Below are positions 1-64,000 of a DNA stretch of 64,000 bases, piece by piece. The notes under the pieces are model-generated. The model searched no databases. It worked only from the letters and a program-made list of their open reading frames with translations, and was not told where the DNA came from. The DNA is taken from assembly GCA_003134785.1 (NCBI GenBank), contig PLCN01000020.1, forward strand, positions 248,001 to 312,000, in the 5' to 3' direction. The position numbers were made by a program, and so were the translations under genes. The DNA comes from Spartobacteria bacterium. Lineage in GTDB: Bacteria; Verrucomicrobiota; Verrucomicrobiia; Chthoniobacterales; UBA10450. Within the stretch, counting starts at the first letter, position 1; each line of letters opens with the position of its first letter.

Positions 1-3000
1 CGACTGGCTTGGACACGTTCCCGGTGATGATGAACCCACCGATCATGACCTTGTCCCCCAGATCCACCCGCAGCCGGGTCGAGATGTTCAAGGCCTGGGC
101 TGGAGTCGCGCTTGGCGTGGGAGTAGGTGTAGGAGTGGGTGTCGCTGTTCCCCCAGGAGTCGGAGTAGGAGTGGCCGTCCCTCCAGGAGTAGGCGTTGGT
201 GTTGCGGTGGGAGTAGCGCTAGGTGTGGCTGTCGGCGTAGCAGTAGGTGTTGCTGTCGGGGTAGCGGTAGGTGTCGCCGTCGGGGTAGCGGTAGGCGTTG
301 CAGTAGGTGTCGCCGTCGCCGTCGCCGTCGGTGTAGCTGTAGGTAAGGGACTAGGCGTAGGCGTACTTGTTGCCATTGGTGTAGCCGTAGGTGCCGGGGT
401 CGGCGTAGCACTTGGAGTTGGCGTGGGAGTAGGTGTAGGTGTAGGGGCGAGGATATTGGTCAATGAGAAATCAGTGGAAGAGCTAAGCCCAGCAACAGTC
501 GCTGTTACTGGATAGGGTCCGCCCGCAATTGCGTTGGCAGTGAAGGTGGGCGCGGTCGCGACACCGCTGGCATCGGTCACGACCAGTGTAGTCGTTAGGC
601 CGCCGGCAAAAGTTTCGCTCGCTCCGCTGACTGGTGCGGTAAAGGTAACCGCCACACCACTGACAGGGTTACCCGATTCCAGCAGTGTCGCCTTTAGCGG
701 AGCGGCGAAAGCTGTGTTCACCTGCGCGCTTTGCGGCGTGCCGGCGGTAGCGCTGAGCCCGTAGCTCACCTCGACAGCGCCGATGTCCACATGCGCGCCG
801 CTCTTACGGACAAATCCGCGCTGATCGAAGGCTGGGTTCACCGCTGCGCCCGAGTTGTGCAATGTCGCGGTCGTGCTATTCGCCCCGCGGGTGACGGTAA
901 GGGTGTTGCCTGACTTTCCGGTCACGAGCATTTGCTCGCTCTCGATCCGGATGACGAAGCCGACTCCGGCGGGGAAGGCGGTGGCGTCGGTCACGCCGAT
1001 CGAGGTCGTTACCGTATCGCCGACCGCCGCGCTCAGCGTGGTCACGTCCGCGCCCGCGTCGAGCGCCAGGCTGCCAGGGAGCAGCGCGATGGTCTCGGTC
1101 GGCCCGCCATTATCGGCGAGCGGACCGAGATTCGGATTCACATTGGTGATGTTGCCGGTCGTGTCGCCGGTGATGTTCGTGCCGTTGGTATCGCCGATCA
1201 GGTTGTAGCCCTGCGAAGTGAGCGTGCCGTCGAAATCGGGAGACCCGTCTGGAGAGGAATTTCCGGCGATGATCGAATTGCGGCTCTTCACGGTGCCGTT
1301 GTTGTAGATGCCGCCACCGATAGAGTTGGCGGCGGCGGAATTGCCGGAGACCGTGCTGTTTGTCAGAGTCACCACGCCGGCGATACCGTTGGCGATGCCG
1401 CCGCCGTAGTTGGCGACGTTGCCGGAGACCGTGCTGTTCGTAACGGTAACCGCGCCGCTGATGTTGAGGATGCCGCCGCCACCACCCGAGGGGGCGGAGT
1501 TGCCCGAGAGCGTGCTGTTTGTAACGGTGACCGGACCGCTGAGGGCATTGTAGATACCACCGCCTACGACTGCGGAGTTGCCGGAGAGCGTGCAATTCGT
1601 GAGAATGAGAGCGGCACGGTTATCGTTGCAGATGGCGCCGCCGCCCTGGCTGGATAAGTTGCCGGAGAGCGTGCAGTTCGTGAGGGTGAGCGAACCTAGG
1701 GTCGTGCTGTTGGTGAAGATGCCGCCGCCGAAGCCGAAATTGTCCGGGGCGCGGCCATTGGCCAGCGTCAGCCCGGAGAAGGTGACGGTGTAGTTGCCGT
1801 TGGCAATGTTAAACACTCGCGAGGCTTGGTGGGCATCAATCTTCAGCAGCTTCGCGCCCGGACCCTGGATCGTGACACTGCGGTTGATCGCCAACTCGCC
1901 GCTGGTAAGCGCGATGGTGTAAACGCCGGTTCCCGAGTCATAGCCCGGGTCGCTGGTCGGGATGTTAAAGGTGATCGTGGGACCCCCGCAGGCATTGGCG
2001 ATGGCTTCGCGGAGTGAACCGGGGCCGCTGTCGGCGGTGGTTGTGACCACCCCGTTGCTAATACATGCGCCTACAACTTGGAGCATGGCAGAGCTGGGTT
2101 CAAAATTGCTGTCGCCGTCGTAGCTGACACCGATGGTGTGCGGCGAGCCTGCGGAGGTCAGGCTCTTGGTCGTGCAGATGGCCTGGCCGTTGCCGTCCAA
2201 GGTCCGCGTGGAGCTGTTGCCTTCGATGCAGACCAAGGAACTGGACCCGTCTGTGAAACTGACCGGGCCGGTTACCGTGCCCGGCGCGCCGCCTTGGTTA
2301 GGAGTGATGGTGGCGGTGAATTTGATCGGCTGGCTCTCGGGAGGTGCGGGGTTATCCGAGACTAGTGAGGCTTGCGAGGCGTAGCGGTTGACTGTGATGG
2401 AGTAGGGCTGGCTGGCGTCGTTTCCGATGCCGTTGCTCGCGGTGAGTGTAAGTGGATACGTTCCACCGGTGGTTGCCGCCGGGGTTCCACTCAGCACGCC
2501 AGTGCCGATAGCAAACGTTATCCCGCTGGGCAGCATCCCAGACTGGCTCAATGCCGGTGTTGGAAATCCGGTTCTTTCGACGGTGAAAGTGCCCGCGTTG
2601 CCGGCAAGAAAGGTCGCGCTGTTCGGGCTCGTAATGGCGGGCGCCTGCGTGTTCGTGAGCGCAAAATTCACGTCCGTGCTACCGGGCAGACTTCCCGAGA
2701 CGGTGAAAGCGCCGGTCGCTCCATTCGCGGTCAAGATGGGAGCGATTGCCGCACCATTCGCGTCGGTTGTAACGGTCGCGGTCGTGGAATTCCCGGCAAA
2801 AGTGCCGCTGGCTCCACTCGAAGGCGCGGTAAAAGTCACTGCCACACCATTCACTGCATTATTCGACTCGAGGACGGTCGCCTGCAGCGCGGTTGAGAAA
2901 GCTGTGTTGATCTCTGTGCTTTGCGTAGTGCCGGCGGTAGCGGTGAAGGAATAGCTTACCTCCACCGCGCCGATATCGACCGTTCTATTTATCTTCCGGG

Positions 3001-4741
3001 GGAATCCGCGCTGATCGAACGCCGGGCTGATTCCTGCTCCGGAAGAATGCGTAGCCGCTGTGGTGCCATTCACCGCACGGGTCACCAGCAGGGTGTCAGC
3101 GGCGAATCGCTGCCGCACGATCATCTGTTCGTTATCAATCTGGATAAGGAAGGTGCCTGACGTACTTGTCGAAGGCGCCGGAAAGATGGTCGTGGACTCA
3201 TTCGTCGTTATGTATTGGGTCACGTTGTCGACCGGATCCTGCACCGTCGCCATGTCTCCGCCCGCATCGATCGCAAGGCTCCCAGGCAGGAGCGCGATGG
3301 TCTGCGTGGGGCCACCATTTGTGGCCAGCGCGCCGAGGTTAGGATCAGTAGTCGCGGCCGTGCCGCCGAAATCGTTCGCCGCCGGCGGGCGCGTCTGGAT
3401 GACGTTGTTCGATCCCGCGCTCGCGACGAAGCCCGCACCGCTGCCGTTACCGGAATCGTTGGTATTCTGGAAAAAGTCGGTCACGGCCGCTGGCGTCGCC
3501 GCACCGTCGTTCGAACCGGCGAGAATCGTGTTGCGAAGCGTAACCAACGACGGGGTTCCGCTGCTCGTCGCGGGCAAGCTTGGTCCAGCCTGGGTGGCCA
3601 CAGCGTTATCGCCTAACGAGTAAATGGCGCCGCCGCCCTGCGCCGCGATGTTGCCGCCGAAAGTGGAATTGGTCGCGGTCACGAGGCCGTTGAGGTTGAA
3701 AATCGCGCCGCCGTAGCCGCTGCCGTTGCCACTCAAATTTCCACCTCCCAGACCGCCTCGCGCGGTGTTGCCCGAAAAGGTCGAGTTGGTCACGAGCAAC
3801 GCGCCGCCGTAGTTGAAGACCGCGCCCCCAAGGCCGCCGCCGCCTCCGCCTCTGCCGAAGTTCGAATTGCTGAACCCGCCCCCGTTTCCACCGCCGAAGC
3901 CGCCGCGACCGCCCCCACCACCGAAGTCGCTCCCGCCCCCACCACCGAAGCCGCCGTTGCCCCCAAGGCCGCCGCCACCACCGAAGCCGCCGTTGCCGCC
4001 CAGACCGCCGCCACCACCGAAGCCGCCGCTGCCGCCCCCGTTGGGGCCTCCGCCATTGTTGCCGTCCGGGCTATTTTCGCCTAGCCCGCCACCGCCAAAG
4101 CCGCCGCCAGTGGAATTGCTTCCGCCGATGGCTTGATTGGCCGTGAGCGTCGTCTGGACCAATTCAAGGGTCCCGGCGTTAACGATGGCCCCACCCAGAC
4201 CGGCAGCGCCGCCACTATCGCCGTAGTAATCGCCGTTGCCGCCCTTCGCCAGGCCGCCGCTCAGCGTCAGGTTGCGCAAGGTGAGATGACCCGCGCTGGT
4301 TACGTAAAAGAGCCGCATCCCGTCGGTCCGCCCATGGGCCACGCCCGGCCCGATGTTTTGGGTGATCGTCACCGCGCTGGTCTCACCATCGATCATCACA
4401 TCTTTGCTCACCACCAAGGCCGAGGGGCCAAAGGTTCCATCGCCGACCGTGCTGAGCCTGATCGTGTAAACGCCGGTCGTGGCGTCATAGCCGGGATCGG
4501 TCGTCGGGATGTTAAAGGTAATCGTTCCCGCGGCCGGAGTGTCCACGATGGCCTGGCGTAACGAACCCGCTCCGCTGTCGTTCGTATTGGTTACGACGAC
4601 AGCTCCAGCCGGCGCGGTCAAACCGAGAAAGATGAGCGCAATGAGACCGCTGCAAAAGAGAGCGGCCCACCGTCTGGGAGCCGGATTAACTGATGAGCGA
4701 ACTGGCCGAATATTCGAGAAAATGCCGGAGGAATTCTTCAT
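1..4741 (-). CDS. Giant secreted beta-helix/Ig-like surface protein, 3' end outside the window
   Basis: The minus-strand frame starting with the ATG at 4741 stays open for 1580 codons to the window edge. An N-terminal hydrophobic segment ending in AGA (about residues 27-48) looks like a signal peptide. The mature part opens with [16 protein letters not shown] and repeats the theme at about residue 905 ([14 protein letters not shown]), the usual start of right-handed parallel beta-helix surface proteins. TNSTxSGN-type rungs follow each. Residues 205-310 are extremely Gly-rich (NGGFGGGG repeats). Ig-like/putative-Ig segments lie near 580-860 and 1310-1430, then a Pro-Thr linker (about 1431-1541) and the beginning of the [19 protein letters not shown] domain also found at the end of the 27455-31801 protein. 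Probably an exported, possibly surface-anchored adhesin; the function is inferred from architecture only. Confidence 0.85.
118..447 (-). repeat. Pro-Thr/Ala-Thr low-complexity repeat inside the surface protein gene
   Basis: On the minus strand this stretch encodes [12 protein letters not shown] and [10 protein letters not shown] units in tandem. The plus strand reads as a GTNGGNGTNG-type short repeat. It acts as a flexible linker before the C-terminal domain. The same linker in short form precedes the Ig-like part of the 27455-31801 protein. Confidence 0.85.
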
Positions 4742-4876
4742 TTTTTGGCTGTTTGAGATTTGCTGTCACCGAGGAAAGGCGACATCCGCGGCAAAAATTC
4801 GTCACGAAACGCGAATTATTTTTGATTGGCTCCGACGTTGTCATCCTTGCGCCATTCGTGCGATCATCCCGCTGCG

Positions 4877-5449
4877 ATGGTCAACGTCCTGCCCAAAGAA
4901 GTAACCCAACTACTCGGCCAGTGGGGCGGCGGCGATGACGAGGCGCTCGATGAGTTAATGCCGCTGGTTTACGAGGAACTGCGGCGCATGGCACATCGGC
5001 ACATGGCACAAGAACGCGCCGGCCACACCATGCAGGCCACGGCGTTGGTCAATGAAGCTTATCTGAAGCTGAAGGGCGGCCGCGTCGGGCGGCTCCAAAA
5101 TCGGGCCCACTTTTTTGCCGTGGCTGCGCAGATGATGCGTCACATTTTGGTCGACTACGCCCGGCGGCACACGCGTGCGAAGCGCGGTGGCGGCGCGCAG
5201 CAGGTCACGCTGGATGAGGCCATGCTCGTCTCGAATGACAAAGCGGACGCAGTGCTGGCGCTGGATGACGCGCTGCAAAAGCTGGAGCGATTCGACAAGC
5301 GCATGAGTCAGGTGGCGGTGATGCGGTTCTTCGCGGGCCTCACGGCAGAAGAAACCGCGGACGCTCTTTCGATTTCGGTCGAAACGGTCACACGCGCCTG
5401 GCGCCTGGCGCGCGCCTGGTTGCGGAATGAACTGGGTGCGGCTGCTTGA
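4877..5449 (+). CDS. ECF RNA polymerase sigma factor, STK-associated type
   Basis: 190 aa with sigma region 2 (DELMPLVYEELRRMAHRHM, then HTMQATALVNEAYLKL) and a region 4 helix-turn-helix (GLTAEETADALSISVETVTR). Length and sequence match the ECF group typified by TIGR02999, common in Verrucomicrobiota, Planctomycetes and Acidobacteria. The ATG at 4877 gives the family's usual N-terminus; an upstream TTG at 4826 would add 17 unrelated residues. It lies 52 nt upstream of a Ser/Thr kinase gene in the same direction, and no anti-sigma factor is adjacent. That context suggests control by phosphorylation. It diverges from the giant surface protein gene across about 135 bp, so that gene is a plausible target (inference). 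Confidence 0.9.
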   Translation: MVNVLPKEVTQLLGQWGGGDDEALDELMPLVYEELRRMAHRHMAQERAGHTMQATALVNEAYLKLKGGRVGRLQNRAHFFAVAAQMMRHILVDYARRHTRAKRGGGAQQVTLDEAMLVSNDKADAVLALDDALQKLERFDKRMSQVAVMRFFAGLTAEETADALSISVETVTRAWRLARAWLRNELGAAA

Positions 5450-5501
5450 TTCGCATTGCCACGCGCGCACGGTGCGAATGCCAATTCACGAGGGGGGTGC
5501 C

Positions 5502-8375
<2,874 letters not shown>

Positions 8376-8392
8376 CCTCCGGAGCCGCCCCC

Positions 8393-8532
8393 CTGTAGCG
8401 GCGGTCTATGACCGCCGAATGGCTGGTGGAGCGGGCGCTCCACGCTCGATGTCTGGAATATGCCGGCGTAGCCGCGGAAAATGAAACATCCCTGAATCGC
8501 GCAGGTTCGGCGGTCATAGACCGCCGCGACAG
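8393..8532. repeat. Dispersed CTGTAG palindromic element, copy 1
   Basis: Two 27-bp arms (8393-8419 and 8506-8532) are reverse complements with one mismatch. The outer ends are CTGTAG and CGACAG. Each arm is itself a hairpin, GCGGTC-TAT-GACCGC. The first 26 bp are identical to the arm at 54059-54084. It lies 18 nt after the kinase stop codon, so it may act as a transcription end or REP-like element. Confidence 0.85.
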
Positions 8533-8540
8533 AGGAACAT

Positions 8541-8636
8541 TTACTTCAGGTTATAGATCTCGACCAGACCTATGCCAACGCCACCGCTCTTCCTGGCCAG
8601 GACCGCGGTAAAGGCATCGGGCGGGAGACATGAAGA
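8541..8636 (-). pseudogene. Remnant of the C-terminus of a VMIGG-domain surface protein
   Basis: Read on the minus strand, this encodes LPPDAFTAVLARKSGGVGIG, then LVEIYNLK and a stop. It closely matches the ends of the repeats in the 27455-31801 protein (LPPGNYTAILAGKNGGTGVG and VVEIYALN-stop). Upstream the frame closes with a TAA near 8655 and no longer resembles the family. It is best read as the decayed tail of a deleted gene. Confidence 0.65.
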
Positions 8637-8875
8637 TGGCCGACTGAGGAGCTTGGCTCTTTACCAGTGTTGGCAAAGAATCTACAGGAACGCCGTCGTG
8701 AGCTATTCGAACCACCGGGATAGGTTGCTTCATGGCCAAGAGACCTAACGAGTAGTAAAGCTGGCATGCCGCAATCGTAATCGTGCTCCTGCTCGTGCTC
8801 GTGATCGATTTGTTCGAGTTCAAAGCGGTCCGCTTGCATCCTGGCCTGGATTCCGTGAGTTTCTTGCCGCAAGGT
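8637..8875. other. Non-coding stretch between remnant and acetyltransferase gene
   Basis: I see no convincing gene here. Together with the palindrome and the remnant it makes a 500-bp gene-free interval. A short antiparallel GCTCCTGCTCGTGCTCGTG-type repeat lies at about 8784-8802. It presumably holds the promoter of the acetyltransferase gene, but no clear -35/-10 pair is visible. Confidence 0.4.
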
Positions 8876-9298
8876 ATGCCTGCTATCAATACCCGGGAAT
8901 TCGTCATCGACGACTACGATCAGGCGGTGGCGCTTTGGAACGTGGTGGAAGGGGTGGAAGTAGCCGAAGGCGATTCCAAAGAGGAAATCCGCGCTTACCT
9001 CCTGCGCAACCCAGGCCTTAGCCGCGTTGCGGAAGAAGACGGCGCGATCGTCGGCGCCGTGCTTTGCGGACACGATGGCCGCCGCGGCCTGATTTATCAC
9101 CTGGCGGTCGCGCCAGCACATCACGGAAAGGGAATTGGCAAACAACTCGTGCAGGAGTGCGTCACGCAATTGCACGACACTGGCATCACACGAGCGCTGA
9201 TCCTAGTCGCGTCAGATAATCCGCGTGGGCGTTCCTTCTGGCTTCGGAATGGATGGGAGGAGGTTCCGGGCGCGCTCCTCATGGGAATCGATCTGTAA
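8876..9298 (+). CDS. GNAT-family N-acetyltransferase
   Basis: 140 aa. The acetyl-CoA binding segment HLAVAPAHHGKGIGKQLVQE is the classical GNAT motif A (V-x-x-x-x-G-x-G-x-G/A). It is preceded by the substrate-side strands GAIVGAVLCGHDGRRGLIY and followed by ASDNPRGRSFWLRNGWEE. It resembles the short YpeA/RimI-like group, whose substrates vary widely, so the substrate is unknown. The ATG at 8876 after AAGG is preferred; starts from 8783 would add a hydrophobic leader atypical for the family. Confidence 0.85.
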   Translation: MPAINTREFVIDDYDQAVALWNVVEGVEVAEGDSKEEIRAYLLRNPGLSRVAEEDGAIVGAVLCGHDGRRGLIYHLAVAPAHHGKGIGKQLVQECVTQLHDTGITRALILVASDNPRGRSFWLRNGWEEVPGALLMGIDL

Positions 9299-9330
9299 GA
9301 GCAGACCCGCTCTGACAGTCGCCAGACATG

Positions 9331-9669
9331 TTACCACCGATTATGATGCTTTCTTGGCTCAGGTATCTTGTCGAGAATCGGCTGAATCGCCGGGTCTATC
9401 TTCAGCATTGCAGCCCGCAATAGATCACGAAATTCCTTGTCGGCTTGTTTCCGCTTTTCATCGGCCGCTCGAACCGCTGGGTCCTCCATCGCCAGGGCGC
9501 GAACTGCCTTTAGTTTGACCTGATCTCCGCCGGGCAGGAACTCCATCCATTTCTTCTCTCCGCCATGATGAGTGTCTTTCTCGACGCCTTCTTGCGCCGG
9601 CGCAAATTGGACCAGGCTAAGGCAGACGGAAAGTGCGCCAGCAATCAAAAGCATGGTTCGTGTCTTCAT
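9331..9669 (-). CDS. Small exported protein of the two-component operon
   Basis: 112 aa with a clear signal peptide (MKTRTMLLIAGALSVCLSLV...APAQ) and a charged mature part of about 85 residues rich in Lys, Asp and Glu, ending PEPRKHHNRW. It contains no cysteines. Its ATG overlaps the stop of the histidine kinase gene (ATGA, 9666-9669), so it is probably translated with it. I recognise no family. Position and the His-rich tail suggest a periplasmic stress- or metal-related accessory protein (inference). Confidence 0.75.
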   Translation of the reverse strand: MKTRTMLLIAGALSVCLSLVQFAPAQEGVEKDTHHGGEKKWMEFLPGGDQVKLKAVRALAMEDPAVRAADEKRKQADKEFRDLLRAAMLKIDPAIQPILDKIPEPRKHHNRW

Positions 9670-11123
9670 CGGTCGTTATGATTCCCGGAAGGCGTCATTC
9701 TTGTTGGAAAAGTTAACGTTACAGTGGTGCCGCGTCCTACTTCGCTCACGATTGATGCCTCCCCTTTGTGAATTTGCATGATTGATCGCACCAGCGCCAA
9801 TCCCAAGCCAGTGCCTTTGGAATGCCGGGATGCGTCTACCCGATAGAAGCGATCGAACACATGGGTAAGATGCTTGCTCGCGATTCCTCGGCCCTGGTCG
9901 ATCACCGAAATCCTGGCAACCGAATCGCCAGTCACGATTGAAATGAATACAGTGCCGCCAGGGAGCGTTACACGGACCGCGTTGGAAACGAGGTTACTGA
10001 CCGCGCGTCGGAACAAAATTGGTTCGGCATACACTTCACATTCACCCAGACAGCTAATCTTAATGTTTTGTTCCTCGAGCGCGGTTTCAAAGAAGTCGCC
10101 AATCTTTTCCACGGCCGCACGGGCATCGAACAAGGAACACTCGATCGGCGCATCCGCCGTCTCCGCTCGAGCTAGAAAGAGCAGGTTATCTATCATGCCG
10201 GATAACCGATCATATTCTTCGACGCTGGACTCTAAGACCGCCCGGTAATCGTTCGGCATTCTAGCTCTGGTCAGCACTACTTCTGCTTCACCGCGCATGT
10301 TCCCGATTGGAGTTCGGAACTCATGGGCGAGGTCGGCCGAGAATTGCGATAGCCGCGTAAAGGAACTCTCCAGACGAGCTACCATCTTATTGAAAGCAGC
10401 GGCCAGCGGTTGTAGCTCGCTGGGCCATCCCAGTCTAGGAACCCTTTCGTGAAGCTGCTTGGCGTCGATCCTTTCGACGGCCTGCGCCATTTCTTGCAAT
10501 GGACGCAACTCTCTCTTCGTCACTCCCACCGCAATCGCGCCGGAAGCGATCGCCCCGCAGGCCGCTACCGCCAACAGTAAAACAGCGAATTCCTGCGCGA
10601 ATTGTTTATCATTTGAGGAGTCTTGCGCGATCTGAACGGCGTAAGGTTGACGGTTCACTTCTTCAGTCACTGCGACTAACAAAAAGAAACGACCGCTCGC
10701 ACTCCTGTATTCTATCGCCTTTGGAGTGGCTGTTCCCGCGGAAGCCGGTGAAGGAAAGGCCTTCTCGGGTAACACCTCATCCATATTCGGAGTCGCGGCC
10801 ATTACCCGTCCAGTCGGATCGTAAACCCGGATCCAGTAAGTTTCGTCGCCCGACCTCGCCCTTTTTAACTCCTCATTCAACGCCTGAGGCGCGGCTGCTT
10901 CGTAAAGATCCTCTCGAAGCGCAGCCAGTTTATCTCTTAGGAAGACAGTGTCCTCTTCGTAAATGTGCCTGACGACGATCCAATACAAAATTCCCATTCC
11001 ACTGCAAAGCACCACCGTGGCAGCGATGGTGTAGAGCCAAATCAAGCGCGACGCGATCGACCGTGCGTGCGCAGGATTCGGCCCGGGCGAAGCAGCGCTC
11101 TCTTCATCCGTCCTTGAGGACAT
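9666..11123 (-). CDS. Heavy-metal-type sensor histidine kinase
   Basis: 485 aa. The order is transmembrane helix (about 26-52), periplasmic sensor with an EEDTVFLRDKL start, second transmembrane helix (about 178-202), HAMP linker (RELRPLQEMAQAVERID), HisKA box with phospho-acceptor His267 (LAHEFRTPIGNM), and HATPase_c with N box around Asn377/Asn381, DQGRG and GTGLGLAL. The layout matches the CusS/heavy-metal sensor kinases. It overlaps the response-regulator gene by 20 nt and the downstream exported-protein gene by 4 nt, so the three form one operon. The ATG at 11123 is preferred to a TTG two codons earlier. Confidence 0.93.
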   Translation of the reverse strand: MSSRTDEESAASPGPNPAHARSIASRLIWLYTIAATVVLCSGMGILYWIVVRHIYEEDTVFLRDKLAALREDLYEAAAPQALNEELKRARSGDETYWIRVYDPTGRVMAATPNMDEVLPEKAFPSPASAGTATPKAIEYRSASGRFFLLVAVTEEVNRQPYAVQIAQDSSNDKQFAQEFAVLLLAVAACGAIASGAIAVGVTKRELRPLQEMAQAVERIDAKQLHERVPRLGWPSELQPLAAAFNKMVARLESSFTRLSQFSADLAHEFRTPIGNMRGEAEVVLTRARMPNDYRAVLESSVEEYDRLSGMIDNLLFLARAETADAPIECSLFDARAAVEKIGDFFETALEEQNIKISCLGECEVYAEPILFRRAVSNLVSNAVRVTLPGGTVFISIVTGDSVARISVIDQGRGIASKHLTHVFDRFYRVDASRHSKGTGLGLALVRSIMQIHKGEASIVSEVGRGTTVTLTFPTRMTPSGNHNDR

Positions 11124-11775
11124 AACCAACGCCGCGAATCGTGTGAATCAGTTTCCTTTTAAATGGATCGTCTATCTTGGCGCGCAGCCGCCGTATCATT
11201 ACTTCGACTATATTAGTGCCGGTATCAAAGTTCATGTCCCAGACTTGCTCTATGATTTCCGTCCGCGATACCACTTCGCCGCGAGCCCGCGCCAGCAGAG
11301 TCAGAACAAGGAATTCCTTCGTGGTCAGACGCAAGGCGACTTTGCCACGCGACGCTTTGTGGCGGCGGGTGTCGATCTGCAAATTAGAAACCTGAAGAAT
11401 GTCATCCTGGCGCTCGGACGGGCGCCGCAGTAATGAACGCATTCGCGCCATCAATTCGGAGAAGGCAAAGGGCTTGACCAGATAATCATCCGCCCCCAGT
11501 TCGAAACCTTTGACTCGATCCGGCACGCTGTCGCGCGCCGTAAGGAACAGAACTGGCATCGACACTTTGGCCCGTCGAAGCTCGGACACGATTGACCACC
11601 CGTCTCGATTCGGAAGCATTACGTCCAGGACAAGCAAATCATGCCGCCCAGCCAGGGCCAGTTGGAGGCCCTCCTCCCCGTCGCTGGCTACATCGACGAC
11701 AAAACCCGCTTCCCGCAGACCCCTTTCAACAAAAGAGGCAGTCTTCTTTTCGTCTTCGATGACCAATATCCTCAC
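11104..11775 (-). CDS. OmpR/PhoB-family response regulator, CusR-like
   Basis: 223 aa. The receiver domain starts VRILVIEDEKK and has phospho-acceptor Asp51 (LLVLDVMLP), Thr79 and Lys101 (LVKPF). A winged-helix output domain follows (LTTKEFLVLTLLAR...NIVEVMIRRLRAKID, ending IHTIRGVGYVLKDG). The pairing with the kinase and the sequence suggest copper/heavy-metal-type signalling, but no metal efflux genes are adjacent. The GTG at 11775 gives the normal N-terminus; an ATG at 11925 would add 50 residues with no receiver-domain character. Confidence 0.93.
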   Translation of the reverse strand: MRILVIEDEKKTASFVERGLREAGFVVDVASDGEEGLQLALAGRHDLLVLDVMLPNRDGWSIVSELRRAKVSMPVLFLTARDSVPDRVKGFELGADDYLVKPFAFSELMARMRSLLRRPSERQDDILQVSNLQIDTRRHKASRGKVALRLTTKEFLVLTLLARARGEVVSRTEIIEQVWDMNFDTGTNIVEVMIRRLRAKIDDPFKRKLIHTIRGVGYVLKDG

Positions 11776-12074
11776 GAGAGAACTTCCATCATCGGCTCTC
11801 GGAGACAATCGGTAAACAGGTCTCTCATTGGGGAAATAACCAACGCTCTTATGGGGGAATGGGACAGCGAAGAGACAGTCCGATGCTTTTCCAAATCCCA
11901 TTGTGCCTTGGACCATCGACTCCAACCATAGTCACCATAGCTGACGGTGGGATGACCGCAAGATTACGAAAGTGTAAGTGTCTGAACGAGGCGCCGGCGC
12001 TTCGGTCGAACGTAAAATTCGCCCTCCTCGGCAAGGAGCGGAAAACGAGCAGGTTAAGGAGACCTGAACAACAG
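11776..12074. promoter_or_regulatory. Divergent promoter region between regulator operon and mannosyltransferase
   Basis: About 300 bp separate the start of the response regulator (minus) and the glycosyltransferase (plus). Both reading frames extend into it but without family similarity, so it is treated as non-coding. AAGGAG at about 12055-12060 is a possible ribosome-binding site, although 14 nt from the ATG. No clear operator was identified. Confidence 0.4.
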
Positions 12075-13322
12075 ATGAGCAGATTGGCCGGCTTGACAGA
12101 ACAGGCATCGCTGTCCTTAAGTCGACCGAAAGTGAGACGAGAACATCACAACGTGCTGTTTAGCTGGCGCACGTTCGCTTTACGAATTGGATTGCCGTTT
12201 GTCCTAACAAGAGCGATTCTTCTCATCGCTGGCTTTATTGCCCTCACTCGCTTCACTCCGATTCCCAATCGGAACGTGTGGGAGATTGGCCCCGATGGTG
12301 AAGGCCGGGTAGTTACTCTTTCACGGCCGCCCACCTCACTTTCCGGAGTTGGTTATTGGCCGGTGAACATTTTCTCACGATACGATGCGGAATGGTATCT
12401 CGAGATCGCAAAGAACGGCTACCATTACTCACCGGTTCCGGAAATACAGTCGAGCACCGCATTTTTTCCTCTTTATCCGGCCTTGATGTCGGCAGGGGCC
12501 AAGCTGCTGCTGGCCCATCGCGATGTTTCTATCCTGTTCGTCGGCCTCCTTATCTCGAATGTATCGTTGCTCATAGCCCTGGGTTACCTTATGGCGCTTG
12601 TCCGCCTGGACTTTGATGAAGAGACCGCTGGCAGAACCGTTCTTTATGTCCTCGTTTTCCCGACCACGTTGTTTTTTTCCGCCGCCTATACCGAGTCGCT
12701 TTTTTTGTGCGCCATCGTCGGCGCTATCTACTACGCGCGTCGAGGTAGATGGTTACTAGCTGGCCTTGCTGGCGCGGCCGCCACTTTGACCAGGCCTCCT
12801 GGTGTTCTCATTTTCGCTGTCCTTGCCTTCGAATACCTCCATCAACGTAATTTCCGTTGGCGGGACATGCGTCCGGATTTCGCTGCGTTGGGCCTTATCC
12901 CGCTCGCGTTGATGCTTCACTTTGGTTACCTGTACTGGAAATTTGGCGACTTCCTCCTGTTCTTAAAATCGGAACACGCTTGGGGTCGATCCATGTCCGG
13001 CGGGAGAACCTGGCTGGAGTCATTCGCCCACATTGAAGCAGGCGACATTTTCGTAGGCAGTGTGGTTGTCGTCTTTCTAGTTCTTGCCTGGCGCCAGCTT
13101 CGCCCCAGCTACCGTTTATACGCGCTGCTAAGCTTCCTCATGCCTGTGGCATCCGGATCTCCCACCTCCCTGGCACGCTTTTGTTCCGTTATCTTTCCTC
13201 TCTACCTCGCGATCGCGATCGTCGGAAGAAATCCCACCGTTGAGCGGCATTGGTTGATCACCTCAAGCGCACTGGCGGCCATCTACATGACCTTGTTTTG
13301 CCAGTGGCACTACGTGGGTTAG
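12075..13322 (+). CDS. PIG-V-like integral membrane mannosyltransferase
   Basis: 415 aa with about ten hydrophobic segments. After the first (LRIGLPFVLTRAILLIAGFI) comes a loop with FSRYDAEWYLEIAKNGYHYS, matching the conserved 'W D..WY..IA..GY' luminal motif of PIG-V (GPI mannosyltransferase 2) proteins. AFFPLYPALM and TLTRPPGVL are further family-like motifs. Such GT-C enzymes use lipid-phosphate sugars as donors. The product in bacteria, probably an exported glycoconjugate, is unknown. The start is uncertain: the frame is open from 11859, but the region before 12075 is not hydrophobic or conserved-looking. Confidence 0.8.
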   Translation: MSRLAGLTEQASLSLSRPKVRREHHNVLFSWRTFALRIGLPFVLTRAILLIAGFIALTRFTPIPNRNVWEIGPDGEGRVVTLSRPPTSLSGVGYWPVNIFSRYDAEWYLEIAKNGYHYSPVPEIQSSTAFFPLYPALMSAGAKLLLAHRDVSILFVGLLISNVSLLIALGYLMALVRLDFDEETAGRTVLYVLVFPTTLFFSAAYTESLFLCAIVGAIYYARRGRWLLAGLAGAAATLTRPPGVLIFAVLAFEYLHQRNFRWRDMRPDFAALGLIPLALMLHFGYLYWKFGDFLLFLKSEHAWGRSMSGGRTWLESFAHIEAGDIFVGSVVVVFLVLAWRQLRPSYRLYALLSFLMPVASGSPTSLARFCSVIFPLYLAIAIVGRNPTVERHWLITSSALAAIYMTLFCQWHYVG

Positions 13323-13457
13323 ACCTTCCGTTCCTGTTCGTAAGCATTTTGGCGATAGCTTCACCGAGTTCGGGCGGCGGGAATTTCTCTCCTTGATCTT
13401 GGAAGATGAGGGGTTGATCTTCGCGTCCGGTATCTTTTTCGATTTGCCGAAGCCAAG

Positions 13458-13531
13458 GTGTCTGTAGCTCAACTGGATAGAGCAGCTGACTTCGGATCAG
13501 CAGGTTGGGGGTTCGAATCCCTCCAGACGCG
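13458..13531 (+). tRNA. tRNA-Arg(TCG)
   Basis: A 74-nt cloverleaf. The acceptor stem is GTGTCTG/CAGACGC, the D arm GCTC...GAGC, the anticodon arm GCTGA-CTTCGGA-TCAGC with anticodon TCG, and the T arm GGGGG-TTCGAAT-CCCTC with discriminator G and no encoded CCA. Its 3' half from 13489 is the left attachment site of the 21-kb element, so the 3' end present here was supplied by the element. Confidence 0.95.
13489..13526 (+). repeat. attL core (3' half of tRNA-Arg)
   Basis: It runs from the anticodon loop to within the acceptor stem of tRNA-Arg and is repeated at 34596-34633 with one difference. The anticodon arm gives the symmetric core typical of tyrosine-integrase crossover sites. Confidence 0.85.
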
Positions 13532-13553
13532 CCCCTCGTAAAACGGGGCGTTT
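13530..13553 (+). terminator. Rho-independent terminator of tRNA-Arg
   Basis: Hairpin CGCCCC (13530-13535), 9-nt loop, GGGGCG (13545-13550), followed by TTT. It starts at the last acceptor-stem base of the tRNA, so it belongs to the incoming element. Confidence 0.6.
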
Positions 13554-13583
13554 CTGACCTGCTGATCCGGCGAAAAATGGCTG

Positions 13584-13618
13584 GGTGGTCACTTTTTTGG
13601 CACTTTTTTGCACTTTCG
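13584..13618 (+). repeat. Arm-type integrase-site candidates at the left end
   Basis: Three consecutive CACTTTTTTG-like units start at 13590, 13601 and 13611, the last degenerate as CACTTTCG. The sequence GGTGGTCACTTTTTTG at 13584-13599 recurs at the right end of the element (34489-34504). Matching short repeats just inside both att cores are what one expects of integrase arm sites. Confidence 0.6.
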
Positions 13619-13655
13619 TACTCGTTTCCAAAGCTTCCGAAACAAGAAGCTTAGG

Positions 13656-14729
13656 ATGAAACGAATATCGAAAAATCTATATCAGCACGAAAACGGCACT
13701 TTTTACACGCTCCGTCGCGTCGGCATCCGTCAGTTTAAGAAATCACTCGGAACAAAGGACAAGGCGCTCGCAACGCGGCTCCAACGGCAATCGCTCCTTA
13801 ATCCCACCGTCGCAGCCACTGCGGCGGACATTGCGGCATTCGATCCCACTGCACAGCCGCGTCCATTGCTTCTGGCCGCTGCTGAAGCGCACGAAGCGAA
13901 TACCGCCTTTGGCAGCGAAGACACGGCCCGCAACCTTCGTCTTCGAAAAAGGACTATGCTTCGATTATGTTCGTCATGGGAGGAGTTTCAGCCAGTAGCC
14001 ATCTGGAAAAAATTCGAGGCTGAAGGCGTGGCGTTCAAAAAAGAAAAAGGATTGGAGGGCGGTTGGGTCAGCGCTCCGAATCAATTACGTTGGTATCTGC
14101 GCTCGTTCTCGCAGTTTTGTCTCGAACGCGGCTGGGTCACGGCAACCCAGGTGAATGGGAAAATTCCAAGGAAAATCGTCCCGCCTCGCAGAGTCCAAAT
14201 TCCCTCTGCGCAAGCTGTTTCTGAACTTCTCCTCATGTGCGAAGCCGAAGATTTTGAACTCGGGTCATTCATTCGTTGGCTCACGAATTCCGGCCTCCGC
14301 CTTTCGGGTGCAGCGTCGATCCGGTGGGAGGATGTTAATTTTCCTGCAGGTGAATACCGTAGAAAAATGAAGGGCGGAAAAGTTGTCGTGATTCCTCTTC
14401 TTCCTGACGCCCTCGCTCTCCTCCATTCACGTTGGGATGGGGCAGGTCGTCCAAGCGCGGGGTTGATCTTCTCGTTAGGCGACGCACGGATAAAGCGAGT
14501 TCGGCGGATTCTAAGAAAATACTCTGCGGGCTTGGGAATTAATTTGGAACACCCGCACCTCCTCAGGCACTATTTCGCGTCGGTTGCCTTTGCGAACGGT
14601 TTCTCCGCAGGCGAAGTCGCTCAGATGCTGGGCCATCGGGACGGAGGTGCGCTTGCTCTCCAAGTCTATGGTCACGTGATTCCTAGTCAGCTCAAGACTA
14701 AGGTCGCACAGCTGCGGATGGTCGCGTGA
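13656..14729 (+). CDS. int: Tyrosine recombinase/integrase of the element
   Basis: 357 aa. The SAM-like core-binding half (about 75-180) precedes a catalytic domain with Arg215 (TNSGLRLSGA), a Lys-bearing beta hairpin (KMKGGKVVVIPL), His301-x-x-Arg304 (HLLRHYFASV), His327 (LGHRDG) and nucleophile Tyr338 (VYGHVI). All catalytic positions are present. The usual Glu two residues after the first Arg (GLRxxE) is replaced in GLRLSGA. It lies directly inside attL in the orientation typical of tRNA-targeting elements. The ATG at 13656 follows TTAGG; the TTG at 13608 would add 16 residues over the arm-site repeats. Confidence 0.92.
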   Translation: MKRISKNLYQHENGTFYTLRRVGIRQFKKSLGTKDKALATRLQRQSLLNPTVAATAADIAAFDPTAQPRPLLLAAAEAHEANTAFGSEDTARNLRLRKRTMLRLCSSWEEFQPVAIWKKFEAEGVAFKKEKGLEGGWVSAPNQLRWYLRSFSQFCLERGWVTATQVNGKIPRKIVPPRRVQIPSAQAVSELLLMCEAEDFELGSFIRWLTNSGLRLSGAASIRWEDVNFPAGEYRRKMKGGKVVVIPLLPDALALLHSRWDGAGRPSAGLIFSLGDARIKRVRRILRKYSAGLGINLEHPHLLRHYFASVAFANGFSAGEVAQMLGHRDGGALALQVYGHVIPSQLKTKVAQLRMVA

Positions 14730-14742
14730 GCTGCGCGTAGGT

Positions 14743-15231
14743 ATGAACTCTGATTGCGAACTGATCGTCACGAAAAAAGTGGAAGATTTTATTCCTCTTT
14801 TTCGCGGGATTCCAGAGCTAGGCGATCCTGTTTTTCTTTCGATGCTGCATTGGTGCGGCGTCGGCAAGAGAGCGACTGAACTGAAGTCATGGCGGGTTTA
14901 CGTCGTTCGCTGCAGGGATTGCAACGTCGGCGTCAGTGGGCTCTATCAGCGTCCTGAAACCGTTTCCTCCGAAATATGGCTTGGCTGGTTCGGCGTCGTC
15001 GCAGAGAAGCGGCGGACTGGTCTAGCAACATGGTGCCTGCAAGCAACTGAAAAGGAAGCGCGAAGATTGCGCGCTACACGCCTGCTCGTTTATTGCGACC
15101 GCACCGCGGCCGGTGTTCACCGCTTTTATACCACGAACCGTTTCGAGTTGATTGGCAATGCCGACGAGCATTTTCCAGGTGCCACGGCGACGGACAAAGA
15201 TTTGATCTTCGGGAAACGCCTAGCGGATTGA
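14743..15231 (+). CDS. GNAT-like acetyltransferase carried by the element
   Basis: 162 aa. The central segment WLGWFGVVAEKRRTGLATWC followed by LQATEKEARRLRATRLLVYC and GVHRFYTTNRFELIG fits the GNAT fold: motif A with R-x-x-G-x-A and the late 'fY..nGF' region. It starts 13 nt after the integrase stop and may be cotranscribed with it. The substrate is unknown. It could be a resistance or toxin-type acetylase, but no antitoxin-like small gene is adjacent. Confidence 0.7.
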   Translation: MNSDCELIVTKKVEDFIPLFRGIPELGDPVFLSMLHWCGVGKRATELKSWRVYVVRCRDCNVGVSGLYQRPETVSSEIWLGWFGVVAEKRRTGLATWCLQATEKEARRLRATRLLVYCDRTAAGVHRFYTTNRFELIGNADEHFPGATATDKDLIFGKRLAD

Positions 15232-15383
15232 TAAGCTCGGCGATCCAGCAACCGCCGGAGCAGCACCTTACGGACTGCGCTTTATGCCCGACCTTTTCAC
15301 AACGACCGTTGAGACGCGGCGCTTGAACTGTTTCATCTTGTCAGGGTTGACTTGAACAGGCCACCGAACAATCCGAAACATTA

Positions 15384-15776
15384 CTACCGCCTTTGCTGGA
15401 GCTCCTTCAGCTTAGCCGCTTTCGCAACGGGCCAGCTCAACAACTTAGAGTACCGGTTGTCCTTCGACATCGGCTCCAACATATCGAGGAATCTTACAAT
15501 ATGTTTAGTATTTGAGAAGGCTTTAAATTTTTTAGATAGCTCAATCGGGACTTGCAAATCGTGCACAAACCAAAGCAATCTCCCTAGGAACTTCTTACCA
15601 TCAGGCAGCGACAACTTGTCAAGGACCACCTCCTCTTTCATCGCGCCGAGGACGATGCACAGGAGGAGATCGTCTTCCGGTCCGCTGAGAACATGGCGGA
15701 GATTCTTTGCTAGCCACAAACCAGTTTGACCCCTAGCTACGGCGGTTTTGAGGGTCTTCGTGAGCGAGGTGTTCAT
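15384..15776 (-). CDS. Hypothetical protein of the element, 130 aa
   Basis: An alpha-helical, basic protein starting MNTSLTKTLKTAVARGQTG and ending AAKLKELQQRR. I recognise no family. A GTG at 15848 could extend it by 24 residues, but that part has no regular composition. It faces away from the flanking plus-strand genes. Confidence 0.45.
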   Translation of the reverse strand: MNTSLTKTLKTAVARGQTGLWLAKNLRHVLSGPEDDLLLCIVLGAMKEEVVLDKLSLPDGKKFLGRLLWFVHDLQVPIELSKKFKAFSNTKHIVRFLDMLEPMSKDNRYSKLLSWPVAKAAKLKELQQRR

Positions 15777-15848
15777 CGCTTCAGCGCGATGGGGTCCACG
15801 GGCGATGTTATTCCTGCACATATCCACGTGATATGTCTCTTTTTCCAC

Positions 15849-16105
15849 CGATGTCGTAGCGTAACCTCATAAGTCGAATGCATCGCACTGTGACAATGTT
15901 CCGTCTCTGCTCAGTAAACAAGGAAAAATGTCCCCCCATTCGATTCTAACGCGAGTGGGAGCATCCCAGGTAGTAATTACATGTCCGATAAGTGTCCATC
16001 TTTTCAATGCCTAACCAGTGTAGGCAGGAGCCTAGCTCAAACAGTTAAGAACGATGGGAGTTAGCCTCGTAGTTGACAAATAACTAAATCATAGGATAAG
16101 GTTCT
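15849..16105. promoter_or_regulatory. Promoter region of the five-gene MTase/SIR2 operon
   Basis: This gene-free interval is visibly AT-richer than its surroundings. TTGACA at 16073-16078 is a perfect -35 box upstream of the 175 aa gene. TAGGAT (16092-16097) or ATAAGG (16096-16101) are possible -10 or ribosome-binding sequences before the ATG at 16106. If the -10 lies there, the leader is very short. The exact promoter is unproven. Confidence 0.4.
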
Positions 16106-16633
16106 ATGAAAGACGAAAACCAAACCGATTGCGAGTCGATAAGAACTCGCGATCCGGAAATATTAACGGCAGAGCGCGCAGCCGGGGAATTTTGCGCGCA
16201 ACTCAAATCGTTCGATCCCCAGATTGAATATCTTCGTGGTCTTGGCCGTGATGGCGGACTCCCCCGTCAGGTCCTGCATCTTTACCTGAAGCTGATGGCG
16301 GCGAATCGGCCGAAAATCACGGTCGATGAGGCAAGGCTTCTGGTGGATGTGCTGAACTCTCGGGACGCGCTTTTCCTTCGAGAACTGGCGGACCTGACGG
16401 ATAGCGTCGCTTTCAACGTCGAAACCTGGCTGATGGTTTATGGATTCGAGGGACTCAAAGTCGACGGGGATCGGTTCGTTGGGAGACTGCGTAGGATGTC
16501 GGTGATTGAGCTCTGCTCGTTGATCGATTCGATTGATGAGTGGTGGAAATCGTCGGAGCGTTCGACTTCGTTCGCTGGCCTCGCCCGTTACTTCAACCTC
16601 GAAACCGAAAGGGGGGTGCCATGCCGTGGGTAA
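16106..16633 (+). CDS. Hypothetical protein, first gene of the MTase/SIR2 operon
   Basis: 175 aa, acidic and predicted mainly helical, with no membrane segment. Visible landmarks are PRQVLHLYLKLMAANRPKIT and RMSVIELCSLIDSIDEWW. I do not recognise a family. It overlaps the next gene by 8 nt (16626-16633), which implies coupled translation, and it follows the only promoter-like sequence of the operon. A regulatory or accessory role for the operon is inference. Confidence 0.6.
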   Translation: MKDENQTDCESIRTRDPEILTAERAAGEFCAQLKSFDPQIEYLRGLGRDGGLPRQVLHLYLKLMAANRPKITVDEARLLVDVLNSRDALFLRELADLTDSVAFNVETWLMVYGFEGLKVDGDRFVGRLRRMSVIELCSLIDSIDEWWKSSERSTSFAGLARYFNLETERGVPCRG

Positions 16634-17501
16634 AAACTCCTCTATCGAATGGACCCATCATACGTTTAATCCGTGGTGGGGTTGTGTGAAGGTGTCGCCT
16701 GCGTGCCAGAATTGCTATGCAGAGGCGTTTGCTAAACGGCTTGGGAAAGCGGTTTGGGGATCAGCGGCTCCTCGGCGCTTCTTTGGGGAGGATCATTGGC
16801 GCGAACCACTGAAATGGAATGCGCGAGCGAAAGCTGACGGCGAGCGGAAACGCGTTTTTTGTGCGTCGATGGCCGACGTATTCGAAGCGCGAATCGATCT
16901 TGATGCCGAGCGGTCGAAGTTATGGGCGCTGATCGAAGCTACTCCGTGGCTGGATTGGCTGCTGCTTACGAAGCGCCCCGAGAACGTCGTGCCGATGGTG
17001 CCGTGGCTCGAACCCTGGCCGCGAAATGTGTGGATCGGAACCACGGTTGAGAACGATGAATGGGCTGACGAGCGTTTGCCCCATCTTGCACGGATTCCCG
17101 CCGCGAGACGATTCCTATCGTGCGAACCGTTGCTCGGGCCTTTAGACCTGCGGCGCTGGCTTCTGCCAGGAGATCCGGCGCGCTATCCGATAGATTGGGT
17201 AATCGTGGGCGGCGAAAGCGGTGGGAAGTCGCGGCCGATGCTGCCGTCGTGGGCGGAGGATCTACGTGACGCTTGCGTTACCGCGCGAGTCCCGTTCTTC
17301 TTCAAGCAATGGGGATGTTGGACTCCCGCTGTCGGCCCTCCGATGCAGATTGATGAGTCGCTCGTCGATGCTGCGACCATGCGAGCGTTCGATATGCGCC
17401 GCGTCTCAAAGATCGCCGGAGGGCGGCTGCTGGATGGCCGCACATGGGACGAAGTTCCGGACTCTGTTGCCGTGGGCGCGCCCGTCTTTTCGGTCTGCTA
17501 A
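16626..17501 (+). CDS. DUF5131 (phage Gp37/Gp68-like) three-cysteine protein
   Basis: 291 aa. The N-terminus MGKNSSIEWTHHTFNPWWGC followed by VKVSPACQNCYAE is diagnostic of DUF5131/Gp37-Gp68 proteins. Its three cysteines (Cys20, Cys27, Cys30) resemble a radical-SAM-like iron-sulfur site. Other family motifs are CASMADVFE, LLLTKRPENV, WIGTTVEN, FLSCEPLLG and WVIVGGESG...ARPM-like KSRPMLPSW. The biochemical reaction is unknown. Homologues lie in phages and defence-type islands, often next to a 'three-Cys-motif partner', which is absent here. The GTG at 16626 is chosen because family homology begins there and GAAAGGGGGG precedes it; the frame extends upstream without similarity. Confidence 0.88.
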   Translation: MGKNSSIEWTHHTFNPWWGCVKVSPACQNCYAEAFAKRLGKAVWGSAAPRRFFGEDHWREPLKWNARAKADGERKRVFCASMADVFEARIDLDAERSKLWALIEATPWLDWLLLTKRPENVVPMVPWLEPWPRNVWIGTTVENDEWADERLPHLARIPAARRFLSCEPLLGPLDLRRWLLPGDPARYPIDWVIVGGESGGKSRPMLPSWAEDLRDACVTARVPFFFKQWGCWTPAVGPPMQIDESLVDAATMRAFDMRRVSKIAGGRLLDGRTWDEVPDSVAVGAPVFSVC

Positions 17502-17514
17502 CTCGCCGATGCGA

Positions 17515-17548
17515 GCCGATTCCGTCGGTATGTTCCGACGGAGTCGGC
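17515..17548 (+). promoter_or_regulatory. Strong hairpin and CCACGTGG palindrome before the methyltransferase gene
   Basis: GCCGATTCCGTCGG (17515-17528) pairs with CCGACGGAGTCGGC (17535-17548), 14 bp with one T-G pair and a 6-nt loop. The palindrome CCACGTGG follows at 17555-17562. No T-run follows, so it looks more like an operator or attenuator than a simple terminator. It sits in the only sizeable gap (124 bp) of the operon. Confidence 0.5.
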
Positions 17549-17625
17549 CGTGGTCCACGTGGTTAATGATTTGCCTGAATTGGCTCGTTGACCTTTCAGG
17601 TCAATGGCGGCTAGCGTAGTTTCGA

Positions 17626-19101
17626 ATGTCAGCGAAACCGTCAGTGGTCATCGACACGCGGGTCATCTATTGCGGCGATAATCTCGACCAGCTGCGCAAG
17701 CTGCCAGAAGCGTGTGTGGATTTGGTCTACATAGACCCGCCGTTCAACTCGAACCGGAATTACGAAGTCTTCTGGGGCGAGACGAAGGAAAAGCGGAGCT
17801 TTGTTGACCGGCACGAATCGACGAAGGCGTATATCGATTACATGCGCCCGCGATGCGTTGAATTGCACCGCGTGCTCAAGAAAACTGGCAGCTTTTACTA
17901 CCACTGCGATTGGCACGCCAGTCACTACGTCAAAGTTATGCTCGACCAGATTTTCGGTGAGAATAACTTCATCAACGAGATCATTTGGAAACGGCAATCC
18001 GCGCATAGCGATGCGAAACAAGGCTCGAAGCACCTTGGACGTATTCACGATTCAATTTTTCTCTATGCGAAATCCGACGACTATGCGTTCACCCACCTGT
18101 ATCGGTCGTACGACGAGGGATATGTCGAAAAGTTCTACAAGCACGTCGAGCCAGAGACAGGGCGGCGATACTCTCTCGGCGATATTACAGCCCCAGGGGG
18201 CGCTGCGCCTTCCAAAGGCAATCCCCATTACGAGTTTTTGGGAGTTGAACGTTGGTGGCGGTTTAGCAGGGAACGAATGCAGGAATTGTACGAGCAGGGC
18301 CGGATAGTTCAAACGAAGCCGGGTGCCGTTCCGCGTGAGAAGCGGTATCTCGACGAAGGCAAGGGAGTGCCATTAGGGACCGTCTGGGATGACATTGGGC
18401 CTGTTCAAGGAATGGGCGAGTCGCTCGGCTATCCCACGCAAAAGCCACTTAAGTTACTTCAAAGAGTTCTCGAACTCAGCAGCTCAGCAAATGACATCGT
18501 TCTTGATGCATTTTGCGGATGTGGTACTGCGCTCGTTGCTGCGCAGTTACTAAAGCGGCAGTGGATTGGTATAGACATTTCACCGACTGCCTGCCGCGTA
18601 ATGGCTCAGCGGCTTAAGAAAGATTGCGGACTAAAGGAAGACGAGAAACTGCAACTGATCGGACGCGGCTTTGTCGTGCGCGATTTGCCGAAGACTGAAG
18701 AAGAGTTACGAAAATATCCGCCATTCGAATTCGAGAATTGGGCTGTTGTCGCACTAGGCGGGACGAAGAATGCCCGGCAAGTCGGAGACATGGGCATCGA
18801 CGGCAGAATTTATCCAGTCACCGCAATGCCGGAGCGTCGCGGAGCGCGCACCGGCGAAATGGACTTCATGGACGAATGGTATCCGATCCAGGTGAAGCAA
18901 ACGGCCAAGGTGGGCCGCCCCGACATCGATGCCTTTGAAGCTGTCATGATACGCGAAGAAAGAATGCTAGGCTATTTCGTTGGCTTTGAATTTACCGGCG
19001 ACGCTCTTTTCGAAATCGACCGGTTCCGACGGAAAGAGGGACGCGAGATCAAGCCGCTGACCGTGCGGGAAATTCTCGGTGAAGAAATCGCGCTGCAATA
19101 A
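17626..19101 (+). CDS. Beta-class DNA methyltransferase with C-terminal nuclease-like domain
   Basis: 491 aa. Motif IV DPPF (37-40) comes before the target-recognition region and motif I DAFCGCGTALVAA (FCGCG 296-300), the order of beta-class adenine-N6/cytosine-N4 methyltransferases. Motif X-like TQKPLKLLQRVLE (271-283) precedes motif I. Residues about 370-470 (FENWAVVALGGT...MGIDGRIY...YPIQVKQ) carry Asp392 and Gln422-Val-Lys424, resembling the D...(E/Q)xK core of Mrr-type restriction endonuclease folds. A fused restriction-modification role is therefore possible, though such C-termini also occur in methylases of unproven nuclease activity. The next gene starts 6 nt after its stop. Confidence 0.88.
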   Translation: MSAKPSVVIDTRVIYCGDNLDQLRKLPEACVDLVYIDPPFNSNRNYEVFWGETKEKRSFVDRHESTKAYIDYMRPRCVELHRVLKKTGSFYYHCDWHASHYVKVMLDQIFGENNFINEIIWKRQSAHSDAKQGSKHLGRIHDSIFLYAKSDDYAFTHLYRSYDEGYVEKFYKHVEPETGRRYSLGDITAPGGAAPSKGNPHYEFLGVERWWRFSRERMQELYEQGRIVQTKPGAVPREKRYLDEGKGVPLGTVWDDIGPVQGMGESLGYPTQKPLKLLQRVLELSSSANDIVLDAFCGCGTALVAAQLLKRQWIGIDISPTACRVMAQRLKKDCGLKEDEKLQLIGRGFVVRDLPKTEEELRKYPPFEFENWAVVALGGTKNARQVGDMGIDGRIYPVTAMPERRGARTGEMDFMDEWYPIQVKQTAKVGRPDIDAFEAVMIREERMLGYFVGFEFTGDALFEIDRFRRKEGREIKPLTVREILGEEIALQ

Positions 19102-19107
19102 CATGCT

Positions 19108-20136
19108 ATGTCTCTTCAAGCGTTCACTGACCGTGCGGCATTGGAGCAGATTCGCCGCGACCTGTGGATCGAACGCGAACACGGTCGAGCATCCGTTATG
19201 GTGGGAGCTGGCTTTAGCCGCAACGCCCATCGAATATCTCCAGACGCTCCAGGATTCCCGACTTGGGCGGAGCTTGGCGGTAAGCTGAGGCGAGAACTCG
19301 ACCCGCTCGCTAACGCTAGCAGCTCAGAGTGTGTTTCGGCCAGCGACTTAATGCGCTCGGCTTTCGAATATGAAGTGCAATTCGGTTCGATGCGGCTTTC
19401 GGAATTTTTGCTCAGGGAAATACCAGACGAGCAGTATGAGCCGGATTCCCTGCATCGCCTTTTGTTGTCGCTTCCGTGGTCGGACATCTTCTCGACTAAC
19501 TACGACACATTGCTTGAACGCACGCGCAGACTAGTTCCAGAACGGCACTATGAGGTCGTGCTTGTACCTGCTGATATTGCCGGAAGATTACAACCTAGGA
19601 TCGTGAAATTACACGGCACTTTCCCCTCACATCGGCCATTTATCTTCACGCAAGAGGATTTCCGAACTTATCCGCGCCAATTCGCGCCCTTTGTCAATTT
19701 GGTTCAGCAGGCGCTCATGGAGACAACACTATGCCTCATAGGCTTCTCCGGCGACGATCCGAACTTTCTCGCGTGGAGCGGATGGGTCCGAGATGAACTC
19801 GGTAATCACTGCCCGCCAATATATCTGTGCGGTTTGTTGAATCTAAGCGCCGCCGCCCGCATTGTGTTGGATCGGCACAATATTCGTGCTGTCGATTTAG
19901 CGCCCTTATTCACTGACCCGGCACTGGATTCGAGTCGGACACACGCTTTGGCAGTTGAGTGGTTCTTGCGAAGTCTCCTCGCAGCGGAGCCTCCTAATCG
20001 TGTCCGCTGGCCCCGTGGTGGACAACGCTCGGTCGAACCCGGAACCACAGGTCTGCCTCCATTGCTTCCCGCAAACATTGCCGCATACGAAGTAGGACCA
20101 CTGCACCCCAATCATGGCTCAGACTTTGAAGCTTGA
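19108..20136 (+). CDS. SIR2-family NAD-degrading effector-like protein
   Basis: 342 aa. The SIR2 Rossmann fold has VGAGFSRNA (32-40) for NAD binding, IFSTNYDTLLE with Asn131, IVKLHGTF with His169, and IGFSGDDPNF (211-220). Asn131 and His169 occupy the positions required for NADase activity in anti-phage SIR2 proteins such as DSR2 and ThsA, so the site looks intact. Such effectors deplete NAD+ upon phage sensing and stop cell growth. This protein has only the SIR2 part plus about 60 residues. The 961 aa partner gene overlaps it by 23 nt, suggesting that effector and sensor are separate chains. Confidence 0.88.
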   Translation: MSLQAFTDRAALEQIRRDLWIEREHGRASVMVGAGFSRNAHRISPDAPGFPTWAELGGKLRRELDPLANASSSECVSASDLMRSAFEYEVQFGSMRLSEFLLREIPDEQYEPDSLHRLLLSLPWSDIFSTNYDTLLERTRRLVPERHYEVVLVPADIAGRLQPRIVKLHGTFPSHRPFIFTQEDFRTYPRQFAPFVNLVQQALMETTLCLIGFSGDDPNFLAWSGWVRDELGNHCPPIYLCGLLNLSAAARIVLDRHNIRAVDLAPLFTDPALDSSRTHALAVEWFLRSLLAAEPPNRVRWPRGGQRSVEPGTTGLPPLLPANIAAYEVGPLHPNHGSDFEA

Positions 20137-22999
20137 GGTCCTTCGGGAACTAGTCATCACGTGGCGCAAGTGCCGGGAGCATTATCCGGGATGGGTTATT
20201 GCACCTGCTGACGCGCGGGAGACCTTGTGGCAATACACCGAACAGTGGTTGGAAATTCTCCCCAGCAACTTGCCTAGAATGAAGCCTGACGAGGCGCTAT
20301 TCCTGACCGCTGAAGCTTTTTGGCGAATCGACACAGCCTTAAGCCCGATGCTGCTTAGCCAAGCAGAGATGGCGACTGAAGTATTGAGTCGAATCAATCC
20401 TGCGCCCGACGTTCTGCCATGGCCCGTTGACGCCGAAGTGTTGGATACAGCTAAGGGCGTTCGCTCTGAGTTAACCGCTGCTTGGGTCTCGACTTCATTC
20501 GCCGTTATGCGTGAGGCCCGTGAGGATTTTGATACGGGTCGATATGAAATGTGGCGAGACCGCTTGCAGCGAATCGCTCGGGAACGTCCGGACTGGTTAG
20601 CACGATGGCATTATGAGCAGTCACTTACTACCCTGTGGAGACTTGATTTTGATGGTCTCGACCGGGCATTGAACGACTGGCCGGTCCAAACGGCGCAGCT
20701 TCCATTTTGGGAGATCAAGCGAGCGGCACTATGGGCAGAATTAGGTGACATCCAGCGCGCGCAAAGCACCGCTGAATCGGCTTTGGACACTATCCGTGCT
20801 AGAACACGAGTCGGGGCAGTTGATTACCAGAATCTTTCCGAAGAGGGATGGGCAATGCGCCTTGTGATGGCATTGCGTCATAGTCGCGCCCGATTCATGC
20901 CGGAGAGCGAACGCGCGCGCTTTCAAGAGAGATTCTCTGAGTTGGCACGATACAAATGCAATCCATGGGAAGTTACAGAGTGGTTAGAACTCGCATTGAG
21001 CGCGCCGCGTCCAACTCTTCGGCCGGTCGAAACGGAGAGTATAACCTTCGACCCCGGCACGTACTCGACGCGTTTTTCGCATAAGCGCCAAACTCTCATA
21101 GAAACCGCCCGTCCCGCCTTTGCATTTCTCCGGGTCGTGGAAGAAGCGGCGGTTCCGCTACGGGTCGGCTCACTCATGATGCTCAGCTCCGAACTCAAGC
21201 AGATCCCGCTCTGGATCGCACCATTCGCTTTTTCGTGGGCTGTCGCAACAGCCATTCGGTCTGATGAGGAAGAGGTCGTGGAAGAATTACTAAACCGCAC
21301 TAACATTGGGATTCTAAAGCAGTCACATGCCCTCACCCTCGCAGATTGGCTTTCTGAAGTTTGTGAGCGCTCGCTCAACAGACTCACTCAAGAGACTGAT
21401 CACGGATGGGAAAGACCGTTGCCGCAGCGGATTGTGGGAGCGGTGGCCGAGGCTTTGTCGCGCCTAATCTTACGCGTCGATGCAAGCAAAGTTGAGCGAA
21501 TCGTGGCTTTGGCGGAAGACATGTGCCGAATTAAGGCTGCTTCACCCCTGTTTGGTGAAATGAAGCACATCGATGCGATATTTCGTCGAGCTATCGAATC
21601 GTGTCTTTCGCCAGAACAAATTGAGCGGCGCATCGTCGACTGGCTTGAGTTGCCACTTCCGTCAGAAATTGGTGGACCGCCAGTAATACACCAAGAGAGG
21701 GCCGAGCCGTTTCATTACATCACAATCAATAAGACTCTACGCTGGAAACGGCCGCTCGGAGCGAGTGTTAATGATCGAATCCAAAAGCTGCTGCACGCCG
21801 TCGCCTTCGGTACAGCCTGGGACCGCAGGCGTGCATCTATTCGACTGGTTGTTGTAGCTCAGCTCGGTGGATTGATGAAAAGGGAAATCCTTAAACTCAA
21901 AGAAGCTCTATGGGAGCGATTAGACCCTGGGACCAAACTACCCATTGAAACCGGAGTGAGGTTGACTTTTTTGATGAAGTATTGTCCATTTCCAAAAAAG
22001 GAGCGGCGCGGGATACTGCAGCGCGCGTTTTTAGAAACGCCAATTCCAAGAATCCGCATTCCTAGTGCCGATGGAAGTGGCTTTGCACTCGATTCCGTGG
22101 GCGCGGAACGGCACGTGACGAACCTTTCCGACATTACTGGCGGATTGTGGACCCCCGCCGACGCTCGCCATTATACTGTTAGCTGGACTCCTAAAGAGTC
22201 TTCAACGCTACTATCCCATATACGGGAATGGTGGGAAAACGAGCGGTCTACTTTTTCTGCTTCAGCCGCACAAAAATCCTTCGTTCTCGATCCAATCAAA
22301 AGCTGTACCGAGATTTTAGTAGACCTACTCGGCTCAGCATTAATTCCGCAGCTACCGCACTCAAACGCGGAAGCTGTTCTTTCCCTTGTCGAATCCATTG
22401 GCTCGCATAATGTGCCGACACTTCCCGCAAAACCCGCAGCGGTTAGGCTGGGATTGAGACGCGATCAGTTAGTGCAAGAGACATTAGCTTGCTTGTTGAG
22501 CACTAACTCTCCGAACGTGCGATCAGCCTGTCGCGCTATTCAAAATTGGTTAATGCTCGCAAAGTCTGTTTCCTGGACCCCTAATCCGGCCCGTATCGTA
22601 GAGGCAGTCGTTTGGAAGATCGTTTTGCGTAGGAAGCCGGGGCTCGACACCTTAATGAACCTCACTGCATCTCTCCTCGACCGGCGAGCAATTCTCATCT
22701 CCTTTACACAAGTCAATGATCTCGCCCTCGGTTTGGAGTTTCTAGTCGAGGAAACCGAGCTTCCGCAGGAACTCTCGCAATCGTTGCTCACACGGCCAGA
22801 GGATGATTCGTTAGGTTATCCGGACCGGCCGCATCACCGACTTGCCGCCGCGAGATTGGCGCGAGCATTGGGACGGCACCTCAAACGCTCTAAGCGGGCG
22901 GTTCCGAAGATAATTGAAAATTGGCGCGATCTGTCGGACGCCAGCACGTTGCCGGAACTCAGAAAGGTGTGGCGCGCTGGTCGAGAGAGCGATTACTGA
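20114..22999 (+). CDS. Large helical partner protein of the SIR2 effector
   Basis: 961 aa, soluble, with no signal peptide or membrane segment. The N-terminal third looks TPR/HEAT-like (RWHYEQSLTTLWRLDFDGLD, FWEIKRAALWAELGDIQRAQ). The remainder is helical with several Trp/Arg-rich segments and a basic C-terminus (HHRLAAARLARALGRHLKR). I see no nuclease, ATPase or helicase motif. It overlaps the SIR2 gene by 23 nt and is followed 6 nt later by a terminator, so it is the last gene of the operon. By analogy with DSR-type proteins, whose long helical C-terminus senses phage proteins and holds SIR2 inactive, it may be the separate sensor/regulator (inference). A DUF4020-like relationship is possible but cannot be tested here. 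Confidence 0.75.
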   Translation: MAQTLKLEVLRELVITWRKCREHYPGWVIAPADARETLWQYTEQWLEILPSNLPRMKPDEALFLTAEAFWRIDTALSPMLLSQAEMATEVLSRINPAPDVLPWPVDAEVLDTAKGVRSELTAAWVSTSFAVMREAREDFDTGRYEMWRDRLQRIARERPDWLARWHYEQSLTTLWRLDFDGLDRALNDWPVQTAQLPFWEIKRAALWAELGDIQRAQSTAESALDTIRARTRVGAVDYQNLSEEGWAMRLVMALRHSRARFMPESERARFQERFSELARYKCNPWEVTEWLELALSAPRPTLRPVETESITFDPGTYSTRFSHKRQTLIETARPAFAFLRVVEEAAVPLRVGSLMMLSSELKQIPLWIAPFAFSWAVATAIRSDEEEVVEELLNRTNIGILKQSHALTLADWLSEVCERSLNRLTQETDHGWERPLPQRIVGAVAEALSRLILRVDASKVERIVALAEDMCRIKAASPLFGEMKHIDAIFRRAIESCLSPEQIERRIVDWLELPLPSEIGGPPVIHQERAEPFHYITINKTLRWKRPLGASVNDRIQKLLHAVAFGTAWDRRRASIRLVVVAQLGGLMKREILKLKEALWERLDPGTKLPIETGVRLTFLMKYCPFPKKERRGILQRAFLETPIPRIRIPSADGSGFALDSVGAERHVTNLSDITGGLWTPADARHYTVSWTPKESSTLLSHIREWWENERSTFSASAAQKSFVLDPIKSCTEILVDLLGSALIPQLPHSNAEAVLSLVESIGSHNVPTLPAKPAAVRLGLRRDQLVQETLACLLSTNSPNVRSACRAIQNWLMLAKSVSWTPNPARIVEAVVWKIVLRRKPGLDTLMNLTASLLDRRAILISFTQVNDLALGLEFLVEETELPQELSQSLLTRPEDDSLGYPDRPHHRLAAARLARALGRHLKRSKRAVPKIIENWRDLSDASTLPELRKVWRAGRESDY

Positions 23000-23005
23000 G
23001 ATTCG

Positions 23006-23040
23006 GCAGATCCATCTCCTGGATCTGCTTTGCGTTTTCT
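23006..23040 (+). terminator. Terminator of the MTase/SIR2 operon
   Basis: Perfect 9-bp stem GCAGATCCA (23006-23014)/TGGATCTGC (23020-23028) with a 5-nt loop, followed by TTTGCGTTTTCT. It begins 6 nt after the stop codon of the 961 aa gene. Confidence 0.75.
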
Positions 23041-23339
23041 CACTGTGCTTTAGCATAGTGAGCTAGACATTACTGGCACCTGTCCAGTAATGTCATCTCG
23101 CAGACACATATTCGCTACTCAGTTCAGATTACCCATCGTAACGATTGTAGTACGCATTAGTGCGTTTCCGTCGTCTGCTTTATGCCGATTGTAGTACGGG
23201 GTTCGGTAGTCTACTTGGGTGGCTTTGTAGTACGCTCTCGTGTGGCCTCTGACCGCTCAAACCGCGCTCTAGCTACGGCTCTTACTTAACTGCAATAGAC
23301 GGAGCAAATCGGGACCTTTTCTTGCTCCATAGCAAACGC
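23041..23339. other. Hairpin and direct-repeat region, candidate oriT
   Basis: No gene is visible in about 300 bp. It holds an 8-bp hairpin with one mismatch (23041-23060, CACTGTGC/GCATAGTG), a perfect 11-bp inverted repeat GACATTACTGG/CCAGTAATGTC (23066-23094, 7-nt loop), and three direct copies of TTGTAGTACG at 23145, 23189 and 23225 (spacing 44 and 36). The relaxase-like gene starts directly after it. Transfer origins usually show such an inverted repeat plus short direct repeats next to the relaxase gene. Confidence 0.45.
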
Positions 23340-24548
23340 ATGGCGTTAGCACAAATGGGAATAGGTCAATCAGCGGTTCGACACTGCGACCCGCGAAGCC
23401 TTACACATCGCCGCCATTCCCGTGAAGCCAGTAGCCGACGTGTCGTGGACCGGGTGATAGTTGATGTCACTCGAAACGACGCGGTGAGATTGAATTCGCT
23501 TGGCGATGTGTGGGAAAAGAAGTGGGACGGATGGGAAGGGTCCATCTTCTTAGTTGAGCAGAACACATACTTGCTTCCCGGTGCGAAGCGGGTTCGGACG
23601 AAATTAATCGAATGCGATGGATCGACGTTCACGTCAGTTGCTTCTCGCATCAATAGGCTGGATTGGTATTGGAGCGTCCGTTCCGACAAGGGCGTTGAGC
23701 GGAAAGCGAAACGGAAGGTTGAGAAAAATCGCGTTGGCAGGTTATGCGACCGCCACACGGTGACGCTTTCTCCACCCGCCATGCGACTGTGCCAAAAACT
23801 CAATTTGAGCGAACGCGATGCAAAACGGTTGCTCAGCACACTCCAGACAAAGAGCCTCCAATTCTTTGCTGAAGAGACCGGAAGACACTTAATCGGGAGC
23901 GCGGCACATGCGGATTCTGGAATTTTACACTTCGACATCGTCTCAAGCAGAATAGATCCCGATCACAAGCTCTGCGGAGAGAAAAGCATCCCTGCTGTCT
24001 CGAATGAAGGGTGGACAATCGGCGCATGGCGACAGAAGCAACTCGGCTGTCGCCTAACAGAAACGAAGTCGAAATGGTTGGACCATAATTTTCAACGATT
24101 TGCTGAGCGGCACGGAGAAAAACAACCTTTGCTCCTGAAGCTCCACGCGAAATTGGACGACGATTTTGAACACTGGGTGGAGAGTCACGGTCATTCGAAG
24201 CTCTGGGAGCAATCGAAGCAAGAATACCGCGACTGGGTCGCTGAAACCGATCAGACAAAAGAACGCTGGGCCGAAGAGCGAGCGAGCGGAAAGAACGCGA
24301 CCAAACTGGCTGAGCGCGCGGCCATGTACGCGCTCAGAATGGTTCTGCCGCCGACGGTATACAATGCCGTGCGAACATCGATGACGGCCGCTCAGGTGGT
24401 CAAGGATTTGTTAGCCGGCGACGCTAATCCGAACATCACCGGACTCCTGCTTCAGCTTACAATCCGAGCCGGATTGAAACGCTTGAATTCAAAAAAGAGT
24501 CGTTATCGGAACGGATATGATTTCACGCCAACAACACCAAAATTATGA
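23340..24548 (+). CDS. Putative relaxase-like mobilization protein
   Basis: 402 aa, basic. Residues 189-203 contain H-A-D-S-G-I-L-H-F-D (His190, Asp192, His197, Asp199). This resembles the third motif of MOB relaxases (HxDxxxxHxHxxxx), although the last metal-ligand His is Asp. The C-terminal half is charged and helical, ending in a basic stretch (RLNSKKSRYRNGYDF). A catalytic Tyr motif is not evident near the N-terminus. It overlaps the next gene by 4 nt (ATGA) and lies behind a hairpin/repeat region, a layout typical of mobilization loci. The ATG at 23340 is chosen over the TTG at 23322. The family assignment is tentative; a replication or phage-derived DNA-processing protein is the alternative. 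Confidence 0.5.
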   Translation: MALAQMGIGQSAVRHCDPRSLTHRRHSREASSRRVVDRVIVDVTRNDAVRLNSLGDVWEKKWDGWEGSIFLVEQNTYLLPGAKRVRTKLIECDGSTFTSVASRINRLDWYWSVRSDKGVERKAKRKVEKNRVGRLCDRHTVTLSPPAMRLCQKLNLSERDAKRLLSTLQTKSLQFFAEETGRHLIGSAAHADSGILHFDIVSSRIDPDHKLCGEKSIPAVSNEGWTIGAWRQKQLGCRLTETKSKWLDHNFQRFAERHGEKQPLLLKLHAKLDDDFEHWVESHGHSKLWEQSKQEYRDWVAETDQTKERWAEERASGKNATKLAERAAMYALRMVLPPTVYNAVRTSMTAAQVVKDLLAGDANPNITGLLLQLTIRAGLKRLNSKKSRYRNGYDFTPTTPKL

Positions 24549-25057
24549 ACACAATTCTTGCCACAGATGCTGACTATTTGAAATTGAACCAAGGGTGCGA
24601 TGCGGAGCCGATGTCGGCGGAATACCGGGAGTTTCACAGTCGTATCGGCATGATGTGGTTTGAGGGAAAAGAGACTGTAGGTAAGAGAGGCATCGTCCCA
24701 GGGGAGCCGTTCCCAAATACGCTCCCTCACCTTTCGCTGGAATTCGTTCTCATATCCGGCGCGATGAACCTACGTTTTGATTGCGGGCTCATGGTTGGGC
24801 CTGCATCGGAAGCGCATGCGGGATTTTTCAACACTCTCTATGGAACGAGCAGCTCGGGAACGGCCGGCGCGCAGCAAAACGGGCGATGGAAGGAAATGAA
24901 GCTGGATTCACCGAAAACCCCGACTAAGCCATTATCCCCTGACGCGAGCGGAGTCCTGAAACCACAGACCGATGCAGCTTCAATCGCAACACCCGCCAAA
25001 CGTAAACCGAAACGCCCAGCGGACGCATTTGATCCGTTTAGCGGTCTCCTGTATTGA
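24545..25057 (+). CDS. Hypothetical protein coupled to the relaxase-like gene
   Basis: 170 aa. The first 110 residues look globular (EYREFHSRIGMMWFEGKE, LSLEFVLISGAMNLRFDCGL). The rest is a Pro/Lys/Ala-rich tail (TPAKRKPKRPADAFDPF). Its ATG overlaps the stop of the relaxase-like gene (ATGA), so the two are probably translated together. No family recognised; an accessory mobilization protein is a guess from position. Confidence 0.6.
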   Translation: MNTILATDADYLKLNQGCDAEPMSAEYREFHSRIGMMWFEGKETVGKRGIVPGEPFPNTLPHLSLEFVLISGAMNLRFDCGLMVGPASEAHAGFFNTLYGTSSSGTAGAQQNGRWKEMKLDSPKTPTKPLSPDASGVLKPQTDAASIATPAKRKPKRPADAFDPFSGLLY

Positions 25058-25062
25058 TTTAA

Positions 25063-25098
25063 ACCGCGAGTCTGTTTGCCTTGAAACAGTCTCGCGGT
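25063..25098 (+). terminator. Hairpin terminator after the mobilization genes
   Basis: A 15-bp stem with one mismatch, 25063-25077 against 25084-25098 (ACCGCGAGTCTGTTT with AAACAGTCTCGCGGT), and a 6-nt loop. It starts 6 nt after the preceding stop codon. No T-tract follows, so its strength is uncertain. Confidence 0.55.
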
Positions 25099-25324
25099 CC
25101 TGGGTCAGCAACACGATTGCTCGGATAAGGCGCAGCAGTCACGACGCGAGCATTACCGAAGCAATGGTGGCGCTGAAGGGGTAATGGCGGTTCCCGCTTC
25201 TCTTGTTTAGGCTTTGATCCACTTTTTAATCCTGAATTTGCTTGAGCCACGCTGCCCTGGCGGCGATTCTTTAGATAGACACATAAGCGCGACTGGGCGA
25301 TTAACCCTTCGCGAGATTCCAGCG

Positions 25325-26683
25325 ATGAGCTACTCCAACGATCCAATAAAACACGTCGTGCTGCTCCTTCTGGAAAACCATTCGTTTGACCAGATGCTGG
25401 GAAGTTTAACGGCCGTCTACCCATCGCTCGAAGGAGTTGATGTGAGTAAACCCGGCGTTAACAAAGATAAGTCTGGGAAGGTGTTTCGACAGTCTGAGAC
25501 GAGGGAGAGGCAGGTCATTTCAGACCCCCACCATGAGGTGCCTCACGTAGCCGTCCAGCTGAAGAATGGGAATGCTGGGTTCGTCGAAGATTTCGAGACT
25601 TCTTTCCCGAATGCGACGGATGAAGAAAAACAGAACATCATGGGCTACTACCCGCTCGATTTTCTGCCTGCCCTTCACACACTTGGACGACATTTCGTTG
25701 TGTGTGATCAGTGGTTCTCGTCGCTACCCGGCCCCACCTGGCCAAACCGTTTCTTTGCGCTAAGCGGCACTTCCTCTGGTCAAGTTGATATGCCAGATGA
25801 CGGTGAGCACAAGGCTGATCTACTCGGCTTCATGAAACAGGTTCAGCCAACAATATTTGATCGCCTTACTGACAAGGGAATCAGTTGGAGAATTTATTTC
25901 CACGACATACCTCAGTCTTTGGTTTTCGAACGCCAGCGCCAACGACCGAACGTGCTTAACTATCGCACGTTTGATCGCTTCGTTTCCGATACAAAAGGAC
26001 CTGAGGCGGATTTTCCACAGTTCACCTACATCGAACCCCGATACCAAGGCAGTGACCAGAATGATGACCATCCGCCACACGACATCATGAAGGCTCAGAA
26101 ATTAATCGCGGACGTTTACAATGCCATCCGAGCCAAACCCGATTTGTGGGCTTCGACGCTTTTTGTCATTTTTTATGATGAACACGGCGGCTTCTATGAC
26201 CACGTTCCCCCTCCAGCCGCTATTCCTCCAGACGATCTGTCATTAGGGCAAGACTGCTTTCGAAGGTTGGGCGTGCGCGTTCCTGCGCTATTGGTTTCGC
26301 CCTGGGTAAACAAGCAGGTTCTTTCGACCGAGTTCGATCACACCAGTTTTCTAAAATATCTGGCTGAGAAATGGGACTTGGAGCCGTTGGGTGAGCGCGC
26401 CAAAGCAGCGAATACGTTCTCTGAAGCCATCTACACGGACACGTCGTTATTTCGTAATGATACCCCCGAGGAAATCATCCTCACCGGCGATGAACTTAAG
26501 CCGCCCAACAAGGCCCTGGATGCAGAGGCGGTCTCGCACTCGAACGCGCATCAAGAGGCATTACGCGCTTTCGTCAACGAATTGGACGTGGATTGCCGAA
26601 GACGTTTTTTTCTGCGGAGGGTGTTTACGATTTCATCTCACGACTCCCCATATTACCCGGCGCTCTTGGAGATCTCGTATTAA
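25325..26683 (+). CDS. Phospholipase C/acid phosphatase-like phosphoesterase
   Basis: 452 aa of the PF04185 phosphoesterase family (PLC/AcpA type). It starts with IKHVVLLLLENHSFDQMLG, where Glu and Asn of 'ENHSFD' are metal-site and nucleophile-region residues. CDQWFSSLPGPTWPNRFFAL, DDHPPHDI, FVIFYDEHGGFYDHVPPP and GVRVPALLVSPWV are further diagnostic motifs. Such enzymes cleave phosphocholine or other phosphodiesters. Most are exported, but no signal peptide is visible, even with the frame extended to the TTG at 25214. This suggests a cytoplasmic protein or a missed start. A stop/start overlap (TAATG) links it to a 39-codon frame. Confidence 0.88.
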   Translation: MSYSNDPIKHVVLLLLENHSFDQMLGSLTAVYPSLEGVDVSKPGVNKDKSGKVFRQSETRERQVISDPHHEVPHVAVQLKNGNAGFVEDFETSFPNATDEEKQNIMGYYPLDFLPALHTLGRHFVVCDQWFSSLPGPTWPNRFFALSGTSSGQVDMPDDGEHKADLLGFMKQVQPTIFDRLTDKGISWRIYFHDIPQSLVFERQRQRPNVLNYRTFDRFVSDTKGPEADFPQFTYIEPRYQGSDQNDDHPPHDIMKAQKLIADVYNAIRAKPDLWASTLFVIFYDEHGGFYDHVPPPAAIPPDDLSLGQDCFRRLGVRVPALLVSPWVNKQVLSTEFDHTSFLKYLAEKWDLEPLGERAKAANTFSEAIYTDTSLFRNDTPEEIILTGDELKPPNKALDAEAVSHSNAHQEALRAFVNELDVDCRRRFFLRRVFTISSHDSPYYPALLEISY

Positions 26684-26802
26684 TGTCACGCCTGCTAACG
26701 AAATTCGCCGCCACGGAGCGACGACTTGTGCGATTTCTCGAATTGCAGAAAGCGAAGCCTCAATATGTCGGGCCGGATAGCAGCGATAATTCCGCCGCCT
26801 GA
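26683..26802 (+). CDS. Possible 39 aa coupled small protein
   Basis: The ATG at 26683 shares its A with the TAA stop of the phosphoesterase (TAATG). The frame MSRLLTKFAATERRLVRFLE...GPDSSDNSAA is amphipathic at the N-terminus and acidic at the end. It may be a real translationally coupled microprotein or a chance frame. No family is recognisable. Confidence 0.3.
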   Translation: MSRLLTKFAATERRLVRFLELQKAKPQYVGPDSSDNSAA

Positions 26803-26853
26803 GAGGGACCAATAAAGCTTGCCATCCGTCTAACGTCCAAGCACCCTTCGCCC

Positions 26854-27315
26854 ATGTCCCAATGGTTTAAGAGTCCAATCAAATCCCGCATCGCGTTTTA
26901 TCTGCCCTCAAACATCAAAGGGGAGGAAATGTCGAAGAAGAAACGAAAAAAGTTGATACGGGCGACGATGGCGTTTCTCGTAAAAAAGCTCGGTGGAGGA
27001 ACGCAAATTGAAGCCGTCGGTTCATTCGAAAGCGATAACAAGAAACAGATCGTTCAAGAGGATGTAACCATTTGTTATTCTTTCCTGACGCCAGAAGCCA
27101 TGAAGGAGCACGATAGAGAAATCAACCAAATTGCGAATGGTCTCTGTATCGCGTTTGAGCAACAGTCACTTGCCGTTGAGAAAAATAATTGGTTTTACCT
27201 TTTCGAACCCAGTCCGATTTACATCAGAAACTACAAGCGGTACATGAAGACGGCGAAGCAACTAGGAACGGAATGGGGTTACGAGAAATGGCTTCGAATC
27301 AGTTACGAGCGCTAA
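26854..27315 (+). CDS. Hypothetical protein, 153 aa
   Basis: It contains RIAFYLPSNIKGEEM, a basic helix KKKRKKLIRATMAFLVKKLG, GGGTQIEAVGSF, and a C-terminal SLAVEKNNWFYLFEPSPIYI. The 'YLP...FLVKKLGGGTQ..VGSF' pattern suggests one compact alpha/beta domain with a conserved Gly loop. I cannot name the family. A second ATG at 26929 sits too close to GGGGAGG to be the likely start. It is the last plus-strand gene before the convergent LRR gene. Confidence 0.6.
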   Translation: MSQWFKSPIKSRIAFYLPSNIKGEEMSKKKRKKLIRATMAFLVKKLGGGTQIEAVGSFESDNKKQIVQEDVTICYSFLTPEAMKEHDREINQIANGLCIAFEQQSLAVEKNNWFYLFEPSPIYIRNYKRYMKTAKQLGTEWGYEKWLRISYER

Positions 27316-27342
27316 CATTCAGAGATTCTTTGTGGAGGGCGT

Positions 27343-27384
27343 ATTGAGTTATGTCCTTCTTTACAGGACAAGGGATGACACGCG
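27343..27384. repeat. 42-bp repeat with internal hairpin, copy A
   Basis: It begins ATTGAGTTATGTCCTTCTTT and ends ACACGCGG. It matches 33264-33302 in the same orientation with one substitution and a 4-nt indel. TGTCCT and AGGACA form a small hairpin. It lies between the convergent 153 aa and LRR genes. Confidence 0.75.
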
Positions 27385-27454
27385 GAGTCGGGACCTCCGT
27401 CAGAAAAAAGCATGGTCCCAAGCCGATTCGGCAAGACGGCTACAAGTTGCCGGT

Positions 27455-30400
27455 TTAGTTGAGCGCGTAGATCTCTACAACCGCGATACCGGTTGATCCG
27501 CCCGCTCCGCGCACAATCGCGGTGTAGTTGCCCGGAGTAAGCGTACGCACGATAGCTGACTCCAGATTGTTCGGCGGCGGGATCGTGCTGTCGATAATCT
27601 CTTGCTTGTTCGGGCTGTCTACCCAATTATCGTTCGCTTCTAGCAAGGCTCCGTTACTGTCGTGTAATTCCAGAGTCGGGTCGGACATTTTCCCCGGAAC
27701 AGACAAGGAAGGGGCTAGTGCGCGGATAATCACCTTGGCTACGCCTCCTCCGGTTCCTCCGCCGACAATCAACCCACCGATCATGACGTTATCGTTGGTG
27801 TCCACAAATCCACGGCTGCTGATATTGGCGAGCTTCGAGTTCGCGCCCTGCGCCAGATCGTAGACCTCGACAACCCCCACCCCCGTTCCCCCATTCTTAC
27901 CCGCAAGGATGGCGGTATAGTTGCCCGGAGGCAGAGTTGCCACGATGGCCGATTCCAAATCGTTTGTAGGTGCAATTGTCGTGGCGCGAATGTCAGCTTC
28001 CTGAGATTGGCCAGTCCCGTCGTTGATCTTCCAGTTGTCGTTGGTAATAACCGTGCCGTCCGGCTGATGGAGTTCCAACGTCGGATCAGACAAAGTAACG
28101 CCCACACCGCTGAGTGAAGGTCCCATTCCGCGAATGATGACCTTCTTTGGATCGGTTCCTGTGATGATAAAACCACCGATCAGTACCCGATCACCGGCAA
28201 GCACGTCCATCCGGGTCGAAATGTTGAGAAGCCGTGCAGTCAGAGGCGGTGGAAGCGTGGTGTTGACGGTTTTTAGATCGGTCTGGCCTTCCTGCGGAAC
28301 CTGAATGACCTGCGAAGTGCCGCCGACCGTAACAGTCTGCGGGACATACGATATTTGCGTTGCGAGATATGCCGCGTGCAGCGCCCCATCGCCGCTGAAA
28401 TAACCAGAAACATTACTGATTACACTGGTGTCTTCAATCAGCTGTTGATCGGCACTCCAGCTATGCGCGGCGCTGTAATAGACGGTCGCGAAAAGGTTAG
28501 CAATCCCGTCAGAATTCGGCTTTCCAAATTCTAGAACAAGGTTGCCGCTCTTGTCGGCCAGCAGCCGTGCATCATAAAAACCAAGACTACTGCTTCCCGT
28601 GCGGATAAGCTTTGGTGATGGGTCGTCAAGCGTCGCACCGACAAGATCGTTGCCGTGTTGCCACACAACGTGCGCAACGCCACCGCTGTCATAACTGGCG
28701 GTAGGCAGCCGACTGTCAGTTCCATCAGCCGCGAAGCTCTGCGCTCCGCTCCACAGCCCGTGCAATCGGCGGTATACGTCCAGAACACTGGTGCTGGAAG
28801 TGTTCAGATCAGGAACACGTCCGATCACTATAAAAGCATCTTCGCCGCGCACCGCAGCCACGTGATGGGATACCCCGACTAAGGAGGTATCAAGAACAGC
28901 AGGTGGTGTCCAAATTCCGCCAGCACGGGTGCTGTATTTGAGCGTCGATGGACTACCCGATGTGGACAAGAGTTCCGCGTCCGGATTCGAGAGCCAGCTC
29001 AGGAGGACGTTTCCAGCTCCGTCCGACGCTAGCTGAAGGTCTGTGTCAAGAGCAGTGTCATCCGTCAGCGCCGTAACTGGCGTCCATCTTAGAGTTGTCG
29101 GATCGAAGTCGGCTGTGACCACCTCAAAGTCTTTGTAAAACTGCGCCACGTCAGCAAGCGTCGAAACTGAAGTAGGGAAATTTGGATCTTTCACTCGGAG
29201 CCAAGCTGCAACGACCTTCCCAGTACTATCGAGAGCGGCGACGGGAGAGAATTCCGCTTGTGTGTCGTTGACGATGAGTTGGGGCGGACTCCAGTTTCCG
29301 TTCCCATCTTGTATCGACCACATGATTCCAGTAGAGCGGGTCTCAGGCAGGTTTGGGTCGGCGGAGGCCCACATCACTAGTTGGCGACCATCGCTTAGCG
29401 CAATTGTAACTGGGGATGCTCCGGGGAAGAGGTTGGTCACTAACGTCACGCCAGATACCGCAGTCGAGTCGGCATACTTTGCCGAGGCCGCGCTCGTTTG
29501 CTCTTGCTTGATAGCCGGTGAACGAGAAACTTCCCCATCCGCAAAATGCGCGTACTGCCCGAATTGGGCGTAGTCGCGCTTTATCACCGCTACCGTGGCA
29601 GAGGCTCCTCCCTCCGTCACTTGTTCGCATTGCACAGGACTACCAGCGGTATAATTGCATCCATACTCATCGGTTTCTCCTCCGCCTGTGAAGCTTCCGA
29701 AGATGTAATCCATCTTGAGCTTGAAGCCAAGCTTCTCCGTGAACTGCGCGTTGCGCAGGAACGGATCAGACGGAAGGCCGACGGTTGCCTCCCCCTTCGC
29801 GACGCCATAAACGCTTGCCGTTAGACGCTCCGGAATGATTGTGAATTCCAAAGCGGTCGTCAGTTCAATGGTTAGCGATCCAGTGGTGTCGGCAAACTGG
29901 ATGCTACCGTCGCTCCCTTGGTTGAACGTTTCATTGAAAGTCATCGTTGGCGTAACCTCGCAGTTGAGACTGGCCGCATTCCTGAACCAAGACAGAGCTC
30001 CACCAAAGAGCTGCGATTGGATCTTCCCTAAACTCGGAAACGCCGTCAAGATTGGTGTCTTTGACGTAATCTTGCCTTGCAATCCGATACTTGCTGCGCC
30101 CTTCTGCACGACCACGCCGCTGTTACATTGGAGCGTAAGGTCCGCTTTACCACTAACGATTCCAGCTATGCTCCCCGATTGATCCTCGGGGTTGCCAAAA
30201 AGGAAACCTGTTTGACCGGACCCCTCCAACGAGCCGGTGCCGTTCGTAGATACCTTTCCGCTAGCTTTGAAGTAAGTCTCTGCGAGGCCAAATTGGCCAC
30301 CGATAAACGGCACAAATGAGGGGATCGTGATCTGGCCGGTTGCTTTGCCCCAGTGCGGCGACTCGTACGATAAAGAGAACGAGATATCTCCAGTTGCTGA

Positions 30401-31801
30401 AGTAACCAATGTAATTGGCGCAGCCACCCAGGCCGGGATCGGCTCTACGCAAATGTTTTCGAAATCCGAAGTGCTTTGCTGTTTCTGGCCATTGATCGCT
30501 ATGACTTCGAGCGTCGTCGGAAGAAGGCTCGGGGTGAAGTCGCTGCCCATGTTGAATGTGTGTTCCCCTCCCGTAGCCGTCCCGGTCGCACTCGCAATCG
30601 CCGCACCATTGTAGAGGAAATCCACTTCGCCGGGATCACCTTTCCAGTTTACCGCTACTGTGAAGAGGTTTGTAACGTTTGCACCGGCCAAAAACACCCC
30701 GCGATACTGGCGCGTGAGTGAAGTGATAATGGGGCCAGCAGTCGGTGTAGGTGTAGGTGTAGGTGTAGGTGTAGGGATGGTTTTTTGTGGCGTCGCGTAG
30801 ACCGAAACCCCTCTGGCTTGAAGAGCTGCGATTCGCCCCTGCGAAACTGCGTCTCCAACGTCCAAGTAATTATATGTAACATCCACAATATTGGGGGTGC
30901 CGGACATTGCCAGCTGCGGGAAGTCGCCGCTCAGTTGATTGTTGCTGACGTCAAGTTGTGTCAAGTTGCTGAGGTTGCCCAAAGAGGCGGGGATCGGTCC
31001 GCTCAGCTGATTGGTATTAAGGTAGAAGCCTTGTAGGTTAGACAAATTGCCCAAGGAAGCCGGAATCGGTCCGCTCAGCTGATTGGTATTAAGGTAGAAG
31101 CCTTGTAGGTTAGACAAATTGCCCAAGGAAGCCGGAATGGATTCGCTCAGCTGATTCGTACTAAGGTCGAGCAACAGCAGGTTAGACAAATTGCCCAAGG
31201 AAGCCGGAATCGATCCGCTCAGTTGATTGTCATTGAGGCCGAGGATTTGCAGGTTAGACAAATTGCCCAAGGAAGCCGGAATCGGTCCGCTCAGCTGATT
31301 GGCTCCAAGCGTGAGTTGTTGTAGGTTAGACAAATTGCCCAAGGAAGCCGGAATCGGTCCGCTCAACTGATTGCCGTCAAGGAGGAGGATTTGCAGATTA
31401 GACAAATTGGCCAAGGAAGCCGGAATCGGTCCGCTCAGCCGATTGCCGTCAAGGTAGAGGAATTGCAGGTTAGACAAATTGCCCAAGGAAGCCGGAATCG
31501 GTCCGCTCAACTGATTGCCGTCAAGGAGGAGGGTCCTCACATTTCCCGGCACACTGACGTTTCCATTTTGGTCATATCCGACGCCCTTGACATCAACGCC
31601 GGACCAGTCGGCAGCACTGCCATCGAGCCAGCCATCCCTTTGGGGCCACTGCGACCCGTTCGCCGAGTTGTATAGATCAACGAGCGCCTGATATTCGGCC
31701 GGCGGAATCTGATACTGCATGCCATTGTTCGCAGCATCCGCCTCAGCAAGAAACGCAGCGGTCAGTAACAGGCTGGCGGTGATACTTAATGAATGTTTCA
31801 T
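27455..31801 (-). CDS. Giant leucine-rich-repeat surface protein of the element
   Basis: 1448 aa with a signal peptide (MKHSLSITASLLLTAAFLAEADA). An LRR-cap-like start (YQALVDLYNSANGSQWPQRDGW) precedes about nine 24-residue LRRs of the plant-like type (LxGNQLSGPIPASLGNLSNL). A PTPTPT linker follows, then a long beta-rich middle region with Cys-containing segments (about 370-800) and a beta-propeller-like part with repeated 'SDGRQLVMWAS' and 'DGAGNVLLSWLS' units. Two copies of the VLIGG/VMIGG domain close the protein ([20 protein letters not shown] and NDNVMIGGLIVGG), ending VVEIYALN. It is probably exported and surface-exposed, for binding or host/prey contact. It is unusual as cargo of an integrative element and shares its C-terminal domain with the chromosomal gene at 1-4741. 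Confidence 0.92.
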   Translation of the reverse strand: MKHSLSITASLLLTAAFLAEADAANNGMQYQIPPAEYQALVDLYNSANGSQWPQRDGWLDGSAADWSGVDVKGVGYDQNGNVSVPGNVRTLLLDGNQLSGPIPASLGNLSNLQFLYLDGNRLSGPIPASLANLSNLQILLLDGNQLSGPIPASLGNLSNLQQLTLGANQLSGPIPASLGNLSNLQILGLNDNQLSGSIPASLGNLSNLLLLDLSTNQLSESIPASLGNLSNLQGFYLNTNQLSGPIPASLGNLSNLQGFYLNTNQLSGPIPASLGNLSNLTQLDVSNNQLSGDFPQLAMSGTPNIVDVTYNYLDVGDAVSQGRIAALQARGVSVYATPQKTIPTPTPTPTPTPTAGPIITSLTRQYRGVFLAGANVTNLFTVAVNWKGDPGEVDFLYNGAAIASATGTATGGEHTFNMGSDFTPSLLPTTLEVIAINGQKQQSTSDFENICVEPIPAWVAAPITLVTSATGDISFSLSYESPHWGKATGQITIPSFVPFIGGQFGLAETYFKASGKVSTNGTGSLEGSGQTGFLFGNPEDQSGSIAGIVSGKADLTLQCNSGVVVQKGAASIGLQGKITSKTPILTAFPSLGKIQSQLFGGALSWFRNAASLNCEVTPTMTFNETFNQGSDGSIQFADTTGSLTIELTTALEFTIIPERLTASVYGVAKGEATVGLPSDPFLRNAQFTEKLGFKLKMDYIFGSFTGGGETDEYGCNYTAGSPVQCEQVTEGGASATVAVIKRDYAQFGQYAHFADGEVSRSPAIKQEQTSAASAKYADSTAVSGVTLVTNLFPGASPVTIALSDGRQLVMWASADPNLPETRSTGIMWSIQDGNGNWSPPQLIVNDTQAEFSPVAALDSTGKVVAAWLRVKDPNFPTSVSTLADVAQFYKDFEVVTADFDPTTLRWTPVTALTDDTALDTDLQLASDGAGNVLLSWLSNPDAELLSTSGSPSTLKYSTRAGGIWTPPAVLDTSLVGVSHHVAAVRGEDAFIVIGRVPDLNTSSTSVLDVYRRLHGLWSGAQSFAADGTDSRLPTASYDSGGVAHVVWQHGNDLVGATLDDPSPKLIRTGSSSLGFYDARLLADKSGNLVLEFGKPNSDGIANLFATVYYSAAHSWSADQQLIEDTSVISNVSGYFSGDGALHAAYLATQISYVPQTVTVGGTSQVIQVPQEGQTDLKTVNTTLPPPLTARLLNISTRMDVLAGDRVLIGGFIITGTDPKKVIIRGMGPSLSGVGVTLSDPTLELHQPDGTVITNDNWKINDGTGQSQEADIRATTIAPTNDLESAIVATLPPGNYTAILAGKNGGTGVGVVEVYDLAQGANSKLANISSRGFVDTNDNVMIGGLIVGGGTGGGVAKVIIRALAPSLSVPGKMSDPTLELHDSNGALLEANDNWVDSPNKQEIIDSTIPPPNNLESAIVRTLTPGNYTAIVRGAGGSTGIAVVEIYALN
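30905..31545 (-). repeat. 72-bp tandem repeats encoding the LRR array
   Basis: About nine units of 72 bp encode the 24-residue LRRs. Several are nearly identical at the DNA level; the units around 31005-31075 and 31077-31147 match almost base for base. That indicates recent duplication or gene conversion. Confidence 0.85.
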
Positions 31802-31894
31802 ATTCGGAAGCGAGTGATCGGTGTTACTACTGGTCGCCAGTTGAGTGTAGTCGATGAAATCCGACGTTCGGATCGCATTCCGAGCGTTGGTTTA

Positions 31895-32161
31895 TCATCC
31901 ATGACAGTCGTCGTCACGGGCAGGCTCCATTGGCCGAACTCGGCGTCGTGGAGCGTCAGTGGCAGCTGACGGCGTCGAAGGCACTGTTGCGGTAACCCCT
32001 AACCTTAAAATGCCATCACTCTTGTCGTCGTGATTTTGAGAACCCGCCTGCGCCAGCACAGACGATTGAGCGCCACTGCCGCCGGTCAGGGTTTGTGATG
32101 CCGCCTTATGCACACCAAGTGTGCATACAATAATGATTGCGAACGCAAGAATTTGCTTCAT
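31895..32161 (-). CDS. Small exported protein upstream of the LRR gene
   Basis: 88 aa with a signal peptide (MKQILAFAIIIVCTLGVHKAASQ). The low-complexity mature part contains GGSGAQSSVLAQAGSQNHDD and an Arg/Asp-rich end (RRRVRPMEPARDDDCHG). No family recognised. It precedes the LRR gene by 93 nt in the same direction. Confidence 0.5.
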   Translation of the reverse strand: MKQILAFAIIIVCTLGVHKAASQTLTGGSGAQSSVLAQAGSQNHDDKSDGILRLGVTATVPSTPSAATDAPRRRVRPMEPARDDDCHG

Positions 32162-32337
32162 ATCTGAGGAGCTATTTTGGGGCGGGGGTGAAACATTGAC
32201 GCGCGAATTACAGCAAGATTTCAGTCATACGCCAAGAATTAATTTTGCCTCTTGTTGCGCCGCCAATCCTCGGCAGGTCTTGAACGGCCTGAGCTCGATA
32301 CTACCAGCCCAGTAGATTTGTAACATTGGCTGGAGGA

Positions 32338-33363
32338 TTACAGGCCTGCGCGCTCAGCGTTGACAATTCGCTGCAAGTCGCGCCGCCAGACATATTCGCT
32401 TATGGTACAATAGATTACCCCGTATTTCCCCATCGGATCACAAACCGCGAACTGTTCCTTGCCCTCGGTCGGTCGCTGCAAGACAAACAGATTCGGGTCT
32501 TCTTGTAGTCGCAGAACGGTCCAGAGCCTCCCTTGCCAAAACACTGTCCTTGGCATCGCGTCGAAGTCGCGCTCCGGTATCGCTAGACGTTCCGCACAGT
32601 CGAGAATCTCTCGGTAGTGTGTCCAAATCCATTTGCGTGATGAATCTGACGCTTTGTAGCCATGGTGCCTCGCCACTTCTGCCACGGCTCTCCTCCACCT
32701 GGCCGCAAATGGGCTCGTCCAAGAAAATCGCGCCATACAAATGCGTTTGAAATTCGCGCTGTAGGATACGCGCCTGAGTTTCTTGTCTGATTTCAATCGG
32801 CTTTGGTCGATGTGCCGAGCCAGATAGATCGACCATCCCTCGATGTCTCCGACACGCGCGACCGTCGTTCTTCCAAATCCATGACTCGCGGCTGAAGCCT
32901 TCAAGTTCTTGCGCAAGCTCGCAAGGCGGTCCTTTCCGGATTTTCGTTTACCGCAATATTCAGTCATCGCGAGCGTGATGTGATAATGGATCTGGCCCTT
33001 TCGTGTCCGACCCGTCACTCGCACGTAAACGAGACAGTTCGTCCGTATTACATTGGTCAGGAAGCCATTCAGCAGTCGCTGGGCTTCTTTGTTCGGGACA
33101 TCCCTTCGTAGCGTCAGACAGATTTCCAACAGGCGATTAGCTTTCCAATACGGCTCCAGGCTGAGGATATTCTGTTGTACGGCATACGCTTTTTTGGAAA
33201 GGCGAAGAGGGTTGTCATATTCGATTTTTCGATGTTGGGAGTATTGAATTGGTTGGTTTCGGGATTGAGTTATGTCCTCCTTTACAGGACAAGGACACGC
33301 GGTCGGATCAGGTTGGAATTCGATAAGCCGGCCTTGTTGCCGTAGTGGGGAGAAATTGTTCAT
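32338..33363 (-). CDS. HUH-type Rep-like protein (rolling-circle replication or transfer)
   Basis: 341 aa, basic. VRVTGRTRKGQIHYHITLAM holds His126-Tyr-His128, matching the metal-binding HUH motif of rolling-circle replication initiators. WSIYLARHIDQ (Tyr180) resembles the 'Y-x-x-K-Y' catalytic motif, with Arg-His in place of Lys-Tyr, and is followed by KSDKKLRRVSYS, as in phage/plasmid Reps. The C-terminal third (about 240-341) is helical and not recognised. It implies replication of the excised circle or a phage/plasmid ancestry for this end of the element. The N-terminal coding region includes one copy of the 42-bp repeat. Confidence 0.6.
   Translation of the reverse strand: MNNFSPLRQQGRLIEFQPDPTACPCPVKEDITQSRNQPIQYSQHRKIEYDNPLRLSKKAYAVQQNILSLEPYWKANRLLEICLTLRRDVPNKEAQRLLNGFLTNVIRTNCLVYVRVTGRTRKGQIHYHITLAMTEYCGKRKSGKDRLASLRKNLKASAASHGFGRTTVARVGDIEGWSIYLARHIDQSRLKSDKKLRRVSYSANFKRICMARFSWTSPFAARWRRAVAEVARHHGYKASDSSRKWIWTHYREILDCAERLAIPERDFDAMPRTVFWQGRLWTVLRLQEDPNLFVLQRPTEGKEQFAVCDPMGKYGVIYCTISEYVWRRDLQRIVNAERAGL
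33264..33302. repeat. 42-bp repeat with internal hairpin, copy B
   Basis: It matches 27343-27384 in the same orientation (one substitution, 4-nt deletion) and carries the same TGTCCT/AGGACA hairpin. It lies inside the 5' coding part of the HUH Rep-like gene. The two copies bracket about 5.9 kb containing the LRR gene, the small exported protein and most of the rep gene. Confidence 0.75.
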
Positions 33364-33374
33364 CGTCGTGCGGT

Positions 33375-34229
33375 TCAGGTTTCCAAAGGAGTGACTGCCT
33401 TGAGTCGTTTAAGGCATTCCGTTCTGCGGATAAGGTTCGCGAGCGAAGGCGACGGGTGATGCTTGGCGACTTCGTGCAATTTACTCAGCGCATTTATCCA
33501 TTGGCATTCTTTCAGTCGTTCCCAGGGCATATCGGTGTTCTGATCTTCGGAAGGCCAGAGTTGAGGAACGGCTGTAGCGTCATCCAACGCTTCAACCGTG
33601 CGGTCAAAAACCGTTTCTGGGGTGATATATCTTGGCGGTATTTCTGTCAGGCAAGAGCCGTAGGCCGCATGGTGTATCAGGGTCCAGTTTACCACATTCC
33701 TATGGAGCACCACCTCACGCGTCAGCAACTCTTTCGATACAAGGCGCAGATTACCATTCTTCGCAGCCCAATCCGCTGCGGTATCTTTGTAATGATTCTC
33801 GATGAGAAGGGTCTCAGGCGAAAAGAAATCTGGACCAACAAATTCCAAGTACTGGCGATCTCCGCAAATATGGTGCGCTGTACTGTTGTTGTAGCAGTCC
33901 ACCAACGGTAGAGCCTTCCATAAGAGCTGACGCACAGAGGACGCGAGCCACTCGTCTTCGTCCGGGATTTCGATTCCACGCACGCTCAACCAAAGGAGGG
34001 TGCCATATAGCGTCGGTGTCTTCTCGCGATTACGTCCTAGGATGTAGTGCTGCAGGGTCGAGAGCGGAATCCACTCACTATTGGCCGGCAGGAGCGTTCT
34101 GGCTTCATCCTCGGGCAGTCCGGTAATATTTTTCGCGCCTTCTACGGTCGTGGCATTATCCAGAAGGTAAGGATTGAGAATCCGAATCTGTTGAATTCGC
34201 GAGGGGTCATTTAGAGGGGTCGTGCTCAT
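33375..34229 (-). CDS. Hypothetical protein with ankyrin-like segment
   Basis: 284 aa. The centre (DTAADWAAKNGNLRLVSKEL, then WTLIHHAAYGSCLTEIPPRY) resembles two degenerate ankyrin/Arpin-type repeats. The N-terminus (LTGLPEDEARTLLP-like, EWIPLSTLQHYILGRNREKT) could be a small DNA-binding or recognition domain. It overlaps the excisionase-like gene by 4 nt (ATGA, 34226-34229) and is followed by the Rep-like gene 12 nt downstream, so the three probably form one operon. Function unknown. Confidence 0.65.
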   Translation of the reverse strand: MSTTPLNDPSRIQQIRILNPYLLDNATTVEGAKNITGLPEDEARTLLPANSEWIPLSTLQHYILGRNREKTPTLYGTLLWLSVRGIEIPDEDEWLASSVRQLLWKALPLVDCYNNSTAHHICGDRQYLEFVGPDFFSPETLLIENHYKDTAADWAAKNGNLRLVSKELLTREVVLHRNVVNWTLIHHAAYGSCLTEIPPRYITPETVFDRTVEALDDATAVPQLWPSEDQNTDMPWERLKECQWINALSKLHEVAKHHPSPSLANLIRRTECLKRLKAVTPLET

Positions 34230-34432
34230 TTCGCCACCTCTTGGTTGATGAACTCGTTGATTTTCTCGACATGCGTGAAATCGGTGTTCCCAAACCGTTT
34301 GAGCGGGAGTTGGCGGATGAGTTTTTCGCCTAACCCCGTTAATTTGATCGCGGATTTAACGCTAATGAACGGCGCTTGGACCTCTGCGCGGTTGATTGGC
34401 CTGACAGTTTTGATGGATGATATGTGTTTCAT
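34226..34432 (-). CDS. Excisionase-like helix-turn-helix protein
   Basis: 68 aa. APFISVKSAIKLTGLGEKLI followed by RQLPLKRFGNTDFTHVEKIN fits the winged HTH of excisionase/AlpA proteins ('ISVKEAAKLTG.SE..IRR...RFG'). It is the last gene before attR and faces inward, a usual place for a recombination directionality factor or a regulator of the rep operon. Confidence 0.6.
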   Translation of the reverse strand: MKHISSIKTVRPINRAEVQAPFISVKSAIKLTGLGEKLIRQLPLKRFGNTDFTHVEKINEFINQEVAK

Positions 34433-34671
34433 CCATATCTTCTGTTTCTTTTTCAGAGGCCGAAAGGAACTATTTTCAATTATTTTTCGGTGGTCACTTT
34501 TTTGTCACTCCGTCTAGGTCCGAACGGCGATCTTTAGACTTGATTTGGGGCGTTTGCCTCTGGTAAAGTGCGTTGAAGCTAGGAAACGAGACGAAACTTC
34601 GGATCAGCAGATTGGGGGTTCGAATCCCTCCAGGCACGCTCTCCCGCAAAAGGGACGCCGTCTAACTAACT
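34433..34671. other. Right end of the element and junction with the chromosome
   Basis: No gene. GGTGGTCACTTTTTTGTCACT at 34489-34509 matches the left-end arm-site repeat. The attR core runs from 34596 to 34633, and the displaced tRNA 3' end CAGGCACG at 34631-34638 follows. The promoter of the excisionase-like operon must also lie here. Confidence 0.6.
34596..34633 (+). repeat. attR core (displaced 3' end of tRNA-Arg)
   Basis: It is 37/38 identical to 13489-13526. It continues as CAGGCAC plus G, which pairs better with the acceptor 5' strand GTGTCTG (six Watson-Crick pairs and one G-U) than with random sequence. It is therefore very probably the original tRNA 3' end pushed away by integration. 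Confidence 0.85.
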
Positions 34672-35595
34672 CTAGGGCCCAGAAGGCCGGGTAGGAGCGC
34701 GCACCGGTTCGGGGCCCAAACCGCCGCCAATTCCAAGATAAATGCTGGGCGGATCGTCGTCCCCACTTTGCACGATAGCGGCTGTGACCCCAAACCGGCT
34801 GCCTCGCCATTGGATTCCCGCCGCCCAGGGAGTGAACTCATCCTTCCTTCGGGCAAACTGAGTGACCTCTCCAATCAAATAAAAATTGTGCGGCAGTTGC
34901 ACCTCGACGCCGCCGTAAAACCGGTTGGTGTTTCGATCGGGCGCCTCGAGCCACGATTCACGAAATCCTCCCTGAAAGGTCACCGTTTTCAAAAAACCCT
35001 TCTCGTCTATTGGAACGGTCTTTGAAAGAGCGACGAAGGCGTTCGAAGAATCAAAGTTGTCCGTGCCAAACTTTGAGTAGGCGCCAAGACTTACTTCCGG
35101 CCACCATTCGCGGTCCCGAACCAGCCGGACCCTGGCCATCGGTCCCGCGGTGCCGTAGGAACCTTCCGGAAGTTCCGCGCCGGTAGTATTGAAGCTGATC
35201 AGGTCGGCGACGATGCCTAGCTCAAGCCAGTCCCGCACACCGTAGCTAAGGAACATGTGGTGTCCGATCTCGTCGGTGTCCTGGTTGGTCAGCACGAAAC
35301 AATAGCCGAAGTCGAAGGTGCCTTGGGGCAAGGTGGCCGAGGTGGGGTTGAGAAACATTCCCGAGGGTCCTTCCGCCGTGACCAATCCGCGCGACTCCCT
35401 CACCGTCACTGGAGTTTCCACGATCGGATATTCCTTGGCGTCGTAAGTGGCTTCCGAACCGGCGAAGCTAGCGCTCACACTGAGCGCACCGGCCAAAGCA
35501 ATCGTCGCAACGGATCCGAGCCAGCCGATCCGTGCCGGTGTGCGCGAGACGCGGCGGCTATTGATCACACGGGAGTTCGCACAAAATGAAGACAT
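34672..35595 (-). CDS. Outer-membrane beta-barrel-like protein
   Basis: 307 aa with a signal peptide (WLGSVATIALAGALSVSASFAG). The mature part alternates aromatic/hydrophobic strands (FDFGYCFVLTNQDTD, WLELGIVADLISFNTTGAEL, WWPEVSLGAYSKFGTDNFDS, NFYLIGEVTQFARRKDEFTP), as in outer-membrane porin-like barrels, and it ends with a short Pro-rich tail. It is the first chromosomal gene beyond attR and lies 62 nt downstream of the STAND NTPase gene in the same direction. Whether it works with the conflict cluster is unknown. The ATG at 35595 is chosen; a GTG two codons upstream is equally possible. Confidence 0.7.
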   Translation of the reverse strand: MSSFCANSRVINSRRVSRTPARIGWLGSVATIALAGALSVSASFAGSEATYDAKEYPIVETPVTVRESRGLVTAEGPSGMFLNPTSATLPQGTFDFGYCFVLTNQDTDEIGHHMFLSYGVRDWLELGIVADLISFNTTGAELPEGSYGTAGPMARVRLVRDREWWPEVSLGAYSKFGTDNFDSSNAFVALSKTVPIDEKGFLKTVTFQGGFRESWLEAPDRNTNRFYGGVEVQLPHNFYLIGEVTQFARRKDEFTPWAAGIQWRGSRFGVTAAIVQSGDDDPPSIYLGIGGGLGPEPVRAPTRPSGP

Positions 35596-35657
35596 CGCCA
35601 CATCTTCATAAGCCGGCGGATAGAGTCAACGCTAATCTTCCGTGAACGGGAGGAGAA

Positions 35658-38276
35658 CTAAGGCGAAGACGGAGAGACGATCTGGTTGTGCTCGCGGGCC
35701 TGGCCGATCGCTTCGTCGAGCAGGGCGATCACCGGATTGATCTGGGCGTCGTAAAGGCCGGAACGCCGAATCAATTCTGCCTCCCGCTTCACCGTCTCGA
35801 GGAAACCGGCAGCTCCTTCCTGCGCCAGAGACTGAGTTGCCTCCTGAAAGCGGGTTAAACCTTCCGGGTCGTTGCGCAGCGCGGCCAGGAGCGGCGCATA
35901 GGTTCGCCGCGCAAGCAAATCACCGCCCCATGAAAGTTTCGCAGCTTCATCCCAGAGTCTGGCGGCTTCAGGCGCATTACCCTGGAGGGCCCGGGCGATT
36001 CCAAGGCGAAAAGCTGAGAAGGCATAAGGATCTTTTTGGTAGGCGGCTTCGAGGTGCGCGACCGCCTCTGCTGGAAGAGGCCCGTCCGCGGGTAGCTTCG
36101 CTTTTTCCAGGAGCATATAAGCGAGGGTCATCCGGCTTGAAGAATCGAGTCGCTTCATGTTTGAACCGACGAGACTCTTGAAGAACTCGGCGGCGCGTGG
36201 ATCGCTTTGGTCCTTCATATAGATTGCCTTCGCGAGCCGGAACCTGACGATGACCGCGCCCGGACTAGCTCCAATCGCGCGATTGAATTCATCGATGGCA
36301 GGGCCGTAATGACCCAGGTTGAAGTAAACAGTTCCCACGCCAACATGCGCGCCGTAGTTGGGCACGTTACGTTGCCGCGAAGCCTTCAAGGCCGCTTCGT
36401 ACTGGTCCATCGCGAGATGGAATCGGCCTTGTTCGAGATAAATGTTGCCGTAACCCACATGAGGGTCGGGTGATTCCGGGTCGATCGTTTCCGCTTGTTT
36501 GTATAGCTCTTCCGCCTTCGAAAAATCAGGATCGACTCCCAAAGCGTAAACATCGCCGAGGCCGACGTAAGCCTGCGCAAGTTTCGCCTGGCCGGAGTAA
36601 TGTTGGGCCGTTGTCGCGTTTTTTCTTTTCGCGATTTCGACTGCCTTGTCGTAGGCCTTGATCGCCTCCGACAGGATAGGTGTATTTCTAGAGTCGCCCG
36701 ACCCATAAGCCTGGCGAACTAGAGCATCTCCGATTCCGAACCACGCCTCCGCTTCGGAGGACTCAAGTCCCGCTGCCTCTTTGAACTTTTGCAGCGCTGG
36801 AGTGTAGTCGCCCGCTTCCAGCATGAAGTTACCAGCATCAAGCAGCTCGCGATACTTGATCTCTTGCCGGGTTCGATAGGCATAAGTCATTAAAGCAGCG
36901 CAACTCATGAGCAAAGCGGTGACGATTCCGAGAGTGATCCTTCGCTGTCGCCGGAGCCGTTGCTGTTGGCTGGCCGCGAGACGCGCGCTGGCTTCGCGTT
37001 CACGGCGGTTGGCGCGGCTAGCCGATGCTACGGCCGTCAGCACGTCGTGAGTTAGCTCCACTCGTCGAACTCCGCCTCGCTCTTCCACGACAAGAAGGCG
37101 CCGCTCAACCAGGTCTGCGATTGCGTTCGAGGCAGCTTCCTTTACCAGGCCGCCGCGCGCGAGCTCCGCCTCAGCCGTGTCCAGAGTAACAGCCTGACGA
37201 TGGCCCGATTCGGAAAGGAGCCGATCCTCGACAAATTCGCGGACGGCAGCGGGATGGTTCGAAAAAGTATCGGAGTAAAATTTTTCGAGGATATGTCCAC
37301 TGCGGCCTTCCAACTGTTCCGCGGCGATGGTTTCTTCACCGGCGGCGAGGCGCTGCGCGTTTAGTTCTGCGCACATGAGACTTAGGAGAGGCGGCACCGC
37401 ATCGATCTCATCGAGGGGGACGTCGGAACGCACTCCGGCGACAAAACGAACGATGGCCGCGCCTATCTCGGCGGAAACAATGGGTGGTTTATCAGGACGC
37501 AGGCTGCCGGGTTCCACCACCGCCTGGACAGCCTGGACGCCACTCAACGGGCGAAGCTCCATCCGGTTATCCATCAAGGCGGGCAGCCGCCGCCGCCACC
37601 GTTCCAGCAGGTGGAGAAAATCTTCGCGCAGGGAAAGCAAGACCTTCGCGGGATGAGCATGATAATCGACCCGCTCCGCCAGCCGGTCGTCCTTTTCAAT
37701 TTGGGCGCGAACTTCCGACGGCATCCGGTTTTCCACGATTGCGGCCAGGGTCTCGCGGAAATCTTCGGCCATGTGATGGCGCGCTTCGCCGAGAGTGAAA
37801 ATTTCCTCGAACTGATCGAAAATGAAGACCGGCCTGACGACTGGAGATCCATCGCTATCGATAAAGCCGAACTCTGCGTCGTGTAGAAGCAACCAGAGGC
37901 TGTTTGCGCCGGCGCAAACATCGGAAAGATCGCCGCGCCCGGCGAGTTGCAGCGATTCGCGCAAGGCCTCGATCATCTGCGCGCCCGGTGATCCGGCATC
38001 CTGGTCATAACGCAAACGAATCCGGACTGGCAGAAGCTCGGCCTCGCGCAGCCGGGGAATAAGACCAGCCTGAATAAGAGATGTTTTTCCCAGACCCGAT
38101 TGCCCGAACAAAACCGTGAGCGGTTTATGCAATACTCGCTCGAAAAACTCCTGGAGTTCCGTGCTTCGGCCAAAGAAGTAACCCTGCGTCTCTTCCGTAA
38201 ACGAACGCAGCCCCAGCCACGGCGACTCGGGATCCGTGCCGCTCGCACGGACGGCGATGCTGCCGGTGGAGCTCAT
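35658..38276 (-). CDS. nSTAND1-like NTPase with transmembrane helix and TPR repeats
   Basis: 872 aa. The N-terminal PWLGLRSFTEETQGYFFGRS is the start typical of nSTAND1 modules. Walker A is GQSGLGKTS (58-66), Walker B-like is VFIFDQFEE (150-158), and helical/winged-helix regions follow to about 430. A transmembrane helix (about 449-470, ITLGIVTALLMSCAALMTYA) and roughly eight TPR-like units (for example AEAWFGIGDALVRQAYGSGD and PHVGYGNIYLEQGRFHLAMD) follow. STAND proteins are signal-triggered switches, often used in anti-phage or stress responses. The ATG at 38276 overlaps the stop of the TIR/SIR2 gene (ATGA), so the two are translationally coupled. The longer frame from 38561 is out of family. 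Confidence 0.85.
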   Translation of the reverse strand: MSSTGSIAVRASGTDPESPWLGLRSFTEETQGYFFGRSTELQEFFERVLHKPLTVLFGQSGLGKTSLIQAGLIPRLREAELLPVRIRLRYDQDAGSPGAQMIEALRESLQLAGRGDLSDVCAGANSLWLLLHDAEFGFIDSDGSPVVRPVFIFDQFEEIFTLGEARHHMAEDFRETLAAIVENRMPSEVRAQIEKDDRLAERVDYHAHPAKVLLSLREDFLHLLERWRRRLPALMDNRMELRPLSGVQAVQAVVEPGSLRPDKPPIVSAEIGAAIVRFVAGVRSDVPLDEIDAVPPLLSLMCAELNAQRLAAGEETIAAEQLEGRSGHILEKFYSDTFSNHPAAVREFVEDRLLSESGHRQAVTLDTAEAELARGGLVKEAASNAIADLVERRLLVVEERGGVRRVELTHDVLTAVASASRANRREREASARLAASQQQRLRRQRRITLGIVTALLMSCAALMTYAYRTRQEIKYRELLDAGNFMLEAGDYTPALQKFKEAAGLESSEAEAWFGIGDALVRQAYGSGDSRNTPILSEAIKAYDKAVEIAKRKNATTAQHYSGQAKLAQAYVGLGDVYALGVDPDFSKAEELYKQAETIDPESPDPHVGYGNIYLEQGRFHLAMDQYEAALKASRQRNVPNYGAHVGVGTVYFNLGHYGPAIDEFNRAIGASPGAVIVRFRLAKAIYMKDQSDPRAAEFFKSLVGSNMKRLDSSSRMTLAYMLLEKAKLPADGPLPAEAVAHLEAAYQKDPYAFSAFRLGIARALQGNAPEAARLWDEAAKLSWGGDLLARRTYAPLLAALRNDPEGLTRFQEATQSLAQEGAAGFLETVKREAELIRRSGLYDAQINPVIALLDEAIGQAREHNQIVSPSSP

Positions 38277-39643
38277 GGCGCGGCGAGCGCGGCCAGCCGT
38301 TTTTGCTGCAACGCATGCAGATGTTTTCCAAAATCTTCGGTTACTTCGCCGCCGGTCAGGCTCGTGGCCTGAACTGTGCGAAAACTGCGCGGCTCCCGTT
38401 TCGTCGCAAGCGGCGAATCGTCGATGATAACCGGGATGTAAAATTCTTCGCCTTCGGAAAACATGGCTTGCCATTCCGCAGCCCAGTTGCGTTCCTGGTG
38501 GAAATATCCCGAAGGCGCATTTTCCGTCGTCTGCGAGATGACGGAGAGAAAAAGAGAGCACCGGCCCTTCACTTCATCTTGCAAATGGTTGGCCCAGTTT
38601 CCGCCCGGTTTCAGCCGTTCGCGGTCATACCAAACGATGCATCCATACTTCTCGAGTCCCGCTTTCAATCTCCGCGCCGCATCCTCGTCTTCCCGGGCGT
38701 AACTCATAAAAATAGCGCCGCCTGGCATCTCCAATTCGGGCGGTGGCACGAACGCCGCGCTGGTGCCTTCCGCAGGCGGATGCTTTTCCCGCCACCGCCG
38801 GCCTAGTTCGGCAACGAATTCCGCGGGATCGACTGACACCACTTGAATGTTTCGGCTCACTCCGCCGAAAAAAAGCACCATGCTCTCGGGCACCGCGCCC
38901 GGCGATCCCACCGCCAGCACCTCCGTGTTGGATCTGGATTCCGAAAGACGGGATTGCTTGGTAATCCGGAGAAAAAAGCGCACCAGCCAGTCAGAAAAAT
39001 TAAGCCCCAGGACCAGCAGGCCATGCTCCTTGAGGTCGCGCGCCAGTTTCTCCATCACCGGCAGGTGTTGATGCAGCGCGCAGACAAATTCGAGCGCATC
39101 TTCCTCCCACACCACATACTCCGGGCTCGGCGAAACGTAGCCCAAAAGATGGTAGACCGTCGCGCGGGTCAGCCCGGTTTTTCGCGATGGAAGATCTTTC
39201 TCTCCCGCTTCGGGGAAAAAGGAAAACCGTTGAGTCAGCGCCTGACCACCGTAGCGCGCGGCATTAAGCGCATTTTCCAGGAGAGGATCAAAGGTGGTCG
39301 TAAGAAAAAGATTAAAAGCGGAGATCGAAGCCAGCTCGCGCAAGGTCGAGCCGGGCGTAGGGCATTCGTCGCGAAGCATGCGTTGGAGCCGGGTGTAGAT
39401 TACGTTGCGCGGCCCACCATTCAGGAGGTGACGGCAAACCACATCGTTCAGGGAAGGGTTAGGCGGCACGCTCTCGAGCGGGACTTGGAGCTTTTCCGCC
39501 AGGCGCGTGGCCAGCCACTGGTAGAGGTTGCGATCGTCGTCTCCGAACGTCACCACGGATTCACCGATCACCGGGATGACCTTGCCCTCTTCGATGAAAG
39601 TCAGCAGGTCTTCCCAGAAGTCGGAATCGATCGGTATGGCCAC
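38273..39643 (-). CDS. SIR2-like/TIR fusion protein
   Basis: 456 aa. Residues about 20-280 show the SIR2_2-type fold (VIPVIGESVV, FLTTTFDPLLENAL, VYHLLGYVS, LLVLGLNFSDWLVRFFLR). The catalytic Asn and His of NADases are replaced (TTTFD 115-119 instead of T-N-Y-D, HLLG 165-168 instead of KLHG). A TIR domain follows (308 to about 440): AIFMSYAREDEDAARRLKAG, WYDRERLKPGGNW, SLFLSVIS and GYFHQERNWA with Glu384 as candidate catalytic residue. It probably senses a nucleotide ligand through the SIR2-like part and acts through TIR (inference). A GTG start is used. It is coupled to the STAND NTPase. Confidence 0.88.
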   Translation of the reverse strand: MAIPIDSDFWEDLLTFIEEGKVIPVIGESVVTFGDDDRNLYQWLATRLAEKLQVPLESVPPNPSLNDVVCRHLLNGGPRNVIYTRLQRMLRDECPTPGSTLRELASISAFNLFLTTTFDPLLENALNAARYGGQALTQRFSFFPEAGEKDLPSRKTGLTRATVYHLLGYVSPSPEYVVWEEDALEFVCALHQHLPVMEKLARDLKEHGLLVLGLNFSDWLVRFFLRITKQSRLSESRSNTEVLAVGSPGAVPESMVLFFGGVSRNIQVVSVDPAEFVAELGRRWREKHPPAEGTSAAFVPPPELEMPGGAIFMSYAREDEDAARRLKAGLEKYGCIVWYDRERLKPGGNWANHLQDEVKGRCSLFLSVISQTTENAPSGYFHQERNWAAEWQAMFSEGEEFYIPVIIDDSPLATKREPRSFRTVQATSLTGGEVTEDFGKHLHALQQKRLAALAAP

Positions 39644-39787
39644 AGTAAATTAGTTTGTTAACGTTATTGGTCTAGTGCTGAACGGCGCAGCATGGTCGGG
39701 GGCGTCAAGTTCCCGCCCAACCAGCGCACCATCATCTTAACGCTTTAATGAATCCCGTCCCACTCCTTCTGCATCCCGGCGGACTCG

Positions 39788-40870
39788 CTAAATCAAATCT
39801 TCGGATTTGACGTGTTCTTCCGCGTAACTCGCTCCGATCTCCTGAAGAAAAGGAATGAGAAGGACATTATCGAGTGCAAAACCGCGTTTGCTTTGAAGCT
39901 TCGCCGAAGCCAGCTCTTCCGGAGTAAAACAATGATCGTAACGCAGGTAGGTAAACCTTTTCGCGGCCAGATCAGCCGGCGCCACATCTTTCAAATCACC
40001 TATTTCCGAATCGATCTCCTCGCCCGCCTTACACAGACCAAGCGTTCGACAAATTACATCCTGCTCGACGCTGATGGAAGACATGAGCGCCTCGGGAATA
40101 GAGCTGATATTGCGGAGCAAGTTCATTTGGTCGCCGCGGAGCAAACCAGAGCCAGTCCGCGATCGACCGGTCCCGACCGAGACCAGGAGCATCTTATCCA
40201 CCCCGGTTTCCCAACCAAGGTTGTAACAGGGCAGCGTGGCCATCAGGTACAACAACAGGGCCGGATTATTGTAAGGGCTGATTCCGCCGTCGACGAAAAC
40301 CTGTAGTTTGCCTCCCAGCTCGATCGTTTCCGGCGGGAAATAGACCGGCGCTGCGGTGCTGGCCCGGACCAGTTGCCACAAAGGGAGATTGAGATTACAA
40401 CCGGGAAGATTCGGGTCATTAAACCTTGCCGCCGGGTTGTTGGAGACAGGCCAGGGTGAACCGGTGGAATGGTTTCGCATGACCAGCGTGAGCAGAGTGC
40501 GAAGTCTCTTCGTGCCGAGGAGAGCCGGCACCTTCCCCTCGCCATCCTCGGACAAGACCCGCTTAAACATGTTGGTAATCGCGAGCGCGTCGAATTTATT
40601 CCAGAAACGACGATAGATTGGAGCGGGCCGGAACATCTCGACCGCGTGGGTCAGGTAAAGCTCCTGCACTTCTTTTACACTCATGCCCCAGGCGAGGCAG
40701 GCCGCAATAATGGCGCCGGTGCTGCTGCCAGCGAGATAGTGAAAATGGTCGGCCAGCACCAACTCCTTGTTACCCGTTTTTTCGCGTAACTGGGCTTCGA
40801 TCCGCGCCAGAATTTCGAGAGAAAAAATTCCGCGGATTCCTCCACCGTCCAAAGCAAGAAGTCGTTTCAT
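39788..40870 (-). CDS. Patatin-like phospholipase (CapV-like)
   Basis: 360 aa. The oxyanion loop is DGGGIRG (8-14), the nucleophile elbow GSSTG (48-52, Ser50), and the catalytic Asp194 lies in VDGG (193-196), so the Ser-Asp dyad is complete. The C-terminal 'LLVSVGTG' and 'KRFTYLRYD' segments fit cytoplasmic patatins of the CapV type. CapV enzymes degrade membrane phospholipids as CBASS effectors, but no cyclic-dinucleotide synthase is nearby. It lies between SLOG and TIR/SIR2 genes in one direction, which suggests that its trigger is another nucleotide-derived signal (inference). Confidence 0.92.
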   Translation of the reverse strand: MKRLLALDGGGIRGIFSLEILARIEAQLREKTGNKELVLADHFHYLAGSSTGAIIAACLAWGMSVKEVQELYLTHAVEMFRPAPIYRRFWNKFDALAITNMFKRVLSEDGEGKVPALLGTKRLRTLLTLVMRNHSTGSPWPVSNNPAARFNDPNLPGCNLNLPLWQLVRASTAAPVYFPPETIELGGKLQVFVDGGISPYNNPALLLYLMATLPCYNLGWETGVDKMLLVSVGTGRSRTGSGLLRGDQMNLLRNISSIPEALMSSISVEQDVICRTLGLCKAGEEIDSEIGDLKDVAPADLAAKRFTYLRYDHCFTPEELASAKLQSKRGFALDNVLLIPFLQEIGASYAEEHVKSEDLI

Positions 40871-40932
40871 TAAGCCGCAGGGATGATTAACCAGATTCTT
40901 CTTGCCGGAAAGGCTGCAGTTCCGACATCGCC

Positions 40933-41466
40933 TTAGAGGAATCGCTCCCGCGCTATCTCGAGGTTGTCAGGATTGATAAGGATCAATGGTTTTTGCAAGG
41001 TCCGCGCGTGGGCCACGACATCCGCGGTCCCGCCCGGCCCGCGCGAGGCCTTCTCATCCCACACCGCAATCATCAAGTTCGCTCCATCTACCGTGACCAG
41101 CCCGCAGCGGAGATAGCCGGCCGGCCGCTCCGCGACGATGGACAAAGTCTCGATGCGCGCGGCCCGATCCAGTAAAGCCCTGGCCCGTTGCCAGGCCCCT
41201 TCGTCAAAATCTTTTTTGAAATCGGCCTCTGGAAAAGGCAATAACGCAACCCATTTCAGATCCGCCTCCAAACACGCCTCGGCGAAGAGTGTATCTGCTC
41301 CACTAGCCACCGACGACCGCCCGATCATCTCGCCACCGATCTCACGACGGAGCGAACCCACGACCTCGCGCAAAAGGCTCGCGACCTTGTTCTCGTCTCG
41401 AAGGTGACGGTGGCCCGTGAATCCGACGATCACGCGGTCGGTGCGCGGTAGGAAGACGCCGTCCAT
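40933..41466 (-). CDS. SLOG-superfamily nucleotide-sensing-like protein
   Basis: 177 aa Rossmannoid protein. It has VIVGFTGHRHL (13-23), SSVASGADTLFAEACLEADL, WVALLPFPEADFKKDF, NLMIAVWDEKASRGPGGTAD and a final KPLILIN. The 'GHR', 'GAD..fae.al' and 'PGGT.d' signatures are those of the SLOG/LOG-like fold linked to nucleotide-derived ligands in conflict systems. It is the first gene of a run towards patatin, TIR/SIR2 and STAND NTPase and diverges from the RipA-like gene. Confidence 0.8.
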   Translation of the reverse strand: MDGVFLPRTDRVIVGFTGHRHLRDENKVASLLREVVGSLRREIGGEMIGRSSVASGADTLFAEACLEADLKWVALLPFPEADFKKDFDEGAWQRARALLDRAARIETLSIVAERPAGYLRCGLVTVDGANLMIAVWDEKASRGPGGTADVVAHARTLQKPLILINPDNLEIARERFL

Positions 41467-41658
41467 CTACTAATCACTATCCTGGAGTTTCTTCATTCTG
41501 CCGCGGGCAACCTGCTAATTCTTAAGGATGGCTTCAACGAGTCAGCGTTAGCTGCGAGGAACAGAAATGTCGAACAAACAGATGGAATAACATTTTTCGT
41601 TTGCCCATCGCATCCCGGTGGAGAATAGGAAAACGGAAAGCTGTATCAAGTCCAGCGC
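41467..41658. promoter_or_regulatory. Divergent promoter region of the conflict cluster
   Basis: 192 bp separate the SLOG gene (minus) from the RipA/SLATT-like gene (plus). It probably drives both directions. No palindrome or standard promoter pair stands out. Confidence 0.4.
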
Positions 41659-42195
41659 ATGTCTAAGACCGACCAATTGAATTCCGATATCCGGGCGACG
41701 CTTTGCCCCGCGCCCGGTGCCGCCCCTCCCAGTTACATGTTACTCGAGCAGTACCGAATTTACCTGCAACTGCTCGACAAAATCGCCGATCGACGACAGA
41801 GCGCGAATTCCTTCTTCCTCAGTATCAACACCGGCCTTTGCGCCTTGCTGGGATACATGTTTACCCGTGAAGTGCCACCTCAGCTAAGACTGCTTTTGTG
41901 GGTGATTCCGTTTCCCGGCATCCTTGTCTCTTACTTCTGGTTCCGCCTGGTCCGATCCTATCGATACCTCAACGCGGCAAAGTTTCGCGTGGTCGAAGCC
42001 ATCGAAGAGCGCCTTCCCCTCGCTCCGTTTGCCGCCGAGTGGATCGCGTTACGAGATGAAGCCGACGCGCATCGATACATCCCTTTGACGACGCTTGAAG
42101 TTTGGATTCCCCGCTGCTTCATGTGCTTATACTCCGCGATCCTCCTCCTGCTCGTCCCCTGGCGTGAAGCAATCGCAGCTTTGTCGCATCATTGA
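41659..42195 (+). CDS. RipA/SLATT-like two-helix membrane protein
   Basis: 178 aa. LLEQYRIYLQLLDKIADRRQ followed by SANSFFLSINTGLCALLGYM is characteristic of small RipA-type/SLATT membrane proteins. Transmembrane helices lie near residues 54-70 and 77-96, and a hydrophobic segment is found at the C-terminus (CFMCLYSAILLLLVPW). SLATT proteins are proposed pore-forming effectors accompanying SMODS or SLOG sensors. The neighbouring SLOG gene fits that pairing. It converges with the DUF4062 gene. Confidence 0.8.
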   Translation: MSKTDQLNSDIRATLCPAPGAAPPSYMLLEQYRIYLQLLDKIADRRQSANSFFLSINTGLCALLGYMFTREVPPQLRLLLWVIPFPGILVSYFWFRLVRSYRYLNAAKFRVVEAIEERLPLAPFAAEWIALRDEADAHRYIPLTTLEVWIPRCFMCLYSAILLLLVPWREAIAALSHH

Positions 42196-42234
42196 TCGTG
42201 ATCGACGCGGACCTGCTGGATGCAGACGCGGCTC

Positions 42235-44064
42235 CTAATTCTGGCTGTTCGCCCGCAGGAATTTCTGCACCGGCGAAGTCGTGCCGTCCTTGTAGGTGAC
42301 TTGCACGCACGCGAACTGGGAATCGGCAGGCACGTAGACGTAAGGGAGATCGTCGCCGATCTGATACATCTTATCGCTCGGTTTGAACTTATAGATCTGG
42401 TCCACCTTATCGCTATTCACCGAGTAGCGGATTTCTTTGATCACCGGGCGAAATGACAACAGCTGGGTGAAGTAGAGCAGGACCTTTCCTTCGTAGTCGC
42501 GAAACGACAGCCACGAACCGATCGTCATGTTGAGAGCCATCTTTCCCTGCGAAAGCTGCTCGTCGCCGGTGGAAAACTTGAGCGTGTAGGGGCCGTTCGT
42601 CTTCTCGTTCTTGTCCACGTACTTTACTTCGATCGTGTGTTCGCCGGGCGGGAGATTCGGCAGCGGGAGGTGGGTGTTGATCATCGCCAGGCCGGTCTGC
42701 GGGTTCTTATACGGCAGATGGCCCGTGGACTGAAAATCGCCTTTCCCGTCGAGTTTGTAGAACAGCTCCTTCACCTTGAAATCCGTTAGAGAAAAAATGA
42801 CGGCCCAGCCGCCGCTGGCGAACTGTGCGGTAAGCGTCACCGGATTTTGGAGGACACTTTCGGGCGTGCTGGTGAGCTTGGCCCAACGAGCTTCCGCGGC
42901 ATCAATCCATTTCTGCGCTTCTTTCTTATCCAGGAAAAATTTCTGGAATTTTCCGGCAGCTTGCGCGGCGCGGAATTTCTCCAGCCATTCTTTTTCCGCG
43001 CGCTGATCGGCCAGCGTCTGATCACCACGCCTGGCCTCGGAATATTCCTGGCTAATCAGCCACGCGAGCGGACCGAAGTCGGGATATTTCTCGGCCAGCT
43101 CCTGGAGTTTCTTCAAGCGCGCGTCGCCATCCTCGAGCAAGGCCAGCGCGGTCTGATAGGAAACGGTGGGCGGCTTGAGCTTGTCGCCAAAGTAACGCAT
43201 GGCCTCGACGGCCCCGGCTTTACCTTCGGCCGCTTTGAGCATGGCCGAATAACTCAGCCACGGATCGAGCGCTTCCAGATTTGCGGAGAGATATTCGGCG
43301 TATTCTTTGCGGGCGGCGGCGAAGTTGCCACCCAGTTCGTGCACCCGCGCATTGTGATAATGCTCCTCGGGAGTTTTCGCCACGGTGATCAGTCCGCCAG
43401 TCGAGGCGAGCGATTCGAAGCGTTCCGCGATCTTCTCAATCGATCCCCCTTCCTTCGCCATCTGCGCCGTCATTTTACCCTGGCTATGCACCAGCCAGAT
43501 GACCAGGAGCGCGATAATGCCGAGCAGAATGGCTACACCCAAAGCCCATTGTCTTACGCCGCGGCGGAGCTTGGTCAGATCGTCGCGCAGCTTGAGGACG
43601 CCCGCCTCTAAAGCCTCACGGCTCGCGAGCGGATGGAAAACATGCGTGTCGGCTTGCAAGACCCCACGATAAGAAGCCTGCAACTGCCGCATCTCTTCCG
43701 GCTCCGGTTCGTGCTGGTCGATCGGGAAGCTTTCGTCCATGAAAAGATACCAGACCTTTTTCCCCTTCTTCCGGGCGTAAAGGGCCTCGTATTGCGTGTA
43801 ACTCGTCCGGCCGAACTCCGGATCCGGCACAGGCGGTTCCGCGCCGTAGCACTGGCCCACGAGCTGGACGACGCCTTTGCATTGATCGATTTGCGTGCGC
43901 AGCATTTGGCGCAGATCGCCGCCTTCCGTGCCGAAGATGTCCTGCCAGACGGGCTCGTATCCCAGAAAGGTCAGCGTGTTAGCGACCAGTTGCCGTGCGC
44001 TGCGCAGCTCCCGGCTCACCGCGGAAATGAAGATCGTCGGACGAGGTGACATCGCCGAATGCAT
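42235..44064 (-). CDS. DUF4062 (TIR-like) membrane protein with TPR-like region
   Basis: 609 aa. PTIFISAVSRELRSARQLVA followed by NTLTFLGYEPVWQDIFGTEG is a DUF4062 start, a divergent TIR-like fold. QIDQCKGVVQLVGQCYGAEP and TQYEALYARKKGKKVWYLFM complete the domain (to about 140). A transmembrane helix (WALGVAILLGIIALLVIWLV, about 171-190), a helical TPR-like region and a C-terminal beta-sandwich (about 410-600) follow. It is probably an inner-membrane protein with the TIR-like domain in the cytoplasm. The ATG at 44064 is used; 44052 is an alternative. Confidence 0.8.
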   Translation of the reverse strand: MHSAMSPRPTIFISAVSRELRSARQLVANTLTFLGYEPVWQDIFGTEGGDLRQMLRTQIDQCKGVVQLVGQCYGAEPPVPDPEFGRTSYTQYEALYARKKGKKVWYLFMDESFPIDQHEPEPEEMRQLQASYRGVLQADTHVFHPLASREALEAGVLKLRDDLTKLRRGVRQWALGVAILLGIIALLVIWLVHSQGKMTAQMAKEGGSIEKIAERFESLASTGGLITVAKTPEEHYHNARVHELGGNFAAARKEYAEYLSANLEALDPWLSYSAMLKAAEGKAGAVEAMRYFGDKLKPPTVSYQTALALLEDGDARLKKLQELAEKYPDFGPLAWLISQEYSEARRGDQTLADQRAEKEWLEKFRAAQAAGKFQKFFLDKKEAQKWIDAAEARWAKLTSTPESVLQNPVTLTAQFASGGWAVIFSLTDFKVKELFYKLDGKGDFQSTGHLPYKNPQTGLAMINTHLPLPNLPPGEHTIEVKYVDKNEKTNGPYTLKFSTGDEQLSQGKMALNMTIGSWLSFRDYEGKVLLYFTQLLSFRPVIKEIRYSVNSDKVDQIYKFKPSDKMYQIGDDLPYVYVPADSQFACVQVTYKDGTTSPVQKFLRANSQN

Positions 44065-44374
44065 ACGAGCCAACGGCAGCCTTTTGCAAGCCTGGAACGA
44101 GGACCGCCACATAACTCAGGCATTTTGCCTGAATGTTTACACTCTGTAGCCGTCGCCCTATGGGCGACGCCGGGCCCACACAACTCAAGCGAATTCACCG
44201 CCCGGAAGTATCGGTTGCGTTTCCCCGAAAGTGGGCGAGGGTCCCCGCCTATTGGATTAAGTCTGTTTTGTTCGTTGCGTGGTAGATCGTCAGCTGAGAT
44301 TCCTCAGTGGTGGTTTGAAACCCGGTTCTCGGGAACGGCTCTGTAGCTGGCAGTTTTTGCTCCAAGAATTAACA
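44065..44374. promoter_or_regulatory. Intergenic region with two hairpins, leader of the RNA-binding protein gene
   Basis: 310 bp without a gene. TCAGGCA-TTT-TGCCTGA (44116-44132) and GTCGCCC-TAT-GGGCGAC (44152-44168, preceded by CTGTAG at 44144) are hairpins; the second is a half copy of the dispersed CTGTAG palindrome family. The remainder is a possible long 5' leader for the RRM gene, as is common in cold-regulated RNA-binding proteins, but no specific element is visible. Confidence 0.5.
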
Positions 44375-44653
44375 ATGAAACTGTACGTAGGTAATCTCTC
44401 TTTTGAGACCACTGAAAACGATCTTCAGGATCTTTTCGAACAACATGGCAAAGTCACTGACGTCGCCTTAATGATGGATCGCACGACCGGCCGCTCCCGC
44501 GGCTTTGCGTTCGTCTCCATGGCCGACACGACCGAAGCCAACGCGGCCATCGCCGCATTCAACGGCAAGGAAGTGCAAGGACGCACCCTGACTGTCAACG
44601 AAGCGCGCGCGCGCGAAGAGCGTCCGCGCCAGTCAGCCGGCAACCGCTACTAA
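44375..44653 (+). CDS. RRM-type RNA-binding protein
   Basis: 92 aa, a single RNA-recognition motif. RNP2 is LYVGNL (3-8) and RNP1 is RGFAFVSM (about 45-52); the tail is short and Arg-rich ([16 protein letters not shown]). It matches the bacterial Rbp/CSP-like glycine-tail-free RRM proteins, which bind single-stranded RNA and are often cold-responsive. The upstream ATG-less frame to 44279 is leader. It is followed by a hairpin and the infA gene. Confidence 0.95.
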
Positions 44654-44673
44654 TTAGCGCTATTTGATTCTGC

Positions 44674-44703
44674 GAACCGGCGCTCTGTAAAGGGCGCCGG
44701 TTC
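44674..44703 (+). terminator. Perfect 10-bp hairpin between RRM gene and infA
   Basis: GAACCGGCGC (44674-44683) pairs with GCGCCGGTTC (44694-44703) across a 10-nt loop. No T-run follows, so it may be an attenuator or processing site rather than a full terminator. It ends 11 nt before the infA start and could affect its translation. Confidence 0.55.
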
Positions 44704-44714
44704 TGCAACTCTCC

Positions 44715-44933
44715 ATGGATTCTAAAAAAGCAATTGAACTCGAGGGAAAAATTATTTCCGTCCTCGCGGGCACCATGTTCCGGGTGCAACTCGCGAACGA
44801 CCATCTCGTCCTCGCGCATATCTCCGGGAAAATGCGCAAACGTTTTATTCGCCTCACGACCGGCGATCGGGTAAAACTCCAGATGTCGCCATACGATATC
44901 GACAAAGCACGAATCGTTTATCGACTCGGCTAA
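44715..44933 (+). CDS. infA: Translation initiation factor IF-1
   Basis: 72 aa S1/OB-fold protein: AIELEGKIISVLAGTMFRVQ, LAHISGKMRKRFIRLTTGDR and MSPYDIDKARIVYRLG match IF-1 over the full length. IF-1 binds the 30S A-site during initiation. It sits away from ribosomal-protein genes and next to an RRM gene, so it may be an additional paralogue; the window cannot tell. Confidence 0.95.
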   Translation: MDSKKAIELEGKIISVLAGTMFRVQLANDHLVLAHISGKMRKRFIRLTTGDRVKLQMSPYDIDKARIVYRLG

Positions 44934-44941
44934 CCAATTTT

Positions 44942-45151
44942 ATGAACACCCCAGCGGCAACCGCGAAAAAAACACCCATGATTAAACGCATACTAGTCCG
45001 ATGCCCGGCCACGGCGAAACTCACCGCTACCGGCCTAACGATCGATGAAGATCTCTACGCGGACACGCCGCTCAAGAATCACAAGCTGACCTGCCCGCAT
45101 TGCCAGCAGGTGCACGCCTGGACGAAAAAAGACGTCGTCCTCGCGCGGTAA
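44942..45151 (+). CDS. Small zinc-ribbon-like protein
   Basis: 69 aa. ILVRCPATAKLTATGLTIDE and LTCPHCQQVHAWTKKDVVL give Cys21 and a CPHC knuckle plus His. This is like short 'C-P...CPhC...H.W' proteins found in many soil bacteria, of unknown function. It starts 8 nt after infA and is probably cotranscribed. A second ATG at 44978 is possible. Confidence 0.65.
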   Translation: MNTPAATAKKTPMIKRILVRCPATAKLTATGLTIDEDLYADTPLKNHKLTCPHCQQVHAWTKKDVVLAR

Positions 45152-45152
45152 G

Positions 45153-45300
45153 CAGCGCCCTGGCGCTGTAGCCCCCCGCTCAGTTAGTGCGTTCTTCTTA
45201 CTTGGCGACGGCCCGCCCTCGCGCCGTAATAGCCCCGCTCGTCCCGAGGGCCTGAGGCAGGCCTGCGCTCCAACGCGGCGACAGAGCGCCGCGGCTACAG
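45153..45300. repeat. Dispersed CTGTAG palindrome family, composite copy
   Basis: CAGCGCC-CT-GGCGCTG (45153-45168) is followed by TAG. CGCGGCG-ACAGAG-CGCCGCG (45274-45293) is followed by GCTACAG at the right edge. On the minus strand that CTGTAG provides the TAG stop of the downstream GNAT gene (45295-45297). The middle part is GC-rich without a gene. Confidence 0.6.
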
Positions 45301-45879
45301 TCGAAGCATCTTTGCCAGCCGGGCTTTAACGGCCGGCCATTCTGTGTCGATGATCGAAAAATAGACCGAGTCTCTGACTCGCCCCGAAGCGGTAATCTTA
45401 TGCTTGCGAAAGATGCCTTCCTCGACTGCCCCGATTCGCTTAACGGCGTTACGCGACCGCTCGTTGAGAGCATCGGTTTTGAACTCGACGCGATTCACCC
45501 GCAAGGTCTCAAAGGCGTGGCTTAAGAGGAGCAGCTTGGCTTCTGTGTTGGCAGCGGTCCGTTGAAAGGCCGACGTGATCCACGTCCAACCGATTTCGAC
45601 GCGGCGATCGATCGCGTCGATGTTCGCGTAGCGAGTGCATCCGATAACCTGATCGCTGGCTTGATCGATGATGACAAAAGGAAGGGAGACGCCCCGCCTC
45701 GACTCATCGAGCGCGCTCGCGACGTAGGCGTGCATTTCATCGGCGGTGGTGACAGGAGTGGGAATCCAGCGCCAGAGATCGGGCTCCAACCCGACGCGTG
45801 CTAGCGCCGTCGCGTGGCCGATCGTCAAAGGCTCGAGCCGGACGGTGGCTCCGCGCAAGGTTACAGGTTCAATGTTCAT
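45295..45879 (-). CDS. RimJ/RimL-type GNAT acetyltransferase
   Basis: 194 aa. It has VTLRGATVRLEPLTIGHATA at the start, DEMHAYVASALDESRRG, VIGCTRYANIDAIDRRVEIG, WTWITSAFQRTAANTEAKLL and LRVNRVEFKTDALNERSRNA with a GAVEEGIFRKH end. These are the full set of RimJ/RimL and YdaF-like N-acetyltransferase motifs. The substrate may be an amino acid or a protein N-terminus. It overlaps the phzF-like gene by 4 nt (ATGA) and ends in a palindromic element. Adjacency to a divergent MocR regulator suggests a shared control region. Confidence 0.9.
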   Translation of the reverse strand: MNIEPVTLRGATVRLEPLTIGHATALARVGLEPDLWRWIPTPVTTADEMHAYVASALDESRRGVSLPFVIIDQASDQVIGCTRYANIDAIDRRVEIGWTWITSAFQRTAANTEAKLLLLSHAFETLRVNRVEFKTDALNERSRNAVKRIGAVEEGIFRKHKITASGRVRDSVYFSIIDTEWPAVKARLAKMLRL

Positions 45880-46817
45880 GCGCGCTGTTCCAGCGGGGGC
45901 AAGTCAGCCAGTTCCAAAATACCGGACCCCATGTATTGGCACGTCCCGCCCACTCGCACATCGGTAATCTCACCCCGCCTATGTCCAATCCTGATTTTGA
46001 TAAAACTTGGCCGGCCCATCTCGATTCCCTGCTCGCTCACAAAGCGCAGTTCGCTCTCTGGCGAAATCACTTGGTGGCGCACCAGATAGCAGCCGAGCGG
46101 CCCGCTCGCCCCACCGGTCGCCGGATCTTCGTGTACGCCCAATCCGGGCGCGAACATGCGGCTGTGAACGTCCGAACCTGAAAACCGGCCTCCTTTCGTG
46201 AATACGAAAACGCCTTGCGCGGCCCATCCAAGCAACATGTGATCCCATAGATCCAGGCGAAAACGAATCCGCTCCATCGCTTCCAGGCTGTTGATCGGGA
46301 CGAAAAGAAAAGGCACCCCGCAGGAAACAACCTCGATGGGCAGATTCGTCTCCAGAATATCGCGCGCCTCCAGCGAGAGCATTTCCGCGATCGATTTCGC
46401 ATCCTCGAAACGCGGTCCGAACTTTGGCAACGGCTGGCGCATCTCGATAAACCCGGGCGCGCCCCCTTTCCAATCGATCGAAACAGGCACCGGGCCGACG
46501 CCCTCTTCAAAGACGATCGTTGTCTTAGCGTCCGACGGCCTAACGAGTCCTTCTCGCGCCAGAACAAAAGCAGTCCCGATCGTTGGATGACCCGCCATCG
46601 GCAGTTCGCTGCCGGGAGTAAAGATCCGCACCCGGCAGGTGTTCTGCGAATCGTCAGGTGGCAGAACGAAGGTCGTTTCCGAGAGATTCAATTCCCGGGC
46701 GATCGATTGCATGGTCGCGTCGGGAATGCCATCGCCGTTCGTGAAAACAGCGAGGGGATTCCCGCCGAAGGCTCGGTCCGTGAAAACATCCAGCAAGTGA
46801 TAATGTCCAATTCGCAT
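45876..46817 (-). CDS. PhzF-family isomerase/epimerase-like protein
   Basis: 313 aa. Family motifs are [19 protein letters not shown], the catalytic-Glu segment [32 protein letters not shown], and a second-half '[20 protein letters not shown]'. These define the PhzF double hot-dog-like fold, as in YddE and PhzF. Outside phenazine producers the reaction is usually unknown. It is cotranscribed with the GNAT gene and lies back to back with a MocR regulator. Confidence 0.93.
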
Positions 46818-46959
46818 ACTCGTTAGGCCAGCATCCAGGCGACCGCCGCGTCGACGATGCGCGGAATTGTTGCTGCTGCGATGACGGTTTGCTCTCTCAA
46901 CACGCCGGGAGTCTAGAAGAATTTGTCGAGCATTACAGATGCAGACCGGTAGTTTTCCG

Positions 46960-46996
46960 GGCAGTACAGTTTTACATCGCAGCTTTCTGTACTGCC
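46960..46996. promoter_or_regulatory. Inverted repeat, candidate MocR operator
   Basis: GGCAGTACAG (46960-46969) and CTGTACTGCC (46987-46996) are perfect inverted repeats with a 17-bp spacer, centred between the divergent phzF-like and MocR genes. The TTTTACATCG spacer may carry promoter elements. Confidence 0.6.
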
Positions 46997-47056
46997 TGTA
47001 TTCTCGACTATCTGTCGCTGTCTGACTTCCCGCAGCCGACGCACACTGAAAAGTCC

Positions 47057-48505
47057 ATGGTCATCTCGCGAACATCCGCTGCGCGCAAAAGCGAACCGCT
47101 TTACGCCCGGATTGCCACCGATCTCGGCGAGATGATTGAAGGCGGCGTGCTCCGAACCGGCGACCGCATTCCCTCGGTCCGGCGAGCCAGCCGGCAGCAT
47201 AAAGTCAGCCTCGCGACGGCGGTGCAGGCCTACCTGACTCTGGAAAATCGCGGGCTGATCGAAGCGCGCCCGAAATCCGGATTCTTCGTCCGCTACCGGC
47301 CGCACCATCTCCTGGATGAACCGCAAACTTCGCGACCGGCTCGCACGGTTTCACGCGATGAATCCCCCACCCTTATCTCCCGGCTCTTCGATGCCACGAT
47401 GATGCGCGACGTCGTGCAATTCGGTGCCGGTTTGCCAAATGCCGAACTGCTGCCGGTGCAGAAACTCAACCGCATCATTTCGGCCGCCGCCCGGCGCGCG
47501 GGATCGGCTTCCTTGGAATTGGACATGCCGCCCGGCTGTCTCGCCTTGCGCCGCGCCCTCGCCCGTCGCGCCTTGGATTGGGGCCTCAAGATTTCGCCGG
47601 ACGAAATCATCACGACGAGCGGCTGCATGGAAGCGCTGGTTCTCTCATTGCGCGCCGTGACGAAGCCGGGCGATACAGTCGCAGTCGAATCGCCCACTTA
47701 TTTCGGCGTCATCCAATTGATCGCGCAACTCGGATTGAAGGCACTCGAAATCCCCACGCATCCGCGCACTGGCCTGGACTTGGATGCACTGGAACGCGTC
47801 TTGCGCTCGGGACGAGTGCACGCCTGCCTCGTGGTTCCGAATTTCAACAATCCGCTGGGGAGTTTGATGCCGGCTGCGGCGAAAGAGCGACTCGTCGCGA
47901 TGCTGGCGCGACGAGAAATACCGCTGATCGAAGACGATCTCTATGGCGATCTCCACTTCGGTCGCGAGCGTCCTCACGTCGCCAAGTCGTACGACCGGAA
48001 AGGACTCGTCATGCTTTGCGGCTCGTTCTCGAAATCGGTCGCACCTGGCTATCGCGTCGGCTGGCTCATGCCGGGACGATTCTTCGAGAGCACGAGAGAC
48101 CTGAAGTTCACCAGCACGGTTGCGACCGCGACTCTGCCGCAGCTCGCGCTCGCGGAATACATGACGAACGGCGGTTACGATCATCATCTCCGGGGATTGC
48201 GGCGTGCATTGCAGACGCAAATGGAAAAGATCAGCCACGCGGTGGCGGAGAGTTTTCCGGCCGGAATCAAGATGACGCGTCCCACCGGCGGTTTGGTGCT
48301 TTGGGTCGAACTCCCCGCGCGAGTCGATTCGCTACGTCTTCACGCAAAGGCGCTCGCGGAGAAAATCAGCATCGCGCCCGGCCCGATGTTTTCGCCCCGG
48401 CAGAACTTCCGCAACTTCATCCGCCTCAGCTGTGGCGAACCCTGGTCGCCGAAGATCGAGCGAGCCATCGGTGTCCTGGCCTATCTGGTGAAGCAAATGC
48501 GATAA
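47057..48505 (+). CDS. MocR-family regulator (GntR HTH plus aminotransferase domain)
   Basis: 482 aa. The GntR winged helix (SEPLYARIATDLGEMIEGGV...GDRIPSVRRASRQHKVS, about 12-82) is followed by a fold-type I PLP aminotransferase domain. That domain includes TTSGCMEALVLSLRAV, VAVESPTYFGVI, NFNNPLGSLMP, IEDDLYGDL and the PLP-lysine segment LCGSFSKSVAPGYRVGW. MocR proteins sense PLP or amino-acid ligands and usually control a divergent gene; here that would be the phzF-GNAT pair. The ATG at 47057 gives the normal start. The longer frame from 46889 would contain the inverted-repeat operator. Confidence 0.93.
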   Translation: MVISRTSAARKSEPLYARIATDLGEMIEGGVLRTGDRIPSVRRASRQHKVSLATAVQAYLTLENRGLIEARPKSGFFVRYRPHHLLDEPQTSRPARTVSRDESPTLISRLFDATMMRDVVQFGAGLPNAELLPVQKLNRIISAAARRAGSASLELDMPPGCLALRRALARRALDWGLKISPDEIITTSGCMEALVLSLRAVTKPGDTVAVESPTYFGVIQLIAQLGLKALEIPTHPRTGLDLDALERVLRSGRVHACLVVPNFNNPLGSLMPAAAKERLVAMLARREIPLIEDDLYGDLHFGRERPHVAKSYDRKGLVMLCGSFSKSVAPGYRVGWLMPGRFFESTRDLKFTSTVATATLPQLALAEYMTNGGYDHHLRGLRRALQTQMEKISHAVAESFPAGIKMTRPTGGLVLWVELPARVDSLRLHAKALAEKISIAPGPMFSPRQNFRNFIRLSCGEPWSPKIERAIGVLAYLVKQMR

Positions 48506-48627
48506 CGTGACGGCGCGTCGTTTGTCCGCTTGGACGACAGCCATGACGGATATTGACGCCTGCCGAACGCCCAGTTACGACTCGCGTCGTGACTTCATCC
48601 GGCGGCAATCGCAAGGAACTCGACTCG

Positions 48628-49293
48628 ATGGTGGTCGAGATCGAGCTGACGCTTTGCAGCATCATTCAGGGCGTCGCGCTATATTTTCTGGTTGATAATG
48701 CACGGCTGGTCCTCTCCGGCCATCAATCTGTCGCGTGGCCTTATGTCGCCACCGGCCTGCTCATCATCCTTCTCTTCTGGTCCCGCTCGCTCATCCACAC
48801 GCTCACCTTGATCCGCTGGCCGCTGGAATTCGTGCACAATTTTTTCTACATCGCCTGCGCGCTGGTCGAGTCGCTTGCGTTCACACGCCTGGCCGATCCC
48901 TTCATGTGGTTCGTGCTGACGGCGCTCTACGCCATCGTGGTGTGGGCCCTCTTCGTGTACGACCGGCGCATCGTCGAATTGCGCAGCCGGGATAGCGCGG
49001 GACCTGTCGGCAGCCTGCTGTATGCAATGGTCGGCGCCGATCAACGCCTCAACATCGCGCTCATCATTCCGGTCATTTTTATTTTTAACGCTGGGAGCGC
49101 GGTCGCCATTTATTTCAAACCCGGGTTCTTCCTCGACCACCACGGCCACCTGATCTTGATCGCATTGCAGGGCGTCGGGCTTCTCGTCTATCTCGCTTCG
49201 GTGATCCGAGCGTTCTTCAAATTCATTCCGTTGATTCTCGCGACCCGCCAGGAGTGGCGCGTCACTGCGGAAAATGCCCAGCGCGACAGTTAG
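48628..49293 (+). CDS. Integral membrane protein of unknown function
   Basis: 221 aa with about six transmembrane segments (for example VAWPYVATGLLIILLFW, FMWFVLTALYAIVVWALFVY, LNIALIIPVIFIFNAGSAVA, GHLILIALQGVGLLVYLASV). No family recognised. AAGGA precedes the ATG at 48628. Its stop codon directly abuts the deoC start, so they may be cotranscribed. Confidence 0.75.
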   Translation: MVVEIELTLCSIIQGVALYFLVDNARLVLSGHQSVAWPYVATGLLIILLFWSRSLIHTLTLIRWPLEFVHNFFYIACALVESLAFTRLADPFMWFVLTALYAIVVWALFVYDRRIVELRSRDSAGPVGSLLYAMVGADQRLNIALIIPVIFIFNAGSAVAIYFKPGFFLDHHGHLILIALQGVGLLVYLASVIRAFFKFIPLILATRQEWRVTAENAQRDS

Positions 49294-50226
49294 ATGAAAG
49301 CTCTGGCCGCAACCGACAGCCTCCGCGGAAGGCGCGGCCCGCATCGGCCCGTCCCGACCATCGACCAAGTCATGGTGGAAGAGCGCGCCGCCGCCTTCGG
49401 CAAACGGAGCATCAAAGCCTCCGCCAAGCTTGCCGGACTGAAGCTGGCGATCTCGATGATGGATCTGACGACGCTCGAAGGAAAAGACACCCCCGGAAAA
49501 GTGGCGTTCGTTTGCCGCAAAGCGATGCAGCCGATGGACCCGCGCTACGAGGTCCCGTCGTGCGCCGCCGTTTGTGTTTATCCAAATTTCGTTCGCGTCG
49601 CGAAAAAATTCCTGGGCATGTCCGGCGTCAAAGTCGCTTCAGTCGCGACCGCTTTTCCCATCGGCCTGATGCCGTTGCGGCTGAAGCTCCAGGAAGTCCG
49701 GAGCGCCGCGCGCGATGGCGCGGATGAAATCGATATGGTGATCGATCGCGGCAAATTCCTCGCCGGAAATCACAACAGCGTCTTCGATGAAATCGCCGCG
49801 TCCAAGGAAGCATGCGGTGCAGCGCACCTGAAAGTGATTCTCGAAACCGGCGAGCTGCAAACCTACGACAACGTCCGGATCGCCAGCGAAATCGCAATGC
49901 GCGCCGGCGCGGACTTCATCAAGACATCAACCGGCAAAATTTCGCCCGCGGCGACGATGCCCATGACGCTCGTGATGCTGGAAGCCATCCGCGATCACTT
50001 TTATGAAACCGGAATTCGTATCGGAATGAAGCCGGCCGGTGGGATCCGAACCGCGAAGCAAGCACTCGCGTATCTCGTCATGGTCAAGGAAACGCTCGGT
50101 GACGATTGGCTGACGCCGGACCTTTTTCGTTTCGGAGCGAGCACCCTGGCGAACGACGTCCTGATGCAAATTGCCAAAACCGTCGAGGGCAATTACCAAA
50201 GCGGCGATTATTTCTCGCTGCCGTAA
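49294..50226 (+). CDS. deoC: Deoxyribose-phosphate aldolase
   Basis: 310 aa, DeoC/FbaB-like TIM barrel. It has KLAISMMDLTTLEGKDTPGK, CVYPNFVRVAKKFL, VASVATAFPIG, GADEIDMVID, LKVILETGEL, and the Schiff-base segment ADFIKTSTGK with Lys210, then KPAGGIRTAKQAL. It cleaves 2-deoxyribose-5-phosphate to glyceraldehyde-3-phosphate and acetaldehyde, and the adjacent aldehyde dehydrogenase could oxidise the acetaldehyde. The N-terminus is about 40-50 residues longer than in E. coli DeoC, typical of the long variety. The ATG follows the upstream stop codon without a gap. Confidence 0.95.
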   Translation: MKALAATDSLRGRRGPHRPVPTIDQVMVEERAAAFGKRSIKASAKLAGLKLAISMMDLTTLEGKDTPGKVAFVCRKAMQPMDPRYEVPSCAAVCVYPNFVRVAKKFLGMSGVKVASVATAFPIGLMPLRLKLQEVRSAARDGADEIDMVIDRGKFLAGNHNSVFDEIAASKEACGAAHLKVILETGELQTYDNVRIASEIAMRAGADFIKTSTGKISPAATMPMTLVMLEAIRDHFYETGIRIGMKPAGGIRTAKQALAYLVMVKETLGDDWLTPDLFRFGASTLANDVLMQIAKTVEGNYQSGDYFSLP

Positions 50227-50231
50227 GCGAT

Positions 50232-50290
50232 GTAGAGGCGCTTGTGTCAAGCGCCTACCACTAGAGAACAGGCGCTTGGCACAAGCGCCT
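50232..50290. repeat. Dispersed palindrome family, two-hairpin copy
   Basis: AGGCGCTTG-TGT-CAAGCGCCT (50236-50256, flanked by GTAG and CTAC) and AGGCGCTTG-GCA-CAAGCGCCT (50270-50290) are two 9-bp hairpins that are also complementary to each other. It lies between deoC and the aldehyde dehydrogenase gene. Confidence 0.8.
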
Positions 50291-50337
50291 TTGCATTCTT
50301 GCGTGCGGCGGAGGCTTTTGCCGATTACAAAAGAACG

Positions 50338-51885
50338 ATGCCTCGCAAACGTTCTCGGCGCGCTGAAACCGTCGTGCTGCCTGCGGCGAAGTCACTCGAT
50401 CATCGGCCAGCCCCCATTTCGCCGAACGACCGTCGGCTGAACTTCGGCGAGAAATGGAGTTACGCGCCAGCGCCGGAAGCCCACAACTACATCCAGCTCA
50501 AGCGACGTTATCAATTGTTCATTGGAGGAAAATTCGTCGCGCCTCGCTCCGGGAAATATTTTGATTCCATCAATCCCGCGACGGAGGAAAAACTTGCTGA
50601 AATCGCGGAGGCGGACGCGCGTGATATCGATCTCGCTGTTAAAGCCGCGCGACGGGCATACAAAAGCGTCTGGGGCAAAATGCCCGGTCGCGAGCGCGGA
50701 AAGTTTCTTTACCGCGTTGCGCGGCTCATCCAGGAAAGATCGCGGGAACTGGCCGTGCTGGAGACGATGGACGGCGGCAAGACGATCAAGGAAAGCCGTG
50801 ATATCGATCTGCCGCTGGTAGCGGCGCATTTTTTTTATTACGCCGGCTGGGCGGACAAACTCGAGTACGCATTTCCGGGTCGCACAGCGCGGCCGCTTGG
50901 TGTCGCCGGCCAGATCATTCCCTGGAATTTCCCGCTCTTAATGGCGGCGTGGAAGCTCGCGCCTGCGCTCGCCTGTGGGAACACCTGCGTGCTCAAGCCG
51001 GCGGAGACCACCAGCATCACCGCGATGCATCTCGCAGAAATTTTCCAGGAAGCGGGCTTGCCGGCTGGCGTCGTGAATATCGTGACCGGCGCCGGCGAAA
51101 CGGGGAAGGCGCTGGTCGAGCATTCGGACGTGGACAAGATTGCGTTCACCGGTTCGACCTCGGTGGGGAAACTTCTCACGCAAGCGGTCGCGGGCACAAA
51201 GAAGGACCTCACGCTCGAGCTCGGCGGAAAAGCGGCCAACATCATTTTCGAAGACGCGCCGATCGATCAGGCGGTGGAAGGAATCATCGCGGGAATTTAT
51301 TTTAACCAGGGCCACGTTTGCTGCGCCGGATCGCGGCTGCTCGTGCAGGAAGGTGTGTTTCCGGCGGTGATCCGAAAGTTGCGCGATCGCATCGCGACCT
51401 TGCGCGTGGGCAATCCGCTCGACAAGAACACAGACATCGGCGCGATCAATTCGCGAATGCAGCTCGAGAAAATCTGCCAGCTGGTCGACAGCGGATTGCG
51501 GCAGGGCGCGGAGCTGGTGCAATCGAAAGCGCTTCTCCCGAAAAAAGGCTACTGGTATCCGCCCAGTTTTTTCACCGGCGTGACGGAGTCGCACCGGATC
51601 GCGCAGGAAGAAATTTTCGGGCCGGTCTTGAGCGTGATGACTTTCCGCACGCCGGAGGAAGCGATCGAGCGCGCGAACAACACGCCTTACGGCTTGAGCG
51701 CCGGCGTCTGGACCGACAAAGGCAGCAAGATCTTCAAGATCGTGAGCAAACTGCGAGCGGGAATCGTTTGGGCGAACACCTACAACAAATTCGATCCGAC
51801 CAGTCCATTCGGCGGCTACAAGGAAAGCGGCTTCGGACGCGAAGGCGGCCGGCACGGCTTGATGCCGTACGTCATGCTCAATTAA
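50338..51885 (+). CDS. NAD(P)-dependent aldehyde dehydrogenase
   Basis: 515 aa. Standard ALDH motifs are IPWNFPLLMAAWKLAPALAC, the FTGSTSVGKLL NAD-binding loop, ELGGKAANIIFEDAP with catalytic Glu, NQGHVCCAGSRLLVQE with catalytic Cys328, and EIFGPVLSVMTF. It has about 60 extra basic residues at the N-terminus (MPRKRSRRAETVV...). With deoC upstream it could convert acetaldehyde to acetate. The start at 50338 is favoured because the frame to 50242 runs through the palindromic element. Its stop overlaps the end of the convergent GYF-domain gene at TTAA. Confidence 0.93.
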   Translation: MPRKRSRRAETVVLPAAKSLDHRPAPISPNDRRLNFGEKWSYAPAPEAHNYIQLKRRYQLFIGGKFVAPRSGKYFDSINPATEEKLAEIAEADARDIDLAVKAARRAYKSVWGKMPGRERGKFLYRVARLIQERSRELAVLETMDGGKTIKESRDIDLPLVAAHFFYYAGWADKLEYAFPGRTARPLGVAGQIIPWNFPLLMAAWKLAPALACGNTCVLKPAETTSITAMHLAEIFQEAGLPAGVVNIVTGAGETGKALVEHSDVDKIAFTGSTSVGKLLTQAVAGTKKDLTLELGGKAANIIFEDAPIDQAVEGIIAGIYFNQGHVCCAGSRLLVQEGVFPAVIRKLRDRIATLRVGNPLDKNTDIGAINSRMQLEKICQLVDSGLRQGAELVQSKALLPKKGYWYPPSFFTGVTESHRIAQEEIFGPVLSVMTFRTPEEAIERANNTPYGLSAGVWTDKGSKIFKIVSKLRAGIVWANTYNKFDPTSPFGGYKESGFGREGGRHGLMPYVMLN

Positions 51886-52970
51886 CGGCCTCGCGCGGCG
51901 ACGGTGGATTTCGCGTCGAAGTAGAGAAGGACGAACGCGATTCCGAGGAGCGGACGCAGCGCGGCCTGCACGAGACTGCTCAAGGCGTAACTGGCAACCG
52001 TCATCGCATCGGGCGCGGGAGCGTTCAATAAACCTTGCAGCACCCGTTGGGCACTTTCCGGATCGGTGATTCCTTGCAGCCGGACGATGAGAAACGGCAG
52101 TTCCGCGCCGAAGCTCAACGCCAACGCCAGCAACAACCAGAGCGAGGCGAGAATCGCGCCGCGATAAAGGGGCCGTTGCAGCCGGGGCGCGCTCTTGCGA
52201 CTGCGCGCCAATTCTCTGCTCTCGCGCAACGCCTCGAGACCATCGTGGCCTTCCAGCACGCTGGTCTGTTGCCAGAACATAAAGTTAATGAAGAGGCGCC
52301 CCGCCATGTAAACCTGGAAGGCCAGGACGACTAACGAGAGCAAGAGCGAGAAAATCGTGGCGGCGGCAGCCAGCGACAGGATCGCGAGCACCGGCACGAC
52401 CGTCCAAAAAATGTAGGCGCCGTAAACCGCCACGCAAAGTTTCGCGAGTCGCGGCCAGAGAGCGCAGGCGCGGTGGAAAAGATCGCGGAGCTGCAGCGCG
52501 CGGCCCGCGGTCAGATCCGCGGTCCCAAGTTGCAGGCCGGCGATGAAAATCGGCCACGCTACGATGACGCAAACGAACATGACCACCGCCACTGCGCTCG
52601 CGATCATCGCCTTTCCGCTCAGGGAAATATTCTTGGAAACATCGATGTAGGCGCAACTGAGCTTGAAGAAGAATGAGGGCACCGCCACGAGCAGCGCCAA
52701 AGCGAAGAATTGGCGGAATCCGCGGGCGTAAATGCGAAAGCTTTCGGCAATGATTTCAGCCAGGCTTCGGCTACGGAACTGCTCGTTCCGCGGTTCCGGC
52801 ACCGGAAAGATGCCCGGGACTTCGCCAGCCGTGATCCAGACTGAATCGCCGTTCTTGCGGACTGGATTGCTGGCGATCAAGCGGCCTTCGATCTGCCATT
52901 CGCGCAGCGTCTCCTCGTCGACCGGGCCGTACTCCTCGCCTTCCACGCGCACGATCCATTCGTCTGACAT
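51882..52970 (-). CDS. GYF_2-domain polytopic membrane protein
   Basis: 362 aa. The N-terminal GYF_2/DUF4339 domain (EWIVRVEGEEYGPVDEETLR...WQIEGRLIASNPVRKNGDSVWITAGEVPGIF) is followed by about six transmembrane segments with small-residue-rich helices. GYF_2 domains are thought to bind proline-rich peptides. The membrane part resembles DUF4013/YciC-like proteins. Function unknown. It converges with the aldehyde dehydrogenase gene, sharing 4 nt. Confidence 0.8.
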   Translation of the reverse strand: MSDEWIVRVEGEEYGPVDEETLREWQIEGRLIASNPVRKNGDSVWITAGEVPGIFPVPEPRNEQFRSRSLAEIIAESFRIYARGFRQFFALALLVAVPSFFFKLSCAYIDVSKNISLSGKAMIASAVAVVMFVCVIVAWPIFIAGLQLGTADLTAGRALQLRDLFHRACALWPRLAKLCVAVYGAYIFWTVVPVLAILSLAAAATIFSLLLSLVVLAFQVYMAGRLFINFMFWQQTSVLEGHDGLEALRESRELARSRKSAPRLQRPLYRGAILASLWLLLALALSFGAELPFLIVRLQGITDPESAQRVLQGLLNAPAPDAMTVASYALSSLVQAALRPLLGIAFVLLYFDAKSTVAARGR

Positions 52971-53016
52971 CCCGGTTCTTTAAACGCGAATCGACTCCCT
53001 GGCCACAGCTTCAGGC

Positions 53017-53093
53017 TGGTAGGGCGAGACTCTGTCGAGCCGAAACGCTGCGTAGCGAACCCAAGCCTGGCTCGACAGAGTCTCGCCCTACCA
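53017..53093. repeat. 25-bp perfect inverted repeat, dispersed palindrome family
   Basis: Arms 53017-53041 (starting TGGTAGGGCGAGACTCTG) and 53069-53093 are perfect reverse complements around a 27-nt loop that contains a smaller CGCTGCGTAGCG hairpin. It lies between the divergent GYF and exonuclease genes. The internal sequence differs from the other copies, but the GTAG/CTAC edges are shared. Confidence 0.8.
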
Positions 53094-53149
53094 ACGCAAG
53101 TCGCGACAAAAACCATGATCATCTCAGCCAATTCCGCTACGGTTGGGAC

Positions 53150-54064
53150 GTGAAGCTTCTCCTGATCGACGGACACTACTATGTTTACCGTTCCTTCTTC
53201 GCGATTCAGAATCTCTCGAATTCGCGGGGCGAACCGACGAACGCGATTTTTGGATTCACCAAAACGCTGCGGCTCATGCTCAAACATTTGCAGCCCGAGC
53301 TGGGCGCCGTTTTCTGGGACGAAGGCTTGCCGGAAAAGCGCATGACGCTCCAGCCGGCATACAAGGAAACCCGAAAGGAAATGCCCACGCCGATGGTGCC
53401 GCAGCTCAATTTTATTCAAGAGGAACTGACGGAGCTGCTCGGCTTCCGAAATATTTCGCTTCCTAATACCGAGGCGGACGACCTCATGGGCTGTTACACG
53501 CTGGCGGCCTGCAAACGGAAAATCGACGTCATCCTCGCGACCAATGACAAGGACCTTTATCAACTGGTGGGCCCCTGCGTGAAGGTTTACACGACGGCCA
53601 AGGCCGACCTGCTTTCGCCCAAAGACGCATTTGCCCTGCTGGGCGAACCCGAAGTAACTACCAAATGGGGTGTTCCGCCCAATCTAATCGGGGACGTCCT
53701 CGCGCTTTCGGGCGATTCCGTCGATAACATTCCGAGCGCGGGAATCGGCCGAAAAACTGCTGCAACCCTTCTGCGCGAATATGGCGGACTCGAATCTCTT
53801 CTCGCCCATACCGACAGCGTAAAGAGCGTGCGGACTCGCGAGAAACTAATCGCGGGTCGAGAACAAATTCAGCAAAACCGCAAAATGGTCGAATTGGATT
53901 GCGACACGACATTGCCTGTTCCGATCGACGATCTGCGCATAAAGCCAGACTACCCGGCGCTAATCGCCGCGCTCGAAAAGTGCGAGTTCAAATCGCTGCT
54001 TCAGGAAGTGCGCGACGAGGCCTCCAAAGCAGGGACGGCCCGGCAAACAGAATTGCTTCTGTAG
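53150..54064 (+). CDS. 5'-3' exonuclease (Pol I N-terminal domain-like)
   Basis: 304 aa. It shows the metal-binding FEN/5'-exonuclease motifs LLLIDGHYYVYRSFFA, AVFWDEGLPEKRMTLQPAYK, TEADDLMGCYTLA, VILATNDKDLYQLV and the helix-hairpin-helix DVLALSGDSVDNIPSAGIGRKTA. Such proteins remove RNA primers or flaps. It is a stand-alone version without polymerase. GTG start. The TAG stop (54062-54064) is part of the CTGTAG edge of a palindromic element, so the final residues TELLL may reflect insertion of that element. Confidence 0.93.
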   Translation: MKLLLIDGHYYVYRSFFAIQNLSNSRGEPTNAIFGFTKTLRLMLKHLQPELGAVFWDEGLPEKRMTLQPAYKETRKEMPTPMVPQLNFIQEELTELLGFRNISLPNTEADDLMGCYTLAACKRKIDVILATNDKDLYQLVGPCVKVYTTAKADLLSPKDAFALLGEPEVTTKWGVPPNLIGDVLALSGDSVDNIPSAGIGRKTAATLLREYGGLESLLAHTDSVKSVRTREKLIAGREQIQQNRKMVELDCDTTLPVPIDDLRIKPDYPALIAALEKCEFKSLLQEVRDEASKAGTARQTELLL

Positions 54065-54135
54065 CGGCGGTCTATGACCGCCGAATCTGTCCCCGCAGCT
54101 TTCCGCCAGTCGGCGGTCATAGACCGCCGCTACAG
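54059..54135. repeat. Dispersed CTGTAG palindromic element, copy 2
   Basis: Arms 54059-54084 and 54110-54135 are perfect 26-bp inverted repeats, CTGTAGCGGCGGTCTATG... at the left and ...GCTACAG at the right, with a 25-nt centre. The left arm equals that at 8393-8418. It supplies the stop codon of the exonuclease gene. The rest of the gap to 54336 holds no gene. Confidence 0.9.
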
Positions 54136-54335
54136 AAATCAAAACAAACCTGCATTCCACTGAAAATAATTCGAACGGCGGCCCGGTCGTGCTGTCAAAT
54201 CAAACAGGTTAAGGCGATTCGGGCGGCAGCACGTTTCTCGTATTTGTTGTTTCTCCGCGTGCGCTGCCCGAATCCTTTTTTTCACCCGATTCGTGGCCAA
54301 CGATTCCGTGGAATCCTCATAAGCGTCACACTCTG

Positions 54336-55679
54336 ATGCAATCGGACCCCAGCCCGTTCGGAATTCGCGGGTTCTTGATCGACGCTCCCAACTTCGGATC
54401 TCTCCGCAGCTATCGGGACGGCGCGATCATCGTCCAGGACGACCGGATCGCGGAGGCCGGTCCATACGACGATTTGCGCCGACGACACCGCGCGGCGCCG
54501 GTGCAATGGATCGATCACGGAACGGTCGCCATTTTTCCCGGCCTGATCGATTGCCACACGCACCTGCCGCAATACTCCGCCGTGGCGCGTGGCGAGAGCC
54601 AGCTGCTCCCGTGGCTTCGCGAAAATATCTTTCCCGTCGAGCGCGAATTCACCGGCCCGAAAGCGCGAGAGGAAGCGCCGCTTTTCTTTCACGAGCTGGC
54701 ACGAAACGGCACGACGACGGCCATGGTTTACGCCGCCATTTACGAGGACAGTTGCGACGTTGGCTTCGAAGCCGCGAAGCAAAGCGGGCTGCGCGTGATT
54801 CTGGGCAAGATGATGATGGACCTTGGTTCCTACGGTCAGCTCCAGCCGAAAAAAATTCTTTCGGTTTCACTGATTGAGAGCGAGCGCCTTTGCCGGAAAT
54901 GGCATGGGGCCGGCGAGGGCCGGCTGGAATATGCGTTCAGCCCGCGCTTCGCGGTGACCTGTTCGGAAAAAATGATGCGGAGCGCCGCTGAATTGGCACA
55001 GCGATTCGATGCCTATCTTCAAACCCATCTGGCTGAAAACCGCGAGGAGATTGAAAAGGTGCATCACCTTCACATGTCGGCGCGCGATTACACAGATGTC
55101 TATGAGAAATGCGGCCTGCTAACACCGAAAACCATGCTCGGCCATTGTCTCCATCTCAGCGCGAGGGAAATCGACGCCATTGCGACCGCGCAGGCGAACA
55201 TCGCGCATTGTCCCACCTCGAATCTTTTTCTCGGCAGCGGCTTGCTCAAGCTCGATCAACTTTTGCAGGCTGGGATCGCGATCGGTCTCGGCTCCGATGT
55301 CGCGGCCGGACCAGAGCTGAATATGTGGCAGGTCATGCGCGGCGCGATCGATGTCCAAAAAGCGAGAAGTATGTCCGAGCAGAATCTCCCCCGGCTCAGG
55401 CCGAGTGAAGCATTCCATCTCGCGACGAGTGGCGGCGCGCGTGCTCTTGGCAAATCGGCGACCATCGGCTCGCTCGATGCCGGTAAGGAAGCGGACCTGA
55501 TCGTGGTGGATTTGGCCGCGCTTCTTCCCTACGGAAAACAGGGGCGGCGGTTCGACGATCTCAACGCAGAGGATATTCTCGCGCTTTGCATTTATCGCGG
55601 CGGCCCGCACGCGAATCTCGAGACCTACGTGCGCGGGAAATGCGTTTATCGGGCGCCTCACGTGAGCGCATCCGCATGA
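54336..55679 (+). CDS. guaD: Guanine deaminase-like amidohydrolase
   Basis: 447 aa. FPGLIDCHTHLPQ provides the metal-binding HxH, QTHLAEN the next His, GHCLHLS the fourth, and LGLGSDVAAG the catalytic Asp. NGTTTAMVYAAI and ELNMWQVMRGAIDVQKAR further match guanine deaminases. It converts guanine to xanthine in purine catabolism. It overlaps nadC by 4 nt (ATGA). Other amidohydrolases (TRZ/ATZ family) are a possible alternative assignment. Confidence 0.88.
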   Translation: MQSDPSPFGIRGFLIDAPNFGSLRSYRDGAIIVQDDRIAEAGPYDDLRRRHRAAPVQWIDHGTVAIFPGLIDCHTHLPQYSAVARGESQLLPWLRENIFPVEREFTGPKAREEAPLFFHELARNGTTTAMVYAAIYEDSCDVGFEAAKQSGLRVILGKMMMDLGSYGQLQPKKILSVSLIESERLCRKWHGAGEGRLEYAFSPRFAVTCSEKMMRSAAELAQRFDAYLQTHLAENREEIEKVHHLHMSARDYTDVYEKCGLLTPKTMLGHCLHLSAREIDAIATAQANIAHCPTSNLFLGSGLLKLDQLLQAGIAIGLGSDVAAGPELNMWQVMRGAIDVQKARSMSEQNLPRLRPSEAFHLATSGGARALGKSATIGSLDAGKEADLIVVDLAALLPYGKQGRRFDDLNAEDILALCIYRGGPHANLETYVRGKCVYRAPHVSASA

Positions 55680-56524
55680 AGGAACCAGCTCCAGACCCGA
55701 TCGCGATCGCGCTCCGGGAAGACGTCGGCGCCGGCGACATCACGACCGAATTCTTTGTGCCGGACGGCCTCCGCGCCCTTGGCCGCATCATCGCGCGCGA
55801 ACGAGCGATCGTAGCGGGCGGACAAACCGCGGCGGAAGTTTTCCGGCGCGTGAATCCAAAGTTGAACGTCGAAGTGCTTCAACCGGACGGGGCTGCGTTG
55901 ATGGGCGGCGAAACGATTCTGGAAGTGCGCGGCGCGGCCAACTCCATTCTGACCGCCGAGCGTGTTGCGTTGAATTTTCTTCAGCGCCTCAGTGGCATCG
56001 CCACGCTGACGCGGCAATTCGTCGACGCCGCCGGAAAATCGCGCGCAAGGATTCTAGATACGCGCAAAACGACACCGGGCTTGCGCGCCCTGGAAAAGGC
56101 GGCGGTCGTGGCGGGCGGCGGCGGGAACCATCGCTTCAACCTGAGCGACATGGTCCTGGTGAAAGACAACCATTTGAGCGCCGGTTCCGGTTTCTCCGGA
56201 TTTGCCGCGGCGATCCAGCGTCTCCGCCAGGAGCGTCCGGGCATTCGGATCGAAGTGGAAGCCGATCGCCTCGAACAAGTGCGCTCATTCCTCGAGATCG
56301 ATGGCATCGACGTCATCCTGCTCGACAACATGAAGCCCTCCGAAATGCGCGAGGCGGTCGCGCTCGGAAAAGACAAAGTCAAATTCGAGGCGAGCGGCGG
56401 CGTGACCCTGAAAACTGTCCGGCAGATCGCGGCCACGGGAGTCGACTACATTTCTGTCGGCGCTCTGACCCATTCCGCGCGCGCAATCGATTTGTCCTTG
56501 GAACTGACGCATGTCGGAAGCTGA
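55676..56524 (+). CDS. nadC: Nicotinate-nucleotide pyrophosphorylase (carboxylating)
   Basis: 282 aa. It has ALREDVGAGDITTEFFVPDG, RVALNFLQRLSGIATLTRQF, ARILDTRKTTPGLRALEKAA, GGGGNHRFNLSDMVLVKDNH, IEVEADRLEQVR, ILLDNMKPSEMREAV and FEASGGVTLKTV. This is the complete signature of quinolinate phosphoribosyltransferase, which makes NaMN from quinolinate and PRPP. Its start overlaps the guaD stop, and its end overlaps the biotin ligase gene by 14 nt. Confidence 0.96.
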   Translation: MKEPAPDPIAIALREDVGAGDITTEFFVPDGLRALGRIIARERAIVAGGQTAAEVFRRVNPKLNVEVLQPDGAALMGGETILEVRGAANSILTAERVALNFLQRLSGIATLTRQFVDAAGKSRARILDTRKTTPGLRALEKAAVVAGGGGNHRFNLSDMVLVKDNHLSAGSGFSGFAAAIQRLRQERPGIRIEVEADRLEQVRSFLEIDGIDVILLDNMKPSEMREAVALGKDKVKFEASGGVTLKTVRQIAATGVDYISVGALTHSARAIDLSLELTHVGS

Positions 56525-57131
56525 TCGCCGCGACCGATTGGTCGCCGATGAGCTACGCGCGGCCCTGGGCGAATCCCGCGTCGGAAATGAAATCGTCGTC
56601 GTCGAAGAAACGCGTTCGACCAACGATCTCGTTTGGGAAGCCGTCGATCGCGGCGCCGCGGAAGGGTTCGTCGTTTTCGCAGAGAGGCAAACCGCCGGCC
56701 GCGGCCAGTATGGACGCCGCTGGGAATCCACGCCGTATCAAGGTCTCTGGTTTTCGGTCTTGCTGCGGCCCCTGATTACGTTGAACGAATCGCCGCGGTT
56801 AACTTCGCTGCTGGCAACGGTGGCAGCGGCGACGCTCATCGAAGAAACGGGTTGCACCGCTGCGATCAAACCGCCTAACGACATCTATGTGACCTGCCGG
56901 AAAGTTGCCGGCGTTTTGGTTGAGGGTCGCACTGCGAGCGATGGAAGTTACATCGCGGTGGCCGGCATCGGCGTGAATGTGAATCAGACGCTGGCAGATT
57001 TTCCCGCGGAGCTGCGAGCGACCGCCGGGTCGCTCCGAATGGCGACCGGCCGGCTGATCCAGCGCGCTCAGCTCGCCGTCGCCTTGCTCCGAAAATTGGA
57101 GACAGACTACCGGACTTTCACGCGGCCCTAG
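56511..57131 (+). CDS. birA: Biotin-[acetyl-CoA-carboxylase] ligase, HTH-less
   Basis: 206 aa catalytic domain only. It has VVEETRSTNDLVWE, AERQTAGRGQYGRRWESTPY, WFSVLLRP, IKPPNDIYVTCRKVAGVLVE and VAGIGVNVNQ. These are the biotinyl-AMP-forming and Lys-containing motifs. KWPND, almost universal in the family, is KPPND here. Lacking the DNA-binding domain, it cannot regulate bio genes. It overlaps nadC upstream and the 3' end of the convergent trpD downstream. Confidence 0.93.
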   Translation: MSEADRRDRLVADELRAALGESRVGNEIVVVEETRSTNDLVWEAVDRGAAEGFVVFAERQTAGRGQYGRRWESTPYQGLWFSVLLRPLITLNESPRLTSLLATVAAATLIEETGCTAAIKPPNDIYVTCRKVAGVLVEGRTASDGSYIAVAGIGVNVNQTLADFPAELRATAGSLRMATGRLIQRAQLAVALLRKLETDYRTFTRP

Positions 57132-58170
57132 TGGCGCGGAATTGCTGGAAGCCGCGCAACTTCTCCAGCGCACGTCCACTATCGATTTGCTCGCGCGCCA
57201 TGCCGATTCCCTCGCTCATATCGCGAGCGAGACCGGCCACGACAAATCCACCGGCCGCATTCACGAGCGTGAGGTCTCGCTTCGGCCCCTTGGTTTCGCC
57301 GGACAAAATTCCTTGCAAGTGCGCGGCATTTTCCGCCGCGTCCCCGCCGCGCAGCTCCTCCAACGTCCCCGATGGAATGTTAAGCCAGCGCGAATCGATC
57401 ACGCCGGAGATAATTTTGCCCTGCAATAATTCGGCCAGGATGGTCGCTCCGCCGATCGAGATATCATCCACGCCGTCGCCCGTTTCCGTCGTGCCGTGAA
57501 CGACCCACGCGCGCTCCCGCCCGAGGCGTCGAAGCACGTCCGCGAAAACACTCGTTAGGCGCGGGGAAAACACGCCGATCAACTGGCGCGCCGGCCGCGC
57601 GGGATTGAGCAACGGGCCGAGCAAATTAAAAATCGTGCGAATATTTTCGCGCGCCAGCCGCTTCCGCATCTCCGCGACGGCGCGATACGCGGGATGATAT
57701 TGCCGCGCGAAAATAAAGCAGAGTCCCAGACGCTCCACGCATTCCTTCAAATGCGCCGGCGGCAGATCGAAAGGAACTCCCAGGGCCTCTAGCACATCAG
57801 CGCTTCCGCAACAAGAGGTCACCTTGCGGTTGCCATGCTTCACCACCGTCGCCCCGCCCGCCGCGAGGACGAACATGATCGTGGTCGAGACGTTGAAGAG
57901 ATCGAGCCCGTCGCCGCCGGTCCCGCAGACGTCGATCATCGGTCCCGGCAGATTTTTCGGATCGAGCAACGGATCCACCGCGCGATCAATCAACTGCTGA
58001 ACGAAACTCACGATCTCTTCCGCACTCTCACCCTTACGGTGAAGCGCGGTCAGAAACTCCGCTTTGACCGAATCCTCCGTCGTATCGGAAAAGAGCAACG
58101 GCACGGCGAAATTGATCTCGCTGGAATTGAGATCGACTCCGCTTCGCAATTTTCCGATGAGCGATTTCAC
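57118..58170 (-). CDS. trpD: Anthranilate phosphoribosyltransferase
   Basis: 350 aa. It has DVCGTGGDGLDLFNVSTTIM, VVKHGNRKVTSCCGSADVLE, FARQYHPAYRAVAEMRKRLA, RTIFNLLGPLLNPA, RAWVVHGTTETGDGVDDISI and a final NAAGGFVVAGLA. These are the PRPP- and anthranilate-binding motifs of TrpD. It catalyses the second step of tryptophan synthesis. No other trp genes are nearby. GTG start overlapping the upstream stop (GTGA). It converges with birA. Confidence 0.96.
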   Translation of the reverse strand: MKSLIGKLRSGVDLNSSEINFAVPLLFSDTTEDSVKAEFLTALHRKGESAEEIVSFVQQLIDRAVDPLLDPKNLPGPMIDVCGTGGDGLDLFNVSTTIMFVLAAGGATVVKHGNRKVTSCCGSADVLEALGVPFDLPPAHLKECVERLGLCFIFARQYHPAYRAVAEMRKRLARENIRTIFNLLGPLLNPARPARQLIGVFSPRLTSVFADVLRRLGRERAWVVHGTTETGDGVDDISIGGATILAELLQGKIISGVIDSRWLNIPSGTLEELRGGDAAENAAHLQGILSGETKGPKRDLTLVNAAGGFVVAGLARDMSEGIGMAREQIDSGRALEKLRGFQQFRATRAA

Positions 58171-59273
58171 GCTGCTTCCGCCTCCATCTCACGCAGCCAC
58201 GCGCAATAAATTTCCGGCGAAATCTCCGAGGGCTTGATCTCGCTGCGGCCGCCCCAAAAAACGTTGGTGTAGGCAACTGGAATTCCGGACGCTTCCAAGT
58301 GCTCGTCGATCGCTCGTTTGTGCTCGAGTAGCAGTTGTTTATCGGTGCCGTGCGCGACGGCCATGATGTTTACGTTCCTGAATTCGGGTCCGGCTTCGCG
58401 CCAATAGCAGTGAGTAAGAATGTGGTGCCGGCCCACTTCGCCACCCGCTTCCATTTCACGGCCGGCCGGCACCGCCCAATGGAAAAGCGCATTGAAACGC
58501 GTCACTCGCACGCCACCGGCGGAAGGTTTGACGTGCTCGAGAAAGGTCGAGAATCGTCCAATGATTTTTCGAGTGTTGAGCGACTCCGCAATGCGATAAA
58601 ATTCGTCCGGAGCAAGACCAGTTTCCCTGGTGCGCGGCAACCAAGGCGACGGCCCGATTTCGTCGGGCGTGAATTCTCGCTTCAGCGCGATCAGGACTTT
58701 CCACTCCAGGTCGCTGACTTCCGCCACGTGCACCGGCGCCATCGTGGCCGGCTTCTCCGCCTTGCTGCCAGGCTCGACCGTCTTCCGTCGCACGTGCCCC
58801 ACCCCGAGCGTGAAAATTCCTTTCGCCGGCATCAGACGAAAATGGTCCGCGCCAAGTTTCTCCGCGAGCAATTCCCCGTGACGTTGGAGTGAAAATCCGC
58901 GCGGGACCTTCAGCGTGGTCCAAAGTTTATACTCGGAGCCGGGCGTCACGGAATCGGTCGAGCGCAGAACGACGTGGCCGGAAAATGGATCGCGCTGCGA
59001 CATGTAATCGAAGGCCGCTTCTATTTTTTCGGGCGCGACCTTCCAGGCAACAAGCGCGCCGTCCGCGAGATTTGTCGCGAGCAATGTTTGTCTCACGCGG
59101 CGGACCGTTCCTGCCTGTAACATCGCCGCGATCCGCGCCATCACCGTGTCCACGGGCACACCAGAACGCCGCCCGATTTCCTCGAACGGCTCGCGGACGA
59201 AGCCCTCGATCTTGTCCTCGGAAATCGCGAGAATTTTCGCGTTGATCGGATCGTTATGTTCGACCGGGAGCAT
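58167..59273 (-). CDS. AhbA/AhbB-like (Lrp/AsnC) two-domain protein
   Basis: 368 aa with two similar halves, each a winged helix plus ferredoxin-like AsnC fold. The first is IGRRSGVPVDTVMARIAAML...RVRQTLLATNLADGALVAWK; the second is VSDLEWKVLIALKREFTPDE...TRFNALFHWAVP. Conserved His-rich segments (EVGRHHILTHCYWREAGPEF) are like those of siroheme decarboxylase subunits AhbA/B, here fused in one chain. It may act in haem/haem d1-like metabolism or as a transcription regulator. It is coupled to trpD by a 4-nt overlap, with no obvious metabolic link. Confidence 0.8.
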   Translation of the reverse strand: MLPVEHNDPINAKILAISEDKIEGFVREPFEEIGRRSGVPVDTVMARIAAMLQAGTVRRVRQTLLATNLADGALVAWKVAPEKIEAAFDYMSQRDPFSGHVVLRSTDSVTPGSEYKLWTTLKVPRGFSLQRHGELLAEKLGADHFRLMPAKGIFTLGVGHVRRKTVEPGSKAEKPATMAPVHVAEVSDLEWKVLIALKREFTPDEIGPSPWLPRTRETGLAPDEFYRIAESLNTRKIIGRFSTFLEHVKPSAGGVRVTRFNALFHWAVPAGREMEAGGEVGRHHILTHCYWREAGPEFRNVNIMAVAHGTDKQLLLEHKRAIDEHLEASGIPVAYTNVFWGGRSEIKPSEISPEIYCAWLREMEAEAA

Positions 59274-59339
59274 GCGCAGCTAGATACCCGCCACGAATCG
59301 CATTGTCCAATGCGGCGACGGAATCCGCAGCGGGTAATT

Positions 59340-60005
59340 TCAAGCAGCGCAGGAGTAAATCGCGCAGAAATGACAAACCGTGCCGGCGAGCACACAGAGA
59401 TGCCAGACGAAGTGATTGTATCGCACCCTTTCCTCTTTCACGAAGAAGATGACGCCGCCGGTGTAAGCAATGCCACCCGAGAAAAGCCAAACCAGAGTCT
59501 CCAAGGGCACCGCCGCCGCGAGCGGACGCGCCACGATCAGAACGAGCCATCCCATTCCGAGATAAAGCGATAGCGAGAGTTTTGGGCGACGGACACCACC
59601 TCTTAGTTTCATAATCACGCCGAAAATGGCGAGACACCAAATCAAACCAAAGGTTGTCCAACCCCAAGCACCGCGCAGAGGTCCGAGCGTGAAGGGTGAA
59701 TAAGTGCCCGCAATCAGAAGAAAAATCGCGGAATGATCCAACACCTGGAAGATGCATTTGAGCCGGGTCTGCGGCCACGCGTGATAAAGCGTCGAACTCA
59801 GATACAGCAACAACATCGTCGCCACAAAAATGCTCGTACCGATCAGGAACGCGGCGTTGTCGTGGGCAGAGGCGGCAACGATCAAGAACGGCGCGGCGAC
59901 GAGCGCAGCCGCCAAGCCAAGACCGTGGCTGACGCTGTTCGCGATTTCCTCGCCCAGCGATTGGGTCCATTTTGGATCAGCGAGAAGTTCGTCGATCGCC
60001 TTCAT
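59340..60005 (-). CDS. Hemolysin III/PAQR-family membrane protein
   Basis: 221 aa with seven transmembrane segments. It has the family motifs EEIANSVSHGLGLAAALVAA, LYLSSTLYHAW, FQVLDHSAIFLLIAGTYSPF and HFVWHLCVLAGTVCHFCAIY. The three His (SHG, LYHAW, the final HxxxH) and Asp form the zinc site of PAQR proteins, which are proposed hydrolases. YqfA/TrhA-type proteins influence membrane energetics. It stands alone, in the same direction as the sigma operon upstream. Confidence 0.92.
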   Translation of the reverse strand: MKAIDELLADPKWTQSLGEEIANSVSHGLGLAAALVAAPFLIVAASAHDNAAFLIGTSIFVATMLLLYLSSTLYHAWPQTRLKCIFQVLDHSAIFLLIAGTYSPFTLGPLRGAWGWTTFGLIWCLAIFGVIMKLRGGVRRPKLSLSLYLGMGWLVLIVARPLAAAVPLETLVWLFSGGIAYTGGVIFFVKEERVRYNHFVWHLCVLAGTVCHFCAIYSCAA

Positions 60006-60063
60006 GATACTGATGAGCCGAACATCGCCGTCTCATAGTCTGGCGCGCCCAACGTGAAAAGCG

Positions 60064-60093
60064 AAAAAACTGGGAGCCTCGCCCGGGGGCGAG
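60064..60093 (-). terminator. Terminator of the sigma/anti-sigma/Spy-like operon
   Basis: Read on the minus strand, CTCGCCC-CC-GGGCGAG (60078-60093) is followed after a few bases by TTTTTTCGC (60062-60070). It lies 8 nt after the last gene of the operon. Confidence 0.55.
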
Positions 60094-60100
60094 CAGGAGA

Positions 60101-60505
60101 TTAGCCGCGCTTTTCCGGAATGTTCAGCCACTCTTGCAGCCGGCGCTTGCGGGCGGCGCGCATTTTTTGGAGACGTTGACGCTGGTCCGCAGTCAGCTCC
60201 GGATCGATCCGCGCCTGAGCGCGCGCCATGATTTCATCCGTCTGGCGCAGATCGTTTGTGCGCAAGGTCCGCAACTCATCCACCGTTGCTTCCACGATCG
60301 GCTTCAATTTTTCCTCCTGCGCGGCGTTCAGGTGCAAGCGGCCTTTCCAACGCTGCATCGTCAACTGAAACCATTGCGTCGGATCGCTCTGCCGGCGCAC
60401 CTCATGTTTCGCCATCGCCACCGTGAACAAGGCGCCGGTGACGGAACCGGCCAGGAAAATGGCCGCAAGCGAAAGGACGATTTTCCAACGGCCAATTTGA
60501 TTCAT
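60101..60505 (-). CDS. Spy/CpxP-like exported or membrane-anchored sensor protein
   Basis: 134 aa. An N-terminal hydrophobic anchor (WKIVLSLAAIFLAGSVTGAL) precedes a helical part with LHLNAAQEEKLKPIVEATVD and DPELTADQRQRLQKMRAARK. The 'Lt..Q...l' units resemble the LTxxQ motifs of Spy, CpxP and ZraP proteins. Such proteins bind misfolded proteins or metal in the periplasm. It overlaps the preceding anti-sigma-like gene (ATGA) and is the third gene of the operon. Confidence 0.78.
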   Translation of the reverse strand: MNQIGRWKIVLSLAAIFLAGSVTGALFTVAMAKHEVRRQSDPTQWFQLTMQRWKGRLHLNAAQEEKLKPIVEATVDELRTLRTNDLRQTDEIMARAQARIDPELTADQRQRLQKMRAARKRRLQEWLNIPEKRG

Positions 60506-60783
60506 GGCAGGGAGAAAACTTCCGCCGTGTAATCCAATTCACTCTCGTCACCGTTACCCGGCAAAAGCGACCCACTCAGGGCAACGGCGAGAATCATGGC
60601 GGCGCCCGAGAGTGCGGCGCCACGGAGAGCGAACATTTCCCAACGCGACTCCTCATTCTCCGCAGGTGCGCTCAGCCAGCGGGCCGCGACGCGCTGCGCG
60701 AAAAAAGCCGGCGCCTCCTCCGCGCTGATACGCCGCGAGTTCCGCGCGCGGTGCAGCAAGCTCTCCAGCCTTTCCGGTTTCAT
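60502..60783 (-). CDS. Putative anti-sigma factor, membrane protein
   Basis: 93 aa. A cytoplasmic part (KPERLESLLHRARNSRRISA...FFAQRVAARWLS) precedes one transmembrane segment (LRGAALSGAAMILAVALSGS) and a short outer tail. It overlaps the sigma gene and the Spy-like gene by 4 nt each. No zinc-binding anti-sigma signature (HxxxCxxC) is visible, so the assignment rests on position and topology. The ATG at 60783, overlapping the sigma stop, is preferred to 60816. Confidence 0.6.
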   Translation of the reverse strand: MKPERLESLLHRARNSRRISAEEAPAFFAQRVAARWLSAPAENEESRWEMFALRGAALSGAAMILAVALSGSLLPGNGDESELDYTAEVFSLP

Positions 60784-61370
60784 CGCCGTCCTTCGCTTTT
60801 CTCCATCCGTTCCCATTCTTTTCGTAATTCTTGCCGCGCGCGAAAAGCGCGCACTTTGATGAGCGAACTATTCCAGCCGGTGACCTGCCGGATTTCGTCG
60901 ATCGAACGTTGTTCCAATTCGAGCAGGGTGATGACGAGACGATCTCTCGGATTCAATCGCCCCAGCAAAAGCTCCATGAGTTCCCGCGCGGCAAAGGCGT
61001 CCACCTTCGTCGCGTCCCCAACGTTCGCAGTCATCCGATCGATCCGCTCCGATTCTTCCTCCGCAAGATCGGCCCGGCGCAACTCCGGCCGACGCTGTTG
61101 CGCGCGCAGCTTGTCGTAACACGTCGTGACCGCGATGCGCGCCACCCAATGTTCGAGCGGAACTTTTTCCCGGTATTGATCGAGACGCGCAAACATCTTC
61201 ATGAAAATTTCCTGCGCGAGATCCTCTTCGGCCTCGCGTCGCGGGAGATGCGCGCGCACGATTCGAATGACGGCGGGATACAAATGCTCGACGAGCTCAC
61301 AGCAGGCTGCTTGATCGCGCTCGCGCACCCGGCGCAAACAAGCCGCCTCATCAAATCCGTCGCTTGACAT
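60780..61370 (-). CDS. ECF sigma factor
   Basis: 196 aa. Region 2 is ACCELVEHLYPAVIRIVRAH and AEEDLAQEIFMKMFARLDQY, with the acidic D(L/A)xQE segment present, followed by VPLEHWVARIAVTTCYDKLR. Region 4 is LNPRDRLVITLLELEQRSID and EIRQVTGWNSSLIKVRAFRA. It heads the operon with the anti-sigma-like and Spy-like genes, so an envelope-stress response is likely (inference). The ATG at 61370 is preferred to 61391. Confidence 0.92.
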   Translation of the reverse strand: MSSDGFDEAACLRRVRERDQAACCELVEHLYPAVIRIVRAHLPRREAEEDLAQEIFMKMFARLDQYREKVPLEHWVARIAVTTCYDKLRAQQRRPELRRADLAEEESERIDRMTANVGDATKVDAFAARELMELLLGRLNPRDRLVITLLELEQRSIDEIRQVTGWNSSLIKVRAFRARQELRKEWERMEKSEGRR

Positions 61371-61441
61371 CGAAGAGCATCCGCCACACACGCCTAAGAC
61401 GCTGACTGGTGACCAGCGGTTACAACAAAAAACAACGCACC

Positions 61442-62107
61442 GTGATCAAGGCGATCTTTTTCGACGCGGCCGGCACGCTCATCCGCTTGCCCAAAAGCGT
61501 CGGGCACCATTACGCGCTAGTCGGAAAACGCGTCGGACTTGCGCTTGATGCCACCGCCCTCGATCAGGCCTTCCTCGATTCCTGGAAGCAAATGCCAATG
61601 CGCTCGGCCATCGAAGGTCCGCGTGAAGATGACGATGAAGGCTGGTGGCGCGAACTGGTGTATCAGGTCATCGAACAAGTCGCGCCGTCCACCAGGGAAT
61701 TGGACCGGGACGCCTTCTTTGAAGTCGCCTACTCGCACTTTGCCGAGGCGGGAGTGTGGGATCTCTATCCCGAGGTCATCGAAATTCTCGAAACTCTGCG
61801 CCCGCGTTTCGACCTCGCCGTCATTTCAAATTTCGACGGCCGCTTGCGTATGATCTTCGAGCGTCTCGGCATTTCAAAATTTTTCTCACACGTATTTCTC
61901 TCGAGTGAACTCGGCGCGGACAAACCGGATTTGGAGATTTACCGGCGCGCTTTGAAGTTGAGCGGTATTGCGCCTAACGAGACTTTGCACGTCGGCGACG
62001 ATCCGGTACGCGATTGGGAAGCAGCGCGCACGGCAGGATTGGACGTCTTCGTGTTGGAACGACCGAAGAATTCCCTGCGCGATTTGGTCGCCACCCTGGA
62101 ATTGTAA
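61442..62107 (+). CDS. HAD-superfamily hydrolase
   Basis: 221 aa. Motif I is IFFDAAGTLI (the second Asp is replaced by Ala in DAAGT), motif II VISNFDGRL, motif III Lys in LGADKPDLEIY, and motif IV HVGDDPVRDWEAA. The HDHD3/REG-2-like subgroup shows the same DAAGT start. Subgroup members act on small phosphates, so the substrate is unknown. GTG start at 61442; a second GTG at 61409 would add 11 residues. Confidence 0.88.
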   Translation: MIKAIFFDAAGTLIRLPKSVGHHYALVGKRVGLALDATALDQAFLDSWKQMPMRSAIEGPREDDDEGWWRELVYQVIEQVAPSTRELDRDAFFEVAYSHFAEAGVWDLYPEVIEILETLRPRFDLAVISNFDGRLRMIFERLGISKFFSHVFLSSELGADKPDLEIYRRALKLSGIAPNETLHVGDDPVRDWEAARTAGLDVFVLERPKNSLRDLVATLEL

Positions 62108-62152
62108 AACAGTTGCGCTTTGGAAGCTCCTTGCACTCCCTTCCGGATTAAC

Positions 62153-63130
62153 ATGAAAAAACTCGCCCGCACGCCCGGTTGGAAAAAAGCCGTCACCCGT
62201 TTCCCAGAAAACGCCCGCGCCGAAATTGACAGCATTTGGGACAATCGAGGCGTTCTCTCCGCGGACGCCGTCGCGCGCCTGCTGGTGACTCCCCAAGCCC
62301 AGATCGGCACGTTGATGATGCAGCTCTTGCCCGTGGCCCAGCAATACGCCGTGGTGCCGGTGTCGCATTATCAAGTGGGCGCGCTGGCAGCGGGCATGCC
62401 CAGACCAGGCACGAGCTGGTGCAGTTTATATTTGGGCGCGAACTTCGAGTTTACGAATGTCGCGCTGAGCTTCACTGCGCACGCAGAACAGGCCGCGACC
62501 AACAACGCCTGGCTGAGCGGCGAGCCCGGAATCCAAGCGCTCGCGATCAGCGCCGCGCCATGTGGTTACTGCAGACAGTTTCTTTACGAACTGGTCACGG
62601 CGAAGGACCTCTCAATCCTGCTTCCTTCAGAGCCGACAAATCCCCTGACCTTTAGCTCCACGCCATTGTCCACCTTTCTGCCCGACGCGTTCGGCCCGAG
62701 CGATCTCGGCGTGACCGGCGGTTTGATGGATCCAAAACTCTGTTCGCACAATCTCGCGCTCAACAGCGCCTCGCCGGCTGATCCGGTCATCGCCGCCGCA
62801 CTCGGCGGCGCTTCCGGAAGTTATACGCCGTACAAAACCGATCGATCGTACGGTTACGCCGGTGTCGCAGTGCAGTTGGCTGATGGTTCGATCTATGCGG
62901 GACGTCATGCTGAGAACGCTGCCTACAATCCAAGCCTGTCACCGTTGCAATCAGCCCTCACGTTCATGAATATGGGTCAGCCGTTAGGCGCCACGCGCAT
63001 AGTAAATCGTTGCGTCCTCGTGGAAGTGCCGACGCTCGCCAGCCAGCTCAGCGCCACCGAGGCCGCGCTCGCGGCCTACGCACCAACCGTAAGGCTCGAG
63101 TATTACACCGCCCGGATCGTCTCCCCTTGA
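62153..63130 (+). CDS. cdd: Cytidine deaminase, large (two-domain) type
   Basis: 325 aa. The N-terminal catalytic domain has SHYQVGALAAGM, a FEFTNVALSFTAHAEQAATN zinc/catalytic segment (HAE) and ISAAPCGYCRQFLYEL (PCxxC). The C-terminal half has SYTPYKTDRSYGYAGVAVQL and GRHAENAAYNPSLSPLQSAL, as in the dimeric E. coli/plant-type Cdd. It deaminates cytidine and deoxycytidine in pyrimidine salvage. The ATG at 62153 is preferred to the TTG at 62120. Confidence 0.92.
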   Translation: MKKLARTPGWKKAVTRFPENARAEIDSIWDNRGVLSADAVARLLVTPQAQIGTLMMQLLPVAQQYAVVPVSHYQVGALAAGMPRPGTSWCSLYLGANFEFTNVALSFTAHAEQAATNNAWLSGEPGIQALAISAAPCGYCRQFLYELVTAKDLSILLPSEPTNPLTFSSTPLSTFLPDAFGPSDLGVTGGLMDPKLCSHNLALNSASPADPVIAAALGGASGSYTPYKTDRSYGYAGVAVQLADGSIYAGRHAENAAYNPSLSPLQSALTFMNMGQPLGATRIVNRCVLVEVPTLASQLSATEAALAAYAPTVRLEYYTARIVSP

Positions 63131-63319
63131 ATCGCTTTGGCAGAAATGGCGACGCGGTTGAACGACATTGCGCCTAACGAGACCTTGGTTATCGACGGCG
63201 ATTCCTTTTGGAGCAGCATTCTCTGGCCACCAACCAATCCAGGTTTGGGATTTCGAGAGCGCTGCCACCACTCTTGCAGCAAGGTGCGAACTGGATTACA
63301 AACGTTCCTCCCGGCGCAC

Positions 63320-63391
63320 GGGTTGGTAGCTCAATGGTAGAGCAGCGCCCTTTTAAGGCGTTGGTTGCGGGTTCGAGTCCCGCCCAACCCA
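63320..63391 (+). tRNA. tRNA-Lys(TTT)
   Basis: A 72-nt cloverleaf. The acceptor is GGGTTGG/CCAACCC with discriminator A, the D arm GCTC...GAGC, the anticodon arm GCGCC-CTTTTAA-GGCGT with anticodon TTT, and the T arm GCGGG-TTCGAGT-CCCGC. No CCA encoded and no repeat nearby, so no sign of integration here. Confidence 0.95.
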
Positions 63392-63455
63392 TTCTCTGGA
63401 AAAGCCGCATCGGTGATGAAATTCACGCTCAAACGAAGCTGACGATCACAACACA

Positions 63456-64000
63456 ATGAAACTGCAAACTCCTCTCTTTATAATATCCGCGTGTTCATTT
63501 TTTTTCGCTGCCATACGCGTGCTCGACGCCGCCGATTCCGCCCTGGCCGCGAGCGCCACGAACGACGTTGGGATCGATCTCTATCACCGGCTCGCAACCG
63601 GCGATGGCAATCTCTGCCTGTCCCCTTATTCGATCGAGAATGCGCTGGCGATGACGTTCGCAGGCGCGGACGGAAAGACCCGCGAGGAGATGGCGCGCGT
63701 GCTCCATTTCTCCACGAACGACGAAGCGCTGCATGGTTCGTTCGGCGCGCTTCAGCATCAACTGGAGGAAATGTCGGCGCAGAGCGCAAAACGCCTCGCC
63801 GAATCAAAGAAGAGCGGCGGTCCACAGCAGCCAATCATCATTACGATCGCGAACCGGCTCTTCGCGCAAAAGGGTTACGACTTTCGGGCAACTTTCCTCG
63901 CGCTGGTCAAGGAACGCTACGGGGCTCCGCTCGAGCCCTTGGATTTCCGAAAGGATGCGGCCGGCGCAACGCAACGAATAAATTCCTGGGTCGAGGACCA
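63456..64000 (+). CDS. Serpin-family protease inhibitor, 3' end outside the window
   Basis: The first 181 codons are in the window. A hydrophobic exported-type N-terminus (MKLQTPLFIISACSFFFAAI...LDAADSA) precedes the serpin core: FDIDLYHRLA-like GIDLYHRLATGDGNLCLSPY, SIENALAMTFAGADGKTREE, then IANRLFAQKGYDFRATFLAL and INSWVED. These match serpin helices A-F. The reactive-centre loop lies beyond the window. Bacterial serpins are thought to guard against host or self proteases. Start ATG at 63456. Confidence 0.9.
   Translation, partial: MKLQTPLFIISACSFFFAAIRVLDAADSALAASATNDVGIDLYHRLATGDGNLCLSPYSIENALAMTFAGADGKTREEMARVLHFSTNDEALHGSFGALQHQLEEMSAQSAKRLAESKKSGGPQQPIIITIANRLFAQKGYDFRATFLALVKERYGAPLEPLDFRKDAAGATQRINSWVED

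Follow-up and report, generated by a model that had tools for sequence, protein, structure and literature searches.

The locus and the element that carries it

The window analysed here, a stretch of 64,000 nucleotides, contains a putatively mobile island of an uncultured soil bacterium, in which two overlapping genes (genes A and B) are preceded by a pair of hairpins and a set of short repeats. The features of the island are the following:

13458-13533, plus strand: tRNA-Arg (TCG), the integration target (ARAGORN)
13489-13533, plus strand: attL, the 3′ 45 bp of tRNA-Arg (direct repeat search)
13584-13599, plus strand: 16-bp repeat GGTGGTCACTTTTTTG, possible integrase arm site (exact shared 16-mer)
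13608-14729, plus strand: tyrosine recombinase (integrase; Phage_integrase PF00589, E 5.9e-17)
16533-22999, plus strand: defence-type cargo, with a DUF5131 gene, an N6/N4 DNA methyltransferase, a SIR2 gene and a 961-aa gene (Pfam, PADLOC)
23006-23028, plus strand: hairpin then T-rich stretch, terminator-like, 3′ of the cargo operon
23039-23062, plus strand: hairpin 1 of the putative oriT, 10-bp stem and 4-nt loop
23066-23094, plus strand: hairpin 2 of the putative oriT, perfect 11-bp inverted repeat and 7-nt loop
23095-23103, plus strand: ATCTCGCAG, candidate nick region (invariant flank on the 3′ side of hairpin 2)
23145-23154, plus strand: iteron 1, TTGTAGTACG
23189-23198, plus strand: iteron 2, TTGTAGTACG
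23225-23234, plus strand: iteron 3, TTGTAGTACG
23340-24548, plus strand: gene A, putative divergent HUH relaxase (family alignment, profile comparison)
24545-25057, plus strand: gene B, 170-aa accessory protein (putative role)
25063-25098, plus strand: hairpin closing the module
32338-33363, minus strand: putative HUH replication protein with an HYH motif, 341 aa (REP_ORF2-G2P PF23343, E 0.0017, below cut-off)
34596-34640, plus strand: attR, a copy of the tRNA-Arg 3′ end, 41/45 identical to attL (direct repeat search)

The integrase gene lies immediately 3′ of the tRNA-Arg gene and the att direct repeats are 21.1 kb apart. The tRNA gene, the integrase and the att repeats therefore place the module inside an integrated element of ~21.1 kb. 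A second copy of GGTGGTCACTTTTTTG is present at 34489-34504, with one copy near either att site, as would be expected of integrase arm sites. When an empty integration site was sought in genus members, the two flanks were matched separately, never joined or collinear. In one of these members (G006), 3′-end fragments of tRNA-Arg(TCG) are repeated at positions 114065, 183119 and 197122 of a single contig (C27), which suggests that this tRNA gene is used repeatedly for integration.

Within the cargo, the SIR2 gene and the 961-aa gene overlap and jointly match the single-chain defence protein DSR2 (19108-22999), the SIR2 part of 342 aa corresponding to positions 11-293 of the DSR2 model and the 961-aa remainder to positions 310-1220. 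The terminator-like hairpin that follows is not conserved in the same-genus relative described below. At the other end of the element, the 341-aa HYH protein adjoins attR, its match to a rolling-circle replication family being weak. Among the element ORFs scanned, no coupling protein, secretion gene or recognised relaxase was found. Near genes A-B, the window also encodes a large secreted-type protein with leucine-rich repeats (27455-31801, minus strand), and the other of the two close relatives likewise has a large secreted-type protein near genes A-B (L007, 7563-10577, minus strand), in a different arrangement; these may be host or element DNA.

The original prediction had described a perfect 11-bp inverted repeat and three copies of TTGTAGTACG upstream of a protein with the pattern H-x-D-x4-H-x-D, coupled to a second gene and ended by a strong hairpin, and all of these were recovered in our analysis. 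Hairpins 1 and 2 are neighbours, three bases apart, and the pair folded as single-stranded DNA reaches -17.5 kcal/mol (z -5.7 against dinucleotide shuffles). Exactly three copies of TTGTAGTACG occur in the 64 kb, with no others even when one mismatch is allowed. At one mismatch 1.1 copies are expected across the window and 7% of shuffles attain three, so that it is the clustering within 90 bp, and not the number of copies, that is unusual. The protein pattern corresponds to HADSGILHFD (motif III), encoded at 23907-23936. Gene B begins within the stop codon of gene A (ATGA overlap), an arrangement present in 5/5 homologous A-B pairs examined. The final hairpin is strong (z -6.4) and is uncertain as a terminator because it has no T-run on the plus strand.

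The sole close relative found is a Spartobacteria MAG of the same genus (palsa_1414, PLCM01000020; L054). Its gene A protein is 64% identical to that of the window, and its gene B homologue 36% identical, with a conserved C-terminal FDPxxG. Between the two gene A sequences, four-fold degenerate sites are 36% identical (pS 0.85) and dN is 0.31. With synonymous sites saturated at such a dN, gene A is therefore under purifying selection. The relative also helps to set the start codon: its protein begins at the position of ATG 23340 (MALAQMGIG in the window, MALSASGIG in the relative), which makes this start the most likely one, rather than TTG 23322.

Upstream of the gene, the hairpin 2 block and its 3′ flank (23063-23103) are identical at 37/41 positions, including both hairpin arms, which is more than chance would give when compared with the 36% identity of four-fold sites. 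Repeats upstream of homologues had been named as a point to check, and the relative has the same hairpin together with five iterons, copies of TTGTAGTAC at spacings of 34, 44, 33 and 44. A search of 147 related genomes gave spaced TTGTAGTAC pairs in the window genome and the relative only, each time upstream of gene A. In the relative, the oriT-like block and genes A-B occur together without the DSR2 genes, and the neighbours on the upstream side of the block are unlike those of the window. On this pattern of conservation, the block 23063-23103 is best described as a functional DNA element travelling with genes A-B.

Two places within this block or at its edge are candidate nick sites. The first comes from similarity to pMV158. 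The query, the pMV158 nick region, is a real plasmid sequence, as its presence at 99% identity or more in 33 plasmid records confirms. In a scan of ~128,000 positions on both strands, its best window match covers the right arm of hairpin 1 and the spacer (23051, 17/23; runner-up 15/23). The alignment places the cut where the right arm of hairpin 1 ends on its 3′ side (G23062/C23063), which agrees with the position reported for IR3 of pMV158 (PMC5863519). We treat this match as a lead, since it was spotted before testing and the relative has another dinucleotide there. The second candidate, suggested by conservation, lies within 23095-23103.

Gene A defines a family found in Verrucomicrobiae

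No Pfam, NCBIfam, PHROG or PADLOC match names gene A, and its comparison with PDB sequences gave no convincing match, in line with the earlier view that it is not an obvious member of a known MOB class. Three Pfam candidates (DUF7456, PA2201_N and UBA_HOIP) were below cut-off and not common to the family. Iterated genome searches gathered a family of 17 members, all from Verrucomicrobiae. A sample of 387 genomes of the phylum yielded one extra member only, broken by a stop codon and from the same class, and no member was found among IMG/VR viral contigs or PLSDB plasmids. At locus L073 (3716-6078) of genome G333, a family member is split into two frames by a stop codon and is probably a pseudogene.

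The family alignment shows a small set of nearly invariant residues (numbering omits the initiator Met). H14 and H22 are present in 16/16 members containing the N-terminus, and H189 and H196 in 17/17; position 191 is D in 14/17 and E in the other three. The third motif-III position is H in 6 members and D, N or G in 11, including the window protein (D). Motifs such as HTDTDDLHVD, HYDSSRPHFN and HPEEGMLHVH look like variant forms of the relaxase motif III.

We then compared the family profile with seven MobV sequences. In this search against MOB families, which had been proposed for the protein, motif III of the family aligned with that of MobV relaxases over the beta-helix-beta-beta segment that bears the motif (score 44.7, P 1.2e-5, 81% probability). 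None of 100 column shuffles scored above 24.1, and an unrelated integrase profile gave 23.9. For comparison, MobV and MobP score 49.5 with each other on this scale, and the gene A family scores 38.4 with MobP. The MobV match was no weaker once the window pair had been taken out of the family (45.5). With H189, D191 and H196 masked, the family-MobV score drops to 25.9 (E 0.008), whereas under the same masking the MobV-MobP match survives at 38.8 (E 8e-5). The similarity between the family and MobV is thus localised and carried mostly by the catalytic residues. No alignment to MobV was obtained for the N-terminal 128 residues of gene A. Altogether, common descent of the gene A family and MobV is likely on these profiles, although not proven. 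TrwC and MobA/MobL were also considered as closest relatives, and profile similarity to them was absent. An AlphaFold prediction of the window protein with one homologue (two sequences) had a pLDDT of 35.

Members of the family are frequently found in a mobile context. A tyrosine integrase lies within ~10 kb at 13/17 family loci, against a genome-wide density of ~1 per 390 kb. Counting Pfam-detectable integrases only, 6/12 genomes have one within ~10 kb where ~0.6 would be expected (computed from 129 integrases in ~50 Mb). At the other 4/17 loci, among them that of the relative with the conserved oriT-like block, no integrase was found nearby. In the one-contig genome G229, 26-bp tRNA-Gln repeats bound a 7.0-kb element that holds a family member and an integrase. 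A compact 7.0-kb tRNA-Gln element is seen at L029 (8711-15719), where the family member is accompanied by an overlapping 172-aa gene, a 655-aa gene and the integrase. Over 2.5 kb, the DNA of two members that belong to different genera is 94% identical, and each has a hairpin with 30-bp arms upstream of the gene. Strong hairpins are also enriched within 350 bp upstream of the other members (combined P 4e-4, some of them possibly terminators and two of the loci not independent).

The window genome contains two more tRNA-associated islands with an integrase, a TrwC relaxase and a coupling protein (L118 and L119), so possible helpers exist in the same genome. The first (G000 C4:379000-398500) carries, beside its integrase, TrwC relaxase and coupling protein, KAP-NTPase and QueC-like genes that look like Qat-type defence cargo. 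The second (G000 C11:253500-273000) encodes a TraL/ParA-like protein with its TrwC relaxase and coupling protein, and its cargo includes a gene of 1387 aa whose product has a sacsin-type ATPase domain.

A proposed mobilization module and the rival readings

Judged on sequence evidence, we propose that genes A-B and the region 23039-23234 constitute the mobilization module of an integrative mobilizable element ~21 kb long, with a probability of about 0.72, and that gene A is probably a divergent, histidine-catalysed HUH relaxase. The idea of a divergent relaxase contained in the original prediction is thereby well supported, not proven, by the profile match, the conserved repeats, the tRNA-integrated element and the integrases at 13/17 loci. 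Several observations speak against it: the MobV match weakens strongly on masking and does not extend to the N-terminal region, the window protein has Asp for the third motif-III His, coupling and secretion genes were not recognised among the element ORFs scanned, the search for an empty site found none, and integrases were not found near 4/17 family loci.

We infer the following course of events. The integrase would excise the element from tRNA-Arg, as suggested by the integrase gene, the att repeats and the paired arm repeats. Gene A, as a divergent HUH-type single-strand endonuclease, would bind the oriT made of the two hairpins and the iterons, nick one strand beside a hairpin and become covalently joined to the 5′ end, probably via H14 or H22 acting as nucleophile as in MobV, with a metal presumably held by H189, D191 and H196. 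Gene B might aid relaxosome assembly or contact the helper, which is a guess. A coupling protein and a type IV secretion system, both provided in trans, would then move the strand, and the split DSR2, the methyltransferase and the DUF5131 cargo would be carried along with the element.

The most serious rival is that gene A initiates rolling-circle replication, the hairpin and iterons being a double-strand origin that maintains the excised circle and does not serve transfer. Integrative elements often need replication of the rolling-circle type, which speaks for such a role. It is also a serious rival because oriT and rolling-circle origins share their layout: oriT nick and binding sites are analogous to those of rolling-circle origins, where a nick hairpin is likewise combined with binding repeats (PMC5714925). 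What makes us consider this reading unlikely is first the order of the residues in the family. No conserved Tyr follows motif III in the family alignment; the nearest, Y109 (14/16), precedes it and is a Phe in at least one member. In HUH enzymes, the relaxase order has the conserved His first and the metal motif later. The gene A family has its N-terminal His ahead of the HUH-like motif, which is the order of relaxases and the opposite of that of HUH Rep proteins. Furthermore, the profile matches motif III of MobV and MobP, and the element has another Rep candidate, the HYH protein at 32338-33363.

Gene A might also be a metal-dependent nuclease, HUH-like or of another kind, whose role is unrelated to transfer (for example a regulator, defence nuclease or transposase-like), the iterons being operators of the A-B pair. 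Repeats 5′ of genes are commonly operators, the HUH fold of gene A is a prediction, the profile signal hangs on few residues and the module adjoins defence genes. We nonetheless hold this to be quite improbable, as the block and genes A-B are kept together in the relative in which the DSR2 genes are absent, the family associates with integrases and not with defence genes, and gene A is unmatched by the defence models of PADLOC. Moreover, the most conserved block is a hairpin located ~250 bp 5′ of the gene A start codon, which is not promoter-proximal. Finally, that gene A is a decayed mobilization gene on a non-transferable element, the third motif-III His having been lost, would account for HxD in place of HxH in the window protein but is barely credible, given the purifying selection between close copies (dN 0.31 with saturated synonymous sites), the D, N or G common to 11/17 members at this position, and the known MOBP-HEN relaxases, which are active with an altered motif III (PMC12857230).

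Going beyond the window, the mobilization reading can be extended to a broader and tentative proposal, to which we give slightly less than even odds: the gene A family would be a separate class of relaxases that nick with an N-terminal histidine and have an HxD...HxD/N/H metal site, apparently limited to Verrucomicrobiae among the sampled genomes, and would drive many unrecognised small tRNA-integrated mobilizable elements in the phylum. Mobility typing depends on profile models of known MOB classes, and the libraries searched miss the gene A family. If this is a relaxase family, defence islands of Verrucomicrobia that are scored immobile would be mobilizable. Histidine-catalysed nicking would then also have a second lineage, open to direct test on a short and precisely mapped putative oriT.

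Comparison with known systems

The closest resemblance of gene A is to MOBV (Mob_Pre PF01076; MobM of pMV158). In both, a conserved N-terminal His replaces the catalytic Tyr, motif III (HxD/E...H) stands in a beta-helix-beta-beta context, and a hairpin-built oriT, putative here, lies directly upstream of the gene. There are also differences. PF01076 is absent from the matches of the 17 members and has none in the window genome, and gene A is without the N-terminal HNxR and NxD...RxHLN motifs. Its motif III, HADSGILHFD, lacks the E and the last H of the MOBV form HxDExTPHxH. It has 175 residues between motifs, against about 104 in MobM. The gene A module further differs by its iterons and its coupled gene B.

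As for MOBP (PF03432), the family motif HTDTDDLHVD resembles motif III of the HHDTDALHLH type, whereas PF03432 is matched neither by gene A nor in the window genome, and no conserved N-terminal Tyr is seen. The HEN subfamily (ColE1 MbeA) resembles gene A in its altered motif III; its active members are a precedent for a changed site (PMC12857230). The islands L118 and L119 are similar to the window element in combining a tRNA-like site, an integrase, a relaxase (putative in the window) and defence-type cargo; they differ in that each encodes its own coupling protein and a relaxase-helicase of the canonical MOBF type, to which profiles reveal no similarity of gene A. In the mainly open-access literature on Verrucomicrobia relaxases that we covered, no such family is described.

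Since the features that define MOBV and MOBP were not found in gene A, we place it outside both classes, and from its motifs and genetic setting it appears to work in the way that these relaxases do.
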